Shown here piece by piece: positions 1-64,000 of a stretch of 64,000 nt of DNA (its first letter is position 1; each line of letters begins with the position of its first letter). The notes beneath the pieces are model-generated. The model was not told where the DNA came from. It was given only the letters and a program-made list of their open reading frames with translations, and did no database searches. Location of the stretch: assembly GCA_017592775.1 (NCBI GenBank), contig JAGFNJ010000002.1, positions 1-64,000 on the forward strand, written 5' to 3'. A program made the position numbers and the translations under genes. Source of the stretch: Candidatus Accumulibacter conexus. GTDB lineage: Bacteria; Pseudomonadota; Gammaproteobacteria; Burkholderiales; Rhodocyclaceae.

Positions 1-1667
1 AGACCGCCGGTACTGTTGTTGGTGACGGCGACGCGGAAGTACACGTTCTGGCCGGCGGCGATGACCGGACCCGTCGGGTCGTCGGCATCGAACCAGTTCG
101 TGCCGTCGGCCGAGACCTGCTTCTCGATCACGACCGCACCGGCGGCGCCGAAGTAGTTGGCATCGTCGGGGGCGACGGTGACCGCGGTGGTGTTCACGCC
201 GTCGGTGACCGTGGCCGTCGCCGACGCCTGGTCTTCGTTCTGGCCGGCGAGTGCCGTATCGGTGATGACGTCGGAGAATACCGTCGCACCGGCAGCGACC
301 GTGGTGCTCTGGTTGCCGCCAAAGGTGAAGTCGTGCGCGGTGTCGCTGCCGACCAGGATGGTGTCGGTCAGGTCGACGGTGGCGGCGAGACCGCCGGTAC
401 TGTTGTTGGTGACGGCAACGCGGAAGTACACGCTCTGACCGACGGCGATGACCGGACCCGTCGGGTCGTCGGCATCGAACCAGTTCGTGCCGTCGGCCGA
501 GACCTGCTTCTCGATCACGACCGCACCGGCGGCGCCGAAGTAGTTGGCGTCGTCGGGGGTGACGGTGACCGGCGTGGTGTTCACGCCGTCGGTGACCGTG
601 GCCGTCGCGGAGGCCTGGTCTTCGTTCTGGCCGGCGAGTGCCGTATCGGTGATGACGTCGGAGAATACCGTCGCACCGGCAGCGACCGTGGTGCTCTGCG
701 CGCCGCCGAACTTGAAGTCATGCGGGCTGTCGCTGCCGACCAGGATGGTGTCGGTCAGGTCGACGGTGGCGGTGAGACCGCCGGTACTATTGTTGGTGAC
801 GGCAACGCGGAAGTACACGTTCTGGCCGGCGGCGATGACCGGACCCGTCGGGTCGTCGGCATCGGTCCAGTTCGTGCCGTCGGCCGAGACTTGCTTCTCG
901 ATCGACACGGCACCCACACCGCCAAAGTAGTTCGCATCGTCCGGCGCCACCGTCAGCGTAATGGCTCCCGCTTGTGCTGTGGCGGAAGCCTGGTCTCTGT
1001 GGGGTCCGGCTGTAGCAATGTCGGCAATGACGTTGGTGTAGGCCGTCGCGCCAACAGCCACAGTGGTGGTTTGATTGTTGCCGACTCCGAACGTGAAGTT
1101 GTGTGCGGGATCGGTACCCACGAGGGTAACGTCGCTCAGGTCAACGGTGGCCGCCACGTTACCATTGTTGGTCACTGCCACGCGGTAGTAAACGTTTTCA
1201 CCGACCAGGATGGTCGGCCCGTCTGGGCTGTCGGCATCCAGCCAGCTGCCTGCCAGACCGGTGGCCGAAACCTGCTTCTCAATTGTCACCGCACCGCTTG
1301 CGCCAAAATAGTTGGCATCGTCAGGAGCTACGGTGACGGTGCTGGTGGTGGTGCCGTCGGTCACGGTCACCGAGGCGAAAACCCGGTCTTCATTCTGCCC
1401 GAGCAGCGCCGTGTCGGAAATAGTGTCGGTGTAGACCGTCGCGCCAGCGGCGACCGTGGTGCTTTGACTGCCCCCGAACTTGAAGTCGCGAGGGGCGTCG
1501 CTGCCTAGCAGAATGGTGTCGGTCAGATCCACCGTCGCGGGCAGACCACCGCTGTTTGTTACCGCTACGCGGAAGTACACCGGCTGACCGACGGGAATCA
1601 CTGGTCCGGTTGGGTCGTCGGCGTCAAACCAGGTGCTTCCGTCGGCCGAGACCTGCTTCTCAATCGA
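1..1667 (-). repeat. Tandem 127-129 aa extracellular repeats (at least 4.3 units)
   Basis: The phrase EKQVSADG recurs at about 1660, 1280, 898, 511 and 124 on the minus strand. Spacings are 381, 381, 387 and 387 bases. Each unit carries DADDPTGPVI, VYFRVAVTNN, ATVDLTDTILVGSD, STTVAAGATV and a closing PDDANYFG. The units nearest the left edge are almost identical in DNA, while the two inner ones have diverged. This implies recent duplication or homogenisation towards the C-terminus. The acidic DDAN/DADD segments could bind calcium, which is inference. Confidence 0.9.
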
Positions 1668-4040
1668 AACAAAGATGAGCGGTGTCGTGCTCTGGATGGG
1701 GATGGTCACGCCGACAGCGGATGCGGTGCCGGTATTGACGATCTGCGTCGTACCCGGAGTAAGGTCACCGAAACCATCGATAAGGACCTTGAAAGTCACC
1801 TGATACGTGCCACCAACGGGAAGAGGATTTACCGAATCAAGGATTCGGCCGAGGCCGTCCAGCGGGAAGGCGGTTCCTGTGCCATCATCGGGAATGGCCG
1901 TGACGACGCCGGCCGCATTCTTGAAGAAAGTGCTGTTGGCGACGTAGGTGGTGTCGACTGGAAGGTTATCCGTCAGCAGAAGGTTCGGCACCGGGGCCCG
2001 GCTCGTGTTGCTGATGTTGATGGTGTACAGCAGTTCATCACCCGCGCTGACCACTCCGTTGGCATCGTTGTCAATGCTCAACGTGCCGTTCTTGCCGGCG
2101 GAAAACAACGGTAGCGGTACGAGTCCCGTACCCACGTCCAGCCCAGGAGCCCCTGCGCTGGCGGTCAACGGATCCTGCCCCCAAGCCGCAGCCAGCGTTA
2201 CACCGGGCGTGAGGGTGTAGATCAACATCCCGGTCTGGTTCCCGTCTGTCGTGTCGTAGACCTTGGCCCGCTCAAGCTCCCTGAGGGACACCGACGTGTC
2301 ATATTTATTGCCATTGGGATCGGTGTTGGCGCCCGTCAGGGGATCTGCATCGTAATCGATGTAGATGGTGGCAGCGGTATTGCCATTGCCGACCGGGGTG
2401 ACCCAGATTGGGTTTCCGTTTTGGGTTAGGCTCGTTCCCGAGGTCGGATCACGTCCGATACCTAGACCGACGAGGACCTGAGGAGTCAACGACTCCTTGG
2501 GAACGAGCGTGAAGCCCCAGTCCCATGCCTGGTTGCCACCATAGCTGCCGCTGCTTGAAGTGCTGTCGGTAGAATCGGTTGTGGAGAACGCATAGAACTT
2601 TGGCGCCAACTGTGTTCCGGCACCATCCGGATCCTGGGTATAAAAATGCGCGCCATAGACGTCGGGGATGATCTGCTTTGTGTATCCGCCCGCCACACCG
2701 CCCGGGACCGTGATGTTGGCCGTTGCTATGGTGGTGGCGCTGGTTCGATGCTCATAAACGACGGTGATGGCACTGGAAGCGGGGTTGTACAACCAGACCG
2801 TCGTGCCGGCATTTGTGGTGTTCGTTGAGACCGGCGTGTAGTAATCCGAAGACCAGAGGCTGGTCGGCAACAGTGCGGAATCCCTGCTTTCATAGGTTGA
2901 TCCGATGTCACCGGTGAGAAAATCGACCTGTACGGGCTTGTCGGATGTGACTCTTGCGCCGACGTTGACGCCACCATTTACGAAATAGGGCTGTCCCTCG
3001 GTCAGGATCACACCATTGGCATCGCCAGCGTCAAGAAAATCTCCATCAGCATTGACATCCACACTGATTGTCGCTCCCCCTTCACCCGCCATGATATACA
3101 GACCGGTGTACGAGAACATCTGGAAATCGGTTGCGTCAGGGATATTCGCACCGACCGGAACGCGGTATTCCGTTCCCCAACTCTTGGTATCGAACACTTC
3201 CACTGCGCCGGCCAGAAGGGTATTTGAACCGCTAGCCCAGCCAACATGGGTCAGAGCAACCGTTTTGGTCGCTGCAATCTTGTCCCGACCATCGAAGTCG
3301 ATCGCCGTCAGATTGGTGGTGGTGACGGGGTTGTTGAGAACGATCACCTGTCCAGCCTTGATCACATCGCCGGCATTGGTGGTGACACCGGGCGCTGCGC
3401 CATTGCTGATGTTCCCATCCCCCCAGATTTGGGTTCCGCCGAGATTGGCTGCGCTATACAGGTCGCTCGGGTTGGCGATGTCGAGATCGTAACCGTTCTC
3501 CCATTGATCGTAGTAGATGATCGTGTCATTGGAAGACGCGGCAATCGAGACATAGGTCTGCATCGGGTTTGTGGGTGCGGTATCTCCCGTAATGGCCTGC
3601 AGCCCTGCCAGCAACTGGTCTTCCGGGAACGGCACATAGAAGAGCTGGACTGGGGCCGGGTTCGCACTATCAGTGAACGCCGTCGTCGCCGACTCGCCGG
3701 TCGCCACGTCGTCGGCCGTGCCCAGTTGGCGGTCCTCGCCAGAGAAGATCGCCTCGGCAGTGAGCACCAGGGAAGAGTTGAGCGCACTCTGCGGAACCAC
3801 CCAAGTGGTGTCAATGCGCCCGGGCAGCGGCCCGCCGTTGTTGTCGAACGCGCTTGGGAAGGCGCTGGCTACAGTCCAGGATGGATAGATCAGGTCGTCC
3901 TGAGTGCCGAGCAAGCCGTCCGCCCCGAGGTTGACCACTTGAAACCGGATGCCGGCCATCTCGCCAAAGCCCTCTGCCGTGATCGACACGGTCTGGCCCG
4001 GTGCATAGTCCTGCTTGTTGGTTTTCACTGTGGTCGCCAT
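1..4040 (-). CDS. Giant repeat-rich surface/secreted protein, N-terminal 1346 residues (runs off left edge)
   Basis: One uninterrupted minus-strand frame runs from the ATG at 4040 to the window edge, so the C-terminus is unseen. GGAG lies about 10 bases before the ATG. The N-terminus (MATTVKTNKQDYAPGQTVSI) has no Sec signal peptide and begins in an Ig-like strand pattern. Residues about 130-600 form a beta-rich region with motifs such as YYDQWENGYDLD and EYRVPVGANIPDATDF. Residues about 645-777 look like a DUF11-type domain (GDELLYTINISNTS). From about residue 790 there are near-identical 127-129 residue repeats. Lack of a signal peptide plus extracellular-type repeats suggests type I secretion with an unseen C-terminal signal. 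This is inference. A role as adhesin or matrix protein is likely but not shown. The other frames over this region are shadows. Confidence 0.88.
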   Translation of the reverse strand, partial: MATTVKTNKQDYAPGQTVSITAEGFGEMAGIRFQVVNLGADGLLGTQDDLIYPSWTVASAFPSAFDNNGGPLPGRIDTTWVVPQSALNSSLVLTAEAIFSGEDRQLGTADDVATGESATTAFTDSANPAPVQLFYVPFPEDQLLAGLQAITGDTAPTNPMQTYVSIAASSNDTIIYYDQWENGYDLDIANPSDLYSAANLGGTQIWGDGNISNGAAPGVTTNAGDVIKAGQVIVLNNPVTTTNLTAIDFDGRDKIAATKTVALTHVGWASGSNTLLAGAVEVFDTKSWGTEYRVPVGANIPDATDFQMFSYTGLYIMAGEGGATISVDVNADGDFLDAGDANGVILTEGQPYFVNGGVNVGARVTSDKPVQVDFLTGDIGSTYESRDSALLPTSLWSSDYYTPVSTNTTNAGTTVWLYNPASSAITVVYEHRTSATTIATANITVPGGVAGGYTKQIIPDVYGAHFYTQDPDGAGTQLAPKFYAFSTTDSTDSTSSSGSYGGNQAWDWGFTLVPKESLTPQVLVGLGIGRDPTSGTSLTQNGNPIWVTPVGNGNTAATIYIDYDADPLTGANTDPNGNKYDTSVSLRELERAKVYDTTDGNQTGMLIYTLTPGVTLAAAWGQDPLTASAGAPGLDVGTGLVPLPLFSAGKNGTLSIDNDANGVVSAGDELLYTINISNTSRAPVPNLLLTDNLPVDTTYVANSTFFKNAAGVVTAIPDDGTGTAFPLDGLGRILDSVNPLPVGGTYQVTFKVLIDGFGDLTPGTTQIVNTGTASAVGVTIPIQSTTPLIFVSIEKQVSADGSTWFDADDPTGPVIPVGQPVYFRVAVTNSGGLPATVDLTDTILLGSDAPRDFKFGGSQSTTVAAGATVYTDTISDTALLGQNEDRVFASVTVTDGTTTSTVTVAPDDANYFGASGAVTIEKQVSATGLAGSWLDADSPDGPTILVGENVYYRVAVTNNGNVAATVDLSDVTLVGTDPAHNFTFGVGNNQTTTVAVGATAYTNVIADIATAGPHRDQASATAQAGAITLTVAPDDANYFGGVGAVSIEKQVSADGTNWTDADDPTGPVIAAGQNVYFRVAVTNNSTGGLTATVDLTDTILVGSDSPHDFKFGGAQSTTVAAGATVFSDVITDTALAGQNEDQASATATVTDGVNTTPVTVTPDDANYFGAAGAVVIEKQVSADGTNWFDADDPTGPVIAVGQSVYFRVAVTNNSTGGLAATVDLTDTILVGSDTAHDFTFGGNQSTTVAAGATVFSDVITDTALAGQNEDQASATATVTDGVNTTAVTVAPDDANYFGAAGAVVIEKQVSADGTNWFDADDPTGPVIAAGQNVYFRVAVTNNSTGG

Positions 4041-4486
4041 GGCTGCCTACTCCAAGAGATTGAATCGATGGTAAATGTGCTCTTTGCGCGTCGCTCGGCC
4101 GCAGGCCGCATGCCTGCCGGCCGCAGCCCCGCCCTGCGAAATCGTGACTGCCCTTCGTCGAACGTGTGACGGCTTGGCGGATTTCCGCGCACCCGTCGTT
4201 GTTCGTACCCTCATCGGTGCCGCCGCAACAGCACGGAGAAACCCCGATGATCGCAATGCGTGCCAAGAAAATAGCTTTGGAAGGCACGCCTGGGTATTCC
4301 CCAAACAGGTACTTTTGCGCCACTGAAGACAATTGGCCGGTGCTGTCTGCGCACGTGACATCGGCGACGACGAGATCCCCGGCCGACAGGTTCGGCGAGA
4401 ACCCGCGCAAGCCCCAGACAGCGTGTGCCGCGATCGCTCAGCGTCATGCCGACCGCGCAACGCCGGGGGGTTCGTCCGCTGCTCAT
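4041..4486. other. Intergenic region upstream of the giant protein gene
   Basis: 446 bases between the regulator stop and the giant-protein start. No coding signal was recognised; open frames here have no family features. No sigma-54 motif with correct spacing and no copy of the AGTGT-N11-ACACT palindrome was found. A TGGCACG followed by TTGC near 4253-4267 has the wrong GG-to-GC spacing. The promoter of the giant gene must lie here but cannot be placed. Confidence 0.5.
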
Positions 4487-5704
4487 CTACTCGGGCCGCG
4501 GGCTTCCCTGCTGGCTAGCGGCAACGGAGTAGGCCAACTGGCTGCGCCGGTGCACACCGATCTTGTCGAAGATGGACCCAAGGTGCTTCTTGACGGTGTC
4601 TGGCGACACGTTCAACTCCGTCGCGATCTCCTTGTTGGTCTTGCCCGCCGCAACACGCGTTGCGATCGCCTGCTCGCGTGCAGTCAATGCCGGCAGTCCC
4701 GTGGCAGCGGGTTTCACGGCTACAGCCTGCGAGTCGTCCCTGGCCAGGACTCGCCCGCAAACCCGGTTCATGATCCAGCGCGGCAGCCAAAGGCCACCCC
4801 GGCTCACCTCGCGGATGGCGCGCACGTAGTGACGAGCAGGCGCCAGCAGCGGGATGCAGCCACGGATTCCTTGCCGCTCGATCTCCTCGACCGCCAGCGG
4901 ATGTGCCTCGTCCCAAAGCAGGACGAACTTTGCATCGCAGGCCACCGCGCGGAGATCGGCGAGGCACGCCACTCCGCAAAGGGCAACCAGCGCCGTGTCG
5001 AAGAGGACCAGATCGACCGGGGAATGGGCTGCGGCGGTGCGGATGTCCCTGCCATTCGCCCGACAGGCACTGACCACATGCAGGTCCGGTTCGACCGTCA
5101 GTCCCGACACAAGGGCCACGGCGAGACCGGGGCGCTGCGAAACGATGAGTACGCGGATGGCGCCGTGATCGCGGGTCCGCGCTGGCGAGGCAGCAGGCCA
5201 GGGCGCGTCCGTATCAGCGATCGTCAGGTCCGGCCTGGCGTGCATTCGACGCTCCACTGTCCGACGGTCGTCCCGCCGCCAGTACCCTGGCTGCCCATCG
5301 TCGCGCCTCCGCGCGATGTGCCGGCGGTCGCTCCGTCGCCGCTCGATCGGCGATCCTGGCAGCTTGCCGGAGCCGCCTTGGGTTGCCTCGCGGCTTGTCG
5401 TATCGTGATGCGGCGCAACCAAAGCCGACGACTTGATCGACGGATCGTTCGCCGCGGCCGACCCAAAGCTCGACGTTTCGCAGCGCTGCCCGTGATCGAT
5501 TGGCGAACCGCTCGGCGCGTCACGCGTCGTGTTCGCGCCCTCGCTGCCTGACCGCCGCTCGGGCAACCGGGCAGCCATGATCTGTTCCGGCTCCATGGCC
5601 GGTGCTTGCCGTCGCGGCGCGCTGGTCGGCGGAGTCACCGTCCTGCCGCTCGTCTGTTGTCGCGTCGTGACAAGCCGGTCGAGATCTTCGCTGTCGGCGC
5701 TCAT
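4487..5704 (-). CDS. LuxR/NarL-family transcriptional regulator with atypical receiver and long N-terminal tail
   Basis: The C-terminus is a clear LuxR-type helix-turn-helix (LTAREQAIATRVAAGKTNKE, then IATELNVSPDTVKKHLGSIF). Before it lies a receiver-like domain beginning IRVLIVSQRPG. The expected Asp is in DLVLFDTAL. The N-terminal acidic pair is absent and the conserved Lys region reads GCIPLLAPA, so phosphorylation may be lost. The first ~190 residues are Arg/Ser/Pro-rich, low-complexity and unassigned. The open frame extends to 6178, but a sigma-54-type promoter at 5823-5838 would put transcription start near 5811. I therefore chose the ATG at 5704 (MSADSEDLDRL, GGAG 11 bases upstream). 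The next gene downstream on this strand is the giant repeat protein, a plausible target. Confidence 0.8.
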   Translation of the reverse strand: MSADSEDLDRLVTTRQQTSGRTVTPPTSAPRRQAPAMEPEQIMAARLPERRSGSEGANTTRDAPSGSPIDHGQRCETSSFGSAAANDPSIKSSALVAPHHDTTSREATQGGSGKLPGSPIERRRSDRRHIARRRDDGQPGYWRRDDRRTVERRMHARPDLTIADTDAPWPAASPARTRDHGAIRVLIVSQRPGLAVALVSGLTVEPDLHVVSACRANGRDIRTAAAHSPVDLVLFDTALVALCGVACLADLRAVACDAKFVLLWDEAHPLAVEEIERQGIRGCIPLLAPARHYVRAIREVSRGGLWLPRWIMNRVCGRVLARDDSQAVAVKPAATGLPALTAREQAIATRVAAGKTNKEIATELNVSPDTVKKHLGSIFDKIGVHRRSQLAYSVAASQQGSPRPE

Positions 5705-5822
5705 CGCCAGGGAAACTCCAAGCATGAGATGGTGATCAGGCCAGGCACCCCGGCGCCTCTTGCCGACGCCGATCAATGCTGGCCACCGATCGATCGGGGA
5801 ACGATTGTCGCCAGCAGATGGA

Positions 5823-5838
5823 AGCAATAGTTGTTCCA
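5823..5838 (-). promoter_or_regulatory. Sigma-54-type promoter for the LuxR-type regulator
   Basis: The minus strand reads TGGAACAACTATTGCT. Against TGGYAYR-N4-TTGCW it has one mismatch (A for Y), the exact 10-base GG-to-GC spacing, and a preceding C. It lies about 120 bases before the chosen start and 62 bases downstream of an AGTGT-N11-ACACT palindrome, the usual enhancer arrangement. Confidence 0.6.
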
Positions 5839-5899
5839 GCCTCAGGGCCAAGCTGATATAAGGATTCTTTTCTTCCCGAGTACCGCTCGAGGCGCGATC

Positions 5900-5920
5900 A
5901 GTGTAAATTTCTCCGACACT
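5900..5920 (-). promoter_or_regulatory. Candidate enhancer site, AGTGT-N11-ACACT palindrome
   Basis: A perfect 5+5 inverted repeat with an 11-base spacer that reads AAATTTCTCCG on the plus strand. It closely matches the palindrome at 51582-51602, sharing AGTGTAA and CGACACT. It sits about 73 bases upstream of the -24 element at 5823-5838. The rest of 5705-6278 holds no recognisable gene; the regulator and the permease diverge from it. Confidence 0.5.
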
Positions 5921-6278
5921 TGGCTCGGCGGCTGCGGTCGATTTCGCCGGGCCGGGGGCGCGAGCCTTCCGGGGCCGTGCGCTGCATGCCCACTGACAAC
6001 CGAACCGGCGGCACCGCAACAGGGAATCGTCGGCGTTTGCGGCGCAAGCCGCGCGGACGGCTTCGGGCCTGCCAGTTGGGCAACCTCCCGTGCGACTTTC
6101 AGGAACGAGAGTCGGCCGCCCGCAAGGTGGCCGCGGGAGCGCGCGCCCCCGGCGGAGCAGTAGCCGACTGCCGTGCACCCGCGCCAGCCTGCGTCCTTTG
6201 CCGGGCTGCCGCGTCTACACGGAGAGGAAAACGGGCGCCGATGCTGTCTGCGTCGCGCCGCAATGAGGGATGCCGGCA

Positions 6279-7724
6279 ATGGAATTCGTGTTCAACGCAC
6301 TGCAGGGTGGCCTGGCCAGTCTGGCCGCCTATCTCGCGGCGCACGTCCTGCTCTGCCTGGTGCCGGCTTTCTTCATCGCCGGCGCGCTGTCGGCGCTGGT
6401 GCCGCAACAGTCGATCATCCGCTTTCTTGGCCCGGCGGCGCCGAAAGCGGTCTCCTATGCGGCCGCAGCCGGCGCCGGCAGCCTGCTCGCGGTGTGTTCA
6501 TGCACCATCCAGCCGCTGTTCGCCGGCATCTACCGCAAGGGCGCCGGCCTCGGGCCGGCGATCACCTTTCTTTTCTTCGCACCGGCGGCCAACGTCCTCG
6601 CGCTCTCGTATACCGGCGTCGCTCTCGGCGCCGAGTTCGCCATCGCGCGCATCGTCCTCGCGCTCGCTTTCGGTGTCGGCATCGGCATGATCATGGCGGT
6701 GCTCTTCCGCGACAGCTCCGGCACGCATGCAGCACAGGCTGCCGCCTTCGCCGGCGGCGACGGCATCCCGCGGCGCAGTCTGCTCTTCCTCGGCACGCTG
6801 CTGGCACTGCTGCTGGCGGGAACGCTGAAGCTCGACTTTCTCGCCACCGTCGTCTGGCGCGGCGAGTGGAGTTCGTCGTTCCTGCCGCCGGTGCAGGCGA
6901 CGCTCGACCGCTGGGTGCCGGTCAACGAGGCGATCGGTGCCGAGGGGTTGAGCCTGCAGGGCACCGTGCTGATCGGGCTGCTGGCGCTCATCGGCGGCAG
7001 CGCCTGGCGCGGGCTGGGCCAGGCGGACCGTGGCTGCAACCGGCTCACCTGGGTGACTCTGGCGCTGGTCGGCCTGACGCTGGTCTTCGCCGCCAGCGGC
7101 GTCCGCGTCACGGACAGCGGCCTGACGCTCAGCCTCAACGCTCGCAGCCTCGTCGTCTGCCTGCTCTGCCTGCTGCTGCTGCCGCTGGCCCGCCGCCTCG
7201 ACGCGTGGGAGATGCAGCAATGGCTGTGGGAGAGCTGGCGCTTCGTGCAACAGATTTTTCCCCTGCTCGTCGTCGGCGTCTTCCTGGTCGGCGTCATTCG
7301 GGTTTTCATCCAGCCGCAGTGGATCCAGGCGGTGGCTGGCAGCAACACCGTGCTGGCCAACCTCGCCGGCGTCGCTTTCGGCGTCTTCATGTACTTCCCG
7401 ACGCTGGTCGAGGTGCCGATCGCCAGGATGTTCCTGTCGCTGGGAATGCACCCGGGACCGCTGATCGCCTACCTGATGTCCGACCCCGAGCTGTCGCTGC
7501 AGAGCATCCTGATCACCTCGGCGATCATCGGCCGGCTGCGCGCGTGGACCTACGTCGGCCTTGTCGCCGTCTTTTCGACGCTGGCCGGACTGAGCTTCGG
7601 CGCCTGGACCGACGGCACGTCCCTCGGGCTGCTGGCCCTGCTCCTCCTTTCCTTCATCGCCGCCCTGGTCGCCATCCTGCGCTGGATCGACCGACGGCAA
7701 AACCCGGGAGTACCCCCATGTTGA
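6279..7724 (+). CDS. ArsP/DUF318-like permease
   Basis: About 481 residues, mostly membrane segments. The N-terminal half carries GAGSLLAVCSCTIQPLFAGI followed by FFAPAANVLALSYTG, typical of the predicted permease family that includes ArsP (PF03773). A second similar helical block near the C-terminus (FMYFPTLVEVPIARM) resembles the paired half-repeats of that family. The substrate is unknown; characterised relatives export trivalent organoarsenicals. The ATG at 6279 was preferred to 6270 because GAGGG lies 9 bases upstream of it. The gene overlaps the next one by 7 bases, so they are translationally coupled. Confidence 0.8.
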   Translation: MEFVFNALQGGLASLAAYLAAHVLLCLVPAFFIAGALSALVPQQSIIRFLGPAAPKAVSYAAAAGAGSLLAVCSCTIQPLFAGIYRKGAGLGPAITFLFFAPAANVLALSYTGVALGAEFAIARIVLALAFGVGIGMIMAVLFRDSSGTHAAQAAAFAGGDGIPRRSLLFLGTLLALLLAGTLKLDFLATVVWRGEWSSSFLPPVQATLDRWVPVNEAIGAEGLSLQGTVLIGLLALIGGSAWRGLGQADRGCNRLTWVTLALVGLTLVFAASGVRVTDSGLTLSLNARSLVVCLLCLLLLPLARRLDAWEMQQWLWESWRFVQQIFPLLVVGVFLVGVIRVFIQPQWIQAVAGSNTVLANLAGVAFGVFMYFPTLVEVPIARMFLSLGMHPGPLIAYLMSDPELSLQSILITSAIIGRLRAWTYVGLVAVFSTLAGLSFGAWTDGTSLGLLALLLLSFIAALVAILRWIDRRQNPGVPPC

Positions 7725-7951
7725 TCAAGATCCTCGGCAGTGGCTGCGCCAAGTGCGAGCGCCTCGAACAACTCACCCGCGAAGTCGTCGCCGAACTCGG
7801 ACTGACGGCGAGTTTCGAACACGTCCGGGAGATGGACCGGATCCTGGCCTATCCGGTCATGACGACGCCGGCGCTGGTCGTCGACGAAGTCGTCAAGGTC
7901 TCGGGCCGGCTACCGAGCAAGACGGAGTTGGCCGGCTGGCTGCAGGGCTGA
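7718..7951 (+). CDS. Small thioredoxin-like redox protein (redox-active disulfide family)
   Basis: A 77-residue single-domain thioredoxin-fold protein with CxxC in GSGCAKCERL near the N-terminus and a cis-Pro segment MTTPALVVDE. Size and motif fit the TM0996/MTH895-type mini-thioredoxins, which often sit beside ArsP/DUF318 permeases. It overlaps the 3' end of the permease gene. The pair likely works together on a thiol-reactive substrate. This is inference from context. Confidence 0.85.
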   Translation: MLIKILGSGCAKCERLEQLTREVVAELGLTASFEHVREMDRILAYPVMTTPALVVDEVVKVSGRLPSKTELAGWLQG

Positions 7952-8032
7952 GCGCCTGGCGGAAAATCGCCGCCAGCAGGCAGCACGAAAGGAAGTAAAA
8001 TCCCGCCTTCTCGTCCTGCCCGCCAATCTCCC

Positions 8033-8932
8033 ATGCCTACCTTCCAGGAAGTCATTCTGCGTCTCCAGGATTTCTGGGACAAACAGGGCTGTGCACTGCT
8101 GCAGCCCTACGATATCGAAGTCGGTGCCGGCACCTTCCACACCGCGACCTTCCTCCGCGCCATCGGGCCCGAGCCCTGGAACGCCGCCTACGTGCAGCCG
8201 TCGCGGCGGCCGAAGGACGGGCGCTACGGCGAGAACCCGAACCGCCTGCAGCACTACTATCAGTACCAGGTGGTGCTGAAGCCCTCGCCCGCCAACATCC
8301 AGGATCTCTACCTCGAATCGCTGCGCGCGCTCGGCATCGACACCGCCCAGCACGACATCCGTTTCGTCGAGGATGACTGGGAAAGCCCGACGCTGGGCGC
8401 CTGGGGGCTCGGCTGGGAGGTCTGGCTCGACGGCATGGAAGTCACCCAATTCACCTATTTCCAGGAGGTTGGGTCGTTGCCCTGCCGGCCGGTGCTCGGC
8501 GAGATCACCTACGGCATCGAGCGGCTGGCGATGTATCTGCAGGGCGTGGAGAACGTTTTCGATCTCGTCTGGGCGGAGGGTCCGGGCTACCGCGTGACCT
8601 ACGGCGACGTCTACCACCAGAACGAGGTCGAGCAATCGAAGTACAACTTCGAGCACGCCAACGTCGAGCTGCTGTTCCGCCACTTCGGCGAACACGAGTC
8701 CGAGGCGCGCCGCCTGATCGCCGCCGGTCTCGCACTGCCGGGCTACGAGATGGTCATGAAGTGCTCGCACACCTTCAACCTGCTCGATGCACGCGGTGCC
8801 ATCTCGGTCACTGAACGGGCCGCCTACATCGGTCGCGTGCGCGCACTGGCGCGCGAAGTCGCGCAGGCCTACCACGACTCGCGGCAGGCGCTCGGCTTCC
8901 CGATGTGCCGCAGCAGCGGCGGAGCGCAATGA
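8033..8932 (+). CDS. glyQ: Glycyl-tRNA synthetase alpha subunit
   Basis: 299 residues, full length for GlyQ, the catalytic subunit of the alpha2beta2 bacterial enzyme. Class II motifs are seen: [40 protein letters not shown], and [20 protein letters not shown] with the motif 3-like [15 protein letters not shown]. It is the first gene of a compact run; glyS starts 1 base after its stop codon. Confidence 0.97.
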
Positions 8933-8933
8933 G

Positions 8934-11006
8934 ATGAACGAGACGATCCTGATCGAGCTGCGCACCGAAGAGCTGCCGCCGAAGTCGCTCAAGCTGCTGT
9001 CGGACGCCTTTGCCGAGGCGGTCTTCGCTGCCCTCCGGGCGCAGGAGTTCGCGACTGCCGCCAGTGTCTGCACACCCTACGCGACCCCCCGCCGGCTGGC
9101 GCTGACGATCACCGAGGTCGCCGAGCGCCAGCCCGACCGGGTGCTGGAGAAGAAGGGACCCGCGGTCGCCGGCGCACTCGACGCCAACGGACAGCCGACC
9201 CGGGCACTCGAGGGCTTCATGCGCGCCGCCGGCGTCAGCTTCGCGCAACTGCACCGGACCACCGACGCCAAGGGCGAGTACTTCGTCGCCCGGCGCGAGC
9301 AGCAGGGCGAGGAACTGTCGGCACACCTCGCCGCCATCGTCGCCCAGGCCGTCCGGAAACTGCCGATCCCGAAAGTGATGCGCTGGGGCGATTCCGATCA
9401 CCAGTTCGTGCGACCGGTGCACAGCCTTGTCCTCCTGCATGGCAGCCAGATCGTCGCCGGCGAGGTTCTCGGGCTGGGCAGTGGCCGGACGACGATCGGG
9501 CACCGCTTCCTGTCCGCCGGCGAAATCAGCATCGAGCGGGCGGATGAATACGCGGCGCGACTCGCAGCCGGCCAGGTCATCGCCTCCTTCGGCGAGCGCC
9601 GGGCACTGATCGCGAAGCAGCTCGAAGCGGCGGCGGCCAGGCTCGGCGCGCGCATCAACCCGGCACCGGCGTTGCTCGACGAGGTGACGGCACTGGTCGA
9701 ATGGCCCGTCGTCTATGTCGGCGCGTTCGAAGCGGAATTCCTCGAGGTCCCGCAGGAGTGCCTGATCCTGACCATGCAGCAGAACCAGAAGTACTTCCCG
9801 CTGCTCGACCCGGAAGGCAGGCTGCTGAACCGCTTCCTGATCGTCGCCAACATGCAGGTCGACGATCCGAGCCACATCATCCGCGGCAACGAGCGCGTCG
9901 TTCGCCCGCGGCTGGCGGACGCACGCTTCTTCTTCAACCAGGACCGCAAGGCGGGTTTCGCCAACCGCGTCGTTCGACTGGGCGCCGTCGTCTATCACAA
10001 CCGCCTCGGCTCGCTCGGTGACCGCGCGCAGCGTGTCGGCCGCGTCGCGCGGGCGATCGCCGAAAGGCTTGGCGCCGACGGCAACCTCGCCGAGCGCGCA
10101 GGACTGTTCGCCAAGATCGACCTGCTCACCGACATGGTCGGCGAGTTCCCCGAACTGCAGGGAATCATGGGCCGCTATTACCTGCTGCACGAAGGCGGCC
10201 TGCCCGTGGTGGCCGACGCCATCGAGCAGCACTACCGGCCGCGCTTCGCCGGCGACGCGCTGCCGCAGGGCAACATCGCCTGCGCCGCCGCACTCGCCGA
10301 CAAGCTCGACGCGCTCGTCGGCTTCTTCGGCATCGGCCAGGTACCGACCGGCGACAAGGATCCCTTCGGCCTGCGGCGCGCTGCCCTCGGCGTCCTGCGC
10401 ATCCTGATGGAAACGCCACTGCCGCTCGACCTCGGTGCGCTGATCGCCGACGCGCGCGACGCGCTGCTGGGCCAGGGAATCACGCTCGCGGCGGTCGACG
10501 AGAGCCTGCTGGCGTTCATCCTCGACCGGCTGCGCGGCATGCTGCGCGATGCCGGCCATGCCGTCGACATCGTCGAGGCGGTACTGGCACAACGGCCGAC
10601 TCGGATCGACCTGGTTCCCGCCCGACTGGCCGCGGTACGCGAGTTCCAGGCGCTGCCCGAAGCTCAGGCGCTGGCCGCCGCCAACAAGCGGATCGGCAAC
10701 ATCCTCAAGAAAGCGGACGAGGATCTGCCCGAACCGGACATCGCGCTGCTCGAGGAGCCGGCGGAGAAAGCACTCTTCGAGCGCGTCGTCCTGCTGACGC
10801 CGCTGGTCCGCTCGCACGTCGCCAACGAGGACTACGCCGACGCCCTGAAGGTACTCGCCGCGGTGCGCAGCGAGGTCGACCGTTTCTTCGACGAAGTGAT
10901 GGTCAACGTGCATGAGCCGCTGCTGCGCGGCAACCGCCTCGGCCTCCTGAAAGCGCTCTACGAGCAGCTCAACGCAGTCGCCGACCTCTCGAAGCTGGCC
11001 ACATGA
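8934..11006 (+). CDS. glyS: Glycyl-tRNA synthetase beta subunit
   Basis: 690 residues, the normal GlyS length; needed with GlyQ for tRNA-Gly recognition and charging. The start ATG (MNETILIELRTEELPPKSL) has GGAG 9 bases upstream inside glyQ, so coupling is likely. Typical segments are VRPVHSLVLLHG, MQQNQKYFPLLDPEG and the C-terminal anticodon-binding-like region ending ALYEQLNAVADLSKLAT. Its stop codon overlaps the gmhB start (ATGA). Confidence 0.97.
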   Translation: MNETILIELRTEELPPKSLKLLSDAFAEAVFAALRAQEFATAASVCTPYATPRRLALTITEVAERQPDRVLEKKGPAVAGALDANGQPTRALEGFMRAAGVSFAQLHRTTDAKGEYFVARREQQGEELSAHLAAIVAQAVRKLPIPKVMRWGDSDHQFVRPVHSLVLLHGSQIVAGEVLGLGSGRTTIGHRFLSAGEISIERADEYAARLAAGQVIASFGERRALIAKQLEAAAARLGARINPAPALLDEVTALVEWPVVYVGAFEAEFLEVPQECLILTMQQNQKYFPLLDPEGRLLNRFLIVANMQVDDPSHIIRGNERVVRPRLADARFFFNQDRKAGFANRVVRLGAVVYHNRLGSLGDRAQRVGRVARAIAERLGADGNLAERAGLFAKIDLLTDMVGEFPELQGIMGRYYLLHEGGLPVVADAIEQHYRPRFAGDALPQGNIACAAALADKLDALVGFFGIGQVPTGDKDPFGLRRAALGVLRILMETPLPLDLGALIADARDALLGQGITLAAVDESLLAFILDRLRGMLRDAGHAVDIVEAVLAQRPTRIDLVPARLAAVREFQALPEAQALAAANKRIGNILKKADEDLPEPDIALLEEPAEKALFERVVLLTPLVRSHVANEDYADALKVLAAVRSEVDRFFDEVMVNVHEPLLRGNRLGLLKALYEQLNAVADLSKLAT

Positions 11007-11539
11007 AGCTGGTCATCCTCGATCGCGACGGCGTCATCAACCACGACTCGAAGCAGTTCATCAAGTCGCCTGCGGAGTGGCGCCCGATCCCCGGCAGCCT
11101 CGAGGCGATCGCCCGCCTCAACCAGGCCGGCTACCGGGTGGTGGTGGCGACCAACCAGTCGGGCGTCGGCCGCGGCCTGTTCGACATGGATACGCTGAAC
11201 GCCATCCACGACAAGATGCACCGGGCGGTGCTGGCGGCCGGCGGGCGCATCGACGCGATCTTCTACTGCCCGCACGCAGTCGACGCCGGCTGCCGTTGCC
11301 GCAAACCGGCGACCGGCATGTTCGAGCGCATCGCTGGCTGCTTCAATATCGACCTGCCGGGGACGCCGGCGGTGGGCGATTCGCTACGCGACCTGCAGGC
11401 AGCCGTCGCCGTCGGCGCCCTGCCGCTGCTGGTGCTGACCGGCAAGGGAACGCAGACGCAGGTCGACGGTGGCCTGCCGGAGGGCACCCTGGTCTTCGCC
11501 GATCTGGCGGCTGCCACCGACCACATCCTGCTCCTCTGA
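11003..11539 (+). CDS. gmhB: D-glycero-beta-D-manno-heptose-1,7-bisphosphate 7-phosphatase
   Basis: 178-residue HAD-family phosphatase of the ADP-heptose pathway for LPS inner core. Catalytic motif I is LVILDRDGVIN, motif II the Thr in ATNQSGVGRG. The zinc-binding loop CPHAVDAGCRCRKP is characteristic of GmhB. It overlaps glyS by 4 bases and the acyltransferase by 1. waaF, which uses the heptose donor, lies at 30550. Confidence 0.95.
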   Translation: MKLVILDRDGVINHDSKQFIKSPAEWRPIPGSLEAIARLNQAGYRVVVATNQSGVGRGLFDMDTLNAIHDKMHRAVLAAGGRIDAIFYCPHAVDAGCRCRKPATGMFERIAGCFNIDLPGTPAVGDSLRDLQAAVAVGALPLLVLTGKGTQTQVDGGLPEGTLVFADLAAATDHILLL

Positions 11540-12282
11540 TGGCCGCCCTGCGCACGGCGCTCTTCATGCTGTTCGTCGGTCTGTGGACGATCCCCTTCGG
11601 GATCCTCGTCACGCTGGCGATCGTCCTGCCGATGGCCAGCCGCTACCGCGTCATCGAAATCTGGCGCAAGGGCTTCATGGCGCTCTGCCGCGGCCTCCTC
11701 GGGCTGCGCTACCGCGTCCTCGGGCGCGAGAACCTGCCCGCGACGCCGGCGGTGGTGATGTCCAAGCACCAGTCGGCCTGGGAAACGGTGGGCTTGCAGG
11801 ACATCCTGCCGCCGCTGGTGTTCGTCCTCAAGAAGGAGTTGCTGCGCGTCCCCTTCTTCGGCTGGGGACTGGCGGCGATGAAGATGATCTCGATCGACCG
11901 TGCGGCGGCCAAGGACGCGCTGAAGCAGGTCTTCGAGCAGGGCAAGGAGCGGCTCGCAGCCGGTTACTGGGTGGTGATCTTCCCGGAAGGCACGCGCGTC
12001 GAGCCCGGCCAGACCGCACGCTACAAGCCGGGCGGCGCCCATCTCGCGCTGCGCGGCGGTAGTCTGGTCGTCCCGGTGGCGCACGATGCGGGCGAGTTCT
12101 GGCGCAAGAGCGTCTTCGCCGTCTCCCCCGGCACCATCACCGTCAGCATCGGGCCGCCGATCGATCCCGCCGGCAAGTCGGCGGCGCGCATCAACGCCCT
12201 CGCCGCCGCCTGGATCGAGACCGAGATGCGGCGCATTTCGCCACACCGCTATCCGACTGCCGCCGATGCCGTGGCTGCCTGA
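11539..12282 (+). CDS. plsC: 1-acyl-sn-glycerol-3-phosphate acyltransferase
   Basis: 247 residues. An N-terminal membrane segment (TALFMLFVGLWTIPFGILV) precedes the acyltransferase motifs. The first is shortened to KHQSAWET (HxxxxD-like; the expected Asp reads Glu). The second is FPEGTRVEPGQ, followed by PGGAHLALRGGSLVVPVAHD. The family makes phosphatidic acid at the inner membrane. The ATG overlaps the gmhB stop (TGATG), so translation is coupled. Confidence 0.9.
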   Translation: MAALRTALFMLFVGLWTIPFGILVTLAIVLPMASRYRVIEIWRKGFMALCRGLLGLRYRVLGRENLPATPAVVMSKHQSAWETVGLQDILPPLVFVLKKELLRVPFFGWGLAAMKMISIDRAAAKDALKQVFEQGKERLAAGYWVVIFPEGTRVEPGQTARYKPGGAHLALRGGSLVVPVAHDAGEFWRKSVFAVSPGTITVSIGPPIDPAGKSAARINALAAAWIETEMRRISPHRYPTAADAVAA

Positions 12283-13030
12283 AAAGGCGACCGCCGGCGG
12301 CCGGCTGCCGGCAACCAGCGAGACCCAGCGCACGATCGAACTCGGCGAGCGGACGGTCGCCTATGTCCTGCGCCGCAGCCGACGGCGCACGATCGGCCTG
12401 TGGATCGATCATCGCGGCCTGCGCGTCGGCGCCCCGCCACGCGCCCCACTGCACGAAGTCGAGTCACTCCTCCTGCGGCACGGCGAGTGGATCGGCCGCA
12501 AGCTCGATGAGTGGCACGCGCGGCGACCGGCACGGCTGCATGCCATCGCCGATGGCATGCAGTTGCCCTTCCTCGGCGAGGCGCTGGATATCCGCCTGGC
12601 GCTTGGCGGCAATCGCTGCCTGTGGAACCTGCACGCTGGCGGAGCGACGCTGACCCTCTGCCTGCGCACGCCAGCAGACGCGCGGCGGGTACTCGAACGG
12701 GCGCTGCGCGAACGGGCACGCGAACTCTTCGCCGAACGGCTGGCGCATTACGCGCCGTTGCTGGAAGTGGTGCCGCCACCACTGAGCCTGTCCGCCGCGC
12801 GCACGCGCTGGGGTAGCTGCAGCACCCGCAGCGGCATCCGCCTGAACTGGCGACTGCTGCATTTTCCGCTGCCGGTGATCGACTATGTCGTCGTGCACGA
12901 ACTGGCGCACCTGCGCGAGATGAACCACAGCCCGCGTTTCTGGGCGATCGTCTCTGGCGTCTGCCCCAACTGGCAGGCGTTGCGGGTGGAACTGCGGGTA
13001 CTCGGCAAGACGCTTCCGGGCCTCGTGTAG
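12266..13030 (+). CDS. YgjP-like metallopeptidase-domain protein
   Basis: 254 residues of the DUF45/WLM family (PF01863). The zinc site VVHELAHLREMNHSPRFW contains HExxH-type HELAH and a third His downstream. RTRWGSCSTRSGIRLNWRL is the usual family signature. The ATG at 12266 overlaps the preceding acyltransferase gene by 17 bases. It is the last gene of the glyQ run. Substrate unknown. Confidence 0.9.
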   Translation: MPWLPEKATAGGRLPATSETQRTIELGERTVAYVLRRSRRRTIGLWIDHRGLRVGAPPRAPLHEVESLLLRHGEWIGRKLDEWHARRPARLHAIADGMQLPFLGEALDIRLALGGNRCLWNLHAGGATLTLCLRTPADARRVLERALRERARELFAERLAHYAPLLEVVPPPLSLSAARTRWGSCSTRSGIRLNWRLLHFPLPVIDYVVVHELAHLREMNHSPRFWAIVSGVCPNWQALRVELRVLGKTLPGLV

Positions 13031-13131
13031 GCGGCCTGCACGGATCGCGCCGGTTTCGGCGACGGGCTGTAACGCATCGACGGCGTCGACGCTCACCGGC
13101 ACCGACGTTCCTCGAATCATGGGAGGTAGCA

Positions 13132-13614
13132 ATGAAGGACCGGGAAACAGAAAGCGAAACGCCGTTCAAGCCCTTTCCCGACGAGCCGCTGATTCGCCGC
13201 CTGCGCGGCAGCATCCGCCATGCGGCACGCGTGCTGGCCGTGCTGATGGTCTCGGTGATCTGGTGGGGCGTCGCCGACGTGATCTATGTGCTCTACAGTC
13301 GGGTCAGCGTGCATCCCTATTTTCTCCTCGAGATCAGCGATATTCTCGCCACCTTCGGCGCCTTCATGGCCGTGCTGATCGCCATCGAAGTGTTCGTGAA
13401 CATCGTCAGCTACCTGCAGGAAGACGGGCTGCACCTCGACATCGTTCTGGCAACCGCCTACATGGCGGTTCTGCGCAAGATCGTCATCCTCGATTACAAG
13501 GAAGTCAGTCCGGACTACGTCTACGCCACTGCGGCACTCGCCCTGGCGTTGTCAGTGGGCTACTACCTGACCAAGTCGCTACGCCGAACGCAGGCAAGTC
13601 CGCATGGCGAGTGA
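13132..13614 (+). CDS. psiE: PsiE-family membrane protein
   Basis: 160 residues with four predicted membrane helices and the family segment FMAVLIAIEVFVNIVSYLQE followed by DIVLATAYMAVLRKIVILDY. It matches the phosphate-starvation-inducible PsiE family; the function is undefined. A strong ribosome site (GGGAGGTAGCA) precedes the ATG. No PhoB box was recognised in the 100 bases upstream, so phosphate control is not shown here. Confidence 0.85.
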   Translation: MKDRETESETPFKPFPDEPLIRRLRGSIRHAARVLAVLMVSVIWWGVADVIYVLYSRVSVHPYFLLEISDILATFGAFMAVLIAIEVFVNIVSYLQEDGLHLDIVLATAYMAVLRKIVILDYKEVSPDYVYATAALALALSVGYYLTKSLRRTQASPHGE

Positions 13615-13974
13615 CTGCAGCCGCTGACAGGGGGCTGACGACCAACCCCGCTGCAGCGGTGTTGGGGGGGGTGTCACTCGCCGGACCGGCAGGCAGGGCT
13701 GCTGCTTGGACACGCGGTCTGCAGCGTTCATCCGCTCGTCAGCGAGACGCCCGAACGCTGCGCCCAATTTCGTGCGCGGCAGGGTCGAAATCTTGTCCGC
13801 CATCACCTGCGACAGCGCGCGCAGGCCGTTCGCCGGATTCGGCTTCAGGATCACGCGAAAGGCGGCATTCTTCAAATCGCTGGTGATCGGGCACAGAATC
13901 ACGCTCTGCAACTCCGCCAGCAGATCCGACTGAAGCACCAGCGCTGGTCGTGGCTTGCCGTCGTCACCCGGCAA
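13579..13974 (-). pseudogene. Truncated MazF/PemK-type toxin remnant
   Basis: About 88 residues match the MazF core: GKPRPALVLQSD, SVILCPITSD, NPANGLRALSQVMADKISTL, then GRLADERMNAADRV. The usual beginning (xxRGDIW...) is missing because a stop codon lies shortly upstream in this frame and the only start is TTG. After ADRV the frame runs into unrelated sequence containing a palindromic repeat and overlaps the 3' end of psiE. No MazE-like antitoxin is adjacent. Most likely a decayed toxin gene; an intact variant with a TTG start is less likely. Confidence 0.6.
13642..13665. repeat. Palindromic repeat, copy 1
   Basis: CCAACCCCGC and GCGGTGTTGG flank TGCA, giving a 10-bp stem with one mismatch. 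The preceding TGACGA is shared with the copy at 14546-14572. It interrupts the 3' end of the MazF remnant. Confidence 0.6.
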
Positions 13975-14545
13975 AAGGTTTCATGCCGGGCGACATGGCA
14001 CCGGCAGGCAACCCCACGCAAGCCCGGCGACGGCCAGTCCCGGCGAGGCGTGGCAATGGGATGTGCGGGTCGTCGGCCGCTGGCCACGCCGGAATCGCCG
14101 GCTGCCGCGCCTGCGACGCGAATGACAGCTTCAGCCGACATGTTGGTGATGGGTGATCGCCTCGAGCGACTGTCGTACTCAGTCAAGTGTCTTTGGTTCG
14201 TCGAAGGCAGGACGGATCGGATTGGGTCGGTTGCGGTCAGCCGACCAGGAAGACTCTGCGGCCGCTCGCGGTGTGGAGCGGACTGCCAGGCGAGGGGCTG
14301 CTCGAGCCGAGCGTGAGCGGACGGACCGGACTCACAGCTCTGGTTGATGTGTTTGGGAGCACTGGCAGCGCAAAAACCGACCCGGGCGATGAGTTCTGGA
14401 TGGGCATGCCCAAACCCCACTCGGTCCGCCTCGGCAGGCGCGCCGGAAGGTCAGAGGTTCGGCGTACGGCAGCCCGAAGCTGGCGCCGATGATGTCGGCA
14501 CACCGACGCCACCGGCGATCGCACCTGCTGCCGCAGCGTTGACGA
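13975..14545. other. Gene-poor stretch
   Basis: No coding frame with family features was recognised on either strand. Frames here have atypical composition and lack ribosome sites. The region lies between the MazF remnant and the second palindrome and is probably decayed accessory DNA. Confidence 0.5.
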
Positions 14546-14572
14546 CCAACCCCGCCGCCGCAGCGGGGTTGG
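14546..14572. repeat. Palindromic repeat, copy 2
   Basis: A perfect 10-bp stem, CCAACCCCGC and GCGGGGTTGG, with a 7-base loop, preceded by TGACGA as in copy 1 about 900 bases away. It has the size and form of a REP-like interspersed palindrome. No adjacent transposase was seen. Confidence 0.6.
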
Positions 14573-14602
14573 CGGGTACCCACGCCCCACCACCAGGCAG
14601 AA

Positions 14603-14920
14603 CTACTTCTTGGCGGCGCTCGCCTCAGCCTTCTTCGCCGCCTCCTGCTTTTCAGCGTCCTTCTTCGCCTGCTTGGCTGCCTTTTTCTCGTCGGCCGTGC
14701 TCTTCGCCGGCGCGGACTGGGCAGGCTCCACCTTCCCGGCGGGCGTGGCCGCCGCCGCGGCAGCTGCCTGGGGCGGCGCCGCTGCCGGCTTGGCGGATGC
14801 GGGTGCTGGCGTGCTGGCCACCGCTGGTACCGCAGCCTTGGCCGGATCAGCTTTGGCAGTGGGTACCGGCGAGGATGCCGCAGGTGCTCCCGTTCCTCCT
14901 GGTGAGATTGGAATTCGCAA
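14603..14920 (-). CDS. Ala/Pro/Lys-rich low-complexity protein (doubtful)
   Basis: A 105-residue frame: a Pro/Ala-rich first part, then a Lys/Ala tail (KKAAKQAKKDAEKQEAAKKA) ending AKK. The tail resembles histone H1-like or disordered basic tails. It opens with TTG directly after an in-frame TGA and lacks a convincing ribosome site. It may be the 3' remnant of a longer gene or a small basic protein. The opposite-strand frame is an Ala/Phe shadow of it. Confidence 0.35.
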   Translation of the reverse strand: MRIPISPGGTGAPAASSPVPTAKADPAKAAVPAVASTPAPASAKPAAAPPQAAAAAAATPAGKVEPAQSAPAKSTADEKKAAKQAKKDAEKQEAAKKAEASAAKK

Positions 14921-15113
14921 TCACCAGGCATCTCGGCTCGGCGTCTTGCTATATCCTTTAATGGTCCTTGTGGCCTTTGCGTTGACCCGATGCGACAATC
15001 ATTTGCGCCGTGGCTTGCGGTAGCCAGAACCTGCGGTGTCTCGCCGGCCGTCGCCTTGATCGACTGCCGACGGGTATGCTGACGCTTTTCACGACAACTC
15101 ACAGGGATCCTCG

Positions 15114-15719
15114 ATGACCCGATTTCACCATCTGGCTGCCTGCATCCTGTTTGCGGCATGGAGTCCTGCAATGGCAGTTGAAGAGCCGCAATACCAAGTC
15201 GTCCGCTCCTACGAGGCTTTCGAGGTGCGCCGCTATGAGCCCTATCTGGTGGCGGAAACGGTCGTCAGCGCAGCACCGGACGAGGCGGGGAACCAGGGTT
15301 TTCGCATTCTGTCCGGGTACATCTTCGGCCAGAACAAGGGGGCGCGCAGGATCGAAATGACGGCTCCGGTGGCTCAGGCCCCGACCAGAATCGCCATGAC
15401 GGCACCGGTGGCACAAAGCCCGGGTCCCGGCGGTTTCGTCATCCAGTTCGCAATGCCCCAGGAGTGGACGCTGGAAACCCTGCCGGAACCGCTCGATTCG
15501 CGAATCACCCTGCGCGCGATACCCGCCAGAACGTTTGCCGTCATCGGCTACTCGGGGACGTGGTCAAGGATCCGCTACGAGGAGAATCTGAGGAAGCTTC
15601 AAGACGCTCTCGCAGATGCTGGTCTATCCTGGCATGGCGAGCCGATGTGGGCTCGCTACGACCCACCGTGGAAGCCTTGGTTCTGGCGACGGAACGAAAT
15701 CTGGCTGGAGCTTGATTGA
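15114..15719 (+). CDS. SOUL-family heme-binding protein
   Basis: 201 residues with a signal peptide (MTRFHHLAACILFAAWSPAMA). The SOUL/HBP fold follows: YQVVRSYEAFEVRRYEPYLVAE, then two MTAPVAQ motifs near residues 82-102, then FVIQFAMPQEWTLETLPEP. The C-terminal WARYDPPWKPWFWRRNE is typical. Probably periplasmic; its role may be heme binding. GGGATCC precedes the ATG. Confidence 0.92.
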   Translation: MTRFHHLAACILFAAWSPAMAVEEPQYQVVRSYEAFEVRRYEPYLVAETVVSAAPDEAGNQGFRILSGYIFGQNKGARRIEMTAPVAQAPTRIAMTAPVAQSPGPGGFVIQFAMPQEWTLETLPEPLDSRITLRAIPARTFAVIGYSGTWSRIRYEENLRKLQDALADAGLSWHGEPMWARYDPPWKPWFWRRNEIWLELD

Positions 15720-15789
15720 GCAAGGTCGACTGTCGACGGCGTGCCGGCGTGGCCGCCACAGCCTGCAAGCCGGCGAGACCTTTCCGTTC

Positions 15790-15930
15790 GCCGACCCGCC
15801 CGGCGGGCGCGCCCTTGATCTCGTGGATCGTGACGCGGTCGTTGCCGGTGTCGGCCACGAGCAGCCGTCCGGATTGGCCGAACCCGGCATCGTGCGGATG
15901 GGACAACCGACCGGCAGCCAATTCAGGTGC
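15790..15930 (-). pseudogene. NHL-repeat protein fragment
   Basis: A short minus-strand segment encodes RLSHPHDAGFGQSGRLLVAD followed by TGNDRVTIHEI. This is a near-canonical NHL beta-propeller repeat. The flanking sequence in the same frame shows no further blades, start or signal peptide, so it looks like a single-blade relic. The rest of 15720-16103 has no recognisable gene. Confidence 0.45.
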
Positions 15931-16103
15931 TGCACGGTTCGCGGTGCCGGCGAAAAATCGTCGCCGCGACAGGGTACAATGCATCCACCTTGCCTCAAGC
16001 TCGCGGCATGGCGAATTTCGTGTGCGACCGAATCCGGATCGGTGATACCGACGGTCCTCGGTCAAGGTGGTGCCGATCGGCAGGGGAATCGAGACGACCC
16101 GAG

Positions 16104-17297
16104 ATGAGCGCTGTGCCCACCATCACTCCGGAAGAGCTGATCGAACGCATCAAGATCAGGCTCGACGCCCGGCCGCACCGATCGCGCTACTCCCATTTCG
16201 ACGTCGCACCCGTGCCGACTGGGCCGGCAACCCATGTGCTGATCCTCGGGGCCGGCTTCAGCCACGGGGTCGTGCCACTGGTCAACGAACTCATGCACGA
16301 GACGATCGGCGACTACTACTATCCGGATCAAGATCAGTGGGGCAAGCGGCCCGCGAGCGTGCTGAGAAAGGCTTCGGCGCGCTTCTGGCAGGAATTCAAC
16401 GCGGCAGCGCTGCAGGAAGGGCTCCAGACGGTCGATGTCGACCGCCGCGGCCTGCCGAAGAACGCCGGGGCGGCCTATCAGAACCTGTTCACGTACGAGG
16501 CCGCCAGTGTGCTGTTTGCACTGTCCGCTCCCAGGAGGAAGACGTACCTGGAGCGGATCCGCGACGAGCGGCAAAGCAGGCGAACCCCCGACGAACGGCG
16601 ACGCGGGATAGCGGACGCCGGCGCGAGGTTCGTCAAGGGGTTTCTTCGCTACGTGCTCGACCCCGGAGCCGAACACGGATTCGGCTCAACGGGCAGGAGC
16701 GAACTGAACGCCGCGCACCGCCACCTCGCAGCCATTCTGGAGGCACAGCAATCAGGCCGCGGGTGGCAGACCTGCGCATTTTGCCGGACGGTATTCACGA
16801 CCAACTTCGATACCTTGCTGCAAAACGCCCTGCATGGGGTCAACCTTCTGTATTGCCTCACGGACCGGCCGGAAAGGGGCTTCGACAGCTCCGACTTCCC
16901 TGACGAAGAGGGAGCAATTCATCTCGTCTACGTCCACGGGAGCATTCTTCGGCACAATCCGGCGAGCACGACTGCCGAGCTGGACGGCCTCACCGACAGG
17001 AACATCGCCGTGCTTCGCGACCATCTGAATTCCCGCGACGTGATCGCCATCGGCCATGGCGGGTGGCGCGACGGGCTCATGGCAGCGCTGCACGGTTGCG
17101 ATTCAACCCGGCACACGCTGTACTGGTGCGACGTCCATCCCGAACCGCCAGCCCACGTCGCGAGTCTGCTCGAGGAGCGTCCCGCTACGGCAGCATATGT
17201 CCAACTGGGAAAGGGCGGCGCTGACGACCTGATGCGCGCCCTGTACGAAAGACTGGTGCCGGTGGAATCCCGCCGCGTCCCGACCCAACAGCAGTGA
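16104..17297 (+). CDS. SIR2-like domain protein (possible NADase)
   Basis: 397 residues. The N-terminal nucleotide-binding motif HVLILGAGFSHGVVPLVNEL, the central VFTTNFDTLLQNAL, the HLVYVHGSILRH histidine segment and the later VIAIGHGGWRDGL follow the SIR2_2-type order (PF13289). Such domains hydrolyse NAD+ in several antiphage systems; whether this one does is inference. No partner (HerA, Argonaute, TIR or transmembrane effector) is adjacent. Neighbours are a SOUL protein and glyoxalase, with relics on the left. The start ATG is within CCCGAGATGAGC; the frame extends upstream but without features. Confidence 0.8.
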   Translation: MSAVPTITPEELIERIKIRLDARPHRSRYSHFDVAPVPTGPATHVLILGAGFSHGVVPLVNELMHETIGDYYYPDQDQWGKRPASVLRKASARFWQEFNAAALQEGLQTVDVDRRGLPKNAGAAYQNLFTYEAASVLFALSAPRRKTYLERIRDERQSRRTPDERRRGIADAGARFVKGFLRYVLDPGAEHGFGSTGRSELNAAHRHLAAILEAQQSGRGWQTCAFCRTVFTTNFDTLLQNALHGVNLLYCLTDRPERGFDSSDFPDEEGAIHLVYVHGSILRHNPASTTAELDGLTDRNIAVLRDHLNSRDVIAIGHGGWRDGLMAALHGCDSTRHTLYWCDVHPEPPAHVASLLEERPATAAYVQLGKGGADDLMRALYERLVPVESRRVPTQQQ

Positions 17298-17701
17298 GGC
17301 TGGCGTTATCGGCAGCGACCGACGGAAATCGGGCAAGGTGCGGATCGCACTTCCCGCGGCAGCGCGCGCGACGGGGTCCTGCGGCGAGGCACTGCCGTCT
17401 TCCGGCGCCGACGATACGGCCCGCCACGCAACGCGCCCTGATCGTTGCGCCCCTCACATTGCTGCAGGCACGCCGGGGCTGCTGCTCGCGTGGGGCCGTC
17501 CATGCAGCCGCATCGTGACCCGAATCCCGTCAAGGCGTCGGTCTCTTGCCAACCACGAATCGCCCGACCCCGTCGATGGCAACTCGGCGAAGCGAACCAA
17601 GACGGCCGTTTCTGGTCCGTCGACGTCCATCCCGGCCACGAGGCGGCGAGAGCCGAGCTGTGACGGGGGCGGTCAATTCTCCAATCCGGTAAGGAACTGC
17701 C
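17298..17701. other. Intergenic region downstream of the SIR2 gene
   Basis: 404 bases without a recognisable gene, RNA or terminator on either strand. Frames overlapping it on the minus strand run into the glyoxalase gene and are shadows. AAGGAA lies shortly before the downstream ATG. Confidence 0.5.
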
Positions 17702-18088
17702 ATGAGAATCCTGCACACCATGCTGCGCGTCGGCGATCTCGATCGCTCGATCGCCTTCTACACCGAGATCCTCGGCATGCGCGAATTGCGCCGCCAGGAT
17801 TATCCGGGCGGACGCTTCACCCTCGCCTTTGTCGGCTACGGCCCGGAGTCGGAAGGTGCCGTCCTCGAACTGACGCACAACTGGGACACCACGGCGTACG
17901 AGATCGGCAACGGCTTCGGCCATGTGGCGATCGAGGTCAACGACGCCTACGCCGCCTGCCAGCAGATCCGGGGGCGCGGCGGCAAGGTCGTTCGCGAGGC
18001 CGGGCCGATGAAGCACGGCACGACGGTGATCGCCTTCGTCGAGGATCCCGATGGCTACCGCATCGAGCTGATCCAGAAGAAGGCCTGA
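17702..18088 (+). CDS. gloA: Lactoylglutathione lyase (glyoxalase I)
   Basis: 128 residues. It converts the methylglyoxal-glutathione hemithioacetal to S-lactoylglutathione. The metal ligands sit in [20 protein letters not shown] (His5), LELTHNW (Glu), GFGHVAIEV (His) and GYRIELIQ (Glu), the full bacterial Ni-type pattern. Length is typical. The next gene begins 4 bases after its stop. Confidence 0.95.
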
Positions 18089-18092
18089 AGCC

Positions 18093-18695
18093 GTGACCTT
18101 CCCCGACTTCTTCGCGCAGGTGCCGTCGATCGTCCTGCGCGATCGCCTCGCCGAATTCCTCGGTGCCGCTGCCGGCGGGCTGATCGAGTACGGCTATGCC
18201 GACGCCGTCCGCCTCGCCGGTCACTCGTGCCCGACCGTGGCCGGCAGCTACCTGCTGAGCCACCGTGCCCTGCGCGCCCTCTACGGCGACGAGACACCGC
18301 TGCGCGGCGAGATCGCCGTCGACTTCCGCGAGACGGCCGCAGCCGGAGTCAGCGGCGTCATGGCGGCGGTCGTCGGACTGCTCACCGGCGCCGCCGGAGC
18401 TGGCGGCTTCAAGGGGCTGGCCGGACGCTTCGCGCGCCGCGATCTCTTGCGGTTCGCACAGGAGTTGCCCGGCGACATCCGCTTCAGGCGCCTCGACACC
18501 GGGCAGAGCGTCACGGCAACGCTGCAACTGGCGCAGGTCCCCGCCGACCCGCGTCTGCCACCGTTGCTGCAACGACTGCTGGCCGGTGACGACGAGCCGG
18601 CAACCCGCGAGCTGTTCGCCAGCCTGTGGCAGGAACGGGTGCGCCGCATCCTGCTCGATCATTTCGACGATCCGCGACTGGTGGCTCTGGCGTAA
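18093..18695 (+). CDS. Unknown protein with FmdE-like GHSCP motif
   Basis: 200 residues with a GTG start. The segment YADAVRLAGHSCPTVAGSYL resembles the GHxCP metal-binding motif of FmdE-type proteins, and GEIAVDFRE follows. A Gly/Ala-rich stretch (VSGVMAAVVGLLTGAAGAGG) follows in the middle. It is soluble-looking, with no signal peptide. It is adjacent to gloA and probably co-transcribed. A role in a one-carbon or metal-dependent reaction is only a guess. Confidence 0.65.
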   Translation: MTFPDFFAQVPSIVLRDRLAEFLGAAAGGLIEYGYADAVRLAGHSCPTVAGSYLLSHRALRALYGDETPLRGEIAVDFRETAAAGVSGVMAAVVGLLTGAAGAGGFKGLAGRFARRDLLRFAQELPGDIRFRRLDTGQSVTATLQLAQVPADPRLPPLLQRLLAGDDEPATRELFASLWQERVRRILLDHFDDPRLVALA

Positions 18696-18842
18696 GCGAC
18701 AAGTTTCATTCAGAATCCCGCTCCGAACGATGCGTCGCCGGCACCCGGCAAGGGGCGGCAGCCACTTTGCCGGCTGCGTCCCCTCGGCTACGGCGCCGCG
18801 ACCCCGCCGACAACTCGTGTTCGCAACCGGATTCTGCCTGAC

Positions 18843-19835
18843 GTGATTCGCCGCCACCCTGCATCCCCCCGTTGTCTTCTGGCCCGAGTGCTGGCCCTGG
18901 CCGTGCTCCTCTGCGGCAGCCAGATGGCAGCGCATGCCGGCCTGGCCATCGCCCTCAACTCGGCAGACGGCACGATCAGCCTGATCGACACCGACAGCTA
19001 CAAGGTCACCGGCAAGATCAACGTCTGCAAGGAGCCGCACCATTTGATGCCGACTCCCGACGACAAGTCGCTGATCGTCGCCTGCGCCGCCTCCAACCAG
19101 TTGGTCTTCTTCGATCCCCTGACCGGCCAAGAGCAGAGGCGCGTGCGAGACATCTCCGACCCCTACCAGCTCGGCTACTCGCCGAACCGCAAATGGTTCG
19201 TCGCCACCTCGCTGCGCCTCGACCGCGTCGACATCTACGACCCTGCCGACTTCCGCCTGGTCGCCCGCCTGCCGGCACCCAGGACGCCGTCGCATATGGC
19301 CTTCGACGACGCCAGCCAGTTCGTCTTCGTCACCCTGCAGGACTCGAACGAGGTGATGGCTATCAGCCTGCCGACGCAGAAGATCGCCTGGGTGATGCCG
19401 GTCGCGGCGACGCCGGCGGGCATCGTCATGTCGCCGGACAACCGCTACCTGCTGGTCGCCAGCATGGGCGAAGGCGTGGTCGAGGTGATCGAGTGGCGGG
19501 CACGCAAGAGCGTGCGCAAGATCGCCACCGCGACGGCGGCGCACAACCTGCAGCCGAAGGGCGATGGCCGCCACTTCTACGTCTCCAACCGCACCATCGA
19601 CGGCAGTATCTCGCTGCTCGACACGCAGACGATGAGCGTCGTCGAGAAGTACGACGTCCCCGGCGGCCCCGACGACATGATGGTCCGCGCCGACGGCAAG
19701 GAGTTGTGGACCACCGCCCGCTTCGCGCGCAAGGTCCAGGTCGTCGATCTGGTCAACAAGCAGCTCAAGCTGTCGATTCCGGTCGGCAGTTCGCCGCACG
19801 GGGTCTTCTTCCTCAACCACGCCGGGCTCAGGTGA
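18843..19835 (+). CDS. Periplasmic YncE/YVTN-type beta-propeller protein
   Basis: 330 residues with a GTG start and a signal peptide ending near GSQMAAHAG. Repeating blade motifs follow: GTISLIDTDSYKVTGKI, HHLMPTPDDKSLIVAC, NRYLLVASMGEGVVEVIEW, GSISLLDTQTMSVVEKYDV and SSPHGVFFL. It is a seven-blade-type propeller of the YVTN family, related in architecture to NirF and YncE. Ligand or partner unknown. It starts a tight run with the deacetylase, hydroxylase and HD genes. Confidence 0.85.
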   Translation: MIRRHPASPRCLLARVLALAVLLCGSQMAAHAGLAIALNSADGTISLIDTDSYKVTGKINVCKEPHHLMPTPDDKSLIVACAASNQLVFFDPLTGQEQRRVRDISDPYQLGYSPNRKWFVATSLRLDRVDIYDPADFRLVARLPAPRTPSHMAFDDASQFVFVTLQDSNEVMAISLPTQKIAWVMPVAATPAGIVMSPDNRYLLVASMGEGVVEVIEWRARKSVRKIATATAAHNLQPKGDGRHFYVSNRTIDGSISLLDTQTMSVVEKYDVPGGPDDMMVRADGKELWTTARFARKVQVVDLVNKQLKLSIPVGSSPHGVFFLNHAGLR

Positions 19836-19837
19836 GG

Positions 19838-20587
19838 ATGGTGCGGCTGCATCCCCTACTCGCGCTTGCACTCGGGCTGGCAACGGCAGGCGTGGCCATC
19901 GCCGGTACGCCGCCCTCGCCGGGCTGCAAGGGAACGCTCTACCTGACCTTCGACACCGGCAACATGCGCGACGCCGAACTGATCGCCGACACGCTGGCGC
20001 GACATGGCGTCAAGGCAACCTTCTTTCTCGCGCAGGAAAAGACGACACGCGGCGACAGTGCCCTCGATGCCAGCTGGGCACCCTACTGGCGGGCGCGCGT
20101 CGCCGAAGGCCACGCCTTCGGCAGCCACACCTGGCGCCATGGGAGTTTTCGTGCCGACAGCGGTGCACTGGTGCGCTACCGGCTGCCGGACGGCAGCAGC
20201 GAGACGCTGGACGCAGCCGGCGTCTGTGCCGAGTTGCAGCGGCCGGACACGCGTTTCCAGGAACTCACCGGCCGCCGCCTCGACCCGCTCTGGCGAGCGC
20301 CCGGCGGCCGCACGACGCCAAACACGCTGACAGCGGCCCAGGCCTGCGGCTACCGTCATGTCGGCTGGGCGGCAGCCGGCTTCCTCGGCGACGAGCTGCC
20401 GTCGGAAACCCACCCCAATTCGATGTTGCTGCAGCGCGCCCTCGAGCGCCTTCGCGACGGCGACATCGTCATGGCCCATCTCGGCATCTGGTCACGCAAG
20501 GATCCGTTCGCGCCGATGTTCGAGCCGCTGATCGCCGGCCTCAAGGCCAGGGGCTTCTGTTTCGCCACCCGGCGCGGCCAGACATGA
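19838..20587 (+). CDS. Secreted polysaccharide deacetylase-family protein
   Basis: 249 residues with a signal peptide (LHPLLALALGLATAGVAIAG). The NodB-homology motifs are LYLTFDTGNMRDAEL (motif 1 with one Asp), FGSHTWRHGSF (HxxxH), LWRAPGGRTTPNT and DIVMAHLGIWSRKD. It probably acts on a periplasmic glycan. The start lies 2 bases after the stop of the propeller gene. A GTG 6 bases upstream in the same frame is an alternative. It overlaps the next gene by 4 bases. Confidence 0.85.
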   Translation: MVRLHPLLALALGLATAGVAIAGTPPSPGCKGTLYLTFDTGNMRDAELIADTLARHGVKATFFLAQEKTTRGDSALDASWAPYWRARVAEGHAFGSHTWRHGSFRADSGALVRYRLPDGSSETLDAAGVCAELQRPDTRFQELTGRRLDPLWRAPGGRTTPNTLTAAQACGYRHVGWAAAGFLGDELPSETHPNSMLLQRALERLRDGDIVMAHLGIWSRKDPFAPMFEPLIAGLKARGFCFATRRGQT

Positions 20588-21588
20588 TCGACGCGCTGAC
20601 CGAGGCCTTCGTCCACCTTCAGGGCTGGATGTTCGATCGGCTGGTGCAGCCGCCGCTGCTCGCCCTCGGGCTCGGCAGCCATCTCGAAATGGCGTTCGAC
20701 GGCATCCAGTTCTTCCTCGCCGGCGTGCTGCAGATCGGTTTTGCCTACCTGCTGCTGCGGCCGCTCGAGGCCTGGCGACCGGTCGAGGTCTGGCCCGACC
20801 GCCGTGCGGTGCGCGTCAATGTGCTCTACTCGCTGCTCGACCGGCTGGGAATCGTTCCGCTGGCGGTGTTCGCGCTGCTGGCACCACTCTTCGCCGCCGT
20901 CGATGGCTGGCTGCGCCTGCATGACATCATCCCGCCGCAGCTCGAAGACCTCTTGCCGGCGCTGGAGACGAGGCCGTTGCTCTGTTTTCTCGTCTACCTG
21001 CTGCTCCTCGACTTCGCCGAATACTGGCGCCACCGGCTGTCGCATGTCCTGCGCTGGTGGTGGGCGCTGCACGCGATCCATCACAGCCAGCGGCGGATGA
21101 CCCTGTGGACCGACAGCCGCAACCATCTGCTCGAGGACCTGATCGGTGGCTTCTGGTTCGCCGGCATCGCCCTGCTGATCGGTGTGCCGCCGGGGCAGTT
21201 CATCGGCCTGCTGCTCGTCGTCAAGACGGTCGAGAATCTCGCCCACGTCAATGCCCGTCTCTCCTTCGGACGCCTCGGCGAAAGGCTGCTGGTCAGCCCG
21301 CGCTACCACCGCTGGCACCACGCGCTGGACCTGCCGCCGGGCCGCCAGTACCGCCACGGCTGCAACTTCGCCGTCCTGCTGCCGGTCTGGGACCAGCTTT
21401 TCGGCACCCAGTACCGCGGGCAGGCACTGCCGCCCTGCGGTCTCGCCGGCGACCCGCTGCCGCCTGACGCCGCCAGCAGCGGCTTCTGGCGACAGCAGTG
21501 GCAGGGACTGCAGGCCTTCGTCGCCGCCTTGCAACCACGCGCCGGGACCGCCAACGAAGCACAGCAGGCAGGCACGCATGCTCGATGA
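20584..21588 (+). CDS. Fatty acid hydroxylase/sterol desaturase-superfamily membrane protein
   Basis: 334 residues with several membrane helices. The diiron His boxes are HRLSH, HAIHH and HRWHH, plus HVNARLSFG in the expected order. This superfamily hydroxylates or desaturates lipid chains using di-iron and O2. The bacterial substrate here is unknown. ATGA overlaps with the deacetylase, and an 11-base overlap joins it to the HD gene, so it belongs to the same operon. Confidence 0.88.
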   Translation: MIDALTEAFVHLQGWMFDRLVQPPLLALGLGSHLEMAFDGIQFFLAGVLQIGFAYLLLRPLEAWRPVEVWPDRRAVRVNVLYSLLDRLGIVPLAVFALLAPLFAAVDGWLRLHDIIPPQLEDLLPALETRPLLCFLVYLLLLDFAEYWRHRLSHVLRWWWALHAIHHSQRRMTLWTDSRNHLLEDLIGGFWFAGIALLIGVPPGQFIGLLLVVKTVENLAHVNARLSFGRLGERLLVSPRYHRWHHALDLPPGRQYRHGCNFAVLLPVWDQLFGTQYRGQALPPCGLAGDPLPPDAASSGFWRQQWQGLQAFVAALQPRAGTANEAQQAGTHAR

Positions 21589-22090
21589 CGCCCGCGCCTT
21601 CGCCCTCCGCGCGCACAACGGCCAGATGTACGGCAACTTCCCGTACTCCTGGCACCTCGAGGCCGTCGTGGAACTGCTCGCTCCCTACGGTGTGCAGGCG
21701 CAGATCATCGGTTATCTGCACGATGTCGTCGAGGACACGGCGGTCGGCGAGGACGAAGTGCACGCCCGTTTCGGGCCTTTCGTCGGCGAATGCGTCGGAC
21801 TGCTCACCGACGCGGCCGGCGCGACGCGCGCCGAACGCAAGGCGCAGACCTACGCCCGCCTGGCGACCGTCAGTGGTCCGGCAGAGCTTGCACTGGTGGT
21901 CAAGGCCGCCGACCGCCTGGCCAACGTCAGGAGTTGCGTCGCCGACCGGCGACAGTCGCTCTGGGAGGTCTACCGCCACGAGCATCCTGCTTTTCGCGAC
22001 TCGGCCTACCGCCCCGGGCTCTGCGAACCGCTCTGGTGCCAACTCGACATGCTGCTGGCACCGGCTTCCATCCAGGTCAGCGATGGCTGA
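21578..22090 (+). CDS. HD-domain phosphohydrolase (SpoT/MESH1-like)
   Basis: 170 residues. It begins MLDDARAFALRAHNGQMYGN. Metal-binding residues are in YSWHLEAVVELL (H), IIGYLHDVVEDTAVG (HD) and VVKAADRLANVRSC (D). The layout is that of the N-terminal ppGpp hydrolase-like HD fold without synthetase or TGS domains. Activity on ppGpp is possible but not shown. Confidence 0.82.
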   Translation: MLDDARAFALRAHNGQMYGNFPYSWHLEAVVELLAPYGVQAQIIGYLHDVVEDTAVGEDEVHARFGPFVGECVGLLTDAAGATRAERKAQTYARLATVSGPAELALVVKAADRLANVRSCVADRRQSLWEVYRHEHPAFRDSAYRPGLCEPLWCQLDMLLAPASIQVSDG

Positions 22091-22195
22091 GCCCTGCCTG
22101 CGGCCGCAGTCCCGGCTGCCTGCCTCTTCCGCTGTCGCGGCGCAGCGCTGGCCCATGGCGAACCCGGTCTGCCGACGCGCTCGGCGCAGTGGCCC

Positions 22196-22543
22196 ATGAT
22201 GGCGATCGTGCGTCGCGCGGTGATCGCGCTCTGCCTGCTCCTGGCGGCTTGCGTCCCGGGGCCCGAGAAGGCAGGGGAACTCACGCGCGTGTCGATGCAG
22301 GAGTATTTTCGCTACGATCCGCAGTTCAAGGGTCAGGGCATCGAGGTTCTCGAGGTCCGCGTCACCGGCGGACAGGACAAGCAACTCGAAGGCGTGGCGA
22401 CGATCCGCCACGCCGGCAAGACCCACGAGGTGCCGGTGATCATCGTCCTCGATGCCGTCAACCTGGCCTGGTTTGCCCAGCCTGGCGGGCTCGCCTTCCT
22501 GGCGCGCAAGCCAGGCGACGCCACCACGGGAACACTGAAATAG
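22196..22543 (+). CDS. Small lipoprotein, unknown function
   Basis: 115 residues. The N-terminus has a lipobox (LCLLLAAC). The mature part is short and beta-rich (YDPQFKGQGIEVLEVRV, EVPVIIVLDAVNLAWFAQPG). No family recognised. It lies 8 bases upstream of another lipoprotein gene and is likely co-transcribed with it and the transporter. Confidence 0.75.
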   Translation: MMAIVRRAVIALCLLLAACVPGPEKAGELTRVSMQEYFRYDPQFKGQGIEVLEVRVTGGQDKQLEGVATIRHAGKTHEVPVIIVLDAVNLAWFAQPGGLAFLARKPGDATTGTLK

Positions 22544-22550
22544 GAGGCCC

Positions 22551-23126
22551 ATGAGCTCTCCCCGAGAGTCAGCCGGCCCGCACGGCCTACTGCGGATCAT
22601 CGTCCTCGCGACGCTCCTGGCCAGTGGCTGCGGCGAGTCCGAGCAGGCAACGACGGCCATGATCCCCGGTGAGAGGCAGCCGTTCTCCGGCAACTGGAGC
22701 CCGAACGGAACGCAACAGGTTCTCGATCTTGGCACAGGACGGCGGGCGGGCGTCTTCCGGCTCAGCGGTTCGCTCATGCTGACCGGCAAGCAGCGCCTGG
22801 CGCGTGGGTTCGGAACCGAGGTCATTGGTTTCTCGGATACCGCCAGCGGCCTGCTCGCCCGCAGCGTATGGACCGACGAGCATGGCGACCGCGTGTTCAG
22901 CGAGCTGCGCGGTGAAGGAATCGGTCCAGGGCGGCGAATCGAAGGCAGCATCATCGGTGGCACCGGTCGCTATGCCGGCATACGCGGCGAGTACCGTTTC
23001 GAGTGGCAGCGCCTCACCCCGATCGAAGGCGACGAACTCGCGGGCCGCGTCGTCGGGCTGCAGGGCTGGGCGCAGGTCGACCGGTCCGAAGCGGTATCGC
23101 CGGTGAAGACAGGAGGCGGCAAATGA
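22551..23126 (+). CDS. Lipoprotein of unknown function
   Basis: 191 residues with lipobox LLASGC and a strong ribosome site (TAGGAGG). The mature region has a GxGRYAGIRGEYRFEW segment like those in small beta-barrel (allene-oxide-cyclase-like/DUF-type) proteins. Assignment is tentative. Its stop overlaps the start of the DASS transporter. Confidence 0.75.
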   Translation: MSSPRESAGPHGLLRIIVLATLLASGCGESEQATTAMIPGERQPFSGNWSPNGTQQVLDLGTGRRAGVFRLSGSLMLTGKQRLARGFGTEVIGFSDTASGLLARSVWTDEHGDRVFSELRGEGIGPGRRIEGSIIGGTGRYAGIRGEYRFEWQRLTPIEGDELAGRVVGLQGWAQVDRSEAVSPVKTGGGK

Positions 23127-24535
23127 GCACATCCGGTTTCGCAAGCGCAAGAAACCTCAAGCTGGCGGCCGTCCTGCTCGTCTTCTGCGGTCTCTGGTTC
23201 ATGGCGGTGCCCGAGGGACTGACGCGCGAGGCGTGGCAACTGTTTGCCATCTTCGCGGCCGCCATTCTTTCGGTGGTGCTCAATGCACTGCCGCTCCTGA
23301 CGTCCGCGCTGCTGGCCTGCGCGCTGGTCGTCCTGACCGGCACGCTGCCACCGGCGAAGGCCTACGGCTCCTTCGCCAACGCCACCGTCCTCCTGGTCGT
23401 CACGGCTTTCCTGGTATCACAATCGGTAGTCAAGAGCGGGCTCGGCAAACGGATCAGCCTGTTGGTCGTGTCGCTGTTCGGCAAATCGACACTTGGCCTG
23501 GCGTACAGCATCTTCATCACCGATACACTCATCTCGCCCGGCTTTCCGAGCAACACGGCGCGCGGCGGCGTCCTTTTCCCGGTCATCCTGGCACTCGCCC
23601 AGAACAGTGGTTCGACACCCGACGACGACAGCAAGCGCCGCCTCGGCGGCTACCTGATGTTCTGCGGTATGGCCAGCCTGGCGATCACTTCGGCGCTGTG
23701 GTTCACGGCCACATCGGGCAACCCGATCGGCGCCGGCCTGGCGGCCGAGCAAGGGCTGCAGGTGAACTTTGGCTCCTGGCTCCTTGCATCCTGTGTACCA
23801 TCGCTGCTGGTCATTGCCCTGCTACCGCTGCTGCTGTACCGGCTCTTCCCCCCAGGGATCACCGACACTCCGCATGCTCCGGAACACGCACGACGCGAGT
23901 TGCGGACGATGGGAGCGATGTCGCTGCACGAGAAGATCACGGCGGTGACCTTCGCCGTCATGATCACCGGCTGGGTACTCGCAGCCCCCTTTGAGCTCAA
24001 CCTGACGGCGATCGCCCTTGCCGGTCTGGCAACCCTGCTGATCAGCGGCGTCCTGACGCTCGACGACATGCAACAACAGGGTGGCACGCTGGTCACTTTC
24101 ATCTGGCTGGCGGTGCTGTTCGGAATCAGCGGACAACTCAACGAGATGGGCTTCATGGGTTACGTCGGAGAACGACTGGCGATGGCGCTCGAAGGCATCT
24201 CCTGGCCGCTGGCCTACGTCTCGCTGCTCGTCATCTACGTCCTGCTGCACTACATGTTCGTCAGTCAGAACGCGCAGGTGCTGGCGCTCCTCGGCGTCTT
24301 TCTCGACGTCGGGGTGAAGTCGGGTGTGCCGGTTGCCCTGATGGCCTACGCGCTGCTGTTCGCCAGCAGCTACTTCTCGGTCATCACACCACAGGGAGGG
24401 AGCCAGAACATCATCTTCGTCGCCAGTGGATATCTCAAGCAGGGAGAACTCTACCGGCTGGGTCTGCTGACGACGACCTTCTGCCTGCTGGTATTCCTGG
24501 TTGTTGGCACCCCGTGGATACTCTGGGTCGGCTAG
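23123..24535 (+). CDS. DASS-family anion:sodium symporter
   Basis: 470 residues with about 11-12 membrane segments. Family-type regions are SVVKSGLGKRISLLVVSLFG, FPSNTARGGVLFPV, WFTATSGNPIGAGL and the C-terminal SSYFSVITPQGGSQNIIFVA. The SNT and TxxGNP-type motifs fit CitT/TtdT-like dicarboxylate or tartrate carriers. The exact substrate cannot be told. AGGAGG 6 bases before the ATG sets the start. Confidence 0.9.
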   Translation: MSTSGFASARNLKLAAVLLVFCGLWFMAVPEGLTREAWQLFAIFAAAILSVVLNALPLLTSALLACALVVLTGTLPPAKAYGSFANATVLLVVTAFLVSQSVVKSGLGKRISLLVVSLFGKSTLGLAYSIFITDTLISPGFPSNTARGGVLFPVILALAQNSGSTPDDDSKRRLGGYLMFCGMASLAITSALWFTATSGNPIGAGLAAEQGLQVNFGSWLLASCVPSLLVIALLPLLLYRLFPPGITDTPHAPEHARRELRTMGAMSLHEKITAVTFAVMITGWVLAAPFELNLTAIALAGLATLLISGVLTLDDMQQQGGTLVTFIWLAVLFGISGQLNEMGFMGYVGERLAMALEGISWPLAYVSLLVIYVLLHYMFVSQNAQVLALLGVFLDVGVKSGVPVALMAYALLFASSYFSVITPQGGSQNIIFVASGYLKQGELYRLGLLTTTFCLLVFLVVGTPWILWVG

Positions 24536-24589
24536 TCACCCGTCGGGGGTCAAGAGCCCAGGGCCGCGTCGACAGCGGGCGGCGCACGG

Positions 24590-25033
24590 CTAGCGGAAGA
24601 CGATCACCGGCACCCGTGAGTACGACAGCACTTTCTGCGTCACGCTGCCGAGGAGCAACTTCTTGATCTCGCTGCGCCCGCGCGAAGCCATGAAGATGGC
24701 GTCACATCGCCTCTTCCTCGCGGCGTCGATGATTCCTTCATGGGTGGTCGCCGGCTTGCTGATCAGCCCCACGTAATCGACGCCAGCCGCCAGCGCTGCC
24801 TGCGCAATCTCGTCGAGGTATGTCTCACCGGTGGTCCGCGCCAACCGGTGGAGCGTGGTCAGCACCTTCTTGTCGATCAGATCGCCGTCACCGAAAGCGG
24901 CGGGCTGCAGCAGCGGCATCGCGTAATAACCGGTGACCTTCGCCCCGAGAGACTTGGCCAGCCTGATGCCCGCCTTGATGGCCTTGCGCGAGACGACCGA
25001 ACCATCGGTCGGAATGAGGATGTTCTTGAACAT
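24590..25033 (-). CDS. Universal stress protein (UspA family)
   Basis: 147 residues. It begins MFKNILIPTDGSVVSRKAIK and ends with the ATP-binding pattern MASRGRSEIKKLLLGSVTQK, then SRVPVIVF (GxxG-S/T type). It is convergent with the transporter gene. Single-domain, cytoplasmic, probably a nucleotide-binding stress protein. Confidence 0.93.
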   Translation of the reverse strand: MFKNILIPTDGSVVSRKAIKAGIRLAKSLGAKVTGYYAMPLLQPAAFGDGDLIDKKVLTTLHRLARTTGETYLDEIAQAALAAGVDYVGLISKPATTHEGIIDAARKRRCDAIFMASRGRSEIKKLLLGSVTQKVLSYSRVPVIVFR

Positions 25034-25402
25034 GTGGCTTGCTCCCGGCAGACCTTCGGCACGAAGGGGTCATCCCCGTCGTCGTGTCCCGCGGCCCGTG
25101 GCACACCCCTCCCCACCGGAGCTGCCGGCGACGGGAGGAAAGACGAGACCCGTTGCCGTATGGTAGGCCCGCGCCGCGAACGGCGTCAATTGCCCGCCCA
25201 CATCGTACCGCCGCGATACGAACGCCTGCGGTACAATTGCCGGCCTTCGCCCGGTGGCGTCCATGGCCCGCTGCGGCAGCGGTGACATACCGGCAGGCGG
25301 CGTGCCCCCGACCCTCGGCGTCGTTCGCTCACCCGCGCTTGCGGCCCCCATCGCCCGTTTCCGGCCTGACTTTCACGCATTCGATCTTCCAGAGGTTCCT
25401 TC
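25034..25402. other. Divergent intergenic region (uspA-like / ABC-F)
   Basis: 369 bases between divergent genes. A TACAAT hexamer at 25232-25237 could be a -10 for the ABC-F gene, but no good -35 lies 16-18 bases upstream. No RNA gene recognised. AGAGG precedes the GTG start of the ABC-F gene. Confidence 0.35.
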
Positions 25403-27025
25403 GTGCTCATCGCCAACAACATCACCATGCAGTTCGGGGCCCGCCCCCTGTTCGAGAACGTCTCCCTCAAGTTCGGCGAGGGCTATCGCTACGGACTGAT
25501 CGGCGCCAACGGCTCGGGCAAATCGACCTTCATGAAGATCCTGGCGCGCGAACTCGAACCGACTGCCGGCAACGTCACCAAGGACGCCCACGAACGCATG
25601 GCCTACCTGCGCCAGGACCAGTTCGCCTTCGAGGAGCAGCGGGTGATCGACGTCGTCATGATGGGACACGAGGAAATGTGGGCCTGCATGCTCGAGAAGG
25701 ATGCCATCTACGCCAACCCGGATGCCACCGAGGCCGACTACATGCACGCCGCCGACCTCGAAGCCCGCTTTGCCGAGTACGGCGGCTACAGCGCCGAGTC
25801 GCGCGCTGGCGAACTGCTGCTCGGCGTCGGCATTCCGGCAGCGCAGCACCATGGCCCGATGAGTGATGTCGCACCCGGCTGGAAACTGCGCGTCCTGCTG
25901 ATCCAGGCGCTGTTCGCCGACCCGGACATCCTGCTCCTCGACGAGCCGACGAACAACCTCGACATCGGCACGATCCGCTGGCTGGAGAACGTGATCAACG
26001 AGCGCAACAGCACGATGGTCATCATCTCGCACGATCGCCACTTCCTCAACCAGGTCTGCACGCACATGGCGGACCTCGACTACGGCAAGATCACCGTCTA
26101 CCCCGGCAACTACGACGACTTCATGGAAGCCTCGACGCAGGCCCGGCAACGCCAGCAGAGCGCCAACGCCAAGGCCAAGGAGCGGATTGCCGAACTGCAG
26201 AGCTTCGTCCGCCGCTTCTCGGCCAACGCGTCGAAGGCCAAACAGGCCACCTCACGCCTGAAGCTGATCGACAAGCTGAAGCCCGAGGACGTCAAGCCGT
26301 CATCGCGCCAGTATCCCTGGATCCGCTTCGAGTTCGACGACAAGGAAAAGCTGCACCGGCAGGCGGTCGAGATCCAGAATCTCGGCTTCGCCTATCACGG
26401 TGCCGAGCGGCCACTCTTCAGCAAGCTCGACCTCAGCCTCAACGGCGGCGACAGACTGGCGATCATCGGCGAGAACGGCGTCGGCAAGACGACGCTGCTG
26501 AAGCTGCTGATGGGTGAACTGCAGCCGCAGCGCGGCAGCATCAAATGGGCCGAAAAGGCGCGCCCGGGGTACTACGCGCAGGACCACGCGGTCGACTTCG
26601 ACAGCGATCGCAGCCTGACCGACTGGATCGCCAGCTACGCCCGCGGCAGCGCCGACGAGGGCGACGATCTGGCGACACTGATCCGTGGCACCCTCGGCCG
26701 ACTGCTGTTCTCGGGCAACGAGGTGCAGAAAGCGGTGCGCGTCATCTCCGGCGGCGAACAGGGGCGGATGATCTTCGGCAAGCTGATGCTGCAGCGACCG
26801 AACGTACTGGTGATGGACGAACCGACCAACCACCTCGACATGGAATCGATCGAGTCGCTCAACACCGCGCTCGAGAAGTTCAGGGGGACGCTGATCTTCG
26901 TCTCGCACGACCGCGAGTTCGTCTCGTCACTGGCGACGCGGGTGCTCGAGATCCGTCCCGACGGCACGCTGGTGAACTACCTCGGCAACTACGAGGACTA
27001 CCTCGCCAGCCAGGGTCTCGCCTGA
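25403..27025 (+). CDS. ABC-F ATPase, YbiT-type
   Basis: 540 residues with two ABC cassettes and no membrane part. Walker A motifs are GANGSGKS (near residue 34) and GENGVGKT (near 352). Walker B regions are [13 protein letters not shown] and [13 protein letters not shown]. Signatures are [10 protein letters not shown], the usual YbiT variant, and ISGGEQGRM. The linker is [24 protein letters not shown] proteins act on ribosomes. GTG start after AGAGG. It converges with mnmA. Confidence 0.93.
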
Positions 27026-27055
27026 GGCGGCGCGCCGCGTCACGGCAACCCTCGG

Positions 27056-28156
27056 TCAGGCGATGACGCCGCCACCGAGGCAGACGCGGCTCTCGTACAC
27101 CACCACCGACTGCCCCGGGGTCACCGCCCACTGCGGCTCGGCGAAGCGAATCCGGCAGGCATCCGCCGCCACCCACTCGATCTCGCAAGGCGCATCGGCC
27201 TGCCGGTAGCGCGTCTTCGCCGTATACACCCAGTGCGCGTGCGGCGGCTGCGCGGACACCCAGGACAGATCGCGGGCGGTCAGCTCCTCGCTGAGCAGCG
27301 CGGGGTGATGGTGGCCCTGCACGACATGCAGGACGTTGTTGACGATGTCCTTGCCGGCGACGAACCAGGCGTCGTGGTCGCCGCTCGCGCCACCCCTGCC
27401 GCCCTTGACGCCGCCGATGTGCAGCCCCTTGCGCTGGCCGATCGTGTGGTAGGCGACGCCGTCGTGCTCACCGAGGACGCGGTCGTCGTCGAGGCAGCGA
27501 ATCTCGCCCTTCTGCGGCGGCAGGTAGCGCATCAGGAACTCCTTGAAAGGTCGCTCGCCGATGAAGCAGATGCCGGTCGAGTCCTTCTTCAGTGCAACAT
27601 GCAGGCCGGCAGCGGCGGCGATCCGGCGCACCTCGCGCTTGTACAGGCCGGCGAGCGGGAACAGCGTCCGCGCCAGGTGCTCCTGCTGCAGCCGATGCAG
27701 GAAATAGCTCTGGTCCTTGGTGCCATCCTCGGCCTTGAGCAGCTGCCAGGCGCCCTGGAACTCGCGCACACCGGCGTAGTGACCGGTGGCGATACGGTCG
27801 GCGCCGATCGTCGCCGCGTGCTCGAGGAAGACCTTGAACTTGATCTCGGAATTGCAGAGGACGTCCGGATTCGGCGTCCGCCCGGCCTCGTACTCGCGCA
27901 GGAAATGGGCGAAGACGCGCTCGCGGTACTCGGCGGCGAAGTTCATCACCTCGACGTCGATCCCCAGCGTGTCGGCGACACTCATGACGTCGACCAGATC
28001 CTGGCGCGACGCGCAGTGCTCGTCGGTATCGTCGTCCTCCCAGTTCTTCATGAACAGACCGACCACCTGCCAGCCCTGCTGCTTGAGCAGCAGCGCCGCC
28101 ACCGCCGAATCGACGCCGCCGGAGAGTCCGACGACCACTGTCCTTCCTTCGTTCAT
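27056..28156 (-). CDS. mnmA: tRNA-specific 2-thiouridylase
   Basis: 366 residues. It installs the 2-thio group on U34 of Lys, Glu and Gln tRNAs. Motifs: PP-loop [28 protein letters not shown], catalytic Cys in [12 protein letters not shown], the second Cys in [13 protein letters not shown], and [14 protein letters not shown]. The ATG at 28156 (AGAGAG just upstream) was preferred over the ATG at 28177, which lies 4 bases from the upstream gene's stop. Confidence 0.96.
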
Positions 28157-28181
28157 CTCTCTTGTCCCTGCAGACATCGGC

Positions 28182-28811
28182 TCACGGGCCGGCAGCCGGC
28201 GCCCCGGCGGCCAGCGAGGCCATCGCGGCCAGCGAACTCTCTTCCTCGCCGCCGCCGGCGAGCCATTCCGGCAGCGGCATCACCACCGCCGGCCGGCCAT
28301 TGTCGCGAAACCAGCTATCGACGACGTAGTGCCGCGATGTGCCGGCCTCCCCGTCCGGCGTCGTCGCTGCCGCCGTCTCGCCGATCTGCGCCGAGAAGTG
28401 CACGGCGAACAGGTAGCGGGTTCGCTGCACCGGCTCGAGCACCTGATGGAAGCGCAACCAGCGACGATTCTCGAGCATGCGCAGCAGGCGGGTGGTGGTC
28501 GTCGAGTGATCGATGCAGTCCATGCGGCCGTCGATCCCGTCGTCGGCAACATTGCCGCCACGGTCGGCAGCGATCGCAGTCTGCTCACCCGCCCAGGCGA
28601 GCAGCCAGCCGATGACCAGCGACAACCGGTCGCGTTCGTCGGCAGCGTCGCCGGCTGCCGCGAGAAAGGCCTCCACCTGCGCGAACTGCCGGTCAGTGTA
28701 GCGCACCTCCGCCTCGTGCAGGCAGCCGTAGTTGTAGCAGACCCGCAGCGTCTCGTCGGCCGCTGCCGTCTGCGCCAGCGCCGACAAGAGGAGGGCGATC
28801 AGCCAGCGCAT
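28182..28811 (-). CDS. Secreted protein with possible Cys-His-Asp active site, unknown family
   Basis: 209 residues with a signal peptide ([18 protein letters not shown]). The segment [19 protein letters not shown], then a His in [10 protein letters not shown], then [16 protein letters not shown] resembles the Cys, His, Asp order of transglutaminase- or papain-like folds. Two other Cys (VCYNYGC) may form a disulfide. It overlaps the NudJ-like gene by 13 bases and precedes mnmA by about 25, suggesting one operon. No function can be assigned. Confidence 0.75.
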
Positions 28812-29254
28812 GCGTAGTGGCTCAGGAGCTGCAGCGGGTAACGTCTGCCGGCCAGCCAGTCGTCGATGCAGCGCAGGACCATCGGACTGCGGTGCTGCGC
28901 CTGCCGCGCCCGGATTTCATCCACCGTCAGCCAGTGGGCCGCCAGGATGCCGGCGTCGAGCTGCCGCGCGGGATCATGGCCGACGATCTCGCCGGCGAAG
29001 GCAAAGCGCAGATAGGCGAGATCGCCGGCGCCGGTGGGATAGAGGTAGATGCCGACCAGCGCGTCGGGGCGCATCGTGTACGCAGTCTCCTCGAGCGTCT
29101 CGCGAACGGCTGCGTCGAGCAGCGACTCACCCCAGTCGAGATGGCCCGCGGGCTGGTTGAAGCGGATGCCGTACTCCGTTTCCTCTTCGACGAGCAGGAA
29201 GCGGCCATCGCGTTCGAGTACCGCGGCGACGGTGACGTTCGGTTTCCAGATCAT
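28799..29254 (-). CDS. nudJ: NUDIX hydrolase, NudJ-like
   Basis: 151 residues. The Nudix box is GHLDWGESLLDAAVRETLEE followed by TAYTM, matching NudJ (Glu-Glu-Thr-Ala ending). It begins MIWKPNVTVAAVLERDGRFLLVEE like phosphatase NudJ, which acts on HMP-PP, thiamine-PP and nucleotides. It lies directly upstream of the secreted protein and mnmA, an arrangement common in betaproteobacteria. Confidence 0.9.
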   Translation of the reverse strand: MIWKPNVTVAAVLERDGRFLLVEEETEYGIRFNQPAGHLDWGESLLDAAVRETLEETAYTMRPDALVGIYLYPTGAGDLAYLRFAFAGEIVGHDPARQLDAGILAAHWLTVDEIRARQAQHRSPMVLRCIDDWLAGRRYPLQLLSHYACAG

Positions 29255-29319
29255 GTCGGGAGCCCAGCGGGGGTCGGCGAAGCCGCCATTTTACCGCCAA
29301 CCGGGAGGCGAAATCGGCT

Positions 29320-29325
29320 AGAATT
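29320..29325 (+). promoter_or_regulatory. Candidate -10 element for ilvE
   Basis: TAGAAT lies 37 bases before the ilvE start. No clear -35 at 16-18 bases, only GCCAAC. The gap upstream diverges from the NudJ-like gene. Confidence 0.35.
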
Positions 29326-29361
29326 TCCGCTTCAGGTTTACCGGCACGAGGGGAGAAGAGG

Positions 29362-30282
29362 ATGTCCATGGCGGATCGCGACGGCTTCATCTGGTACGAT
29401 GGCAAGCTGGTCCCATGGCGTGCGGCCACCACCCACGTGCTGACCCATACCCTGCACTATGGCATGGGCGTCTTCGAGGGCATCCGCGCCTACAAGGCGG
29501 CCAGGGGCACGGCGATCTTCCGCCTCGCCGAGCATACCGAGCGCCTGTTCAACTCCGCCTACATCTTCCAGATGAAGATGCCCTACGACCGGGAAACCCT
29601 GCTCGAAGCCCAGAAGGAAGTCGTGCGCGCGAATGGCCTCGAGTCGTGCTACATCCGGCCGATCGTCTTCTATGGATCGGAAGCGATGGGCATCGCCGCC
29701 ACCGCGATCAGCACGCATGTCGCCATCGCCGCCTGGCCGTGGGGTGCGTACCTCGGTGCCGAGGGAATGGAGAAGGGCATCCGCGTCAAGACCTCGTCCT
29801 TCACCCGCCATCACGTGAATATCAACATGTGCCGCTCGAAGTCGGTCGGCACCTACACCAACTCGATCCTCGCCCATCAGGAGGTGGCGCACGACGGTTA
29901 CGACGAGGCGCTGCTGCTCGACGTCGACGGCTACGTCGCCGAAGGTGCCGGCGAGAATGTCTTCATCGTCAAGAAAGGCAAGCTGTACACACCCGACCTG
30001 ACGTCGTGCCTCGAGGGAATCACGCGCGCCTCGGTACTCGAACTCGCCGACGAACTCGGCATCCCGGTGGTCGAGAAGCGCATCACGCGCGACGAGGTCT
30101 ATTGCGCCGACGAGGCCTTTTTCACCGGCACCGCCGCCGAAGTGACGCCGATCCGCGAACTCGACAATCGCCAGATCGGCGCCGGCCACCGCGGCCCGAT
30201 CACGACGAGAATCCAGAGCCTGTTCTTCGACTGCGTCAACGGCCGCGTGCCGGCGCACGAAGACTGGCTTGCCTACGTCTAA
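29362..30282 (+). CDS. ilvE: Branched-chain amino acid aminotransferase
   Basis: 306 residues, fold-type IV PLP enzyme. It begins DGFIWYDGKLVPW and has TLHYGMGVFEGIRAYK, the PLP-Lys region RSKSVGTYTNSILAHQE, and GYVAEGAGENVFIVK. It interconverts Val, Ile, Leu and their 2-oxo acids. GAGGGG sits 8 bases upstream of the chosen ATG; a second ATG two codons on is possible. Confidence 0.95.
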   Translation: MSMADRDGFIWYDGKLVPWRAATTHVLTHTLHYGMGVFEGIRAYKAARGTAIFRLAEHTERLFNSAYIFQMKMPYDRETLLEAQKEVVRANGLESCYIRPIVFYGSEAMGIAATAISTHVAIAAWPWGAYLGAEGMEKGIRVKTSSFTRHHVNINMCRSKSVGTYTNSILAHQEVAHDGYDEALLLDVDGYVAEGAGENVFIVKKGKLYTPDLTSCLEGITRASVLELADELGIPVVEKRITRDEVYCADEAFFTGTAAEVTPIRELDNRQIGAGHRGPITTRIQSLFFDCVNGRVPAHEDWLAYV

Positions 30283-30308
30283 CCGCTGTCTGCAAGGTTA
30301 CCGAGAAG

Positions 30309-30506
30309 ATGTCCCAGAACGACCAACCGAAGCCCATTGCGGTCACCGCTCACGACCTGCCACTGCACTGTCCGACGAAGGACGCGCCGCTCTGGGCCAG
30401 GCACCCGCGCGTCTTCCTCGACATCACGCAAAGCGGCGAGGTCACCTGCCCGTATTGCAGCGCCCACTACGTGCTGCAGGGCGGGCTGCCGAAGGGCCAC
30501 CACTGA
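30309..30506 (+). CDS. CHCC zinc-finger domain protein
   Basis: 65 residues. Metal ligands are Cys21 (LHCPT), His32 (RHPRVFL), Cys47 and Cys50 (VTCPYC), the order of the zf-CHCC family (PF10276), also found in a mitochondrial complex I subunit. It lies 26 bases after ilvE, likely the same transcript. Confidence 0.9.
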   Translation: MSQNDQPKPIAVTAHDLPLHCPTKDAPLWARHPRVFLDITQSGEVTCPYCSAHYVLQGGLPKGHH

Positions 30507-30511
30507 GCCTC

Positions 30512-30533
30512 CGCTACCCGACCACGGGTAGCG
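30512..30533. terminator. Hairpin after the zinc-finger gene
   Basis: CGCTACCCG and CGGGTAGCG pair as a perfect 9-bp stem with loop ACCA, 5 bases past the stop codon. No T-run follows, so terminator function is uncertain. Confidence 0.45.
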
Positions 30534-30549
30534 CGCCGCACAGCCAGCG

Positions 30550-31566
30550 ATGAAAGCTCTCGTCGTCGCGCCTTCGTGGATCGGTGACTCGGTGCTGGCA
30601 CAGCCGCTGTTCACCCGCCTGCACGAGCGGATCCCGGGCCTGCAGCTCGACGCACTGGCGCCGCGCTGGGTGGCGCCGGTCCTCGAACGGATGCCGCAGA
30701 TCAACCGCATCATCGACAGTCCGTTCGCGCATGGCGAACTGTCGCTGCGGACGCGCCACCGCGTCGCCCGCGAACTGGCACGCGGCGGCTACCAGCGCGC
30801 CTATGTCCTGCCCAACTCGCTGAAGTCGGCGCTGATCCCCTTCCTTGCCGACATCCCCGAGCGCATCGGTTTCATCGGCGAAACCCGCTACGGACTCATC
30901 AACCGCCGCCACACGCTCGACAAGAAGCTGCTGCCGCAGATGGCCGAGCGCTTCGCCCAGCTCGCCGAAGCGCCGGGGGCGCCGCTGCCACGACCGCTGC
31001 CGCAGCCGTGCCTGCACGCCAGCCCGGCGCAGCGCATCGAGACGCTGGCAGCGCTCGGAGTCAGCCTGCCAGCGAAGCTGGCGGTCTTCTGTCCCGGCGC
31101 CGAGTACGGGCCGGCGAAGCGCTGGCCGGCAAGGCATTTTGCTGCCCTGGCAGCCGCCCTGGCCCGGCACGGCTACGCCGTCTGGCTGCTCGGATCGGCC
31201 AAGGACAGGCCGGTCGGCGAGGAGATCCTCGACCATGCCAGCCCCGGCAGCCTGCCGCTCAATCTCTGCGGCACGACGACCCTGGCGCAGGCGATCGACC
31301 TGCTCGGCGCCGCCTCGCTGGTCGTCTGCAACGATTCCGGCCTGATGCACGTGGCGGCCGCCCTCGGCCGCCGGGTGGTCGCGGTTTACGGCTCGTCGTC
31401 GCCCGACTTCACGCCGCCCCTCTCGGAAAAGGCGACCATCATCAGCCTCAATCTCGCCTGCAGTCCCTGCTTCAAACGGCAGTGCCCCCTCGGTCACCTC
31501 GACTGCCTGCAGCAGCTCGAACCGCAGCGCGTGCTCGCAGCCTGCCTCGGAGGAGTCGCCGCATGA
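30550..31566 (+). CDS. waaF: ADP-heptose:LPS heptosyltransferase II
   Basis: 338 residues, GT9 family. It begins MKALVVAPSWIGDSVLAQPL. Other marks are YVLPNSLKSALIPFLADIPE, PGAEYGPAKRWP and VVCNDSGLMHVAAALGRRVV, then the C-terminal SPCFKRQCPLGH. It adds the second heptose to the LPS core at the inner membrane and uses the donor made via GmhB (11003). The stop overlaps the next ATG (ATGATGA). Confidence 0.95.
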   Translation: MKALVVAPSWIGDSVLAQPLFTRLHERIPGLQLDALAPRWVAPVLERMPQINRIIDSPFAHGELSLRTRHRVARELARGGYQRAYVLPNSLKSALIPFLADIPERIGFIGETRYGLINRRHTLDKKLLPQMAERFAQLAEAPGAPLPRPLPQPCLHASPAQRIETLAALGVSLPAKLAVFCPGAEYGPAKRWPARHFAALAAALARHGYAVWLLGSAKDRPVGEEILDHASPGSLPLNLCGTTTLAQAIDLLGAASLVVCNDSGLMHVAAALGRRVVAVYGSSSPDFTPPLSEKATIISLNLACSPCFKRQCPLGHLDCLQQLEPQRVLAACLGGVAA

Positions 31567-32006
31567 TGATCATCTTCGCCACGCCCGAGGATGTCGAGGC
31601 CGCCTTCTACGAAGCCATCGCCCGCGCCGACCTCGGCGCCCTGATGAGCGTCTGGGCCGAAGACGAGGAGATCGTCTGCATTCATCCGACGGGCCAGCGC
31701 CTCGTCGGTGCCGACGCGATCCGCGACAGCTGGCGCAGCATCTTCGCCAACAACCCGCGCCTGTCGGTGCGACTGAGCCGCGGCGTCCGCTGGAGCGGCA
31801 TGCTGCTGTCGGTGCACACGGTCGTCGAAATGCTGTACATCGGCGATGACCGCAAGGCGCACGGCCCGATGCTCGCCACCAACGTCTTCCAGCGCGGCGC
31901 CAGCGGCTGGCGGCTGCTGGCGCATCACTCATCGACCGCGGCGGAGCGCGAAGCCACCGAGGGCGATGGCAGCGGCGACCGCAACACCCCGCGGACGCTG
32001 CATTGA
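31563..32006 (+). CDS. SnoaL-like (NTF2-fold) protein
   Basis: 147 residues: FATPEDVEAAFYEAIARADL, then MSVWAEDEEIVCIHPTGQRL, then GWRLLAHHSS. This pattern is typical of DUF4440/SnoaL-type cone-fold proteins. Function unknown. It overlaps waaF by 4 bases and the hydrolase by 4 bases, so it belongs to the same operon. Confidence 0.85.
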   Translation: MMIIFATPEDVEAAFYEAIARADLGALMSVWAEDEEIVCIHPTGQRLVGADAIRDSWRSIFANNPRLSVRLSRGVRWSGMLLSVHTVVEMLYIGDDRKAHGPMLATNVFQRGASGWRLLAHHSSTAAEREATEGDGSGDRNTPRTLH

Positions 32007-32977
32007 TCCCGTATCGCGCCCCCGGCTGGCTGCCCGGCGGCCACCTGCAGACCGTCCATCCACTGCTCATCCGCCCCGACCCGCTGCCTTACGACCGGCA
32101 GCGCTGGGAAACGCCGGACGGCGACTTCATCGACCTCGACTGGCTGGCCGCCCCCGGCGGCGCAGCGGCGCAGCACGATGCGCCGCCGCTGCTGGTCGTC
32201 TTTCACGGTCTCGAAGGAAGTTCGAACAGTCACTACGTACTGACGCTGCTGGCTGCTGCGGCAGCGATCGGCTGGGCGGCGGTGGCGGTCAACTTCCGTG
32301 GCTGTTCGGGCGAGAGCAATCGGCTGCCACGCGCCTACCATTCGGGCGACAGCGAGGAGATCGACTGGATCCTGCGCCGTCTGCGGGCAGCCTTCCCGGT
32401 GCGCCGGCACTACGCCGTCGGCGTTTCGCTCGGTGGCAACGCGCTGCTCAAGTGGCTGGGCGAACGCGGTACCACGGCGAGCGCTTGCCTGCACGCGGCG
32501 GCCGCCGTCAGCGCCCCGGTCGATCTCGCCGCCTGTGGTCATCATCTCGCGCGCGGCTGCAACCGTGTCTACACTTGGCACTTCCTGCACAGCCTGAAGC
32601 GCAGCGCCGCCAGCAAGCTGCGCCGCTACCCCGGCCTGTTCGACGAGCGGCGGATGCGCGCGGCGAAAAACCTGTACGAGTTCGACGATGTCGTCACGGC
32701 GCCGCTGCATGGCTTCGCCGGCGCCGACGACTACTGGCGACGGGCGTCGAGCAAACCGTGGCTCGCCGGAATCCGGCTGCCGACACTGCTGCTGCACGCC
32801 GTCAACGACCCCTTCCTGCCGCCACGGGCGCTGCCGGCCGCCAGCCAGGTCGGCCGCAGTGTCCGCATCGACTTCCCGCGCCAGGGTGGCCACGTCGGCT
32901 TCGTCACCGGCAGTCCGCCGGGGCAGCTCGTGTGGTTGCCACAACGCATCCTGCACTACTTCCAGCACGAGGTTTGA
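32003..32977 (+). CDS. YheT-like alpha/beta hydrolase
   Basis: 324 residues. PGWLPGGHLQTVHPLLI at the N-terminus is a YheT signature. The oxyanion region is VVFHGLEGSSNSHYV and the nucleophile elbow GVSLGGNALLKWLGE (Ser). Later NDPFLPP (Asp) and QGGHVGFV (His) complete the triad. The start is TTG, overlapping the upstream stop; no ATG lies nearby in frame. Confidence 0.9.
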   Translation: MIPYRAPGWLPGGHLQTVHPLLIRPDPLPYDRQRWETPDGDFIDLDWLAAPGGAAAQHDAPPLLVVFHGLEGSSNSHYVLTLLAAAAAIGWAAVAVNFRGCSGESNRLPRAYHSGDSEEIDWILRRLRAAFPVRRHYAVGVSLGGNALLKWLGERGTTASACLHAAAAVSAPVDLAACGHHLARGCNRVYTWHFLHSLKRSAASKLRRYPGLFDERRMRAAKNLYEFDDVVTAPLHGFAGADDYWRRASSKPWLAGIRLPTLLLHAVNDPFLPPRALPAASQVGRSVRIDFPRQGGHVGFVTGSPPGQLVWLPQRILHYFQHEV

Positions 32978-32978
32978 G

Positions 32979-34358
32979 ATGAACGCTTCCCTGCCGCCAG
33001 AAATCTTCAAGGCTTACGACATCCGCGGCATTGTCGGCAGGACGCTGACGCCGGCCATCGTCAGCCGCATCGGCCATGGACTCGGTTCGCTGGCGGTCGA
33101 GCGCGGCCAGCGCGCGATCGCCGTTGGCCGCGACGGACGACTGTCGGGCCCGGAGTTGGCGGAGGCATTGATGGCCGGCATCCGCATGGCCGGCATCGAC
33201 ACCATCGACGTCGACTGCGTGCCGACGCCGGTCGTCTACTTCGCGGCGCACGAACTCGGCTGCCAGAGCTGCGTCGCCGTCACCGGCAGCCACAACCCGC
33301 CCGACTACAACGGACTGAAGATGGTCATCGGCGGCGAGACCCTGGCCGGGGAGACGATCCAGGGCATCCGGCTGCGCGTCGACGCCGACTGCCTGCAGCA
33401 CGGCGCGGGCCAGGCGAGCAGCGCCGACGTGCAACCGGCGTACCTGGCGCGGATCACCAGCGACGTCCACCTGGCGCGGCCGATGAAGATCGCCATCGAC
33501 TGCGGCAACGGCGTCGCTGGCGGCATCGCGCCGCAACTGTTCCGGGCACTGGGTTGCGAAGTCGTCGAACTGTTCTGCGAAGTCGATGGCAGCTTCCCCA
33601 ACCACCACCCAGACCCGTCAAAGCCCGAGAACCTGCAGGACCTGATCCGGGCGCTGCGCAACACCGAGGCGGAAATCGGACTCGCGTTCGACGGTGACGG
33701 CGACCGTCTCGGCGTCGTCACCCGGGACGGCGCGATCATCTATCCCGATCGCCAGTTGATGCTCTTTGCCGCTGACGTCCTGCGCCGCTGTCCCGGCCAG
33801 CCGATCATCTACGATGTCAAGTGCACCCGTCTGCTGGCACCCTGGATCCGGCAGCACGGCGGCGAGCCCCTGATGTGGAAGACCGGTCATGCTCTGGTCA
33901 AGGCGAAGCTGAAGGAAACCGGATCGCCGCTGGCGGGCGAAATGAGTGGCCACGTCTTCTTCAAGGAACGCTGGTTCGGCTTTGACGACGGCCTCTATGC
34001 CGGCGCGCGGCTGCTCGAAATCGTCTCGCAGGCGGCCGACGCCAACGCCGTCCTGCATGCCCTGCCCGACAGCAGCTCGACACCCGAGCTCAACATCGGC
34101 ATGCGCGAGGGCGAACCCTTCGCACTGATCGAGGAGTTGCAGCGGCAGGCGCACTTCGAGGGCGCACGCGAGATCATCAGCATCGACGGTCTGCGCGTCG
34201 AGTACGCCGACGGTTTCGGCCTCGCCCGCCCGTCGAACACGACGCCGGTGGTCGTCCTGCGCTTCGAGGCCGACTCGGCCGCTGCGCTGGCACGCATCCA
34301 GGCGGATTTCCGACGCGTCTTCAACGAGGCGCGTCCCGATCTGCATCTGCCCTTCTGA
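32979..34358 (+). CDS. algC: Phosphomannomutase/phosphoglucomutase
   Basis: 459 residues, alpha-D-phosphohexomutase family. The phospho-Ser loop is VAVTGSHNPPDYNGLK, the metal loop AFDGDGDRLGVV, the sugar loop LAGEMSGHVFFKERWFGFDD, and the phosphate loop RPSNTTPVVVLRFE. It supplies Man-1-P or Glc-1-P for exopolysaccharide and LPS. The start ATG is 1 base after the hydrolase stop (TGAGATG). The gene name is by family and not proven. Confidence 0.9.
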   Translation: MNASLPPEIFKAYDIRGIVGRTLTPAIVSRIGHGLGSLAVERGQRAIAVGRDGRLSGPELAEALMAGIRMAGIDTIDVDCVPTPVVYFAAHELGCQSCVAVTGSHNPPDYNGLKMVIGGETLAGETIQGIRLRVDADCLQHGAGQASSADVQPAYLARITSDVHLARPMKIAIDCGNGVAGGIAPQLFRALGCEVVELFCEVDGSFPNHHPDPSKPENLQDLIRALRNTEAEIGLAFDGDGDRLGVVTRDGAIIYPDRQLMLFAADVLRRCPGQPIIYDVKCTRLLAPWIRQHGGEPLMWKTGHALVKAKLKETGSPLAGEMSGHVFFKERWFGFDDGLYAGARLLEIVSQAADANAVLHALPDSSSTPELNIGMREGEPFALIEELQRQAHFEGAREIISIDGLRVEYADGFGLARPSNTTPVVVLRFEADSAAALARIQADFRRVFNEARPDLHLPF

Positions 34359-34400
34359 CCCGTCGTCAGCCACCCGGGATACCGCCAAGGACGAGCCACC

Positions 34401-35660
34401 GTGATCACCGAGCAGTCCCTGCAGAAAGCCTTTCTCTTCCGCCAGCCGATCGTCAGCCGGCAGCAGGAACTCGCCGGCTACCAGCTCCTCCTGCGCAGTG
34501 CAGAAGCCGGCGGCGACGAGCGCCAGCAGAACCTCACCACAGCCGCGCTCTGCGCCGCCTACCTGGAACTGGGAATGCAGAGCGCGCTCGGCAACAACTG
34601 CGCCTACCTCGGGATCACGCCCGACTTCCTGCAACAGGAAGCGCTCGAGTTGCTGCCGGCAGCCGGCGTCGTCCTCGAACTGCTGCTCGATCGCCCGCCG
34701 GACAAGACGGTCCAGATCCGCTGCCGCTGCCTGCGTGACCGCGGCTACGTGCTGGCACTCGGTGACTACCGCGGTATCGATGATCGCAGCCGGCCGCTGC
34801 TGCCGATGGTCGATGTCATCAAGATCGACGCCCGCACGACGGACCAGCGCACGCTGGCCAACCTCGCCGGCTCGTTGCGCAACCTGCCGATCAAGCTGCT
34901 GGCGCAGGGTGTGGACAGCCGCGAGTTGCTCGAGCGTTGCCGCAACCTCGGCTTCGCGCTCTTTCAGGGCCGCCATTTCGCGCAGGCCGAGATCGTCAGC
35001 GGCCGCCGCCTGTCGGCCTCGCAGGCGGCGCTGATCCGGCTGATCAACCTCGTCGGGCGCGATGTCGATGTGGCGTTGATCGAGGACGCCTTCAAGCACG
35101 AACCGGCGCTGACGCTCAACCTGCTGCGCGTCGTCAACTCGGTCGGGCACCGTGGCAACCGCCTCTCACAACCGGTGACCTCGCTGCGACACGCGATCAA
35201 CCTCTTCGGCCGGCGCCATCTGCAGCGCTGGCTGTCGCTGCTGCTGCTCGCACCGGGCAGCGCCAGCAGCGACCCGACGCAGTCACCGCTGCTGCAGGTG
35301 GCGGCGCTGCGCGGACGCATGATGGAGTTGCTGATCGCCGTCGACCCGTCCGGCGAGAGCGGCAGGCTGGCCGACCTGGCGTTCATGACCGGCATCCTGT
35401 CGATGATGCCGGCAGCGCTCGGACTGCCGATCGACGAGATTCTCGGCCAGATCGCCGTCGAGGACGAGGTGCGCGCCGCGCTCTGCCACCACGCCGGGGT
35501 GCTGGGCGGAATCCTCGCCCTGCTCGAGCGATTCGACAACGACGACGCCAGCGGCTGCGACGAGTTGCTCGGGCAATTGCCGGGGCACCTCGATCGTCAG
35601 ACGCTCAACACCTGCCTCAGCGTCGCGCTGCGCTGGCTGAACGGCAACGGCGGCCAGTAG
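34401..35660 (+). CDS. EAL-HDOD signalling protein (degenerate EAL)
   Basis: 419 residues. The N-terminal half is EAL-like (FLFRQPIVSRQQELAGYQLL, VIKIDARTTDQ, LLAQGVDSRELLERC, GFALFQGRHFAQ). The catalytic ExLxR and metal residues are mostly replaced, so c-di-GMP hydrolysis is unlikely. The C-terminal half is an HDOD domain (LNLLRVVNSVGHRGNRLSQP, then SLRHAINLFGRRHLQRW). This matches the YuxH/CdgJ architecture, which affects motility and surface behaviour. Confidence 0.88.
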   Translation: MITEQSLQKAFLFRQPIVSRQQELAGYQLLLRSAEAGGDERQQNLTTAALCAAYLELGMQSALGNNCAYLGITPDFLQQEALELLPAAGVVLELLLDRPPDKTVQIRCRCLRDRGYVLALGDYRGIDDRSRPLLPMVDVIKIDARTTDQRTLANLAGSLRNLPIKLLAQGVDSRELLERCRNLGFALFQGRHFAQAEIVSGRRLSASQAALIRLINLVGRDVDVALIEDAFKHEPALTLNLLRVVNSVGHRGNRLSQPVTSLRHAINLFGRRHLQRWLSLLLLAPGSASSDPTQSPLLQVAALRGRMMELLIAVDPSGESGRLADLAFMTGILSMMPAALGLPIDEILGQIAVEDEVRAALCHHAGVLGGILALLERFDNDDASGCDELLGQLPGHLDRQTLNTCLSVALRWLNGNGGQ

Positions 35661-35710
35661 TCCGTTCCAGCGCGTCACCGGACCACCGCCCATCCGAGCG
35701 GGCGTCATGT

Positions 35711-35742
35711 GGTTTTCTGCCGAGCATTGCCGGCAGAAAACC
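35711..35742. terminator. Bidirectional terminator-like hairpin
   Basis: GGTTTTCTGCCG and CGGCAGAAAACC pair as a perfect 12-bp stem with an 8-base loop. It lies between convergent genes (EAL-HDOD plus, lytic transglycosylase minus). The T and A runs at the stem base fit termination in both directions. Confidence 0.65.
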
Positions 35743-35834
35743 GGCCAGAGACACCAGCCAGGGCGGTGCTCGCCGCCACTGACACCGCCGCCGGGTCGCC
35801 AGCCGCCGCGGGCTGCCGCGCCGGCAACTGCCCA

Positions 35835-37331
35835 TCAGCGTGCTGAATCGGCGCCGCTGAAGCACTTGCCCACTTCGAGTTCCTTGCCCTCCTTCACCGC
35901 CAGGTACTTCTGCAGGAAGGAGCTGTCGATGTCGCGCAGGTCGGCGCGCTGTCTGGGCTGCCGGTAGCGGTTGAGGTGCCCGGGCCCGCCGTTGTAGACG
36001 GCGTAGGTGGCACGGGCGAGATCATCGGCATCGCCAGCCGCCGCTGCCTCGCTCCGCGCCAGCGCGTAGTCGCGCAGATAGTGGTGCAGGATCTCGGCGC
36101 CGGCGCGGCCGTTGTAGGCGACGTCGCCATGCAGCCCGGCGACATCATAGAAACCGCGCCACACGCGCGGGTACACCTGCATCAGTCCGACGGCGCCGAT
36201 CCCCGATTGAATCGGCTGCACCTTCCCCTTGCGGCGAACGAACTGCCGCCAGCAACTTTCCTGCCAGGCAGTCGCCAGCACCAGGTCGCGGTAGAGTTCG
36301 CTGAACCGCGGCTCGATTGCCCGTCCGGCGCCTTCCCGCTGTTGCCAGGTGGCATCGGCAGTGCGCTGCAGCAGCGTCCGCATCGCCGGCAGATACTCCG
36401 GCAGGTCGCTGCGCGTCGGCAGCCAGTCGTTCAGGCGCCGGGCCAGCGCCGCCGTCTCCGGGTCGATCGCCAGCGGCGCCGGCACGGGCGCGGCGAAGGC
36501 GCTGGCAACGAGCCAGCTCGCATTGTTGGCCGTCGCCGCCGGCAGGCTCGCGCGGAGCAGCCGGCTCGGCTGCGCGGCGGGCAGCGGCGGGCCGAAACCG
36601 AAAAGCAGCCGCAGATCCGGGTCGAGCGCCAGATCGTAGGCCAGCGGATCGCCGGCGCTCGCCGGAAGCACCAGGCGGGCGAGCTCGCGCAACGCCTGCG
36701 GCGTCACCCGCACGCCAATTGCGTCGCTGAGCGCCTGCGCCGCGCGCAGCGCATCACCGGCCTCGAGCAGCGCGCGCAGCGACTTCGTCGCCTGGCTGTC
36801 GAGTTCCTTCGTCAACTGCCGCAGCTCCGGCGCCAGGCGGTCCCAACTGAGGAGGAAGAGTTCGCGCAACGGCTCGGGAACCGGCGCCTCGTTCGCCAGC
36901 AGGGCCACCCCGTCGTAGCGGCCACTGAGCAGGACGAGCAGGAACCGCTGCCGGCGAACGGCGTCATCCGATTCGCCAGCGGCGTGCTTGACGACCCGTG
37001 TCAGGAAGGCATCCCAGAACTCGGCAGCCTCGACCTTCGACACCTGCGACCGCTGTCGACGAAGCTCGGGTACCGGTTTTCCGCCCTGGCGCAGGAGTTC
37101 GCCGACGACCTCCCACGGATTGGCGCCAGCGTCGCGAGCCAGCGCCGGCACCGCCAGGGCGGCCAGCAGAAGCGGCAGCAGCGTGCAGGGGCGCTTCACC
37201 CGCGACGGCTGCCTGCGGTCCCGACCCAGGTCAAGGAGACTGGCGCCGGCGGCCACGGCACGACCGAGCAGCGACCGGGCAGCAACGGAAAAACGTGCCG
37301 CCCGAGCCGTGGCAGCGCCGAGTGCTGTCAT
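35835..37331 (-). CDS. Lytic transglycosylase (SLT domain)
   Basis: 498 residues. After a long basic N-region comes a signal-like helix (LLPLLLAALAVPALA). The C-terminal SLT fold has catalytic Glu in ATAWQESCWRQFV, then GIGAVGLMQVYPRVW and TYAVYNGGPGHLNRY. It cleaves peptidoglycan in the periplasm. The start ATG overlaps the NUDIX gene stop (ATGA) with AGGGA 8 bases upstream, so I chose it over the upstream ATG at 37352. Confidence 0.9.
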   Translation of the reverse strand: MTALGAATARAARFSVAARSLLGRAVAAGASLLDLGRDRRQPSRVKRPCTLLPLLLAALAVPALARDAGANPWEVVGELLRQGGKPVPELRRQRSQVSKVEAAEFWDAFLTRVVKHAAGESDDAVRRQRFLLVLLSGRYDGVALLANEAPVPEPLRELFLLSWDRLAPELRQLTKELDSQATKSLRALLEAGDALRAAQALSDAIGVRVTPQALRELARLVLPASAGDPLAYDLALDPDLRLLFGFGPPLPAAQPSRLLRASLPAATANNASWLVASAFAAPVPAPLAIDPETAALARRLNDWLPTRSDLPEYLPAMRTLLQRTADATWQQREGAGRAIEPRFSELYRDLVLATAWQESCWRQFVRRKGKVQPIQSGIGAVGLMQVYPRVWRGFYDVAGLHGDVAYNGRAGAEILHHYLRDYALARSEAAAAGDADDLARATYAVYNGGPGHLNRYRQPRQRADLRDIDSSFLQKYLAVKEGKELEVGKCFSGADSAR

Positions 37332-37813
37332 CGACGCTGTCCCTGCAGCCAATCCCTGACCGCCAGCCCGGTCCCGAAATCCCAGGGCTTGAGCTTCTCC
37401 GGAGCGATCAGCCTGAACTCGGCGAGTTCCTCGTTGAGCCGGATCTCGCCGTGCGCGGGAAGATGGTAGGCGATGACCACCTCGTGCCTGCGGGCGAAGG
37501 GATAGACGCCGATCAGCGTCGTCGCACCGGCAGTGAGCCCCAGTTCCTCGCGCACTTCGCGCGCGACGCCGGCGGCGGGATCCTCACCGCGTTCGAGGAA
37601 GCCGGTGATCAGACCGAAGGCGCCGGGCGCCCAGGCGTGGTTGCGGGCGAGCAGGATGCGGCCCTCATACTCGACCAGCGCCGCCAGCACCGGCGCCGGA
37701 TTGTCCCAGTGGACGAAACCGCAGCCCGCCCCGCAGACGAGCCGCTCGCGGCCGCCTTCCTCGCCGGCGACGAGGACGGCAGCGCAGCGCGGGCAGAAAC
37801 GCCAGTCGTTCAT
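37328..37813 (-). CDS. NUDIX hydrolase with N-terminal zinc ribbon
   Basis: 161 residues. The zinc ribbon is FCPRCAAVLV with CGAGCGFVHW. The Nudix box is GFLERGEDPAAGVAREVREE followed by LGL. The arrangement is like NudC without its N-terminal domain; an NAD(H) or ADP-sugar substrate is possible. The ATG overlaps the aldolase stop by 4 bases, and its stop overlaps the transglycosylase start. Confidence 0.9.
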   Translation of the reverse strand: MNDWRFCPRCAAVLVAGEEGGRERLVCGAGCGFVHWDNPAPVLAALVEYEGRILLARNHAWAPGAFGLITGFLERGEDPAAGVAREVREELGLTAGATTLIGVYPFARRHEVVIAYHLPAHGEIRLNEELAEFRLIAPEKLKPWDFGTGLAVRDWLQGQRR

Positions 37814-38844
37814 TCGCCGCCGGCCGCCAGCTCGCGGATATCGGCCAGCAGGCGATCGACCGTCTCCGGCGCGGTATCCCAGCCGCACATGAAACGGCTG
37901 CCGCCGGCCGCGATGAAGTTGTAGAACAGCCAGCCGCGCGCCCGCAGGCCGGCATCGACGCGCTCGGGCAGGTGCACGAAGACGCCGTTCGCCTGCACCG
38001 GAAAGATCGCCGGCCAGCCGGTCGCCTCGGCCAGCCCGCCGGCCAGACGCCGGGCCATCGCGTTGGCGTGCGCGGCATGGCGCAGCCAGGCGCCGTCGTC
38101 GAGAATGCCGAGCCACGGCGCCGAGAGGAAGCGCATCTTCGACGCCAGTTGTCCGGCCTGCTTGCAGCGGTAGGCGAAATCCTCTGCCAGGCGGCGGTCG
38201 AAGAACAGCACCGCCTCGCCGACCGGCAATCCCATCTTGGTGCCGCCGAAACAGAGGACATCGACGCCGGCGCGCCAGGTGACGTCGGCCGGGCTGACGC
38301 CGAGACCGGCAACGGCGTTGGCAAAGCGCGCACCATCCATGTGCACGCGCAACCCATGTTCGCGCGCCGTGTCGGCGATGGCGCGCAGCTCGTCCGGGCG
38401 GTAGACGGTACCGACCTCGGTCGCCTGCGTCAGCGTCACCACCTTCGGCTTCGGATAATGGATGTCGCTCCGCCGCGTCACCGCCTCGACGATCGTCGCC
38501 GGCGTCAGTTTACCTTGCTCGCCGGCGAGCGGCAGCAGCTTGGCGCCGTTGGAGAAGAACTCCGGCGCCCCGCACTCGTCGGTGGCGACGTGCGCCAGCT
38601 GGTGGCAGATGACGCTGTGGTACGACTGGCAGAGCGCCGCCAGCGCCAGCGAATTGGCCGCCGTGCCATTGAAGACGAAATAGACGTCGCAGTCGGTTTC
38701 GAAGACCGCCCGCAGGCGCTCGGCGACGCGCAGCGTCCACTCGTCGTCACCGTAGGAGCGGACGTGGCCGTCGTTCGCCGCCAGCAGCGCGCTCAGCGCC
38801 TCCGGGCAGATGCCGGCGTAGTTGTCACTGGCGAAGTGCTGCAT
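37810..38844 (-). CDS. ltaE: Low-specificity L-threonine aldolase
   Basis: 344 residues, fold-type I PLP enzyme. MQHFASDNYAGICPEAL begins the protein. Others are FVFNGTAANSLALAALCQSY, VHMDGARFANAVAGL and the PLP-Lys segment CFGGTKMGLPVGEAVLFFD. It cleaves Thr/allo-Thr to Gly and acetaldehyde. The ATG at 38844 was chosen because the upstream extension is low-complexity. It lies downstream of alaS and is coupled to the NUDIX gene. Confidence 0.92.
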   Translation of the reverse strand: MQHFASDNYAGICPEALSALLAANDGHVRSYGDDEWTLRVAERLRAVFETDCDVYFVFNGTAANSLALAALCQSYHSVICHQLAHVATDECGAPEFFSNGAKLLPLAGEQGKLTPATIVEAVTRRSDIHYPKPKVVTLTQATEVGTVYRPDELRAIADTAREHGLRVHMDGARFANAVAGLGVSPADVTWRAGVDVLCFGGTKMGLPVGEAVLFFDRRLAEDFAYRCKQAGQLASKMRFLSAPWLGILDDGAWLRHAAHANAMARRLAGGLAEATGWPAIFPVQANGVFVHLPERVDAGLRARGWLFYNFIAAGGSRFMCGWDTAPETVDRLLADIRELAAGGE

Positions 38845-38934
38845 CGCCGTGCCTCGTTCCGCTTGCCGCTTGCCGGCGGGCGCGCAGGCCCGGCGGCCGG
38901 GCGCCACATCGCCGGGCGCCGCCGTCGCGACGCC

Positions 38935-41550
38935 TCAAAGCCGCTGCTCGACCCAGGCACGCACCGACGCCAGCGCCGCCGGCAGCTTCGCCGGTTCGCT
39001 GCCACCGGCCTGCGCCATGTCCGGGCGACCGCCGCCCTTGCCTCCGACCTGCTGCGCGACCATGTTCACCAGTTCGCCGGCACGCACCTTGGCGGTCAGG
39101 TCGGCGCTGACGCCGGCAATCAGCGTGATCCGCCCGCCGCTGACCGACGCCAGGACGACGGCAGCACTCTTCAGCTTGTCGCGCAGCTTGTCGATCGTCG
39201 AGCGCAGGGTGTTGACGTCGGCGCCTTCGACGACCGCCGCGACGACGTGCGCGCCCTTGACGGCAACCGCCTGCGCCAGCAGGTCATCGCCCTGCGACGA
39301 CGCCAGCTTCTGCTTCAGGCGGGCGAGTTCGCGCTCGAGCGAACGGACGTTGTCGAGGACCTGCGCCAGCTTGGCCGGCACCTCCGCCGGTGGCGCCTTG
39401 ATCGCTGCCGCCGCTTCGGCGAGCAGCGCCTGCTGCTCCTGCGCCAGCGCCAGCGCGCCATCGCCGGTGACCGCCTCGACGCGCCGGACGCCGGCGGCGA
39501 CGCCGCTCTCGGCGACGATCTTGAACAGCCCGATGTCACCGCTGCGCTGCACATGCACGCCGCCGCAAAGTTCCTTCGACGAGCCGATGGTCACCACGCG
39601 CACCTCGTCGCCGTACTTCTCGCCAAAGAGCATCATCGCGCCGGCCCGCCGGGCCTCGTCGATCGGCAGCACCGCCGCCTCGCGCGCGGCGTTGGCGAGG
39701 ATCTCGTCATTGACCAGGACCTCGACGCGGCGAATCTGCTCGGCAGTCATCGGCGCGTTGTGCGCGAAGTCGAAACGGGTCCGCTCGGCATCGACCAGCG
39801 AGCCCTTCTGCTGCACGTGCGCGCCGAGCACCTCGCGCAACGCCTTGTGCATCAGGTGCGTCGCCGAGTGGTTGCGCACCGTACGGGCGCGCGCGACGAC
39901 GTCCACCCGCGCGGCGACCCGGTCACCGACGCTGATGCGGCCGGTCCGGACGACTCCCTGGTGGCCGAAGACAGCCGCCTGGATTTTCTGCGTATCCTCG
40001 ACGGCGAAGATCCCCTGCGGGCCCTGCAGCGCGCCACGGTCGCCGACCTGGCCGCCGGACTCGGCATAGAAGGGGGTGTCGTCGAGGACGACGACACCCA
40101 GCTCGCCCTCGCCGAGCTGCTCGACGGCGCTACCATCACGGTAGAGCGCGAGCACGCTGCCGTTGCACTCGAGCGCCTCGTAGCCATGGAAGGCGGTTTC
40201 CGGGCCGCTGTATTCGAGTGCCGCCGCCATGCGGAACTTGCCCGCCGCGCGCGCCTGTTCCTTCTGCTGTGCCATCGCCGCATCGAAGGCGGCGACATCG
40301 ACCCGCACGCCACGCTCGCGGCAGACGTCGGCCGTCAGGTCGAGCGGGAAGCCGAAGGTATCGTGCAGCTTGAACGCGGTCTGCCCGTTGAAGACGCCGT
40401 TGCCCGCCAGCGCCGCGAGTTCGCCCTCGAGGATTCCCATGCCGTGCTCGATGGTCTCGAAGAAGCGCACCTCTTCCTGCCGCAGCACCTCGACGACGCG
40501 TGCCTGACTGCGCAACAGCTCGGGATAGGCGCCACCCATCTCGGCGACCAGGTCGGGAACCAGTCGATGGAAGAACGGCGCGCGCGCGCCGAGCTTGTAG
40601 CCGTGCCGGATGGCGCGCCGGATGATCCGCCGCAGGACGTAACCGCGCCCCTCGTTGCCGGGAATGACGCCATCGGCGATCAGGAACGAGCAGGCACGAA
40701 TGTGGTCGGCGAGGACGCGCAGCGACGGACTGTCGAGGTCGGTCGCCGCCGTTTCGCGCGCGGCGGCGGCGATCAGGTTGACGAAGAGGTCGATCTCGTA
40801 GTTGCTGTGCACATGCTGCAGGACCGCCGCCGTCCGCTCGAGCCCCATGCCGGTATCGACCGACGGCTTCGGCAGCGGGTGCATGACGCCCGCCTCGTCG
40901 CGGTTGAACTGCATGAAGACGTTGTTCCAGATCTCGATGTAGCGGTCGCCCTCCTCGTCCGGCGATCCCGGCGGCCCGCCCGGAATTCCTTCGCCGTGGT
41001 CGTAGAAGATCTCGGTGCATGGCCCGCAGGGACCGGTATCGCCCATCATCCAGAAGTTGTCCGATGCGTAGCGCGCGCCCTTGTTGTCGCCGATCCGCAC
41101 CACCCGCTCGGGCGGCACGCCGATGTCGCGCGTCCACAGATCGTAGGCCTCGTCATCCTCGGCATAGACGCTGACCCAGAGGCGCTCGGCCGGCAGTTTG
41201 TAAACGTCCACCAGCAGTTCCCAGGCGTAGCGGATCGCGTCGCGCTTGAAGTAGTCGCCGAAGGAGAAGTTGCCGAGCATCTCGAAGAAGGTGTGGTGAC
41301 GCGCCGTGTAGCCGACGTTCTCGAGGTCGTTGTGCTTGCCACCGGCGCGGACGCATTTCTGCGAGGTCGTCGCGCGCAGGTAGGGCCGCTTGTCGAAACC
41401 GAGGAACACGTCCTTGAACTGGTTCATGCCGGCATTGGTGAACAGCAGCGTCGGATCGTCGTGCGGCACGAGCGAACTCGAGGCAACGATCTGGTGGCCT
41501 TTGGATTCGAAGAACCTGAGGAACTTCTCGCGGATTTCAGCACTTTTCAT
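38935..41550 (-). CDS. alaS: Alanyl-tRNA synthetase
   Basis: 871 residues, full length. Class II core: [48 protein letters not shown]. Editing domain: [16 protein letters not shown] and [13 protein letters not shown]. The C-Ala end has [15 protein letters not shown]. First gene of a minus-strand group with ltaE, NUDIX and transglycosylase genes. Confidence 0.98.
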
Positions 41551-41643
41551 TGTCGTCGTCAGGGGGCGGGGCGCGTTCAGGGAGTTGCGATTCTAACGTG
41601 AAAGTCGCGCCGACGACCGCTTTCGCCGACCGCGAGAGGCCGG

Positions 41644-43569
41644 CTACCGCGCCACCTGCTGCATCGCCGGCGCGAAATCGAGCCGCCGCCGCTCGACGAT
41701 CCGCTGCGGCCCGACCCGGCCTTCGACGATCTCGTAACCCAGCAGCGCGAAGACGCGCGAGCCGATGAAGAGCGGTCGCGAGTTGCCGTACCAGTCCACG
41801 CACGAGGCCCGGCAACCGTCGTCGCGCTCACCCGCCGCGGGCCGACCGTCGAGCGTGCCGAGTTCGCTCAGCGACAGGCCCCGGTTGCGCAGGAACAGCA
41901 CCGCCGCCGATGCCTGGCGCAACTGCCGCCCGGCCGCCTCGCCACCGCCGATGATCGGCAGACCGAGGAGTCCATCGTCGTCGCCGACCGGCCTGTAGAA
42001 GAAGCCATGGCTGCGCGTCTCGCCCTGCGCCGCGTCCCGGCGTGTGTACCGGTCGACGGTCACCGGCAGGCGTCCGAGGCGGACGCTGCTGAACTGCAGG
42101 TCGCGACCGTCGCTGCCGACGACCAGCGCGTTGCTGCCCAGAGCTTCGATCCGGTCGACCGCGTGCGGCAGCGGCAGCTCATAAACCCTGCCGTCGGCAT
42201 GGCGCACCGCGTAGAGCCCTGCCGGCTGCGTGGCCCGCGGCGCCTGCCAGCCACTGCCGCCGCCATAGAGCAGGAAGGGGCCGACAAAGCGGTTCTGCAG
42301 GGCATTGCCGGCGACCGGCGGCAGACGGCGATAGGCGGCGGCCGGTGCCGCCTCGCGGCCGTCGGAAAAACTCGTCAGCGGCACGCGCAACAGCGCCAGA
42401 TCGCCGCCACCGCGTTCGGCTGCCCACATGCCGTCGCCGCGACCGTCCGCCCGCAACAGAACGTTCAGCATCCCCCCCGCGTCCTCGTGGAAGGAGAACT
42501 GGTCGATCGGGCTGCCGCTGGCCTTCAGCGCACTCGGCGGCGAGCCGTCGAGCGGGATGCGGAACACCGCCGACGCCGGCTGGCCGGCGTCGGCACTGCG
42601 CCGTGGCTGCGTCGTCCACACGAAGACCGAACGCGGCGAGACATGGAAGACGCGTCCCGGCGGGCCGAGGACGGCGGTACTCTGGCAGTCGACCTGCGGC
42701 GCCGCCAGATCGCAGGTCGTCACGCTGTGCAGCGCCACGCCGGCGAAGGGATCGAGCGGCTCGTCGCTGCGGTAGATCCGCGTCGCCGGCGCGATGCGCC
42801 GGAAGTCGGCCGGCGACGCCCCCGGCCGCCACTGGCGCAGCGCCGGGAAGGCGGCATGCGGATCGCCCCAGGGATTGAGGAAGTGCGGCGAATAGATGAC
42901 CAGCCGGCTGCCGATCAGCCGGCTGGCGTAGTTGCGCGACGAATAGTAGTCGTTCGAGCGCAGGTGCAGGGTGCTGCGGTGAGCGATCCGGCCCGCGCGC
43001 GAAATGTCGAAGACACCGATCTCGGTACCGCCGCGTGCGTAACTGAAACCGATGACGACGATCGTGTCGCCCGCAATCAGCATTTCGTCGTACCAGGCGC
43101 CACCCGGATCGATCCCCTGCCCCCAGGCATCGACCACCGCCACCGGCCGCAGCTCGTCGTCGCCGACACGCACCGTGAACAGGCGCCCACGCCGCAGGAT
43201 GACGAGATGATCGCCGTGCAGCTTGACGATGCCGCCTTCATCGACGCCGGCGTGCTGCACGTTGGTCAGCGAATCGGCGGTCGCTTCGGCCTCCTCCTTG
43301 GCGAGGGCAGCCGGCGCTGCCGCCGGAGCAGCCTGCGCCAGCGGCGCCGACTTGCCGGCGCTCTGCCGGGCGCGCTGCTCGCCGCGTCGGCGCTCGGCCT
43401 CGCCGGCCCACTGGCGAAAGAGCGCCGCGAGTTCGGGCTCGCCGCTGAACGCCTTGAGTGTTCGCTGCGGCGCCGTCGGGTCGGGCGAAGGGGTCGCTGC
43501 TGCCACCGGCGACGCAATGAGGGCCGCGACGATGGCGGCATGGAGGAACTTGCGGAGATGGTGCGTCAT
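41644..43569 (-). CDS. Secreted beta-propeller domain protein (PF09826-like)
   Basis: 641 residues with a signal peptide (AAIVAALIASPVAAA). Typical of the family is TNVQHAGVDEGGIVKLHGDH followed by LVILRRGRLFTV. Repeated blade-like stretches follow, including IGVFDISRAGRIAHRSTLHL, LIGSRLVIYSPHF and IGSRVFALLGYEIVEG. An Ala-rich linker sits near residues 60-90. Extracytoplasmic, role unknown. GGAAAGG 8 bases upstream supports the ATG at 43569. Confidence 0.85.
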   Translation of the reverse strand: MTHHLRKFLHAAIVAALIASPVAAATPSPDPTAPQRTLKAFSGEPELAALFRQWAGEAERRRGEQRARQSAGKSAPLAQAAPAAAPAALAKEEAEATADSLTNVQHAGVDEGGIVKLHGDHLVILRRGRLFTVRVGDDELRPVAVVDAWGQGIDPGGAWYDEMLIAGDTIVVIGFSYARGGTEIGVFDISRAGRIAHRSTLHLRSNDYYSSRNYASRLIGSRLVIYSPHFLNPWGDPHAAFPALRQWRPGASPADFRRIAPATRIYRSDEPLDPFAGVALHSVTTCDLAAPQVDCQSTAVLGPPGRVFHVSPRSVFVWTTQPRRSADAGQPASAVFRIPLDGSPPSALKASGSPIDQFSFHEDAGGMLNVLLRADGRGDGMWAAERGGGDLALLRVPLTSFSDGREAAPAAAYRRLPPVAGNALQNRFVGPFLLYGGGSGWQAPRATQPAGLYAVRHADGRVYELPLPHAVDRIEALGSNALVVGSDGRDLQFSSVRLGRLPVTVDRYTRRDAAQGETRSHGFFYRPVGDDDGLLGLPIIGGGEAAGRQLRQASAAVLFLRNRGLSLSELGTLDGRPAAGERDDGCRASCVDWYGNSRPLFIGSRVFALLGYEIVEGRVGPQRIVERRRLDFAPAMQQVAR

Positions 43570-44001
43570 GGTCGGCCTTTCCGGGTGGATTCCCGGATGT
43601 AAACGAGCGCCGCCGGCAAACGGGGTCAAGTCCCCACGCGCGGCTGGCCCGGTCATGCAGAGGGGGTGTCTGGGAGCGGAAATCACCCAAGCCCCCGCGT
43701 GCGGCCGGCCCGGTTGCCGGCTGGAACGTGTCTGCCGAGAGGGGAAATTCGGTCGCCTGCTTCAGTCCCCCTCACGCCCATGGTGACACCCGTTGGTCCC
43801 ATGTTCATGTTCCATGGATCAGTGGCGGATGTTTCTGCCATTGACTCAGCGGAGAATCAAGATCGTCCAGCCCGTCAGCAATACCGTCCTCTCCGCCTAC
43901 GACTACGTCCTGCCGGCGAATCAGGAGATCCGCACCATGCTCGGCCGCAACACCAGCCGCTGAGGGCTTCGAAACGCGGTCAGGACCGGCGACCTCCCGG
44001 C
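43570..44001. other. Intergenic region with a possible 44-aa ORF
   Basis: A plus-strand frame at 43829-43963 encodes MFLPLTQRRIKIVQPVSNTV followed by LSAYDYVLPANQEIRTMLGR. Its composition looks protein-like, but there is no good ribosome site. It may be the tail of a decayed gene. The rest of the interval shows nothing recognisable. It lies between two minus-strand genes. Confidence 0.35.
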
Positions 44002-45399
44002 TCAGGCGGCTGCCGGCAGGGTCAGGGTGACGCGCAGGCCGTGCAGCGGAGAGACCGCCAGGTCGACACTGCCACCGTAGAGACGGGCCAGTTCGTCGAC
44101 GATGGCCAGACCGAGGCCCGAACCCGGCGTCCGCTCGTCGGCCCGCACGCCCCTGCCGAGAACCGCGTCGCGCTGCGCCGCCGTCAGTCCGCTGCCGTCG
44201 TCGTCGATCGTGATCCGCAGCACCTCACCGTCCCGCTGCGCCGCCAGATCGACGCGCTGCGCCGCCCACTTGCAGGCGTTGTCGAGCACGTTGCCGAGCA
44301 TCTCCTGGAGATCCTGGACCTCACCACGAAAGGCCAGGGTTTCGGGCATCACCGACACCTGCAGTGCGAGCGGGCGCCCGGCGTGAATCCGCCGCATCGT
44401 CCGCAGCAGGCCGGCGATCACCGGTGCCAGCAAGGTCCGTGCCCCCGCGCCGTGGGTCGCAGCGGCCGCCTGCGCCCTGGCGAGGTGGTAGTCGACCTGC
44501 CTGCGGGCCAGCGCCACCTGTTCGGCGATCATCCGCGACTGCTCATCCTGCCTGCCGTGGGCAGCGTTGGCGAGAACGCTCAACGGCGTCTTCAGGGCGT
44601 GCGCCAGGTTTCCCGCCTGCGTGCGGGCGCGCTCGACGATCTCGCCGTTGTGCGCGAGGACGCCATTGAAGTCCTCGACGAGCGGCATCAGCTCGACAGG
44701 AAAGCTTCCTTCGAGACGCTCCGCCGCGCCCTCGCGCACCCGTCCGAGCGCGACACGCAGCCGGCGCAGGGGTGCCAGACCAACTGCCACCTGCACGACC
44801 ACCGCCAACCCCAGCCCACAGCCGAGCAGCCCGAGCGCGAGCCAGAGCGCGCCGCTGAAACGGGCCACCGGCTCGGCGATCAGGCGCTCGTCCGCGGCGA
44901 CGATCAGCCGCCAACGGGCCGCACTGGCAGCCGCCGCGGCCTCGAAACGCACGCTGCGTTCGACCAGCCCGAGCGTCGAACCGGCGGGCCCGGCCAGCCG
45001 GTGCCGGTGCATCTCGCCATCCGCAAGGCCGTCGGCCGGCACGGCGAGAACGCTGTCCCACAGCGAACGTGAACGCAGGACGCCGGTCGCCACCACGCTG
45101 CCGTCGCCGGCGAGGTGATCGATCTGCCAGTACAAACCGGCGTAGGGCCGGCTCAACCGCGGGTCGCTCAACGCCATCGAGAGCGCTGCCCGCCCCTGCT
45201 CGTCAACGGTGAAGCTGGCAGTGAGCTGGTCGAGATGGCTCTGCAGGCTGGCGTAGAACTGCTCGGCAACGTGATCGCGGAACAGCCTGTCGAGACTGAG
45301 GCCGGCAACCAGGAGCGAAGCCGCGACCCAGAACACGGTGCCGGCCAGCAGGCGAACACGCAGCGAGCCGCGCAGGGCGGCGACGCGGGCAATCTTCAC
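44002..45399 (-). CDS. Sensor histidine kinase (PhoQ/QseC-like)
   Basis: 465 residues. An N-terminal helix (LLAGTVFWVAASLLVAGLSL), a periplasmic sensor of about 140 residues, a second helix near residue 185, then HAMP. The H-box is GNLAHALKTPLSVLANAAHG (phospho-His), N-box NVLDNACKWAAQ, G1 DDDGSGL and G2 GSGLGLAIVDELARLYGG. The GTG start overlaps the regulator stop (GTGA). It pairs with the OmpR-family regulator upstream. Confidence 0.93.
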   Translation of the reverse strand: MKIARVAALRGSLRVRLLAGTVFWVAASLLVAGLSLDRLFRDHVAEQFYASLQSHLDQLTASFTVDEQGRAALSMALSDPRLSRPYAGLYWQIDHLAGDGSVVATGVLRSRSLWDSVLAVPADGLADGEMHRHRLAGPAGSTLGLVERSVRFEAAAAASAARWRLIVAADERLIAEPVARFSGALWLALGLLGCGLGLAVVVQVAVGLAPLRRLRVALGRVREGAAERLEGSFPVELMPLVEDFNGVLAHNGEIVERARTQAGNLAHALKTPLSVLANAAHGRQDEQSRMIAEQVALARRQVDYHLARAQAAAATHGAGARTLLAPVIAGLLRTMRRIHAGRPLALQVSVMPETLAFRGEVQDLQEMLGNVLDNACKWAAQRVDLAAQRDGEVLRITIDDDGSGLTAAQRDAVLGRGVRADERTPGSGLGLAIVDELARLYGGSVDLAVSPLHGLRVTLTLPAAA

Positions 45400-46058
45400 G
45401 GCCGCTCGAGCAGTCGATAACCGAGGCCGCGCACGGTTTCGATCAGGCCGGGCGGCAACTTCTTGCGCAGGCGGGCGATGAACACCTCGACGGTATTCGA
45501 ATCGCGATCGAAATCCTGCGCGTAGATGTGCTCGATCAGCTCGCTGCGCGACACCAGTTCGCCGGCGTGGTGGATCAGGTAGGCCAGTACGCGGTACTCG
45601 TGGCCGGTCAGCGCGAGCACCTGTCCACCCACCATCACCCGACCGTTGCGCGTGTCGAGCAGCAGCGGCCCGCAGACGATCTCGGCGCTGGCATGTCCGC
45701 CGGCGCGTCGGATCAGTGCGCGCAGGCGGGCGAGCAGTTCCTCCATGTGGAAGGGCTTGGTCAGGTAATCGTCGGCCCCGGCGTCGATGCCGGTGACCTT
45801 TTCGTGCCAGCCGTCGCGCGCCGTGAGGATCAGCACCGGCGTCGCGCGGCCACCGGCGCGCCATTTGCGCAGAACCGTCAGGCCATCCATCCTCGGCAGG
45901 CCCAGGTCGAGCACGACGGCGTCGAAGGCTTCGCTGTCGCCCATGAAATGCGCGTCGACCCCGTTGTCGGTGCTGTCCACCACATAGCCCGCGACGCGCA
46001 GGCTGCTGACGAGCTGTGCGTTGAGGGTCGGCTCGTCTTCGACGACGAGGATGCGCAT
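45396..46058 (-). CDS. OmpR-family response regulator
   Basis: 220 residues. Receiver: acidic pair in ILVVEDEPT, phospho-Asp in VVLDLGLPRMDG, Thr in ILTARD, Lys in DDYLTKPFHMEELLARLRAL. C-terminal winged helix: LTGHEYRVLAYLIHHAGELV and NTVEVFIARLRKKLPPGLIE, then TVRGLGYRL. It resembles QseB/PmrA-type regulators. The ATG overlaps the PepSY gene's stop (TGATG). It likely binds the inverted repeat at 46489-46525. Confidence 0.95.
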   Translation of the reverse strand: MRILVVEDEPTLNAQLVSSLRVAGYVVDSTDNGVDAHFMGDSEAFDAVVLDLGLPRMDGLTVLRKWRAGGRATPVLILTARDGWHEKVTGIDAGADDYLTKPFHMEELLARLRALIRRAGGHASAEIVCGPLLLDTRNGRVMVGGQVLALTGHEYRVLAYLIHHAGELVSRSELIEHIYAQDFDRDSNTVEVFIARLRKKLPPGLIETVRGLGYRLLERP

Positions 46059-46453
46059 CAGTGACGGTCTCCGTGTCGTTGCCGCTGCCGGAGGTCGATC
46101 AGGCTGCCGTCACGGGCATCGACCTGCAGTTTGTTCAGCGCCCCACCGCGGCGCAGGAGCTTGATCTCGTACACCCAGCGGCCGTCCTTGCGCTCCAGCT
46201 CAACCTCCATGACCTGCCCGGGGTAGTCGCGTTCGAGGCGATCGAGAATCGTCCGCAAGGGCAGGATCTCCCCCGCCTCCAGCGCTTGGCGCGCGCGGTC
46301 GTGGTCGTGATCTTCGCCACTCCGGTCGCCGCCGGCGACGGCCGCTCCGGCGCCGAGGACAAACAGCAGCGCTGCGCCGGCGAGGGCGGCATCGCCGCCA
46401 CGGCGGCACGATCTTCGATTCCTGTTCACGGCAAGCTCGCCCCCTGATTGCAC
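46058..46453 (-). CDS. PepSY-domain periplasmic protein
   Basis: About 131 residues. A signal helix (ALAGAALLFVLGAGAAVAGG) precedes an Asp/His-rich stretch (GDRSGEDHDHDRA), then PepSY: ILPLRTILDRLERDYPGQVM, EVELERKDGRWVYEIKLL, KLQVDARDGSLIDLR. The GTG at 46453 was chosen because GGAGG lies 5 bases upstream. The ATG at 46465 has AGGGGA touching it, and a GTG at 46429 is also possible. Such proteins often head PepSY-regulator-kinase operons. Confidence 0.85.
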   Translation of the reverse strand: MQSGGELAVNRNRRSCRRGGDAALAGAALLFVLGAGAAVAGGDRSGEDHDHDRARQALEAGEILPLRTILDRLERDYPGQVMEVELERKDGRWVYEIKLLRRGGALNKLQVDARDGSLIDLRQRQRHGDRH

Positions 46454-46488
46454 GGTGTCCTCCATTCCCCTTTTTAGCTTCTCCGAGG

Positions 46489-46525
46489 TGAACGCAGGAT
46501 GAACGGCGAATTCACCTTGCGTTCA
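46489..46525. promoter_or_regulatory. Inverted repeat of TGAAC half-sites, likely response-regulator operator
   Basis: The left arm TGAACGCAGGATGAA (46489-46503) and right arm TTCACCTTGCGTTCA (46511-46525) are inverted copies matching at 13 of 15 bases, 7 bases apart. Within each arm TGAA half-sites recur every 11 bases, one helical turn, as OmpR-family dimers require. It sits between the PepSY/regulator/kinase operon and the divergent cytochrome genes, so it could control both. Confidence 0.6.
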
Positions 46526-46576
46526 TTTCGCTGCCCGTATCCTGCGCCTCATCCCGACAAGACAACGGAGACCCGC

Positions 46577-46999
46577 ATGAACCGCAAGAAAACCCTCTGC
46601 GCGCTGGCCGCCATGCTGGCGCTCAGCCTGTCGTCTGCCGCCACTGCCGCGGCGCACGCCGAACTGCTCGCCCACCATGCCGCCGCCGCGAAAGCTGCCA
46701 ATCCGGCCTTCGCCGGCTTCTCCGTCGAACGTGGCCGGCTGCTGCATACCCGTTCCTTCGCTGGCGGCAAGCCGGAAACGCCGGCCTGCACCTCGTGTCA
46801 CGGCAACGACCCGCGTGCCGCCGGGCGAACCCCCAGCGGCAAGAACATCGACCCGCTTGCCATCTCGGTCTCACCGGCACGCTACACCGACCCGGCGAAG
46901 GTCGACAAGTGGTTCCGGCGCAACTGCATCGAAGTCCTCGGCCGCGAGTGCAGCGCGCTCGAAAAAGGCGACTGGCTGAGCTACGTGATCAGCCAGTAG
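46577..46999 (+). CDS. DUF1924-type monoheme cytochrome c
   Basis: 140 residues with a signal peptide (TLCALAAMLALSLSSAATAAAHA). One heme motif, CTSCHGNDPRAAGRT, and a C-terminal WFRRNCIEVLGRECSALEKG. It matches the DUF1924/SHP-like cytochromes. Periplasmic. CGGAG precedes the ATG. First of three redox genes divergent from the two-component operon. Confidence 0.88.
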   Translation: MNRKKTLCALAAMLALSLSSAATAAAHAELLAHHAAAAKAANPAFAGFSVERGRLLHTRSFAGGKPETPACTSCHGNDPRAAGRTPSGKNIDPLAISVSPARYTDPAKVDKWFRRNCIEVLGRECSALEKGDWLSYVISQ

Positions 47000-47157
47000 G
47001 CTGCCAACCCGTCGCCCGGCCAACGGTCATGAACCGGTAAGACACCCCCGATCATGAATGCGATGACCCGACCCCTCGTCCCCGCCCCTCCTCTCGCTCT
47101 GGAGCAAAGGACGCCGTGTGCGTCGCAAGCCTCCCTTTGACATCAAGGAAGTCCCCA

Positions 47158-47649
47158 ATGAACGCTCCCGTCCGCCCGCTCGCCATCGGCCTGCTGGCCC
47201 TCGCCTTCTCCGCCATCGTCCTCGGCCGTGCGCAAGCCGGCGGTGGGCACTACTTCCCGCCGGTCGCCGACCCCCTGGTCAGGGAAGAATGCGGCAGCTG
47301 CCACCTGGCCTTCGCGCCGTCGATGCTCCCCGCTCGATCCTGGGCACGCCTGTTGGCCGACCTGCAGAACCATTTCGGCGACGACGCCAGCGTCGACGCC
47401 GCCACCGCCGCGCGCATCGGCGACTACCTGGCTGCCAACGCGGCCGACAGTGGCGGCCGTCGCTACGGCGAGAAACTGCTGCGCGGCGTTGGCGCCGCCA
47501 GTTCGCCGCTGCGCATCACCGAGCTGCCGAAGTGGGTCAAGGAGCACCGCGAGATTCGCAACACGGAATGGCGGCGCCGCGAGATCGGCAGCCGGGCCAA
47601 TTGCACCGCCTGTCACCGCGACGCCGAGCGCGGGTACTACGACGACTGA
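47158..47649 (+). CDS. Diheme cytochrome c (DHC family)
   Basis: 163 residues with a signal peptide ending near GRAQAGG. Heme motifs are EECGSCHLAF and ANCTACHRDAERGYYDD. Between them are RSWARLLADLQNHFGDDASV and ITELPKWVKEHREIRNTEWR. This is the DHC pattern (PF09626). AAGGAAG 8 bases before the ATG sets the start. It probably passes electrons with the neighbouring cytochrome and flavocytochrome. Confidence 0.9.
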   Translation: MNAPVRPLAIGLLALAFSAIVLGRAQAGGGHYFPPVADPLVREECGSCHLAFAPSMLPARSWARLLADLQNHFGDDASVDAATAARIGDYLAANAADSGGRRYGEKLLRGVGAASSPLRITELPKWVKEHREIRNTEWRRREIGSRANCTACHRDAERGYYDD

Positions 47650-47792
47650 GAGATGCTGCGGAAGACATCGTGCGCGGGCCGCGATTGGCGGCCCGCGGCA
47701 GCGACCCGGCAACGCCGCCGAGCGGTTGCTGCGCAACCACTCGCCTCGCGGCCCCGGCTGCAATCAGGTATCGACTCCTTGCCGGAATCACC

Positions 47793-49091
47793 ATGAAGAA
47801 ACTTCTTGTCCTTCTCGTTGCCCTGGTCACACTCGCCTGGGGCTGCGATGTCGCACTCACCACCAGTCCGCCGGCGGCGCACCCCCTCTGGGTCCTGCGG
47901 CAGGAGGCGCTCCATCTCAGCGGCCTGCTGTCGGTCTCCCTGATGTCGCTGGCGATGTTTCTGGCAACCCGGCCAGCCTGGCTCGAAGGGCCGCTGTGCG
48001 GCATGGACCAGGTCTACCGTGCGCACAAGTGGGCCGGCATCCTGGCGGTCGCTTTCGCTGCGATGCACTGGCTGGTCGAGCTGTCGGGCGACCTTCTGAA
48101 AACCGCAATCGGCCGCGCCGGACGCCTGCCGAAAGTGCAGTACGAGGGACTTCTCGAAGTCCTGCGCGACCTCGCCAAGGACATGGGCGAGTGGGCGATC
48201 TACGGCGTTCTGCTGATGCTGGCGATCACCCTGTGGCAGCGCTTCCCCTACCGCACGTGGCGCTTCGTGCACCGCGTGATGCCGGTGCTCTATCTGATGC
48301 TCGCCCTGCATGCCGCACTGCTGGCACCGCCCGACTACTGGCTGCAGCCAGTGGGTGCGCTGCTCGCCGCGCTGCTCGCGGCCGGCGTCTACGGCGCCGT
48401 ACGCTCGCTCGCCGGCGTGATCGGCCGTCAGCGAACGGTGCGCGGCGAGATCATCGAGGTCGAACGACCGACAATCGATGTACTGCGCCTGCGCTGCCGT
48501 CTCGATACCCGATGGCGCGGGCACCGCGCGGGTCAGTTCGCCTTCGTCACCTTCGATGAGCGGGAAGGCGCGCACCCATTCACCATCGCCAGTGCCGACC
48601 GCGGCGACCGCGTGGTCAGCTTCGCGATCAAGGCGCTCGGCGACCATACCGCGCGCCTCGCCGACGAACTGCAGCCGGGCCAGTCGTTGCGCCTCGAAGG
48701 ACCGTACGGCCGCTTCGAACTCAGCCGCTGCGACCGGCGTGCGCGACAGATCTGGATCGCCGGCGGCATCGGCATCACACCCTTCCTCGCCTGGCTCGAA
48801 TCGCTGCAAGGCGCTCCGGAGTCCGCGCCGGCCGCCGAACTGCACTACTGCACTCGGGATGACCGCACCGACGCCTTCGTCACCCGCCTGCACGAGCTGT
48901 GCGCACGCTTGCCTTCCGTGCACTTGCAGGTGCACGACAGCCGCCGCGGCGACGGCCTGACCACCTGGAATCCGGGCGATGCGCGCGGCGCGGAAGTCTG
49001 GTTCTGCGGCCCGGACGGCCTGGCGCGGACGATCAGGAAGATGCTCCCGCACCGGCTCCGTTTTCATCAGGAAGCTTTCGCGATCCGTTGA
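47793..49091 (+). CDS. Ferric reductase-like transmembrane flavocytochrome
   Basis: 432 residues. An N-terminal ferric-reductase-like membrane domain has heme-ligand His in YRAHKWAGIL, AMHWLVEL and FRFVHR-type segments (RFVHRVMPVLYLMLALHAAL). A FAD/NAD(P)H domain follows: GQFAFVTF, HPFTIASA, GPYGRFEL, AGGIGITPFLAWL, WFCGPDGLARTIRK. Likely moves electrons between the cytoplasm and the periplasmic cytochromes encoded just upstream; direction and partner are inference. Confidence 0.9.
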   Translation: MKKLLVLLVALVTLAWGCDVALTTSPPAAHPLWVLRQEALHLSGLLSVSLMSLAMFLATRPAWLEGPLCGMDQVYRAHKWAGILAVAFAAMHWLVELSGDLLKTAIGRAGRLPKVQYEGLLEVLRDLAKDMGEWAIYGVLLMLAITLWQRFPYRTWRFVHRVMPVLYLMLALHAALLAPPDYWLQPVGALLAALLAAGVYGAVRSLAGVIGRQRTVRGEIIEVERPTIDVLRLRCRLDTRWRGHRAGQFAFVTFDEREGAHPFTIASADRGDRVVSFAIKALGDHTARLADELQPGQSLRLEGPYGRFELSRCDRRARQIWIAGGIGITPFLAWLESLQGAPESAPAAELHYCTRDDRTDAFVTRLHELCARLPSVHLQVHDSRRGDGLTTWNPGDARGAEVWFCGPDGLARTIRKMLPHRLRFHQEAFAIR

Positions 49092-49276
49092 GGAACCGGC
49101 GCGCCGAGGATTTCAGCGCCGGCGCCGGTCTCGATACGCCACGACGAACTCATCGGCCCGCCCCGCCCTTTGCCCTGATGGCCATCGTCCCACAGCAAAC
49201 GGAGTACAGACCACCGCCTACGCCTCTCGTCGCGGTGGGGCATCCGGCTCGGTGAAGCCGGCGGACGCACGGCCCC

Positions 49277-49738
49277 TCAGTAAGCGCCGCAGCGATCCCA
49301 GTAGCCGTTTTCCTGGTAAGGGTCCGACCAGTACCAGCACAGTCCGGGCGTCGGCGGCTGAGGCGCACTGCCGCGTACGGCGGCGGCGATCACCGCGCCC
49401 AGCACCACGCCCGCGACGATCTCGCCCGTGCGGTCGCGATTGCGATCCCAGCGGCCATAGCGCACCTCGCGGCGCACCTCGCGCCTCATCTCGCGCCGCT
49501 CTCGCGCGATCTCGCGCATGCCCTCGCGATACTCCCAGCGGGCCTCGGCGCGCGAGCCCGAACGGAGAATCTCGCGGCGCATCTCGCGGCGCTCGCGCGC
49601 CATCTCGCGCACCCCCTCGCGAAACTCGCGCCGCGCACCCCAGTTGCCGGCGGCGGCCGGCAGCGAAATCGCAACGATCGCGAGCAGGAGCATGGTGTGC
49701 AACGCGCCTCGGGCAAGCCGAATCAGACCATTCTTCAT
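49277..49738 (-). CDS. Arg/Glu-rich periplasmic protein with internal repeat
   Basis: 153 residues with a signal peptide ending SLPAAAGN. Two copies of a charged helix follow (REFREGVREMARERREMRRE and YREGMREIARERREMRREV) about 36 residues apart. Then come a membrane-like helix (IVAGVVLGAVIAAAV) and an aromatic tail WYWSDPYQENGYW. It resembles RcnB-like small envelope proteins only loosely. AAGGAGG precedes the ATG at 49738. It lies 10 bases from the next minus-strand gene. Confidence 0.75.
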   Translation of the reverse strand: MKNGLIRLARGALHTMLLLAIVAISLPAAAGNWGARREFREGVREMARERREMRREILRSGSRAEARWEYREGMREIARERREMRREVRREVRYGRWDRNRDRTGEIVAGVVLGAVIAAAVRGSAPQPPTPGLCWYWSDPYQENGYWDRCGAY

Positions 49739-49748
49739 CGCGACCTCC

Positions 49749-50105
49749 TTACTGGCCACGGCTGCCGGACCTCATCGCGGCGCGGAAGTCCTCGATGTAG
49801 GCAGCACACCTTGCCTTCTCGATGCCCATGCTGGTACCGGCGCCGAAGGCGGCGGCATAGAAGAACGCGCGGTCGGTACCGAACAGCCGCACAAGTCCGG
49901 AGTACGCCTTGAGCACCTCGCGGTCGTGCGCGCTGCGCTCCGTCTCGGGCAGGCATTGATAGGCGGCACCGGAGACGAAACCGAAGTTGCGGATCGATTC
50001 CTCGAACTTCAGGTCTTCGTCCTCGGCAGGATCGGGTTTCGGCTGGGCGGCAGCCAGAACTGGAAGCAGAAACGCGACAGCAAAGGCCAGTACACGGACA
50101 CGCAT
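49749..50105 (-). CDS. Small periplasmic protein, unknown
   Basis: 118 residues with a signal peptide (VRVLAFAVAFLLPVLAAAQP). Mature part helical with two Cys (AAYQCLP, KARCAAYI) and Gly-rich FGAGTSMGIEKA. No family recognised. Upstream of, and probably co-transcribed with, the Arg/Glu-rich gene. A TTGACA at 50267-50272 (minus) with a poor -10 is the only promoter hint. Confidence 0.7.
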   Translation of the reverse strand: MRVRVLAFAVAFLLPVLAAAQPKPDPAEDEDLKFEESIRNFGFVSGAAYQCLPETERSAHDREVLKAYSGLVRLFGTDRAFFYAAAFGAGTSMGIEKARCAAYIEDFRAAMRSGSRGQ

Positions 50106-50349
50106 GGGTTTGCCTTTCACGCTTGAGGTGGCGCCGACGAAGACTCGACGGCGCCCGGTTGTTGAACGGAAGCCACGTACATCGATGGCGTCAAGACCGC
50201 GCTGGATCGATGAACGTCGGCGCCCCGACATGATGGAATGTAGAGTTTCCTGATGTTCTTCTGAAATGTCAAAGATTGGCCTTCCAGTCCCCGAGAAGAG
50301 GCGGGGGATTTCCCAATCCCGGTTGCTCGGCATTCACTGGTGCCTGTAC

Positions 50350-51114
50350 TCAGGACGCGGCATCCCTTCTCCGGCGCAGCGCGCCAAGGCAGGCGAGACC
50401 AACACCCAACAGGGCAAGGGAGGCGGGTTCAGGGACGGATGGACCAGGCGGAACGTCCCGCGTGGTTATCGAGAGATCGGCAACTTCAAAGTACGCACCC
50501 GCAAGATAGTTGTCGCCGAGCTGGAAGAAGGGGTGAACCGCGACGAGCGCATCCCAGGTAGCGCTTGCGATCGTCTTGCTGCCGTGCAGGAAATCGGTGT
50601 CGCCATAGCCGGTCTTGCTGACCGTGAAGTCGTAGTGGTTGGCAGAGAAGGCGACTTCTGTCCACAGCCAGCCATCACTCGGAATGATCTCGCTTCCGAG
50701 GTAACTCCAAGCGGTGGTCATGTGTCCGGCGTAGGGAGAAATCGGATCAAAGTTGTTGATCAGATGTACGTGCCCGTCTCCCGTATCGAGACCCGTATAG
50801 ATGCCCGAGTAGCTTCCCTGGCCGTTGAGCCGCCAGTTGTAGCGCAGGGTCGCATCCTGCAGGTTGTATGCAGCGATGGTATGCAGCCCGAGCGAATAAT
50901 TGCTCCCGCCCGTGGCTGTCGTCTTGGTTCCCAGCAGGTGGCCACTGGCGGTGTTCGCCACAGTCGCCGGCCCTTGGTAATCAACACCGCCAAAGACGAG
51001 GTTCGTCTTCTTCCAGTCAGCCACAGCGAGCGACACGTTGGTCACTGCAGCGCTGGCGGCGAAGTTGCTGCCGAAGAGCATCAGGAATGCCGCACAAAAC
51101 TCCTTCTTACGCAT
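50350..51114 (-). CDS. PEP-CTERM sorting domain exported protein
   Basis: 254 residues: a signal peptide (EFCAAFLMLFGSNFAASAAV), a beta-rich lectin/jelly-roll-like body (LRYNWRLNGQGSYSGIYTGL, WTEVAFSANHYDFTVSKTGY), then the C-terminal tag VPEPASLALLGVGLACLGAL with a basic end RRRRD. The tag is processed by exosortase during export of floc/EPS-linked proteins. AAGAGG precedes the ATG. Transcription is probably from the sigma-54 promoter at 51214. Confidence 0.93.
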   Translation of the reverse strand: MRKKEFCAAFLMLFGSNFAASAAVTNVSLAVADWKKTNLVFGGVDYQGPATVANTASGHLLGTKTTATGGSNYSLGLHTIAAYNLQDATLRYNWRLNGQGSYSGIYTGLDTGDGHVHLINNFDPISPYAGHMTTAWSYLGSEIIPSDGWLWTEVAFSANHYDFTVSKTGYGDTDFLHGSKTIASATWDALVAVHPFFQLGDNYLAGAYFEVADLSITTRDVPPGPSVPEPASLALLGVGLACLGALRRRRDAAS

Positions 51115-51213
51115 GTCAACACCTCTTTTTTCGGATGGATCTGAAGAAATGCCCGGATGAACAACCACTCTGACACTGCTGGAACAGTAACCATTGCCAC
51201 GTGTCCACTTTGC

Positions 51214-51229
51214 AGCAATATTCATACCA
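51214..51229 (-). promoter_or_regulatory. Sigma-54 (RpoN) promoter of the PEP-CTERM gene
   Basis: The minus strand reads TGGTATGAATATTGCT, a complete match to TGGYAYR-N4-TTGCW with the required 10 bases between GG and GC, preceded by C. It is 100 bases upstream of the start codon. RpoN with the PrsK/PrsR system is known to drive PEP-CTERM genes in floc-forming betaproteobacteria. Confidence 0.8.
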
Positions 51230-51323
51230 GCCAACCGACAGGAATCAGGATCACCACATAAACCAAATGGTTGTACCACTGCCAAGCTCCCGCCCCGAAA
51301 GAGTGCGCAGTTTGCATGCAAGA

Positions 51324-51344
51324 AGTGTAAAAAATGTCGACACC
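51324..51344 (-). promoter_or_regulatory. Candidate enhancer site, AGTGT-N11-ACACC
   Basis: AGTGT, 11 bases ending TCG, then ACACC, centred about 106 bases upstream of the -24 element. It shares AGTGTAA and CGACAC with the sites at 5900 and 51582. Position and form suit an enhancer-binding-protein site. Confidence 0.5.
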
Positions 51345-51539
51345 GCATGATGGCTTTCGCGCGGACGCGCAGTACGAGGGCTCGCCTCGTTGGTCCGCGG
51401 CGCGGGTAGAGTGTCGGTGCAGTGTGCTTCTTCGCCCGCGGGGTCGGATCGTGACGGCTGCCCAGGCGGGCATGCGGCGTGTTTCAGCGACAGTACGGCC
51501 ATGAGGCTGCCAGGCGGTTTGCCCACGGCAACCGATGCT

Positions 51540-51696
51540 GATGAATCACCGATACTGTCGCCGTTCTTCCGCAGCGCACAGAGTGTAAGATTCTTCGACA
51601 CTGCGTGCAGGAGTGTGATTCGGTGACAGCATGTGAACCAGGCCGATGAATCAGCCCTCCTGTCGCCGCTGTACGCCAGTGTCTTTTCCGGACACC
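51540..51696. repeat. Imperfect duplication in the PEP-CTERM upstream region
   Basis: GATGAATCA occurs at 51540 and 51645. In both, GTCGCCG follows at an offset of 17 bases and then an AGTGT...ACAC palindrome (offsets 42 and 33). The second palindrome has a 9-base spacer. The flanking interval 51115-51717 otherwise holds no gene. Confidence 0.5.
51582..51602 (-). promoter_or_regulatory. Candidate enhancer site, AGTGT-N11-ACACT
   Basis: A perfect inverted repeat with an 11-base spacer. It shares AGTGTAA and CGACACT and most of the spacer with the site at 5900-5920. About 364 bases upstream of the -24 element, within reach of DNA looping. Confidence 0.5.
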
Positions 51697-51717
51697 CATG
51701 CGTGCTGATCCGCCTCG

Positions 51718-54066
51718 TCAGCGGTTCTCGAGCCGATTGTAATCCAGCAGCCCGGCAGTCACCGGCGCCAGCTTGAGGTGCGTCGCCTGCAACTCGTCGC
51801 TGTACTGCCAGAACGCGGGATCGCTGCGGCGAACGGCGAAGCGGTCGGCGAGCGCGCGGTAGTCGTCCGCGCTGCCGAGTTGCCCGATGGCGCGCGCCAG
51901 CTCGCCGATCTGCGAGCGCCGCACGCGGTAAATGGCGTTCGGATAGGCGCCGACGAAGCCGCGGGCGACGGTCAGCGTGTTCTCCTCGGGCAACAGCTCG
52001 CGTCCCTCGCGCAGCAGGCTCGAAACGTTGCTGTGGCCGGTGTTGCGCAGCAGCGTCACGTAGCGCGGTGCGCGCACGCCGTCCTCGATGCGCAGGATCA
52101 CCAGTTCCGGCATCCACGACAGCGCCGCGCCGCGCACCGCGGCGAGGAGTTCGAGATCCGCCTGCAGGGCCGCGTCGCCGAGTCCTGCCAGTTCGTACCG
52201 ACGGTCGGCGACCGGCGCCAGACGCTGCTGCAGCAGACCGAAGAACTCGCGCCGCGCATCGCCACTCCGGAAACGGATGCCGGTCTCGATATCGAAGTGT
52301 GCCAGGCTGCCATAGACGTACTTCTTGACGTCGTCGCTGGCGCCACGATACCAGTCGTCGCGCACCGCCGGCCGCTGCGCCAGCGGCAGGAAGTCAAGAA
52401 AGTTGGACTCACCCTCCATCCGCATGAAATCCATGTACAGGCGCGAGAGCAGCTGGTGGCCGACATTGCCGTAGACGTCGAAGCCGGCGACGAGCAGGTA
52501 ATGAATCCGTTCGAGCAGTGGGTAACCGATCACCCAGCCGGTCTTCGGCACGTCACCGACCAGACCCTTGACGACCGAGGCACTGTCGAAGTGGCGGAAG
52601 ACCGTCAGCGCGGCGTTCGGGTTGTTGCCGTCGCCATCCCAGATCCAGCTCATCGCGGGCCGGCCCCGCTGACCCGAGAGAGCGGCGAGATGAGCCGACT
52701 TGTCCTGCAGGTACCGTTCCTCCTTCTTCGCGTACTCGCGCCACGGTCCGATGATTCCCGCGTCGCTGCCACGCGCCGTTGGCAGTTCGAGAAACCTCGA
52801 CTCGCGCTCGAGAAATTCGTCGGCTGCCTGCCCGGAACCATCGTTGGCGAGGAAGAAGACCCAGAAGCGATCCTCGATCACGTTCAGCGCCACCTGCCCG
52901 CGACACACCGGCCCCTTGATGAAGCCCATGATGGTGAACTCCGCCTCGTCGAGCATGAACTGGTAGCGCGCCCTGACCGGCAAATCCCGGAAGGTGACGA
53001 AGGGGTTGGCGCCAGCGGCGAGCGAGTACGGCGGCAGCTCGCCGACCGGGTAGGCAGGCTGCAGGAAGAGTTCGCGCCAGCGCGCCAGGCGCTTCGCGCC
53101 GAGGGCGTAGGGCATGTGCGTCTTGTCGACGATGCTCTCCTTCTCGCGCTCGAGCCGGTAGTGGAAGCGCTCGCCACCGGGGTCGTCGTAGGGCCGGCGG
53201 CTGGCGATCGGGTCGATTGGTTGGCCCGGCGGCGTGCGCGACCGGACGAGGCGGAAGAAGTGCCGTTGCGGACCGCTGTCGAAGTACAGGTGGGCGAGGA
53301 AGAGGTGCTCGTAGATGTAGCGGCCGACCAGGCGCTCCTTGCGCGAGTCGCCATTGAAGAAGCGCTCCCATTCGGCCACCTGCCGCTCGACCGCCGCCGG
53401 CAGCGGCGGCAGCCCTTCGAAGGGCGCGCCCTGCTCGAGCCACGTGCGCAGAGTGGCGAACTCGCCGTCGCTCACCGCAGGCAGCCCAAATGGCATTCCC
53501 CACAGCGGGTTGGCGGCAGCGAACGAGTCGTACTCCTCGATCCGCGGGCACTGCTGCGCACGGTCGAGCGAGAAATCGAAGGTCGGGGGAAGCACCGCGG
53601 TCTGCGGCAGCGGGTGGCTGTGCTTGAGCTGCAGCGCGCGGTAGAGGACGCTCGCCGCGAGGTTCGCCGCCGGCGCCTGCGCACGCTCGTTGAGGACCGG
53701 GAAGAAACCCTGCGTCCGCCATTCGGACGCCTTGCCGGCGTCAACGAACAGCCGCGCGAGCGCCGCTTCCTGCAAGCGCCCGCCGTCGTACACCAGTTCG
53801 TCGCTGGCGCCGCGCGCCACACCTTCCCAGGCACCAAGCTTCAACTGGCATGGCGCGTCGTAGCAGGCGTGGCAGACGACGCAACGACGCTCGAGAATCG
53901 GTTGCACGTCGCCACGGTAGGAGAGGCCGCGGGTCGGTGCCAGCGGGACATCGAAGCGTTGCGGCTCGGCCGGGCCGTAATGCTGGTCGAGCGTGTGGCG
54001 GGTGATGACGGCACAACCGCCCAGCCCGGCGATCAACAGCAGCAGAAGACTCTTGTCGATGGTCAT
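51718..54066 (-). CDS. cti: Fatty acid cis-trans isomerase (Cti)
   Basis: 782 residues. The N-terminus has a lipobox-like end (LLIAGLGGC), then the covalent heme motif CVVCH at residues 62-66 as in Cti (PF06934). The long C-terminal domain contains YIYEHLFLAHLYFDSGPQRH, DRFWVFFLANDGSG and VYGNVGHQLLSRLYMDFMRM. The family converts cis to trans unsaturated fatty acids in membrane lipids as a rapid solvent/heat response, in the periplasm. The ATG at 54066 begins the signal sequence; the upstream extension is not coding. Confidence 0.93.
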   Translation of the reverse strand: MTIDKSLLLLLIAGLGGCAVITRHTLDQHYGPAEPQRFDVPLAPTRGLSYRGDVQPILERRCVVCHACYDAPCQLKLGAWEGVARGASDELVYDGGRLQEAALARLFVDAGKASEWRTQGFFPVLNERAQAPAANLAASVLYRALQLKHSHPLPQTAVLPPTFDFSLDRAQQCPRIEEYDSFAAANPLWGMPFGLPAVSDGEFATLRTWLEQGAPFEGLPPLPAAVERQVAEWERFFNGDSRKERLVGRYIYEHLFLAHLYFDSGPQRHFFRLVRSRTPPGQPIDPIASRRPYDDPGGERFHYRLEREKESIVDKTHMPYALGAKRLARWRELFLQPAYPVGELPPYSLAAGANPFVTFRDLPVRARYQFMLDEAEFTIMGFIKGPVCRGQVALNVIEDRFWVFFLANDGSGQAADEFLERESRFLELPTARGSDAGIIGPWREYAKKEERYLQDKSAHLAALSGQRGRPAMSWIWDGDGNNPNAALTVFRHFDSASVVKGLVGDVPKTGWVIGYPLLERIHYLLVAGFDVYGNVGHQLLSRLYMDFMRMEGESNFLDFLPLAQRPAVRDDWYRGASDDVKKYVYGSLAHFDIETGIRFRSGDARREFFGLLQQRLAPVADRRYELAGLGDAALQADLELLAAVRGAALSWMPELVILRIEDGVRAPRYVTLLRNTGHSNVSSLLREGRELLPEENTLTVARGFVGAYPNAIYRVRRSQIGELARAIGQLGSADDYRALADRFAVRRSDPAFWQYSDELQATHLKLAPVTAGLLDYNRLENR

Positions 54067-54308
54067 GGCGAAATACCCGGACAGCAGCCCGCACGCGCGG
54101 ACGGGCGATTGTTGACGAGGAGCGAAGCATAGCGAATCCGGCCGCCATTGCGCCAGCCCCGGATACGAGGGCACGACAGCGATGCCGGCGAAAACCCGTG
54201 TTTGCCGCGCGCCCGAAGACAGTTTCCACGATAATAGCGACGGGAGGAAAGCGAACATGCGGGATTCCGAACAAGCCCACCAACTGCTCCGACGACCCGG
54301 CTGGAAGA

Positions 54309-56252
54309 ATGACTTCTGAACCGCTCGACCCAACTCTGGTCTTTGCCAGGACCGCTGCCGGCGAGGAAGCCATGGCGCAGCGGACGCGGGTCGTCCAGCG
54401 CAACAATCGCATGGTGCTCATTCTCGTCGACGGCAATGCGACGGTTGCCGACCTGTGCGAGAAGACGGGCAACGTGCAACTCACCGAGAATGCGCTGATC
54501 GATCTGGAAGCCGATGGCTTCATCGAACGCCGCGCCGAGACGAAGTCGGTCTGGCGGCTCGCCGGCAACGCGGTCAGCCGCAAGCAGCCGCAGCCACCGC
54601 GGCCGCACTCGGAGTTCTCCACCTTCGGCCCGAGCGGTCTGTCGACACCGGCCAGTTCGGGCCTTTCGGGCACGCCGGAAACGCAGATCATTCCCTTCCC
54701 GAACGTGCGGCCCGGCAGAACGGCGCCGCCGACGGAGGCGCCGGCACCGAGCACGCCCGCGCCGAGCACGCTGACACCCAGCACCCTGACACCCAGCACC
54801 CTGACACCGAGCACGCTCGGCTCAGGCACGTCGACGATGGGCGCCAGCAACGCGTCGATCGTGCCGGACGAACTGGCCGCGGAATCGCTCATGCCGGCAG
54901 CGCCCCCGGCCGACGACCGCCCGTCGCTGCTGGCGCGCCTGCGAACCTGGCTGGCACCTGGCGAGAAAGAGGCAGCTACCGAATTGCGGCCGATTCGCAG
55001 GGGCCACCGGCGCCCGACGCTGACCTGGCCAATGGCCACCCTGGTCGGACTGGTGCTGCTCGGCGCAGCACTCCTGGTCGGCGTTCTGCTCTTCCCCTAC
55101 GCCAGCTATCTGCCCGAGGTGGAAGCCGCTCTGGCCCAGAGCACCGGTCGCCCGGCGCGAATCGGCGGCATGCGCGTCAGCGTCTATCCCCGGCCGGGGC
55201 TGCTGCTCGAGGACGTGCGCCTGGGCGACGACGGCGCCGCCGATCAGGTCAGCATGGCTTCGTTGCGCCTGCGGCCGGAGGTGACAACGTTGCTGTCGCC
55301 ACAAGTGGTCTTTCGCGAGGCCGAGCTGATCGGCGTCACGCTGTCGGCCGCAGCCTTCGACAGCCTGGCGCAGGCGCTCGCCGCGTCGGCCGTGGGATCG
55401 GCACGCGGCCGCGTCGTCCAGGTCTCGCTGTCCGACGCCGGCATCACGTTTGGCGACCTTGCCGTTGCCGGCCTCGGTGGCCAGCTGCAACTCACCGCCG
55501 ATCATCTGCTGCAATCGGCCTCGCTGCACTCGGCCAGCAAGAACCTGCAGGTCGAGCTGCAACCCATGACCGGCGGCGGCGTGACCGTCAAACTCGAGGG
55601 GATCGCCTGGCGGCCGGCACCGAAGTCTCCCTATCTCTTCGACTCGCTGGAACTGCAGGGACGGATCTCGGGACCCGAGTTCGTGATCGACCGCATCGAC
55701 GGACGGATCTTCGACGGCGTGCTGCGCGGCAGCAGCGCCCTGCGGATCGGCAACAAGGCGGCGGTGACCGGAGACATCGCCTTCGAGCGGATCAATACCG
55801 CAGCGCTGGTGGCGGCCCTTGGTTTCAACGGCCGCATCGGCGGCGAAGCCAGGGGCAAGCTGAGTTTCTCGGCCAGTGCCGACAGCCTGCCGGACGCGAT
55901 CGCCCGGCTGCAGGCCAGCGGCAGCTTCACCATCCACCGCGGGCACCTGGGCGGCCTCGACCTGGCCGAAGCGGTACGCCGCTTCTCGGTGGTACCACTG
56001 ACGCTCGGCGGAGCGACCCGCTTCGAGGAATTGTCGGGCGTGGTCACCCTGACGCCCGGCGCGCTCCGCTTGTCGCGCCTCAACCTGACCGCCGGACTGA
56101 TGCACGCGACGGGGCAGATCGAGGTCAGCCGCGAACTGCAACTGCGCGGGCGCATGGATGTCATGATGACGCGCCGCCGCACCGACTACACGGCGATGCC
56201 GGTGCTGATCAGCGGAGCCCTGGCGTCGCCACTGACCCAGACGGCGCACTGA
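54309..56252 (+). CDS. AsmA-like protein with cytoplasmic N-terminal winged-helix-like domain
   Basis: 647 residues. Residues 1-90 look like a small helical/winged-helix domain (NRMVLILVDGNATVADLCEK, ALIDLEADGFIER). Then comes a disordered Pro/Ser/Thr linker with tandem LTPST repeats (DNA period 15 bases near 54765-54815). A membrane helix (TLVGLVLLGAALLVGVLLF) at about 240 follows, then an AsmA-like periplasmic part (GRPARIGGMRVSVYPRPGLL, LEDVRLG). Probably anchored in the inner membrane with both faces in use. Divergent from cti. Confidence 0.8.
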   Translation: MTSEPLDPTLVFARTAAGEEAMAQRTRVVQRNNRMVLILVDGNATVADLCEKTGNVQLTENALIDLEADGFIERRAETKSVWRLAGNAVSRKQPQPPRPHSEFSTFGPSGLSTPASSGLSGTPETQIIPFPNVRPGRTAPPTEAPAPSTPAPSTLTPSTLTPSTLTPSTLGSGTSTMGASNASIVPDELAAESLMPAAPPADDRPSLLARLRTWLAPGEKEAATELRPIRRGHRRPTLTWPMATLVGLVLLGAALLVGVLLFPYASYLPEVEAALAQSTGRPARIGGMRVSVYPRPGLLLEDVRLGDDGAADQVSMASLRLRPEVTTLLSPQVVFREAELIGVTLSAAAFDSLAQALAASAVGSARGRVVQVSLSDAGITFGDLAVAGLGGQLQLTADHLLQSASLHSASKNLQVELQPMTGGGVTVKLEGIAWRPAPKSPYLFDSLELQGRISGPEFVIDRIDGRIFDGVLRGSSALRIGNKAAVTGDIAFERINTAALVAALGFNGRIGGEARGKLSFSASADSLPDAIARLQASGSFTIHRGHLGGLDLAEAVRRFSVVPLTLGGATRFEELSGVVTLTPGALRLSRLNLTAGLMHATGQIEVSRELQLRGRMDVMMTRRRTDYTAMPVLISGALASPLTQTAH

Positions 56253-56304
56253 CGATCGTCGACCGGCAGCGCGGTCCGCGCGCCCGTCGGCAGCACAACC
56301 CGGT

Positions 56305-56324
56305 GCGACCGCCGGCGCGGTCGC
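56305..56324. terminator. Hairpin between convergent genes
   Basis: GCGACCGC and GCGGTCGC form a perfect 8-bp GC stem with loop CGGC, between the AsmA-like (plus) and aminotransferase (minus) genes. No T-run, so weak evidence. Confidence 0.35.
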
Positions 56325-56403
56325 GCAGCGGCGACCCGAACCGGGGCAGCAGAAACGGCAAGCGGGGGGCAGCCACCTGGCAAGGCGAGCTGCAGCGCGC
56401 GTC

Positions 56404-57606
56404 TTACAGCACCGTCGCGATCGCCTCGGCTACATAATCGACGTTGCGCGTGTTCAGTGCCGCCAGGCAGATGCGGCCGGTACTGACCGCGTAGATGCCG
56501 AACTCGTCACGCAGGCGGTCGACCTGCGCCGCGCTCAGGCCGGTGTACGAGAACATGCCGCGCTGCCGGTTGATGAACGAGAAGTCGGCGCTGACAGCCG
56601 TGCCGTGCAGGCGCTCGACGAGGCTGAGTCGCATGTCGAGGATGCGCTGGCGCATCTGCGCCAGTTCCTCCTCCCACAGCCGGCGCAGTTCGGCGCTGGC
56701 GAGAACCGCCGCCACGATGGCGCCACCGTGCGTCGGCGGGTTCGAGTAGTTGGTGCGCACCAGGCGCTTGATCTGCGACAGCACGCGGGCCGTCTCGTCG
56801 CGGTTGGCGGTGACCACCGACAGCGCACCGACCCGCTCGCCATAGAGCGAGAACGACTTCGAGAAGGAACTGGCGATCAGGAACTGCAGGCCCGAGGCAG
56901 CGAACAGATCGACGGCAACGGCATCCTCGCGGATGCCGTCGGCGAAGCCCTGGTAGGCGATGTCGATGAACGGCACCAAGCCGCGCGCAGCAACGATGTC
57001 GATGACTTCGCGCCATTGTCCGGCATCGAGGTCGGCGCCGGTCGGGTTGTGGCAGCAGGCGTGCAGGACGACGATCGATCCTGCCGGCAGCGCGTTCAGC
57101 CCCGCCTGCATCGCCGCGAAATCGACGCCACGCGTCGCCGCATCATAATAGGGGTACGAGTCGACGCGGAAACCGGCGAACTCGAACAGTGCGCGATGAT
57201 TCTCCCAGCTCGGGTCGCTGATGTAGACCGTTGCCCCGGGCAGCAGGCGACGCAGGTAATCGGCACCGACCTTGAGGGCACCGGTACCGCCGAGCGCCTC
57301 GATGGTCAGGACGCGGCCTTCGGCGAGCAGCGGTGACTGCTCACCGAAGAGCAGTTTCTGCACCGCCTGGTTGTAGGCTGGCAGACCGTCGATCGGCTGG
57401 TAACCGCGCGGCGGCATCGCCTCCAGACGCGCCTTCTCGGCAAGTTTCACCGCCGCCAGCAACGGCACCTTGCCGCTGTCGTCGAGATAGACGCCGACGC
57501 CCAGATTGACCTTCGTCGTGCGGCCGTCGGCATTGAACGCCTCGGTCAGGCCGAGGATGGGATCCCGTGGAGCCATCTCCACGGCAGCAAAGATCGAAGC
57601 GGTCAT
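56404..57606 (-). CDS. tyrB: Aromatic/aspartate aminotransferase
   Basis: 400 residues, fold-type I PLP enzyme of the AspC/TyrB group. It starts MTASIFAAVEMAPRDPILGL. VNLGVGVYLDDSGKVPLL, HACCHNPTGADL, FIDIAYQGFADG and the PLP-Lys SSFSKSFSLYGERVGAL are seen. It transfers amino groups between Asp or aromatic amino acids and 2-oxoglutarate. AGGAAG precedes the ATG. The tyrB versus aspC choice is uncertain. Divergent from uvrB. Confidence 0.92.
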   Translation of the reverse strand: MTASIFAAVEMAPRDPILGLTEAFNADGRTTKVNLGVGVYLDDSGKVPLLAAVKLAEKARLEAMPPRGYQPIDGLPAYNQAVQKLLFGEQSPLLAEGRVLTIEALGGTGALKVGADYLRRLLPGATVYISDPSWENHRALFEFAGFRVDSYPYYDAATRGVDFAAMQAGLNALPAGSIVVLHACCHNPTGADLDAGQWREVIDIVAARGLVPFIDIAYQGFADGIREDAVAVDLFAASGLQFLIASSFSKSFSLYGERVGALSVVTANRDETARVLSQIKRLVRTNYSNPPTHGGAIVAAVLASAELRRLWEEELAQMRQRILDMRLSLVERLHGTAVSADFSFINRQRGMFSYTGLSAAQVDRLRDEFGIYAVSTGRICLAALNTRNVDYVAEAIATVL

Positions 57607-57700
57607 GGTCTGTTCTTCCTGAAGGGGTGAGCAAGGAGGCGGGTGACACGGGCGCGCGGCCTGCCGGCTCGTCGCGGCGACTGGCGGTCGCAAAAAAACG

Positions 57701-57706
57701 TAGAAT
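57701..57706 (+). promoter_or_regulatory. Candidate -10 element for uvrB
   Basis: TAGAAT ends 7 bases before the uvrB ATG, after an A-run. The -35 is poor. If real, transcription would start at or next to the ATG, giving a leaderless message; no ribosome site is visible. No CTGT-N8-ACAG LexA box was found. Confidence 0.35.
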
Positions 57707-57712
57707 TCTAGC

Positions 57713-59797
57713 ATGGCAAAGCAAACGCAAGCTGTCGAGAGACCACCTTCGCTGACCTTCGAGGGCAGTCCGTTCCGCCTCTACCAACCGTTCCAGCCGG
57801 CCGGCGACCAGCCGCAGGCAATCGAACAGTTGCTCGCCGGCCTGCGGGACGGTCTCGCTTTCCAGACCCTGCTCGGCGTCACCGGCTCGGGCAAGACCTA
57901 CACCATGGCCAACGTCATCGCCCGCAGTGGCCGCCCGGCCCTCGTCCTGGCGCCGAACAAGACGCTGGCAGCGCAGCTCTACGCCGAGTTTCGCGAGTTC
58001 TTCCCCGACAACGCCGTCGAGTATTTCGTCTCCTACTACGACTACTACCAGCCCGAGGCCTACGTGCCGTCGCGCGACCTGTACATCGAGAAGGATTCGT
58101 CGATCAACGAGCACATCGAACAGATGCGCCTCTCGGCCACCAAGAGCCTGCTCGAACGGCGCGACTGCGTGCTGGTGGCGACGGTATCGTGCATCTACGG
58201 CATCGGCGACCGTGACGAGTACCACCGCATGATCCTCACCATGCGCGTCGGCGACCGGCTGGGGCAGCGCGAGATCATCAAACGCCTGACGGCGATGCAG
58301 TACGAGCGCAACGAAACCGATTTCCGCCGCGGCACCTTCCGCGTCCGCGGCGACGTCATCGACGTCTTTCCCGCCGAGCACGCCGAGCAGGCGATCCGCA
58401 TCTCGCTCTTCGACGACGAGATCGACGGCCTGCAGCTCTTCGACCCGCTGACCGGCCACCTGCAGAACCGCCTGCTGCGCTTCACCGTCTTTCCCTCGTC
58501 GCACTACGTGACCCCGCGCGAGACGGTGTTGCGGGCGATCGAAGCGATCAAGGTCGAGTTGGCCGAACGGGTCGCCAGCTTCCAGGCCGCTGGCCGCCTG
58601 GTCGAGGCGCAGCGGATCGAACAGCGCACCCGCTTCGATCTCGAGATGCTCGACCAGGTCGGCTTCTGCAAGGGAATCGAGAACTACTCGCGGCATCTCT
58701 CGGGACGCCGGCCCGGCCAGCCGCCACCGACGCTGATCGACTATCTCGCCGCCGATGCCCTGCTGTTCATCGACGAGTCGCATGTCGCGGTGTCGCAGGT
58801 CGGTGGCATGTACAAGGGCGACCGATCACGCAAGGAGAACCTCGTCGAGTACGGTTTCCGCCTGCCGTCGGCGCTCGATAACCGGCCGCTGCAGTTCGCC
58901 GAGTTCGAGGCGCTGCTGCGGCAGACGATCTTCGTCTCGGCAACGCCGGGCGACTACGAGGCGGCGCATCAGGGACAGGTCGTCGAGCAGCTCGTGCGCC
59001 CGACCGGGCTGGTCGACCCGACGCTGCTCGTGCGCCCCGCCTCGACGCAGGTCGACGATCTGCTGTCCGAAATCCGGCGCCGTACCGAAGCCGGCGAGCG
59101 CGTGCTGGTCACCACGCTGACGAAGCGGATGGCAGAGGATCTGACCGACTTCCTCAGCGACCACGAAGTGCGCGTCCGCTATCTCCATTCCGACATCGAT
59201 ACCGTCGAGCGCGTCGAAATCATCCGCGACCTGCGCCTTGCCAAGTTCGATGTCCTCGTCGGCATCAACCTGTTGCGCGAGGGCCTCGACATTCCCGAGG
59301 TATCGCTGGTCGCCATCCTCGATGCCGACAAGGAAGGCTTCCTGCGCTCCGAGCGATCGCTGATCCAGACCATCGGCCGCGCCGCCCGCCATCTGCACGG
59401 GACCGCCATCCTCTATGCCGACCGGGTGACCGGATCGATGCAGCGGGCGATCGCCGAAACCGAACGGCGCCGGCAACGGCAGCTTGCCTTCAACGACAGC
59501 CACGGCATCGTCCCGATCGGCATCAGCAAGCGGATCATCGACATCATCGACGGCGTCTACGACAGCGACAGCGCGCACAAGGAACTCAAGGCGGCGCAGC
59601 GCCAGGCCAGCTACGCAGCGATGAGCGAGAAGGAACTGGCGCGCGAACTGCGCCGCCTGGAAAAGGAGATGCTCGACTGCGCCCGCAACCTCGAGTTCGA
59701 GAAGGCCGCCGCCGCGCGGGACGAACTCTTCCGCCTCCGCCGCCAGGTTTTCGGCATCAGCGGCGAGGAAACCGCCCCACCCGCACCCGCGGCGTAG
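57713..59797 (+). CDS. uvrB: UvrABC excinuclease subunit B
   Basis: 694 residues. Walker [19 protein letters not shown], beta-hairpin [24 protein letters not shown]-like [20 protein letters not shown], motif [15 protein letters not shown], and the C-terminal UVR motif [20 protein letters not shown]. Damage-verifying helicase-like subunit of nucleotide excision repair. The start is fixed by family alignment although no ribosome site is seen. Confidence 0.97.
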
Positions 59798-59818
59798 GCG
59801 CTGCCGGCACGCCTGCGC

Positions 59819-60364
59819 TCACGGCCGAGCCGACGCGGCAGCGGCGTCGCCGATGGCGAGCTGCTCGCCGGCGATCGCCTGCGAGTCGACGACGCGATGC
59901 AGGAACGCGTAGGCGACCCGCCAGCGAGCGCGTCCACAGAGCAGCGTCACCGTCTTGTCGTTCAAACGCAGCACCGTTCCACTGCGCTCCTGCTGATCGC
60001 GGTCGATGAAACCGAGCACGTCACCGACCGCCACCTCGTTGCGGCCAAGCCCGCGCCGGACCTGCTCGCGAATCTGCACGTCGGCATTGTCGACATTGAT
60101 CGACGCGTAGTGCATCAGCCACCGCTTCTGGCTCTCGAGGTCGAGTACCAGCGCCTGTTTGCGTCGCAGTTCGAGAACCTGCGCCTTGCGGCCGGCATTG
60201 AGTTGCCAGTCGAAGTACTCGACGATCTGCCCGACGCGAAGCCGCGAGCGAATCGCCTCGATCCACTGCGGCTGATCGATGACACGGTCGATGGCGGCAC
60301 GCATGCGGTACAGCTCGAACGCCGAAGCCTGGTTCAGGGCCTGCAGCACATCCGAAAAATTCAT
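59819..60364 (-). CDS. Unknown soluble protein
   Basis: 181 residues. It begins MNFSDVLQALNQASAFELYR with helical MRAAIDRVIDQPQW, then beta-rich RVGQIVEYFDWQLNAGRKAQ and SGTVLRLNDKTVTLL, which could be small SH3-like barrels. No family recognised. The ATG at 60364 follows an AAGGGGATCGAGGG ribosome site. Lies just downstream of the isochorismatase-like gene. Confidence 0.75.
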   Translation of the reverse strand: MNFSDVLQALNQASAFELYRMRAAIDRVIDQPQWIEAIRSRLRVGQIVEYFDWQLNAGRKAQVLELRRKQALVLDLESQKRWLMHYASINVDNADVQIREQVRRGLGRNEVAVGDVLGFIDRDQQERSGTVLRLNDKTVTLLCGRARWRVAYAFLHRVVDSQAIAGEQLAIGDAAAASARP

Positions 60365-60399
60365 CCCTCGATCCCCTTCCTGTGCCGGCCGGCGCCCAT

Positions 60400-60942
60400 T
60401 CAGCGGATGAACTCGCGGCTGATCGCGCGAAAGACGTCGCTCCCCGCCTGCCGCAGCCACTCGAAGACGACCATCTCGCGCGACACGATGTCGGCGCCGT
60501 GGCGACGCATGCGCTCGACTGCCAGCGCCTTGTCGCTGGCGCGCCGCGAGCCGATCGCCTCATCGACGACGAAAACGTTGCGGCCCGCTGCCAGCAGGTC
60601 GAGCACCGTCTGCTGCACGCAGACATGCGCTTCGGTGCCGGCGACGATGAACTGCGCCCGATCGCCACCGGCAAGCTGCAGGAGTCTGCCGTCGGCCAGC
60701 GCCGAGAAGTGCGTCTTCTCGATCATGCATTCCTCCGGCAGCAACTGGCGCAGGTCGGACATCGTCGGCCCGAGGCCTTTGACATACTGCTCGGTACAGA
60801 TCACCGGCACCTGCAGCCGCTGCGCGACGCGCGTCAGCCAGATGCTCGCCGCAAGCACCGAAGCGGCATCATGGATCGCCGGCTGCAGCCGCTCCTGCAG
60901 ATCGACGAGCAGGAGAACGGAACGATCAACGCGCATCAACAT
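60400..60942 (-). CDS. Isochorismatase-family cysteine hydrolase
   Basis: 180 residues. The catalytic triad is Asp in SVLLLVDLQERLQP, Lys in EQYVKGLG and Cys in GTEAHVCVQQTVLDL. Similar to YcaC-type hydrolases; substrate unknown. GGGAGGG about 8 bases upstream supports the ATG at 60942. Probably an operon with the downstream unknown gene. Confidence 0.9.
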   Translation of the reverse strand: MLMRVDRSVLLLVDLQERLQPAIHDAASVLAASIWLTRVAQRLQVPVICTEQYVKGLGPTMSDLRQLLPEECMIEKTHFSALADGRLLQLAGGDRAQFIVAGTEAHVCVQQTVLDLLAAGRNVFVVDEAIGSRRASDKALAVERMRRHGADIVSREMVVFEWLRQAGSDVFRAISREFIR

Positions 60943-61126
60943 CGACAAGCCCTCCCGGGAATCACGACGCCGCACTGCGCCGCGTCGCCCGCGATGGTAA
61001 TACCGTACTCGCCTGCGGCCAAGGCCTGCGGTTCAGCGAAGACAAGAAAACGATTGCTGCAGCGCAGCACAAATGCTATATTTCTTCTTGGCGGAAGCGT
61101 TCCGCCGACGGCTGTGCGAGGCACCG

Positions 61127-61660
61127 ATGTATGTCGTTGATGACCCGACCCTGGCGCTGATCTCCCGCTTTGTCGGCGGCGGCGAAGGTCCGGAACTGTC
61201 GGACGAGGAGTTCTTCGAGAGGCAACTGGCAACCGTCCAGACTTACGTCGCGTCCTTTCCGGAAGCCGAGCGCGAGGCGCGGGCGCTGGCCTGGATCGAG
61301 AACAACGCCCGCCTCTATCGCCAGCAATGGCAGAAGCAGATCGCAGTCGCCACGCTGCAGACGACGCGCTGCCCGGACTGCCCGCTGGCCAACGGCGGCG
61401 ACCGGCAGACACCCTGCGCAATCCACGAGCGCTGGCTGGAGTTGCTGCGCCGCTACGTCGGCAGCCAGATCAGCTCGCACGACTATGTTGACCAGAGTCT
61501 CGCGCTGCTCGCCCGGCACAAGGCCGGACTGCGCGCCGGCTGCGCGCGGAGCGCGGCTTCGGCTCTGGCCGCGATGTCCGACACCGGCGCCGCCGGCAAC
61601 CGCCAATGCTGTCGCGACCGCGATCGACCGCAGCACCCAAGCTCCCCGGTGCCTGCCTGA
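61127..61660 (+). CDS. Unknown protein with CxxC pair
   Basis: 177 residues, helical. LSDEEFFERQLATVQTYVAS, ARALAWIENNARLYRQQWQK, then a Cys cluster TRCPDCPLANGGDRQTPCAI that could hold a metal. The last ~40 residues are low-complexity. GAGG 6 bases before the ATG at 61127 sets the start. Divergent from the isochorismatase-like gene. Function unknown. Confidence 0.65.
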   Translation: MYVVDDPTLALISRFVGGGEGPELSDEEFFERQLATVQTYVASFPEAEREARALAWIENNARLYRQQWQKQIAVATLQTTRCPDCPLANGGDRQTPCAIHERWLELLRRYVGSQISSHDYVDQSLALLARHKAGLRAGCARSAASALAAMSDTGAAGNRQCCRDRDRPQHPSSPVPA

Positions 61661-61846
61661 CGGGACCGGCGACAGCGCCCGACGTGTCATGCATGGGGCA
61701 TTGTGCCACGCAACACGGCAGGCTTGCGGATACACCCCAGCGACATCCGGCAGCCCGCTCCGCCGGGCACTGCCGGCAACGCCAGCAGCAACCGCTGCGG
61801 CGAGCGGCAGCCCACGCCGACGCTGCAGCGTGCCGGACGCAGCGCA

Positions 61847-64000
<2,154 letters not shown>

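Follow-up and report, generated by a model that had tools for sequence, protein, structure and literature searches.

Distances between PrsR-type boxes and predicted sigma-54 promoters cluster at the DNA helical repeat in Candidatus Accumulibacter conexus and its order

Results and discussion

We studied a short oriented motif, TGTCG-N7-TTACA, in a 64,000-nucleotide stretch of Candidatus Accumulibacter conexus DNA (the window, corresponding to C15:1-64000 in a source genome of 4.87 Mb and 102 contigs) and in related genomes. Over one segment of 2.1 kb the source genome shares 81% identity with an Accumulibacter MAG. In the order of the host this box lies upstream of sigma-54-type promoters at discrete distances, i.e., the lengths of the putative loops between box and promoter cluster at the helical repeat of DNA. 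Promoters of this type, whose activator would be PrsR, probably form one rotationally quantised class in which box, IHF-type site and sigma-54 promoter shift by whole turns only.

Boxes and loci in the window

A preliminary description of the window had placed a shared motif at positions 5900-5920, 51324-51344 and 51582-51602. All three sites read TGTCG-N7-TTACA on the minus strand, facing genes, and each is an exact match at the place given. The pattern AGTGT-N11-ACAC(C/T) was also correct for the three sites, but the longer form, AGTGTAA-N8/9-CGACAC, needs amending, as the inner spacing is N7 in all of them. The features of these loci were as follows:

3..4040, minus strand: giant repeat protein (1346 aa or more), an open-ended ORF truncated by the end of the contig; the gene that follows the LuxR-type regulator
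4487..5704, minus strand: LuxR-type regulator of 405 aa with a GerE HTH near the C-terminus (translation; Pfam PF00196, E 2.3e-17)
5823..5838, minus strand: putative sigma-54 promoter TGGAACAACTATTGCT, -24/-12 type (16.2 of 19.2 bits; compound match C15:5823-5918)
5902..5918, minus strand: PrsR-type box 1, TGTCG-N7-TTACA, exact match (5900-5920 above)
50350..51114, minus strand: PEP-CTERM protein gene downstream of box 2 (translation; TIGR02595, 26.2 bits, cut-off 16; PF07589, 28.9 bits, cut-off 20.7)
51214..51229, minus strand: putative sigma-54 promoter TGGTATGAATATTGCT (14.7 bits; compound match C15:51214-51342)
51261..51273, minus strand: IHF-like site CAACCATTTGGTT in the spacer separating box 2 from its promoter (13.0 of 14 against an IHF consensus)
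51326..51342, minus strand: PrsR-type box 2, exact match (51324-51344 above)
51584..51600, minus strand: distal PrsR-type box, exact match (51582-51602 above), 258 bp upstream of box 2

The motif had been thought unlikely to recur by chance. Within the window alone its core is mildly unusual (three matches with up to one mismatch versus 1.17 expected, a count reached by 11 of 100 shuffles), whereas the whole genome bears the statement out, with 27 exact copies compared with 4 of the backward control pattern. Pairs of box and sigma-54 site separated by 45-75 bp numbered 17 genome-wide and none in the control. The motif shared by the window sites is thus confirmed as real. Sigma-54 sites, scored with a consensus matrix (maximum 19.2 bits), showed that the box is oriented: at 25 of the 27 boxes a site of at least 10.7 bits follows the TTACA arm at a distance of no more than 140 bp, while on the opposite side a score of 10 bits was reached at 3 of the 27. 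A functional symmetric palindrome was therefore rejected.

From the end of box 1 to the promoter GG the gap is 64 bp, which is the commonest register (see below), and the first gene downstream is that of the LuxR-type regulator. The giant repeat protein that follows had no Pfam family above its cut-off. Box 2 is separated from its promoter by 97 bp, and the first base of the intervening IHF-like site lies 45 bp before the GG, the usual register for long spacers. A sigma-54 promoter, formerly ascribed to each of the three sites, is present at the first two; the one sought for the distal box was not found (best score 5.1 bits), and this box is too distant for phase assignment. A second box within 400 bp in the same orientation accompanied 39 of 200 modules, i.e., box-promoter pairs, as against 6 of 200 with an inverted one, and such tandem boxes showed hardly any phasing in their spacing (R 0.30, n=40). 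In the window, a full-length gene for a fatty acid cis/trans isomerase (CTI; 51718-54333, minus strand; Pfam E 2.2e-260) ends a short way upstream of the two tandem boxes.

Spacing between box and promoter

We searched 120 genomes of the host's order for the box followed by a gap and GG-N9-TGCT. Gaps of 9-39, 40-70, 71-101 and 102-132 bp gave 7, 132, 69 and 14 matches, respectively, compared with 2, 2, 4 and 3 for the backward controls; the 14 matches at 102-132 bp are about background, so that spacers above 101 bp showed no excess. Five registers near 53, 64, 75, 86 and 98 bp hold 184 of the 201 pairs with gaps of 40-101 bp: 31 pairs at 51-54, 93 at 62-66, 31 at 73-77, 18 at 84-88 and 11 at 96-99. 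The 30 out-of-phase gap values had 13 pairs, versus a background of 10.2 estimated from the gaps of 9-39 and 102-132 bp.

The Rayleigh R was 0.74 for all pairs (n=201), 0.90 for the source genome (n=25) and 0.73 for its relatives (n=176), and in none of the three sets did any of 2000 jittered nulls equal the observed value. The periodogram peaked at 11.25 bp (bootstrap 11.05-11.4) and a line fitted to the registers gave a step of 11.07 bp (95% interval 10.79-11.29, cluster bootstrap with genomes resampled). Three boxes of the source genome with one or two mismatches, which were outside the set used for finding the rule, had gaps of 53, 65 and 86 bp.

A scan of named genomes at gaps of 71-101 bp gave at least 119 stretches and at least 121 pairs; among the matches listed, those from proteobacteria by title gave R 0.70 (n=52), those from other phyla, where chance level is expected, R 0.17 (n=30), and the 39 without a visible title R 0.19, i.e., no phasing. 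In a sample of the phylum (299 genomes) the 24 matches outside the order showed weaker phasing (R 0.40, p about 0.02), and the 13 of them from genomes with at least two matches, a subset picked post hoc, reached R 0.68. We therefore regard the spacing rule as firm for the order, whereas outside it the rule is no more than suggested.

IHF-like sites in the spacer

The 25 modules of the source genome and 175 loci of its relatives, after one exact duplicate was dropped, made up 200 distinct modules. Their spacers were weakly conserved apart from a stretch matching the IHF consensus, against which sites were scored (maximum 14). Forward scores of at least 12.5 occurred in 44 of 195 spacers, compared with a mean of 7.9 and a maximum of 18 in shuffles, and with at most 25 spacers for any of 200 column-scrambled IHF motifs. 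Perfect forward sites were present in 22 of the 195 (shuffles 1.4, maximum 6) and sites in the opposite orientation were also enriched (15 perfect ones versus 1.3 in shuffles).

These sites were not placed evenly: among 125 IHF-like sites scoring at least 11, 58 begin between -34 and -31 relative to the GG and 21 between -46 and -43, so that the two preferred positions are 11 bp apart. Sites in short spacers stand at the first of these and sites in long spacers at the second; the 73-78 class has both. Note that in 70 of the 195 spacers no forward IHF-like site scored 11 or more; that of box 1 is among them (best score 9.5), while the spacer of box 2 has such a site.

PrsR as candidate activator

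PrsR, named earlier as a possible ligand of the motif, is the best candidate binder of the box, judging from its distribution among genomes. The source genome has one PrsR above the NCBIfam cut-off (TIGR02915, C46:24761-26092, 726 bits, cut-off 502.6). A PrsR inside the window was rejected, since this only above-cut-off match sits on contig C46; the response regulator of the window at 45396-46058 is OmpR-type, with 28.6 bits to TIGR02915. A PhoQ-like histidine kinase adjoins this OmpR-type response regulator (44002-46058, minus strand).

In the order, PrsR was found in 33 of the 120 genomes (E up to 1e-130), in 32 of them above the cut-off, and in-phase modules in 38. The two coincide strongly: PrsR is present in 32 of the 38 genomes with modules versus 1 of the 82 others (Fisher p 6e-22), the one exception, G073, having PrsR and no module. 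Six genomes with in-phase modules (G005, G052, G082, G084, G100 and G103; 24 sites) had no TIGR02915 match above the cut-off, either through assembly gaps or through use of another activator. Nine genomes with the motif and no PrsR were re-examined with none above the TIGR02915 cut-off; three of these nine had a single out-of-phase match only. At least five other NtrC-type regulators could be substitutes in the PrsR-less genomes with modules.

Proposed mechanism and alternatives

The best explanation, which we consider very likely, combines the PrsR box, the NtrC-type activator PrsR, a short loop with whole-turn spacing and, in many promoters, a bend by IHF. PrsR, as an activator of the sigma-54 RNA polymerase, would bind the oriented box and contact the polymerase by looping out only about 53-98 bp of DNA. 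Since DNA so short could not twist cheaply, the box would have to face the promoter, and therefore only distances differing by whole helical turns would survive. In many promoters IHF would bind between box and promoter, at one of two places one turn apart, and bend the DNA.

The phase might instead come from IHF alone, with any NtrC-type protein on the box and the IHF bend fixing the positions. The two preferred places of the IHF-like sites speak for this, as does the 73-78 class, in which both IHF registers occur while the sum stays constant; however, many spacers stay phased without a good IHF site, e.g., that of box 1 with its gap of 64 bp, and we find this reading unlikely. That the registers merely descend from a few ancestral promoters, and do not reflect a maintained rule, appears highly improbable: some modules are indeed close paralogues or orthologues, one of them the exact duplicate that was dropped, but the 25 modules of the source genome occupy all five registers, and one site per genome still gave a median R of 0.68 (n=41 genomes). 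In addition, the spacers are little conserved outside the IHF-like element, and a change of register requires indels of about 11 bp.

It is also quite improbable, in our estimate, that the box is bound by a sigma-54 activator other than PrsR. Related regulators of up to 394 bits occur in the six PrsR-less genomes with in-phase modules, and such a protein could act there; a related regulator of 395 bits is found in G046, whose sole pair is out of phase. Against this stand the distribution of PrsR over genomes with and without modules and its presence in three of the other four neighbours of the same genus or family: G055 (beside G005 and G100), G037 (beside G082) and G039 (beside G084). A review-type statement also places the PEP-CTERM genes of Zoogloea under RpoN and PrsK-PrsR (PMC9012009).

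If PrsR promoters are indeed phased in this way, the scattered regulon would be a natural record of DNA looping, from which a helical repeat of about 11.1 bp in vivo could be read. NtrC-type enhancers are held in textbooks to act at almost any distance, which the rule would contradict for PrsR.

Comparison with known systems

The motif itself is already known, because it fits motif 1 of Haft et al. (2006, PMC1569441), the predicted PrsR box. In that report, 99 of 167 PEP-CTERM genes from proteobacteria had upstream of them a 17-nt motif with TTTACA at its end, followed by the sigma-54 site some 63 nt later; PrsR was proposed as its binder, and the spacer was given as mean 62.8 (s.d. 10.6, range 32-92). 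The likeness was judged on the 17-nt length, the 3' end, the distance and the genes; in 156 of 195 modules TTACA is preceded by a T, in agreement with the TTTACA end. As described there, motif 1 and motif 2 are also alike to our set in their PEP-CTERM genes, PrsR genomes and occasional repetition. The motif section of that report has neither discrete registers nor an IHF site, and IHF is unmentioned in its main text. No report of phasing or of IHF at PrsR promoters was found in the open-licence PMC literature.

Helical clustering has a precedent in the Vibrio qrr enhancers (Brunwasser-Meirom et al. 2016, PMC4740811), where 61 enhancers driven by LuxO have loops of about 80-120 bp in steps of about 11 bp. 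Both systems have an NtrC-like activator, sigma-54 and helically clustered loops. They differ in activator and genes, and the qrr loops, in the available text of that study, are AT-rich and periodic with no placed IHF-type site; the PrsR-box set is also larger, with 201 pairs from 41 genomes in five registers. Since such clustering is known for qrr, the PrsR promoters provide another and larger example, in which an IHF-type element is added, and not a new principle.

In promoters of the nifH and glnHp2 type, IHF binds between the activator site and the promoter. Both are among the IHF-dependent sigma-54 promoters cited in PMC4740811. The present set differs from these in that its IHF-type site favours two positions separated by one helical turn, regulon-wide. 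The pepA promoter of Aquincola tertiaricarbonis, with a mapped start, a -24/-12 element, RpoN1-dependent expression and a predicted upstream enhancer (PMC9850573), is a comparable case; spacing and phase are no part of the account given there. The step of 11.07 bp found here is near the two in vivo fits for lac loops, 11.08 and 11.60 bp from two data sets, and exceeds the value for relaxed DNA, roughly 10.5 bp (values from PMC1762422).

Genes downstream of the modules

The preliminary description had proposed that one activator site is shared by PEP-CTERM and sigma-54-dependent genes. The data agree: a PEP-CTERM-like C-terminus was encoded within 1.5 kb downstream of 15 of the 25 modules of the source genome and, over source and relatives together, of 117 of 200 modules versus 3 of 200 when the opposite side of the box was examined. 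The enrichment also holds when starting from the genes. The source genome has 36 PEP-CTERM matches above the cut-off, and of 30 that were scanned, 15 had a box (up to two mismatches) with a sigma-54 site upstream, compared with none of the 30 when the reverse strand was scanned; no box was recognisable within two mismatches upstream of the other 15, which may be under other control.

Within the window box 2 precedes a PEP-CTERM gene, and box 1 the LuxR-type gene instead. Regular membership of the latter in the regulon was not supported, as tblastn over the retrieved loci gave only the gene itself and a weak match to an HTH segment of 70 residues. A box with a promoter at a permitted distance would give a sharper genome filter for PrsR targets. 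A better list of the regulon is useful because PEP-CTERM proteins under such control have been described as required for floc formation in activated sludge.

Where no PEP-CTERM pattern was matched, 57 of 75 script-picked downstream ORFs were searched in Pfam and NCBIfam, 18 that looked short or out-of-frame being excluded; the ORFs were chosen by length, and the frames of some may be wrong. Five of the 57 were PEP-CTERM proteins in Pfam, so the 117 of 200 given above is a lower count. Single matches among the others corresponded to SdrD-like, two-partner secretion, PilZ/YcgR and GGDEF proteins. Downstream of PrsR-type modules there are thus also large proteins of surface or adhesin-like type, a pair for two-partner secretion, and PilZ/GGDEF genes (loci L056 1681-3015, L052 2-1081 and others), so that the predicted regulon is wider than the PEP-CTERM proteins.
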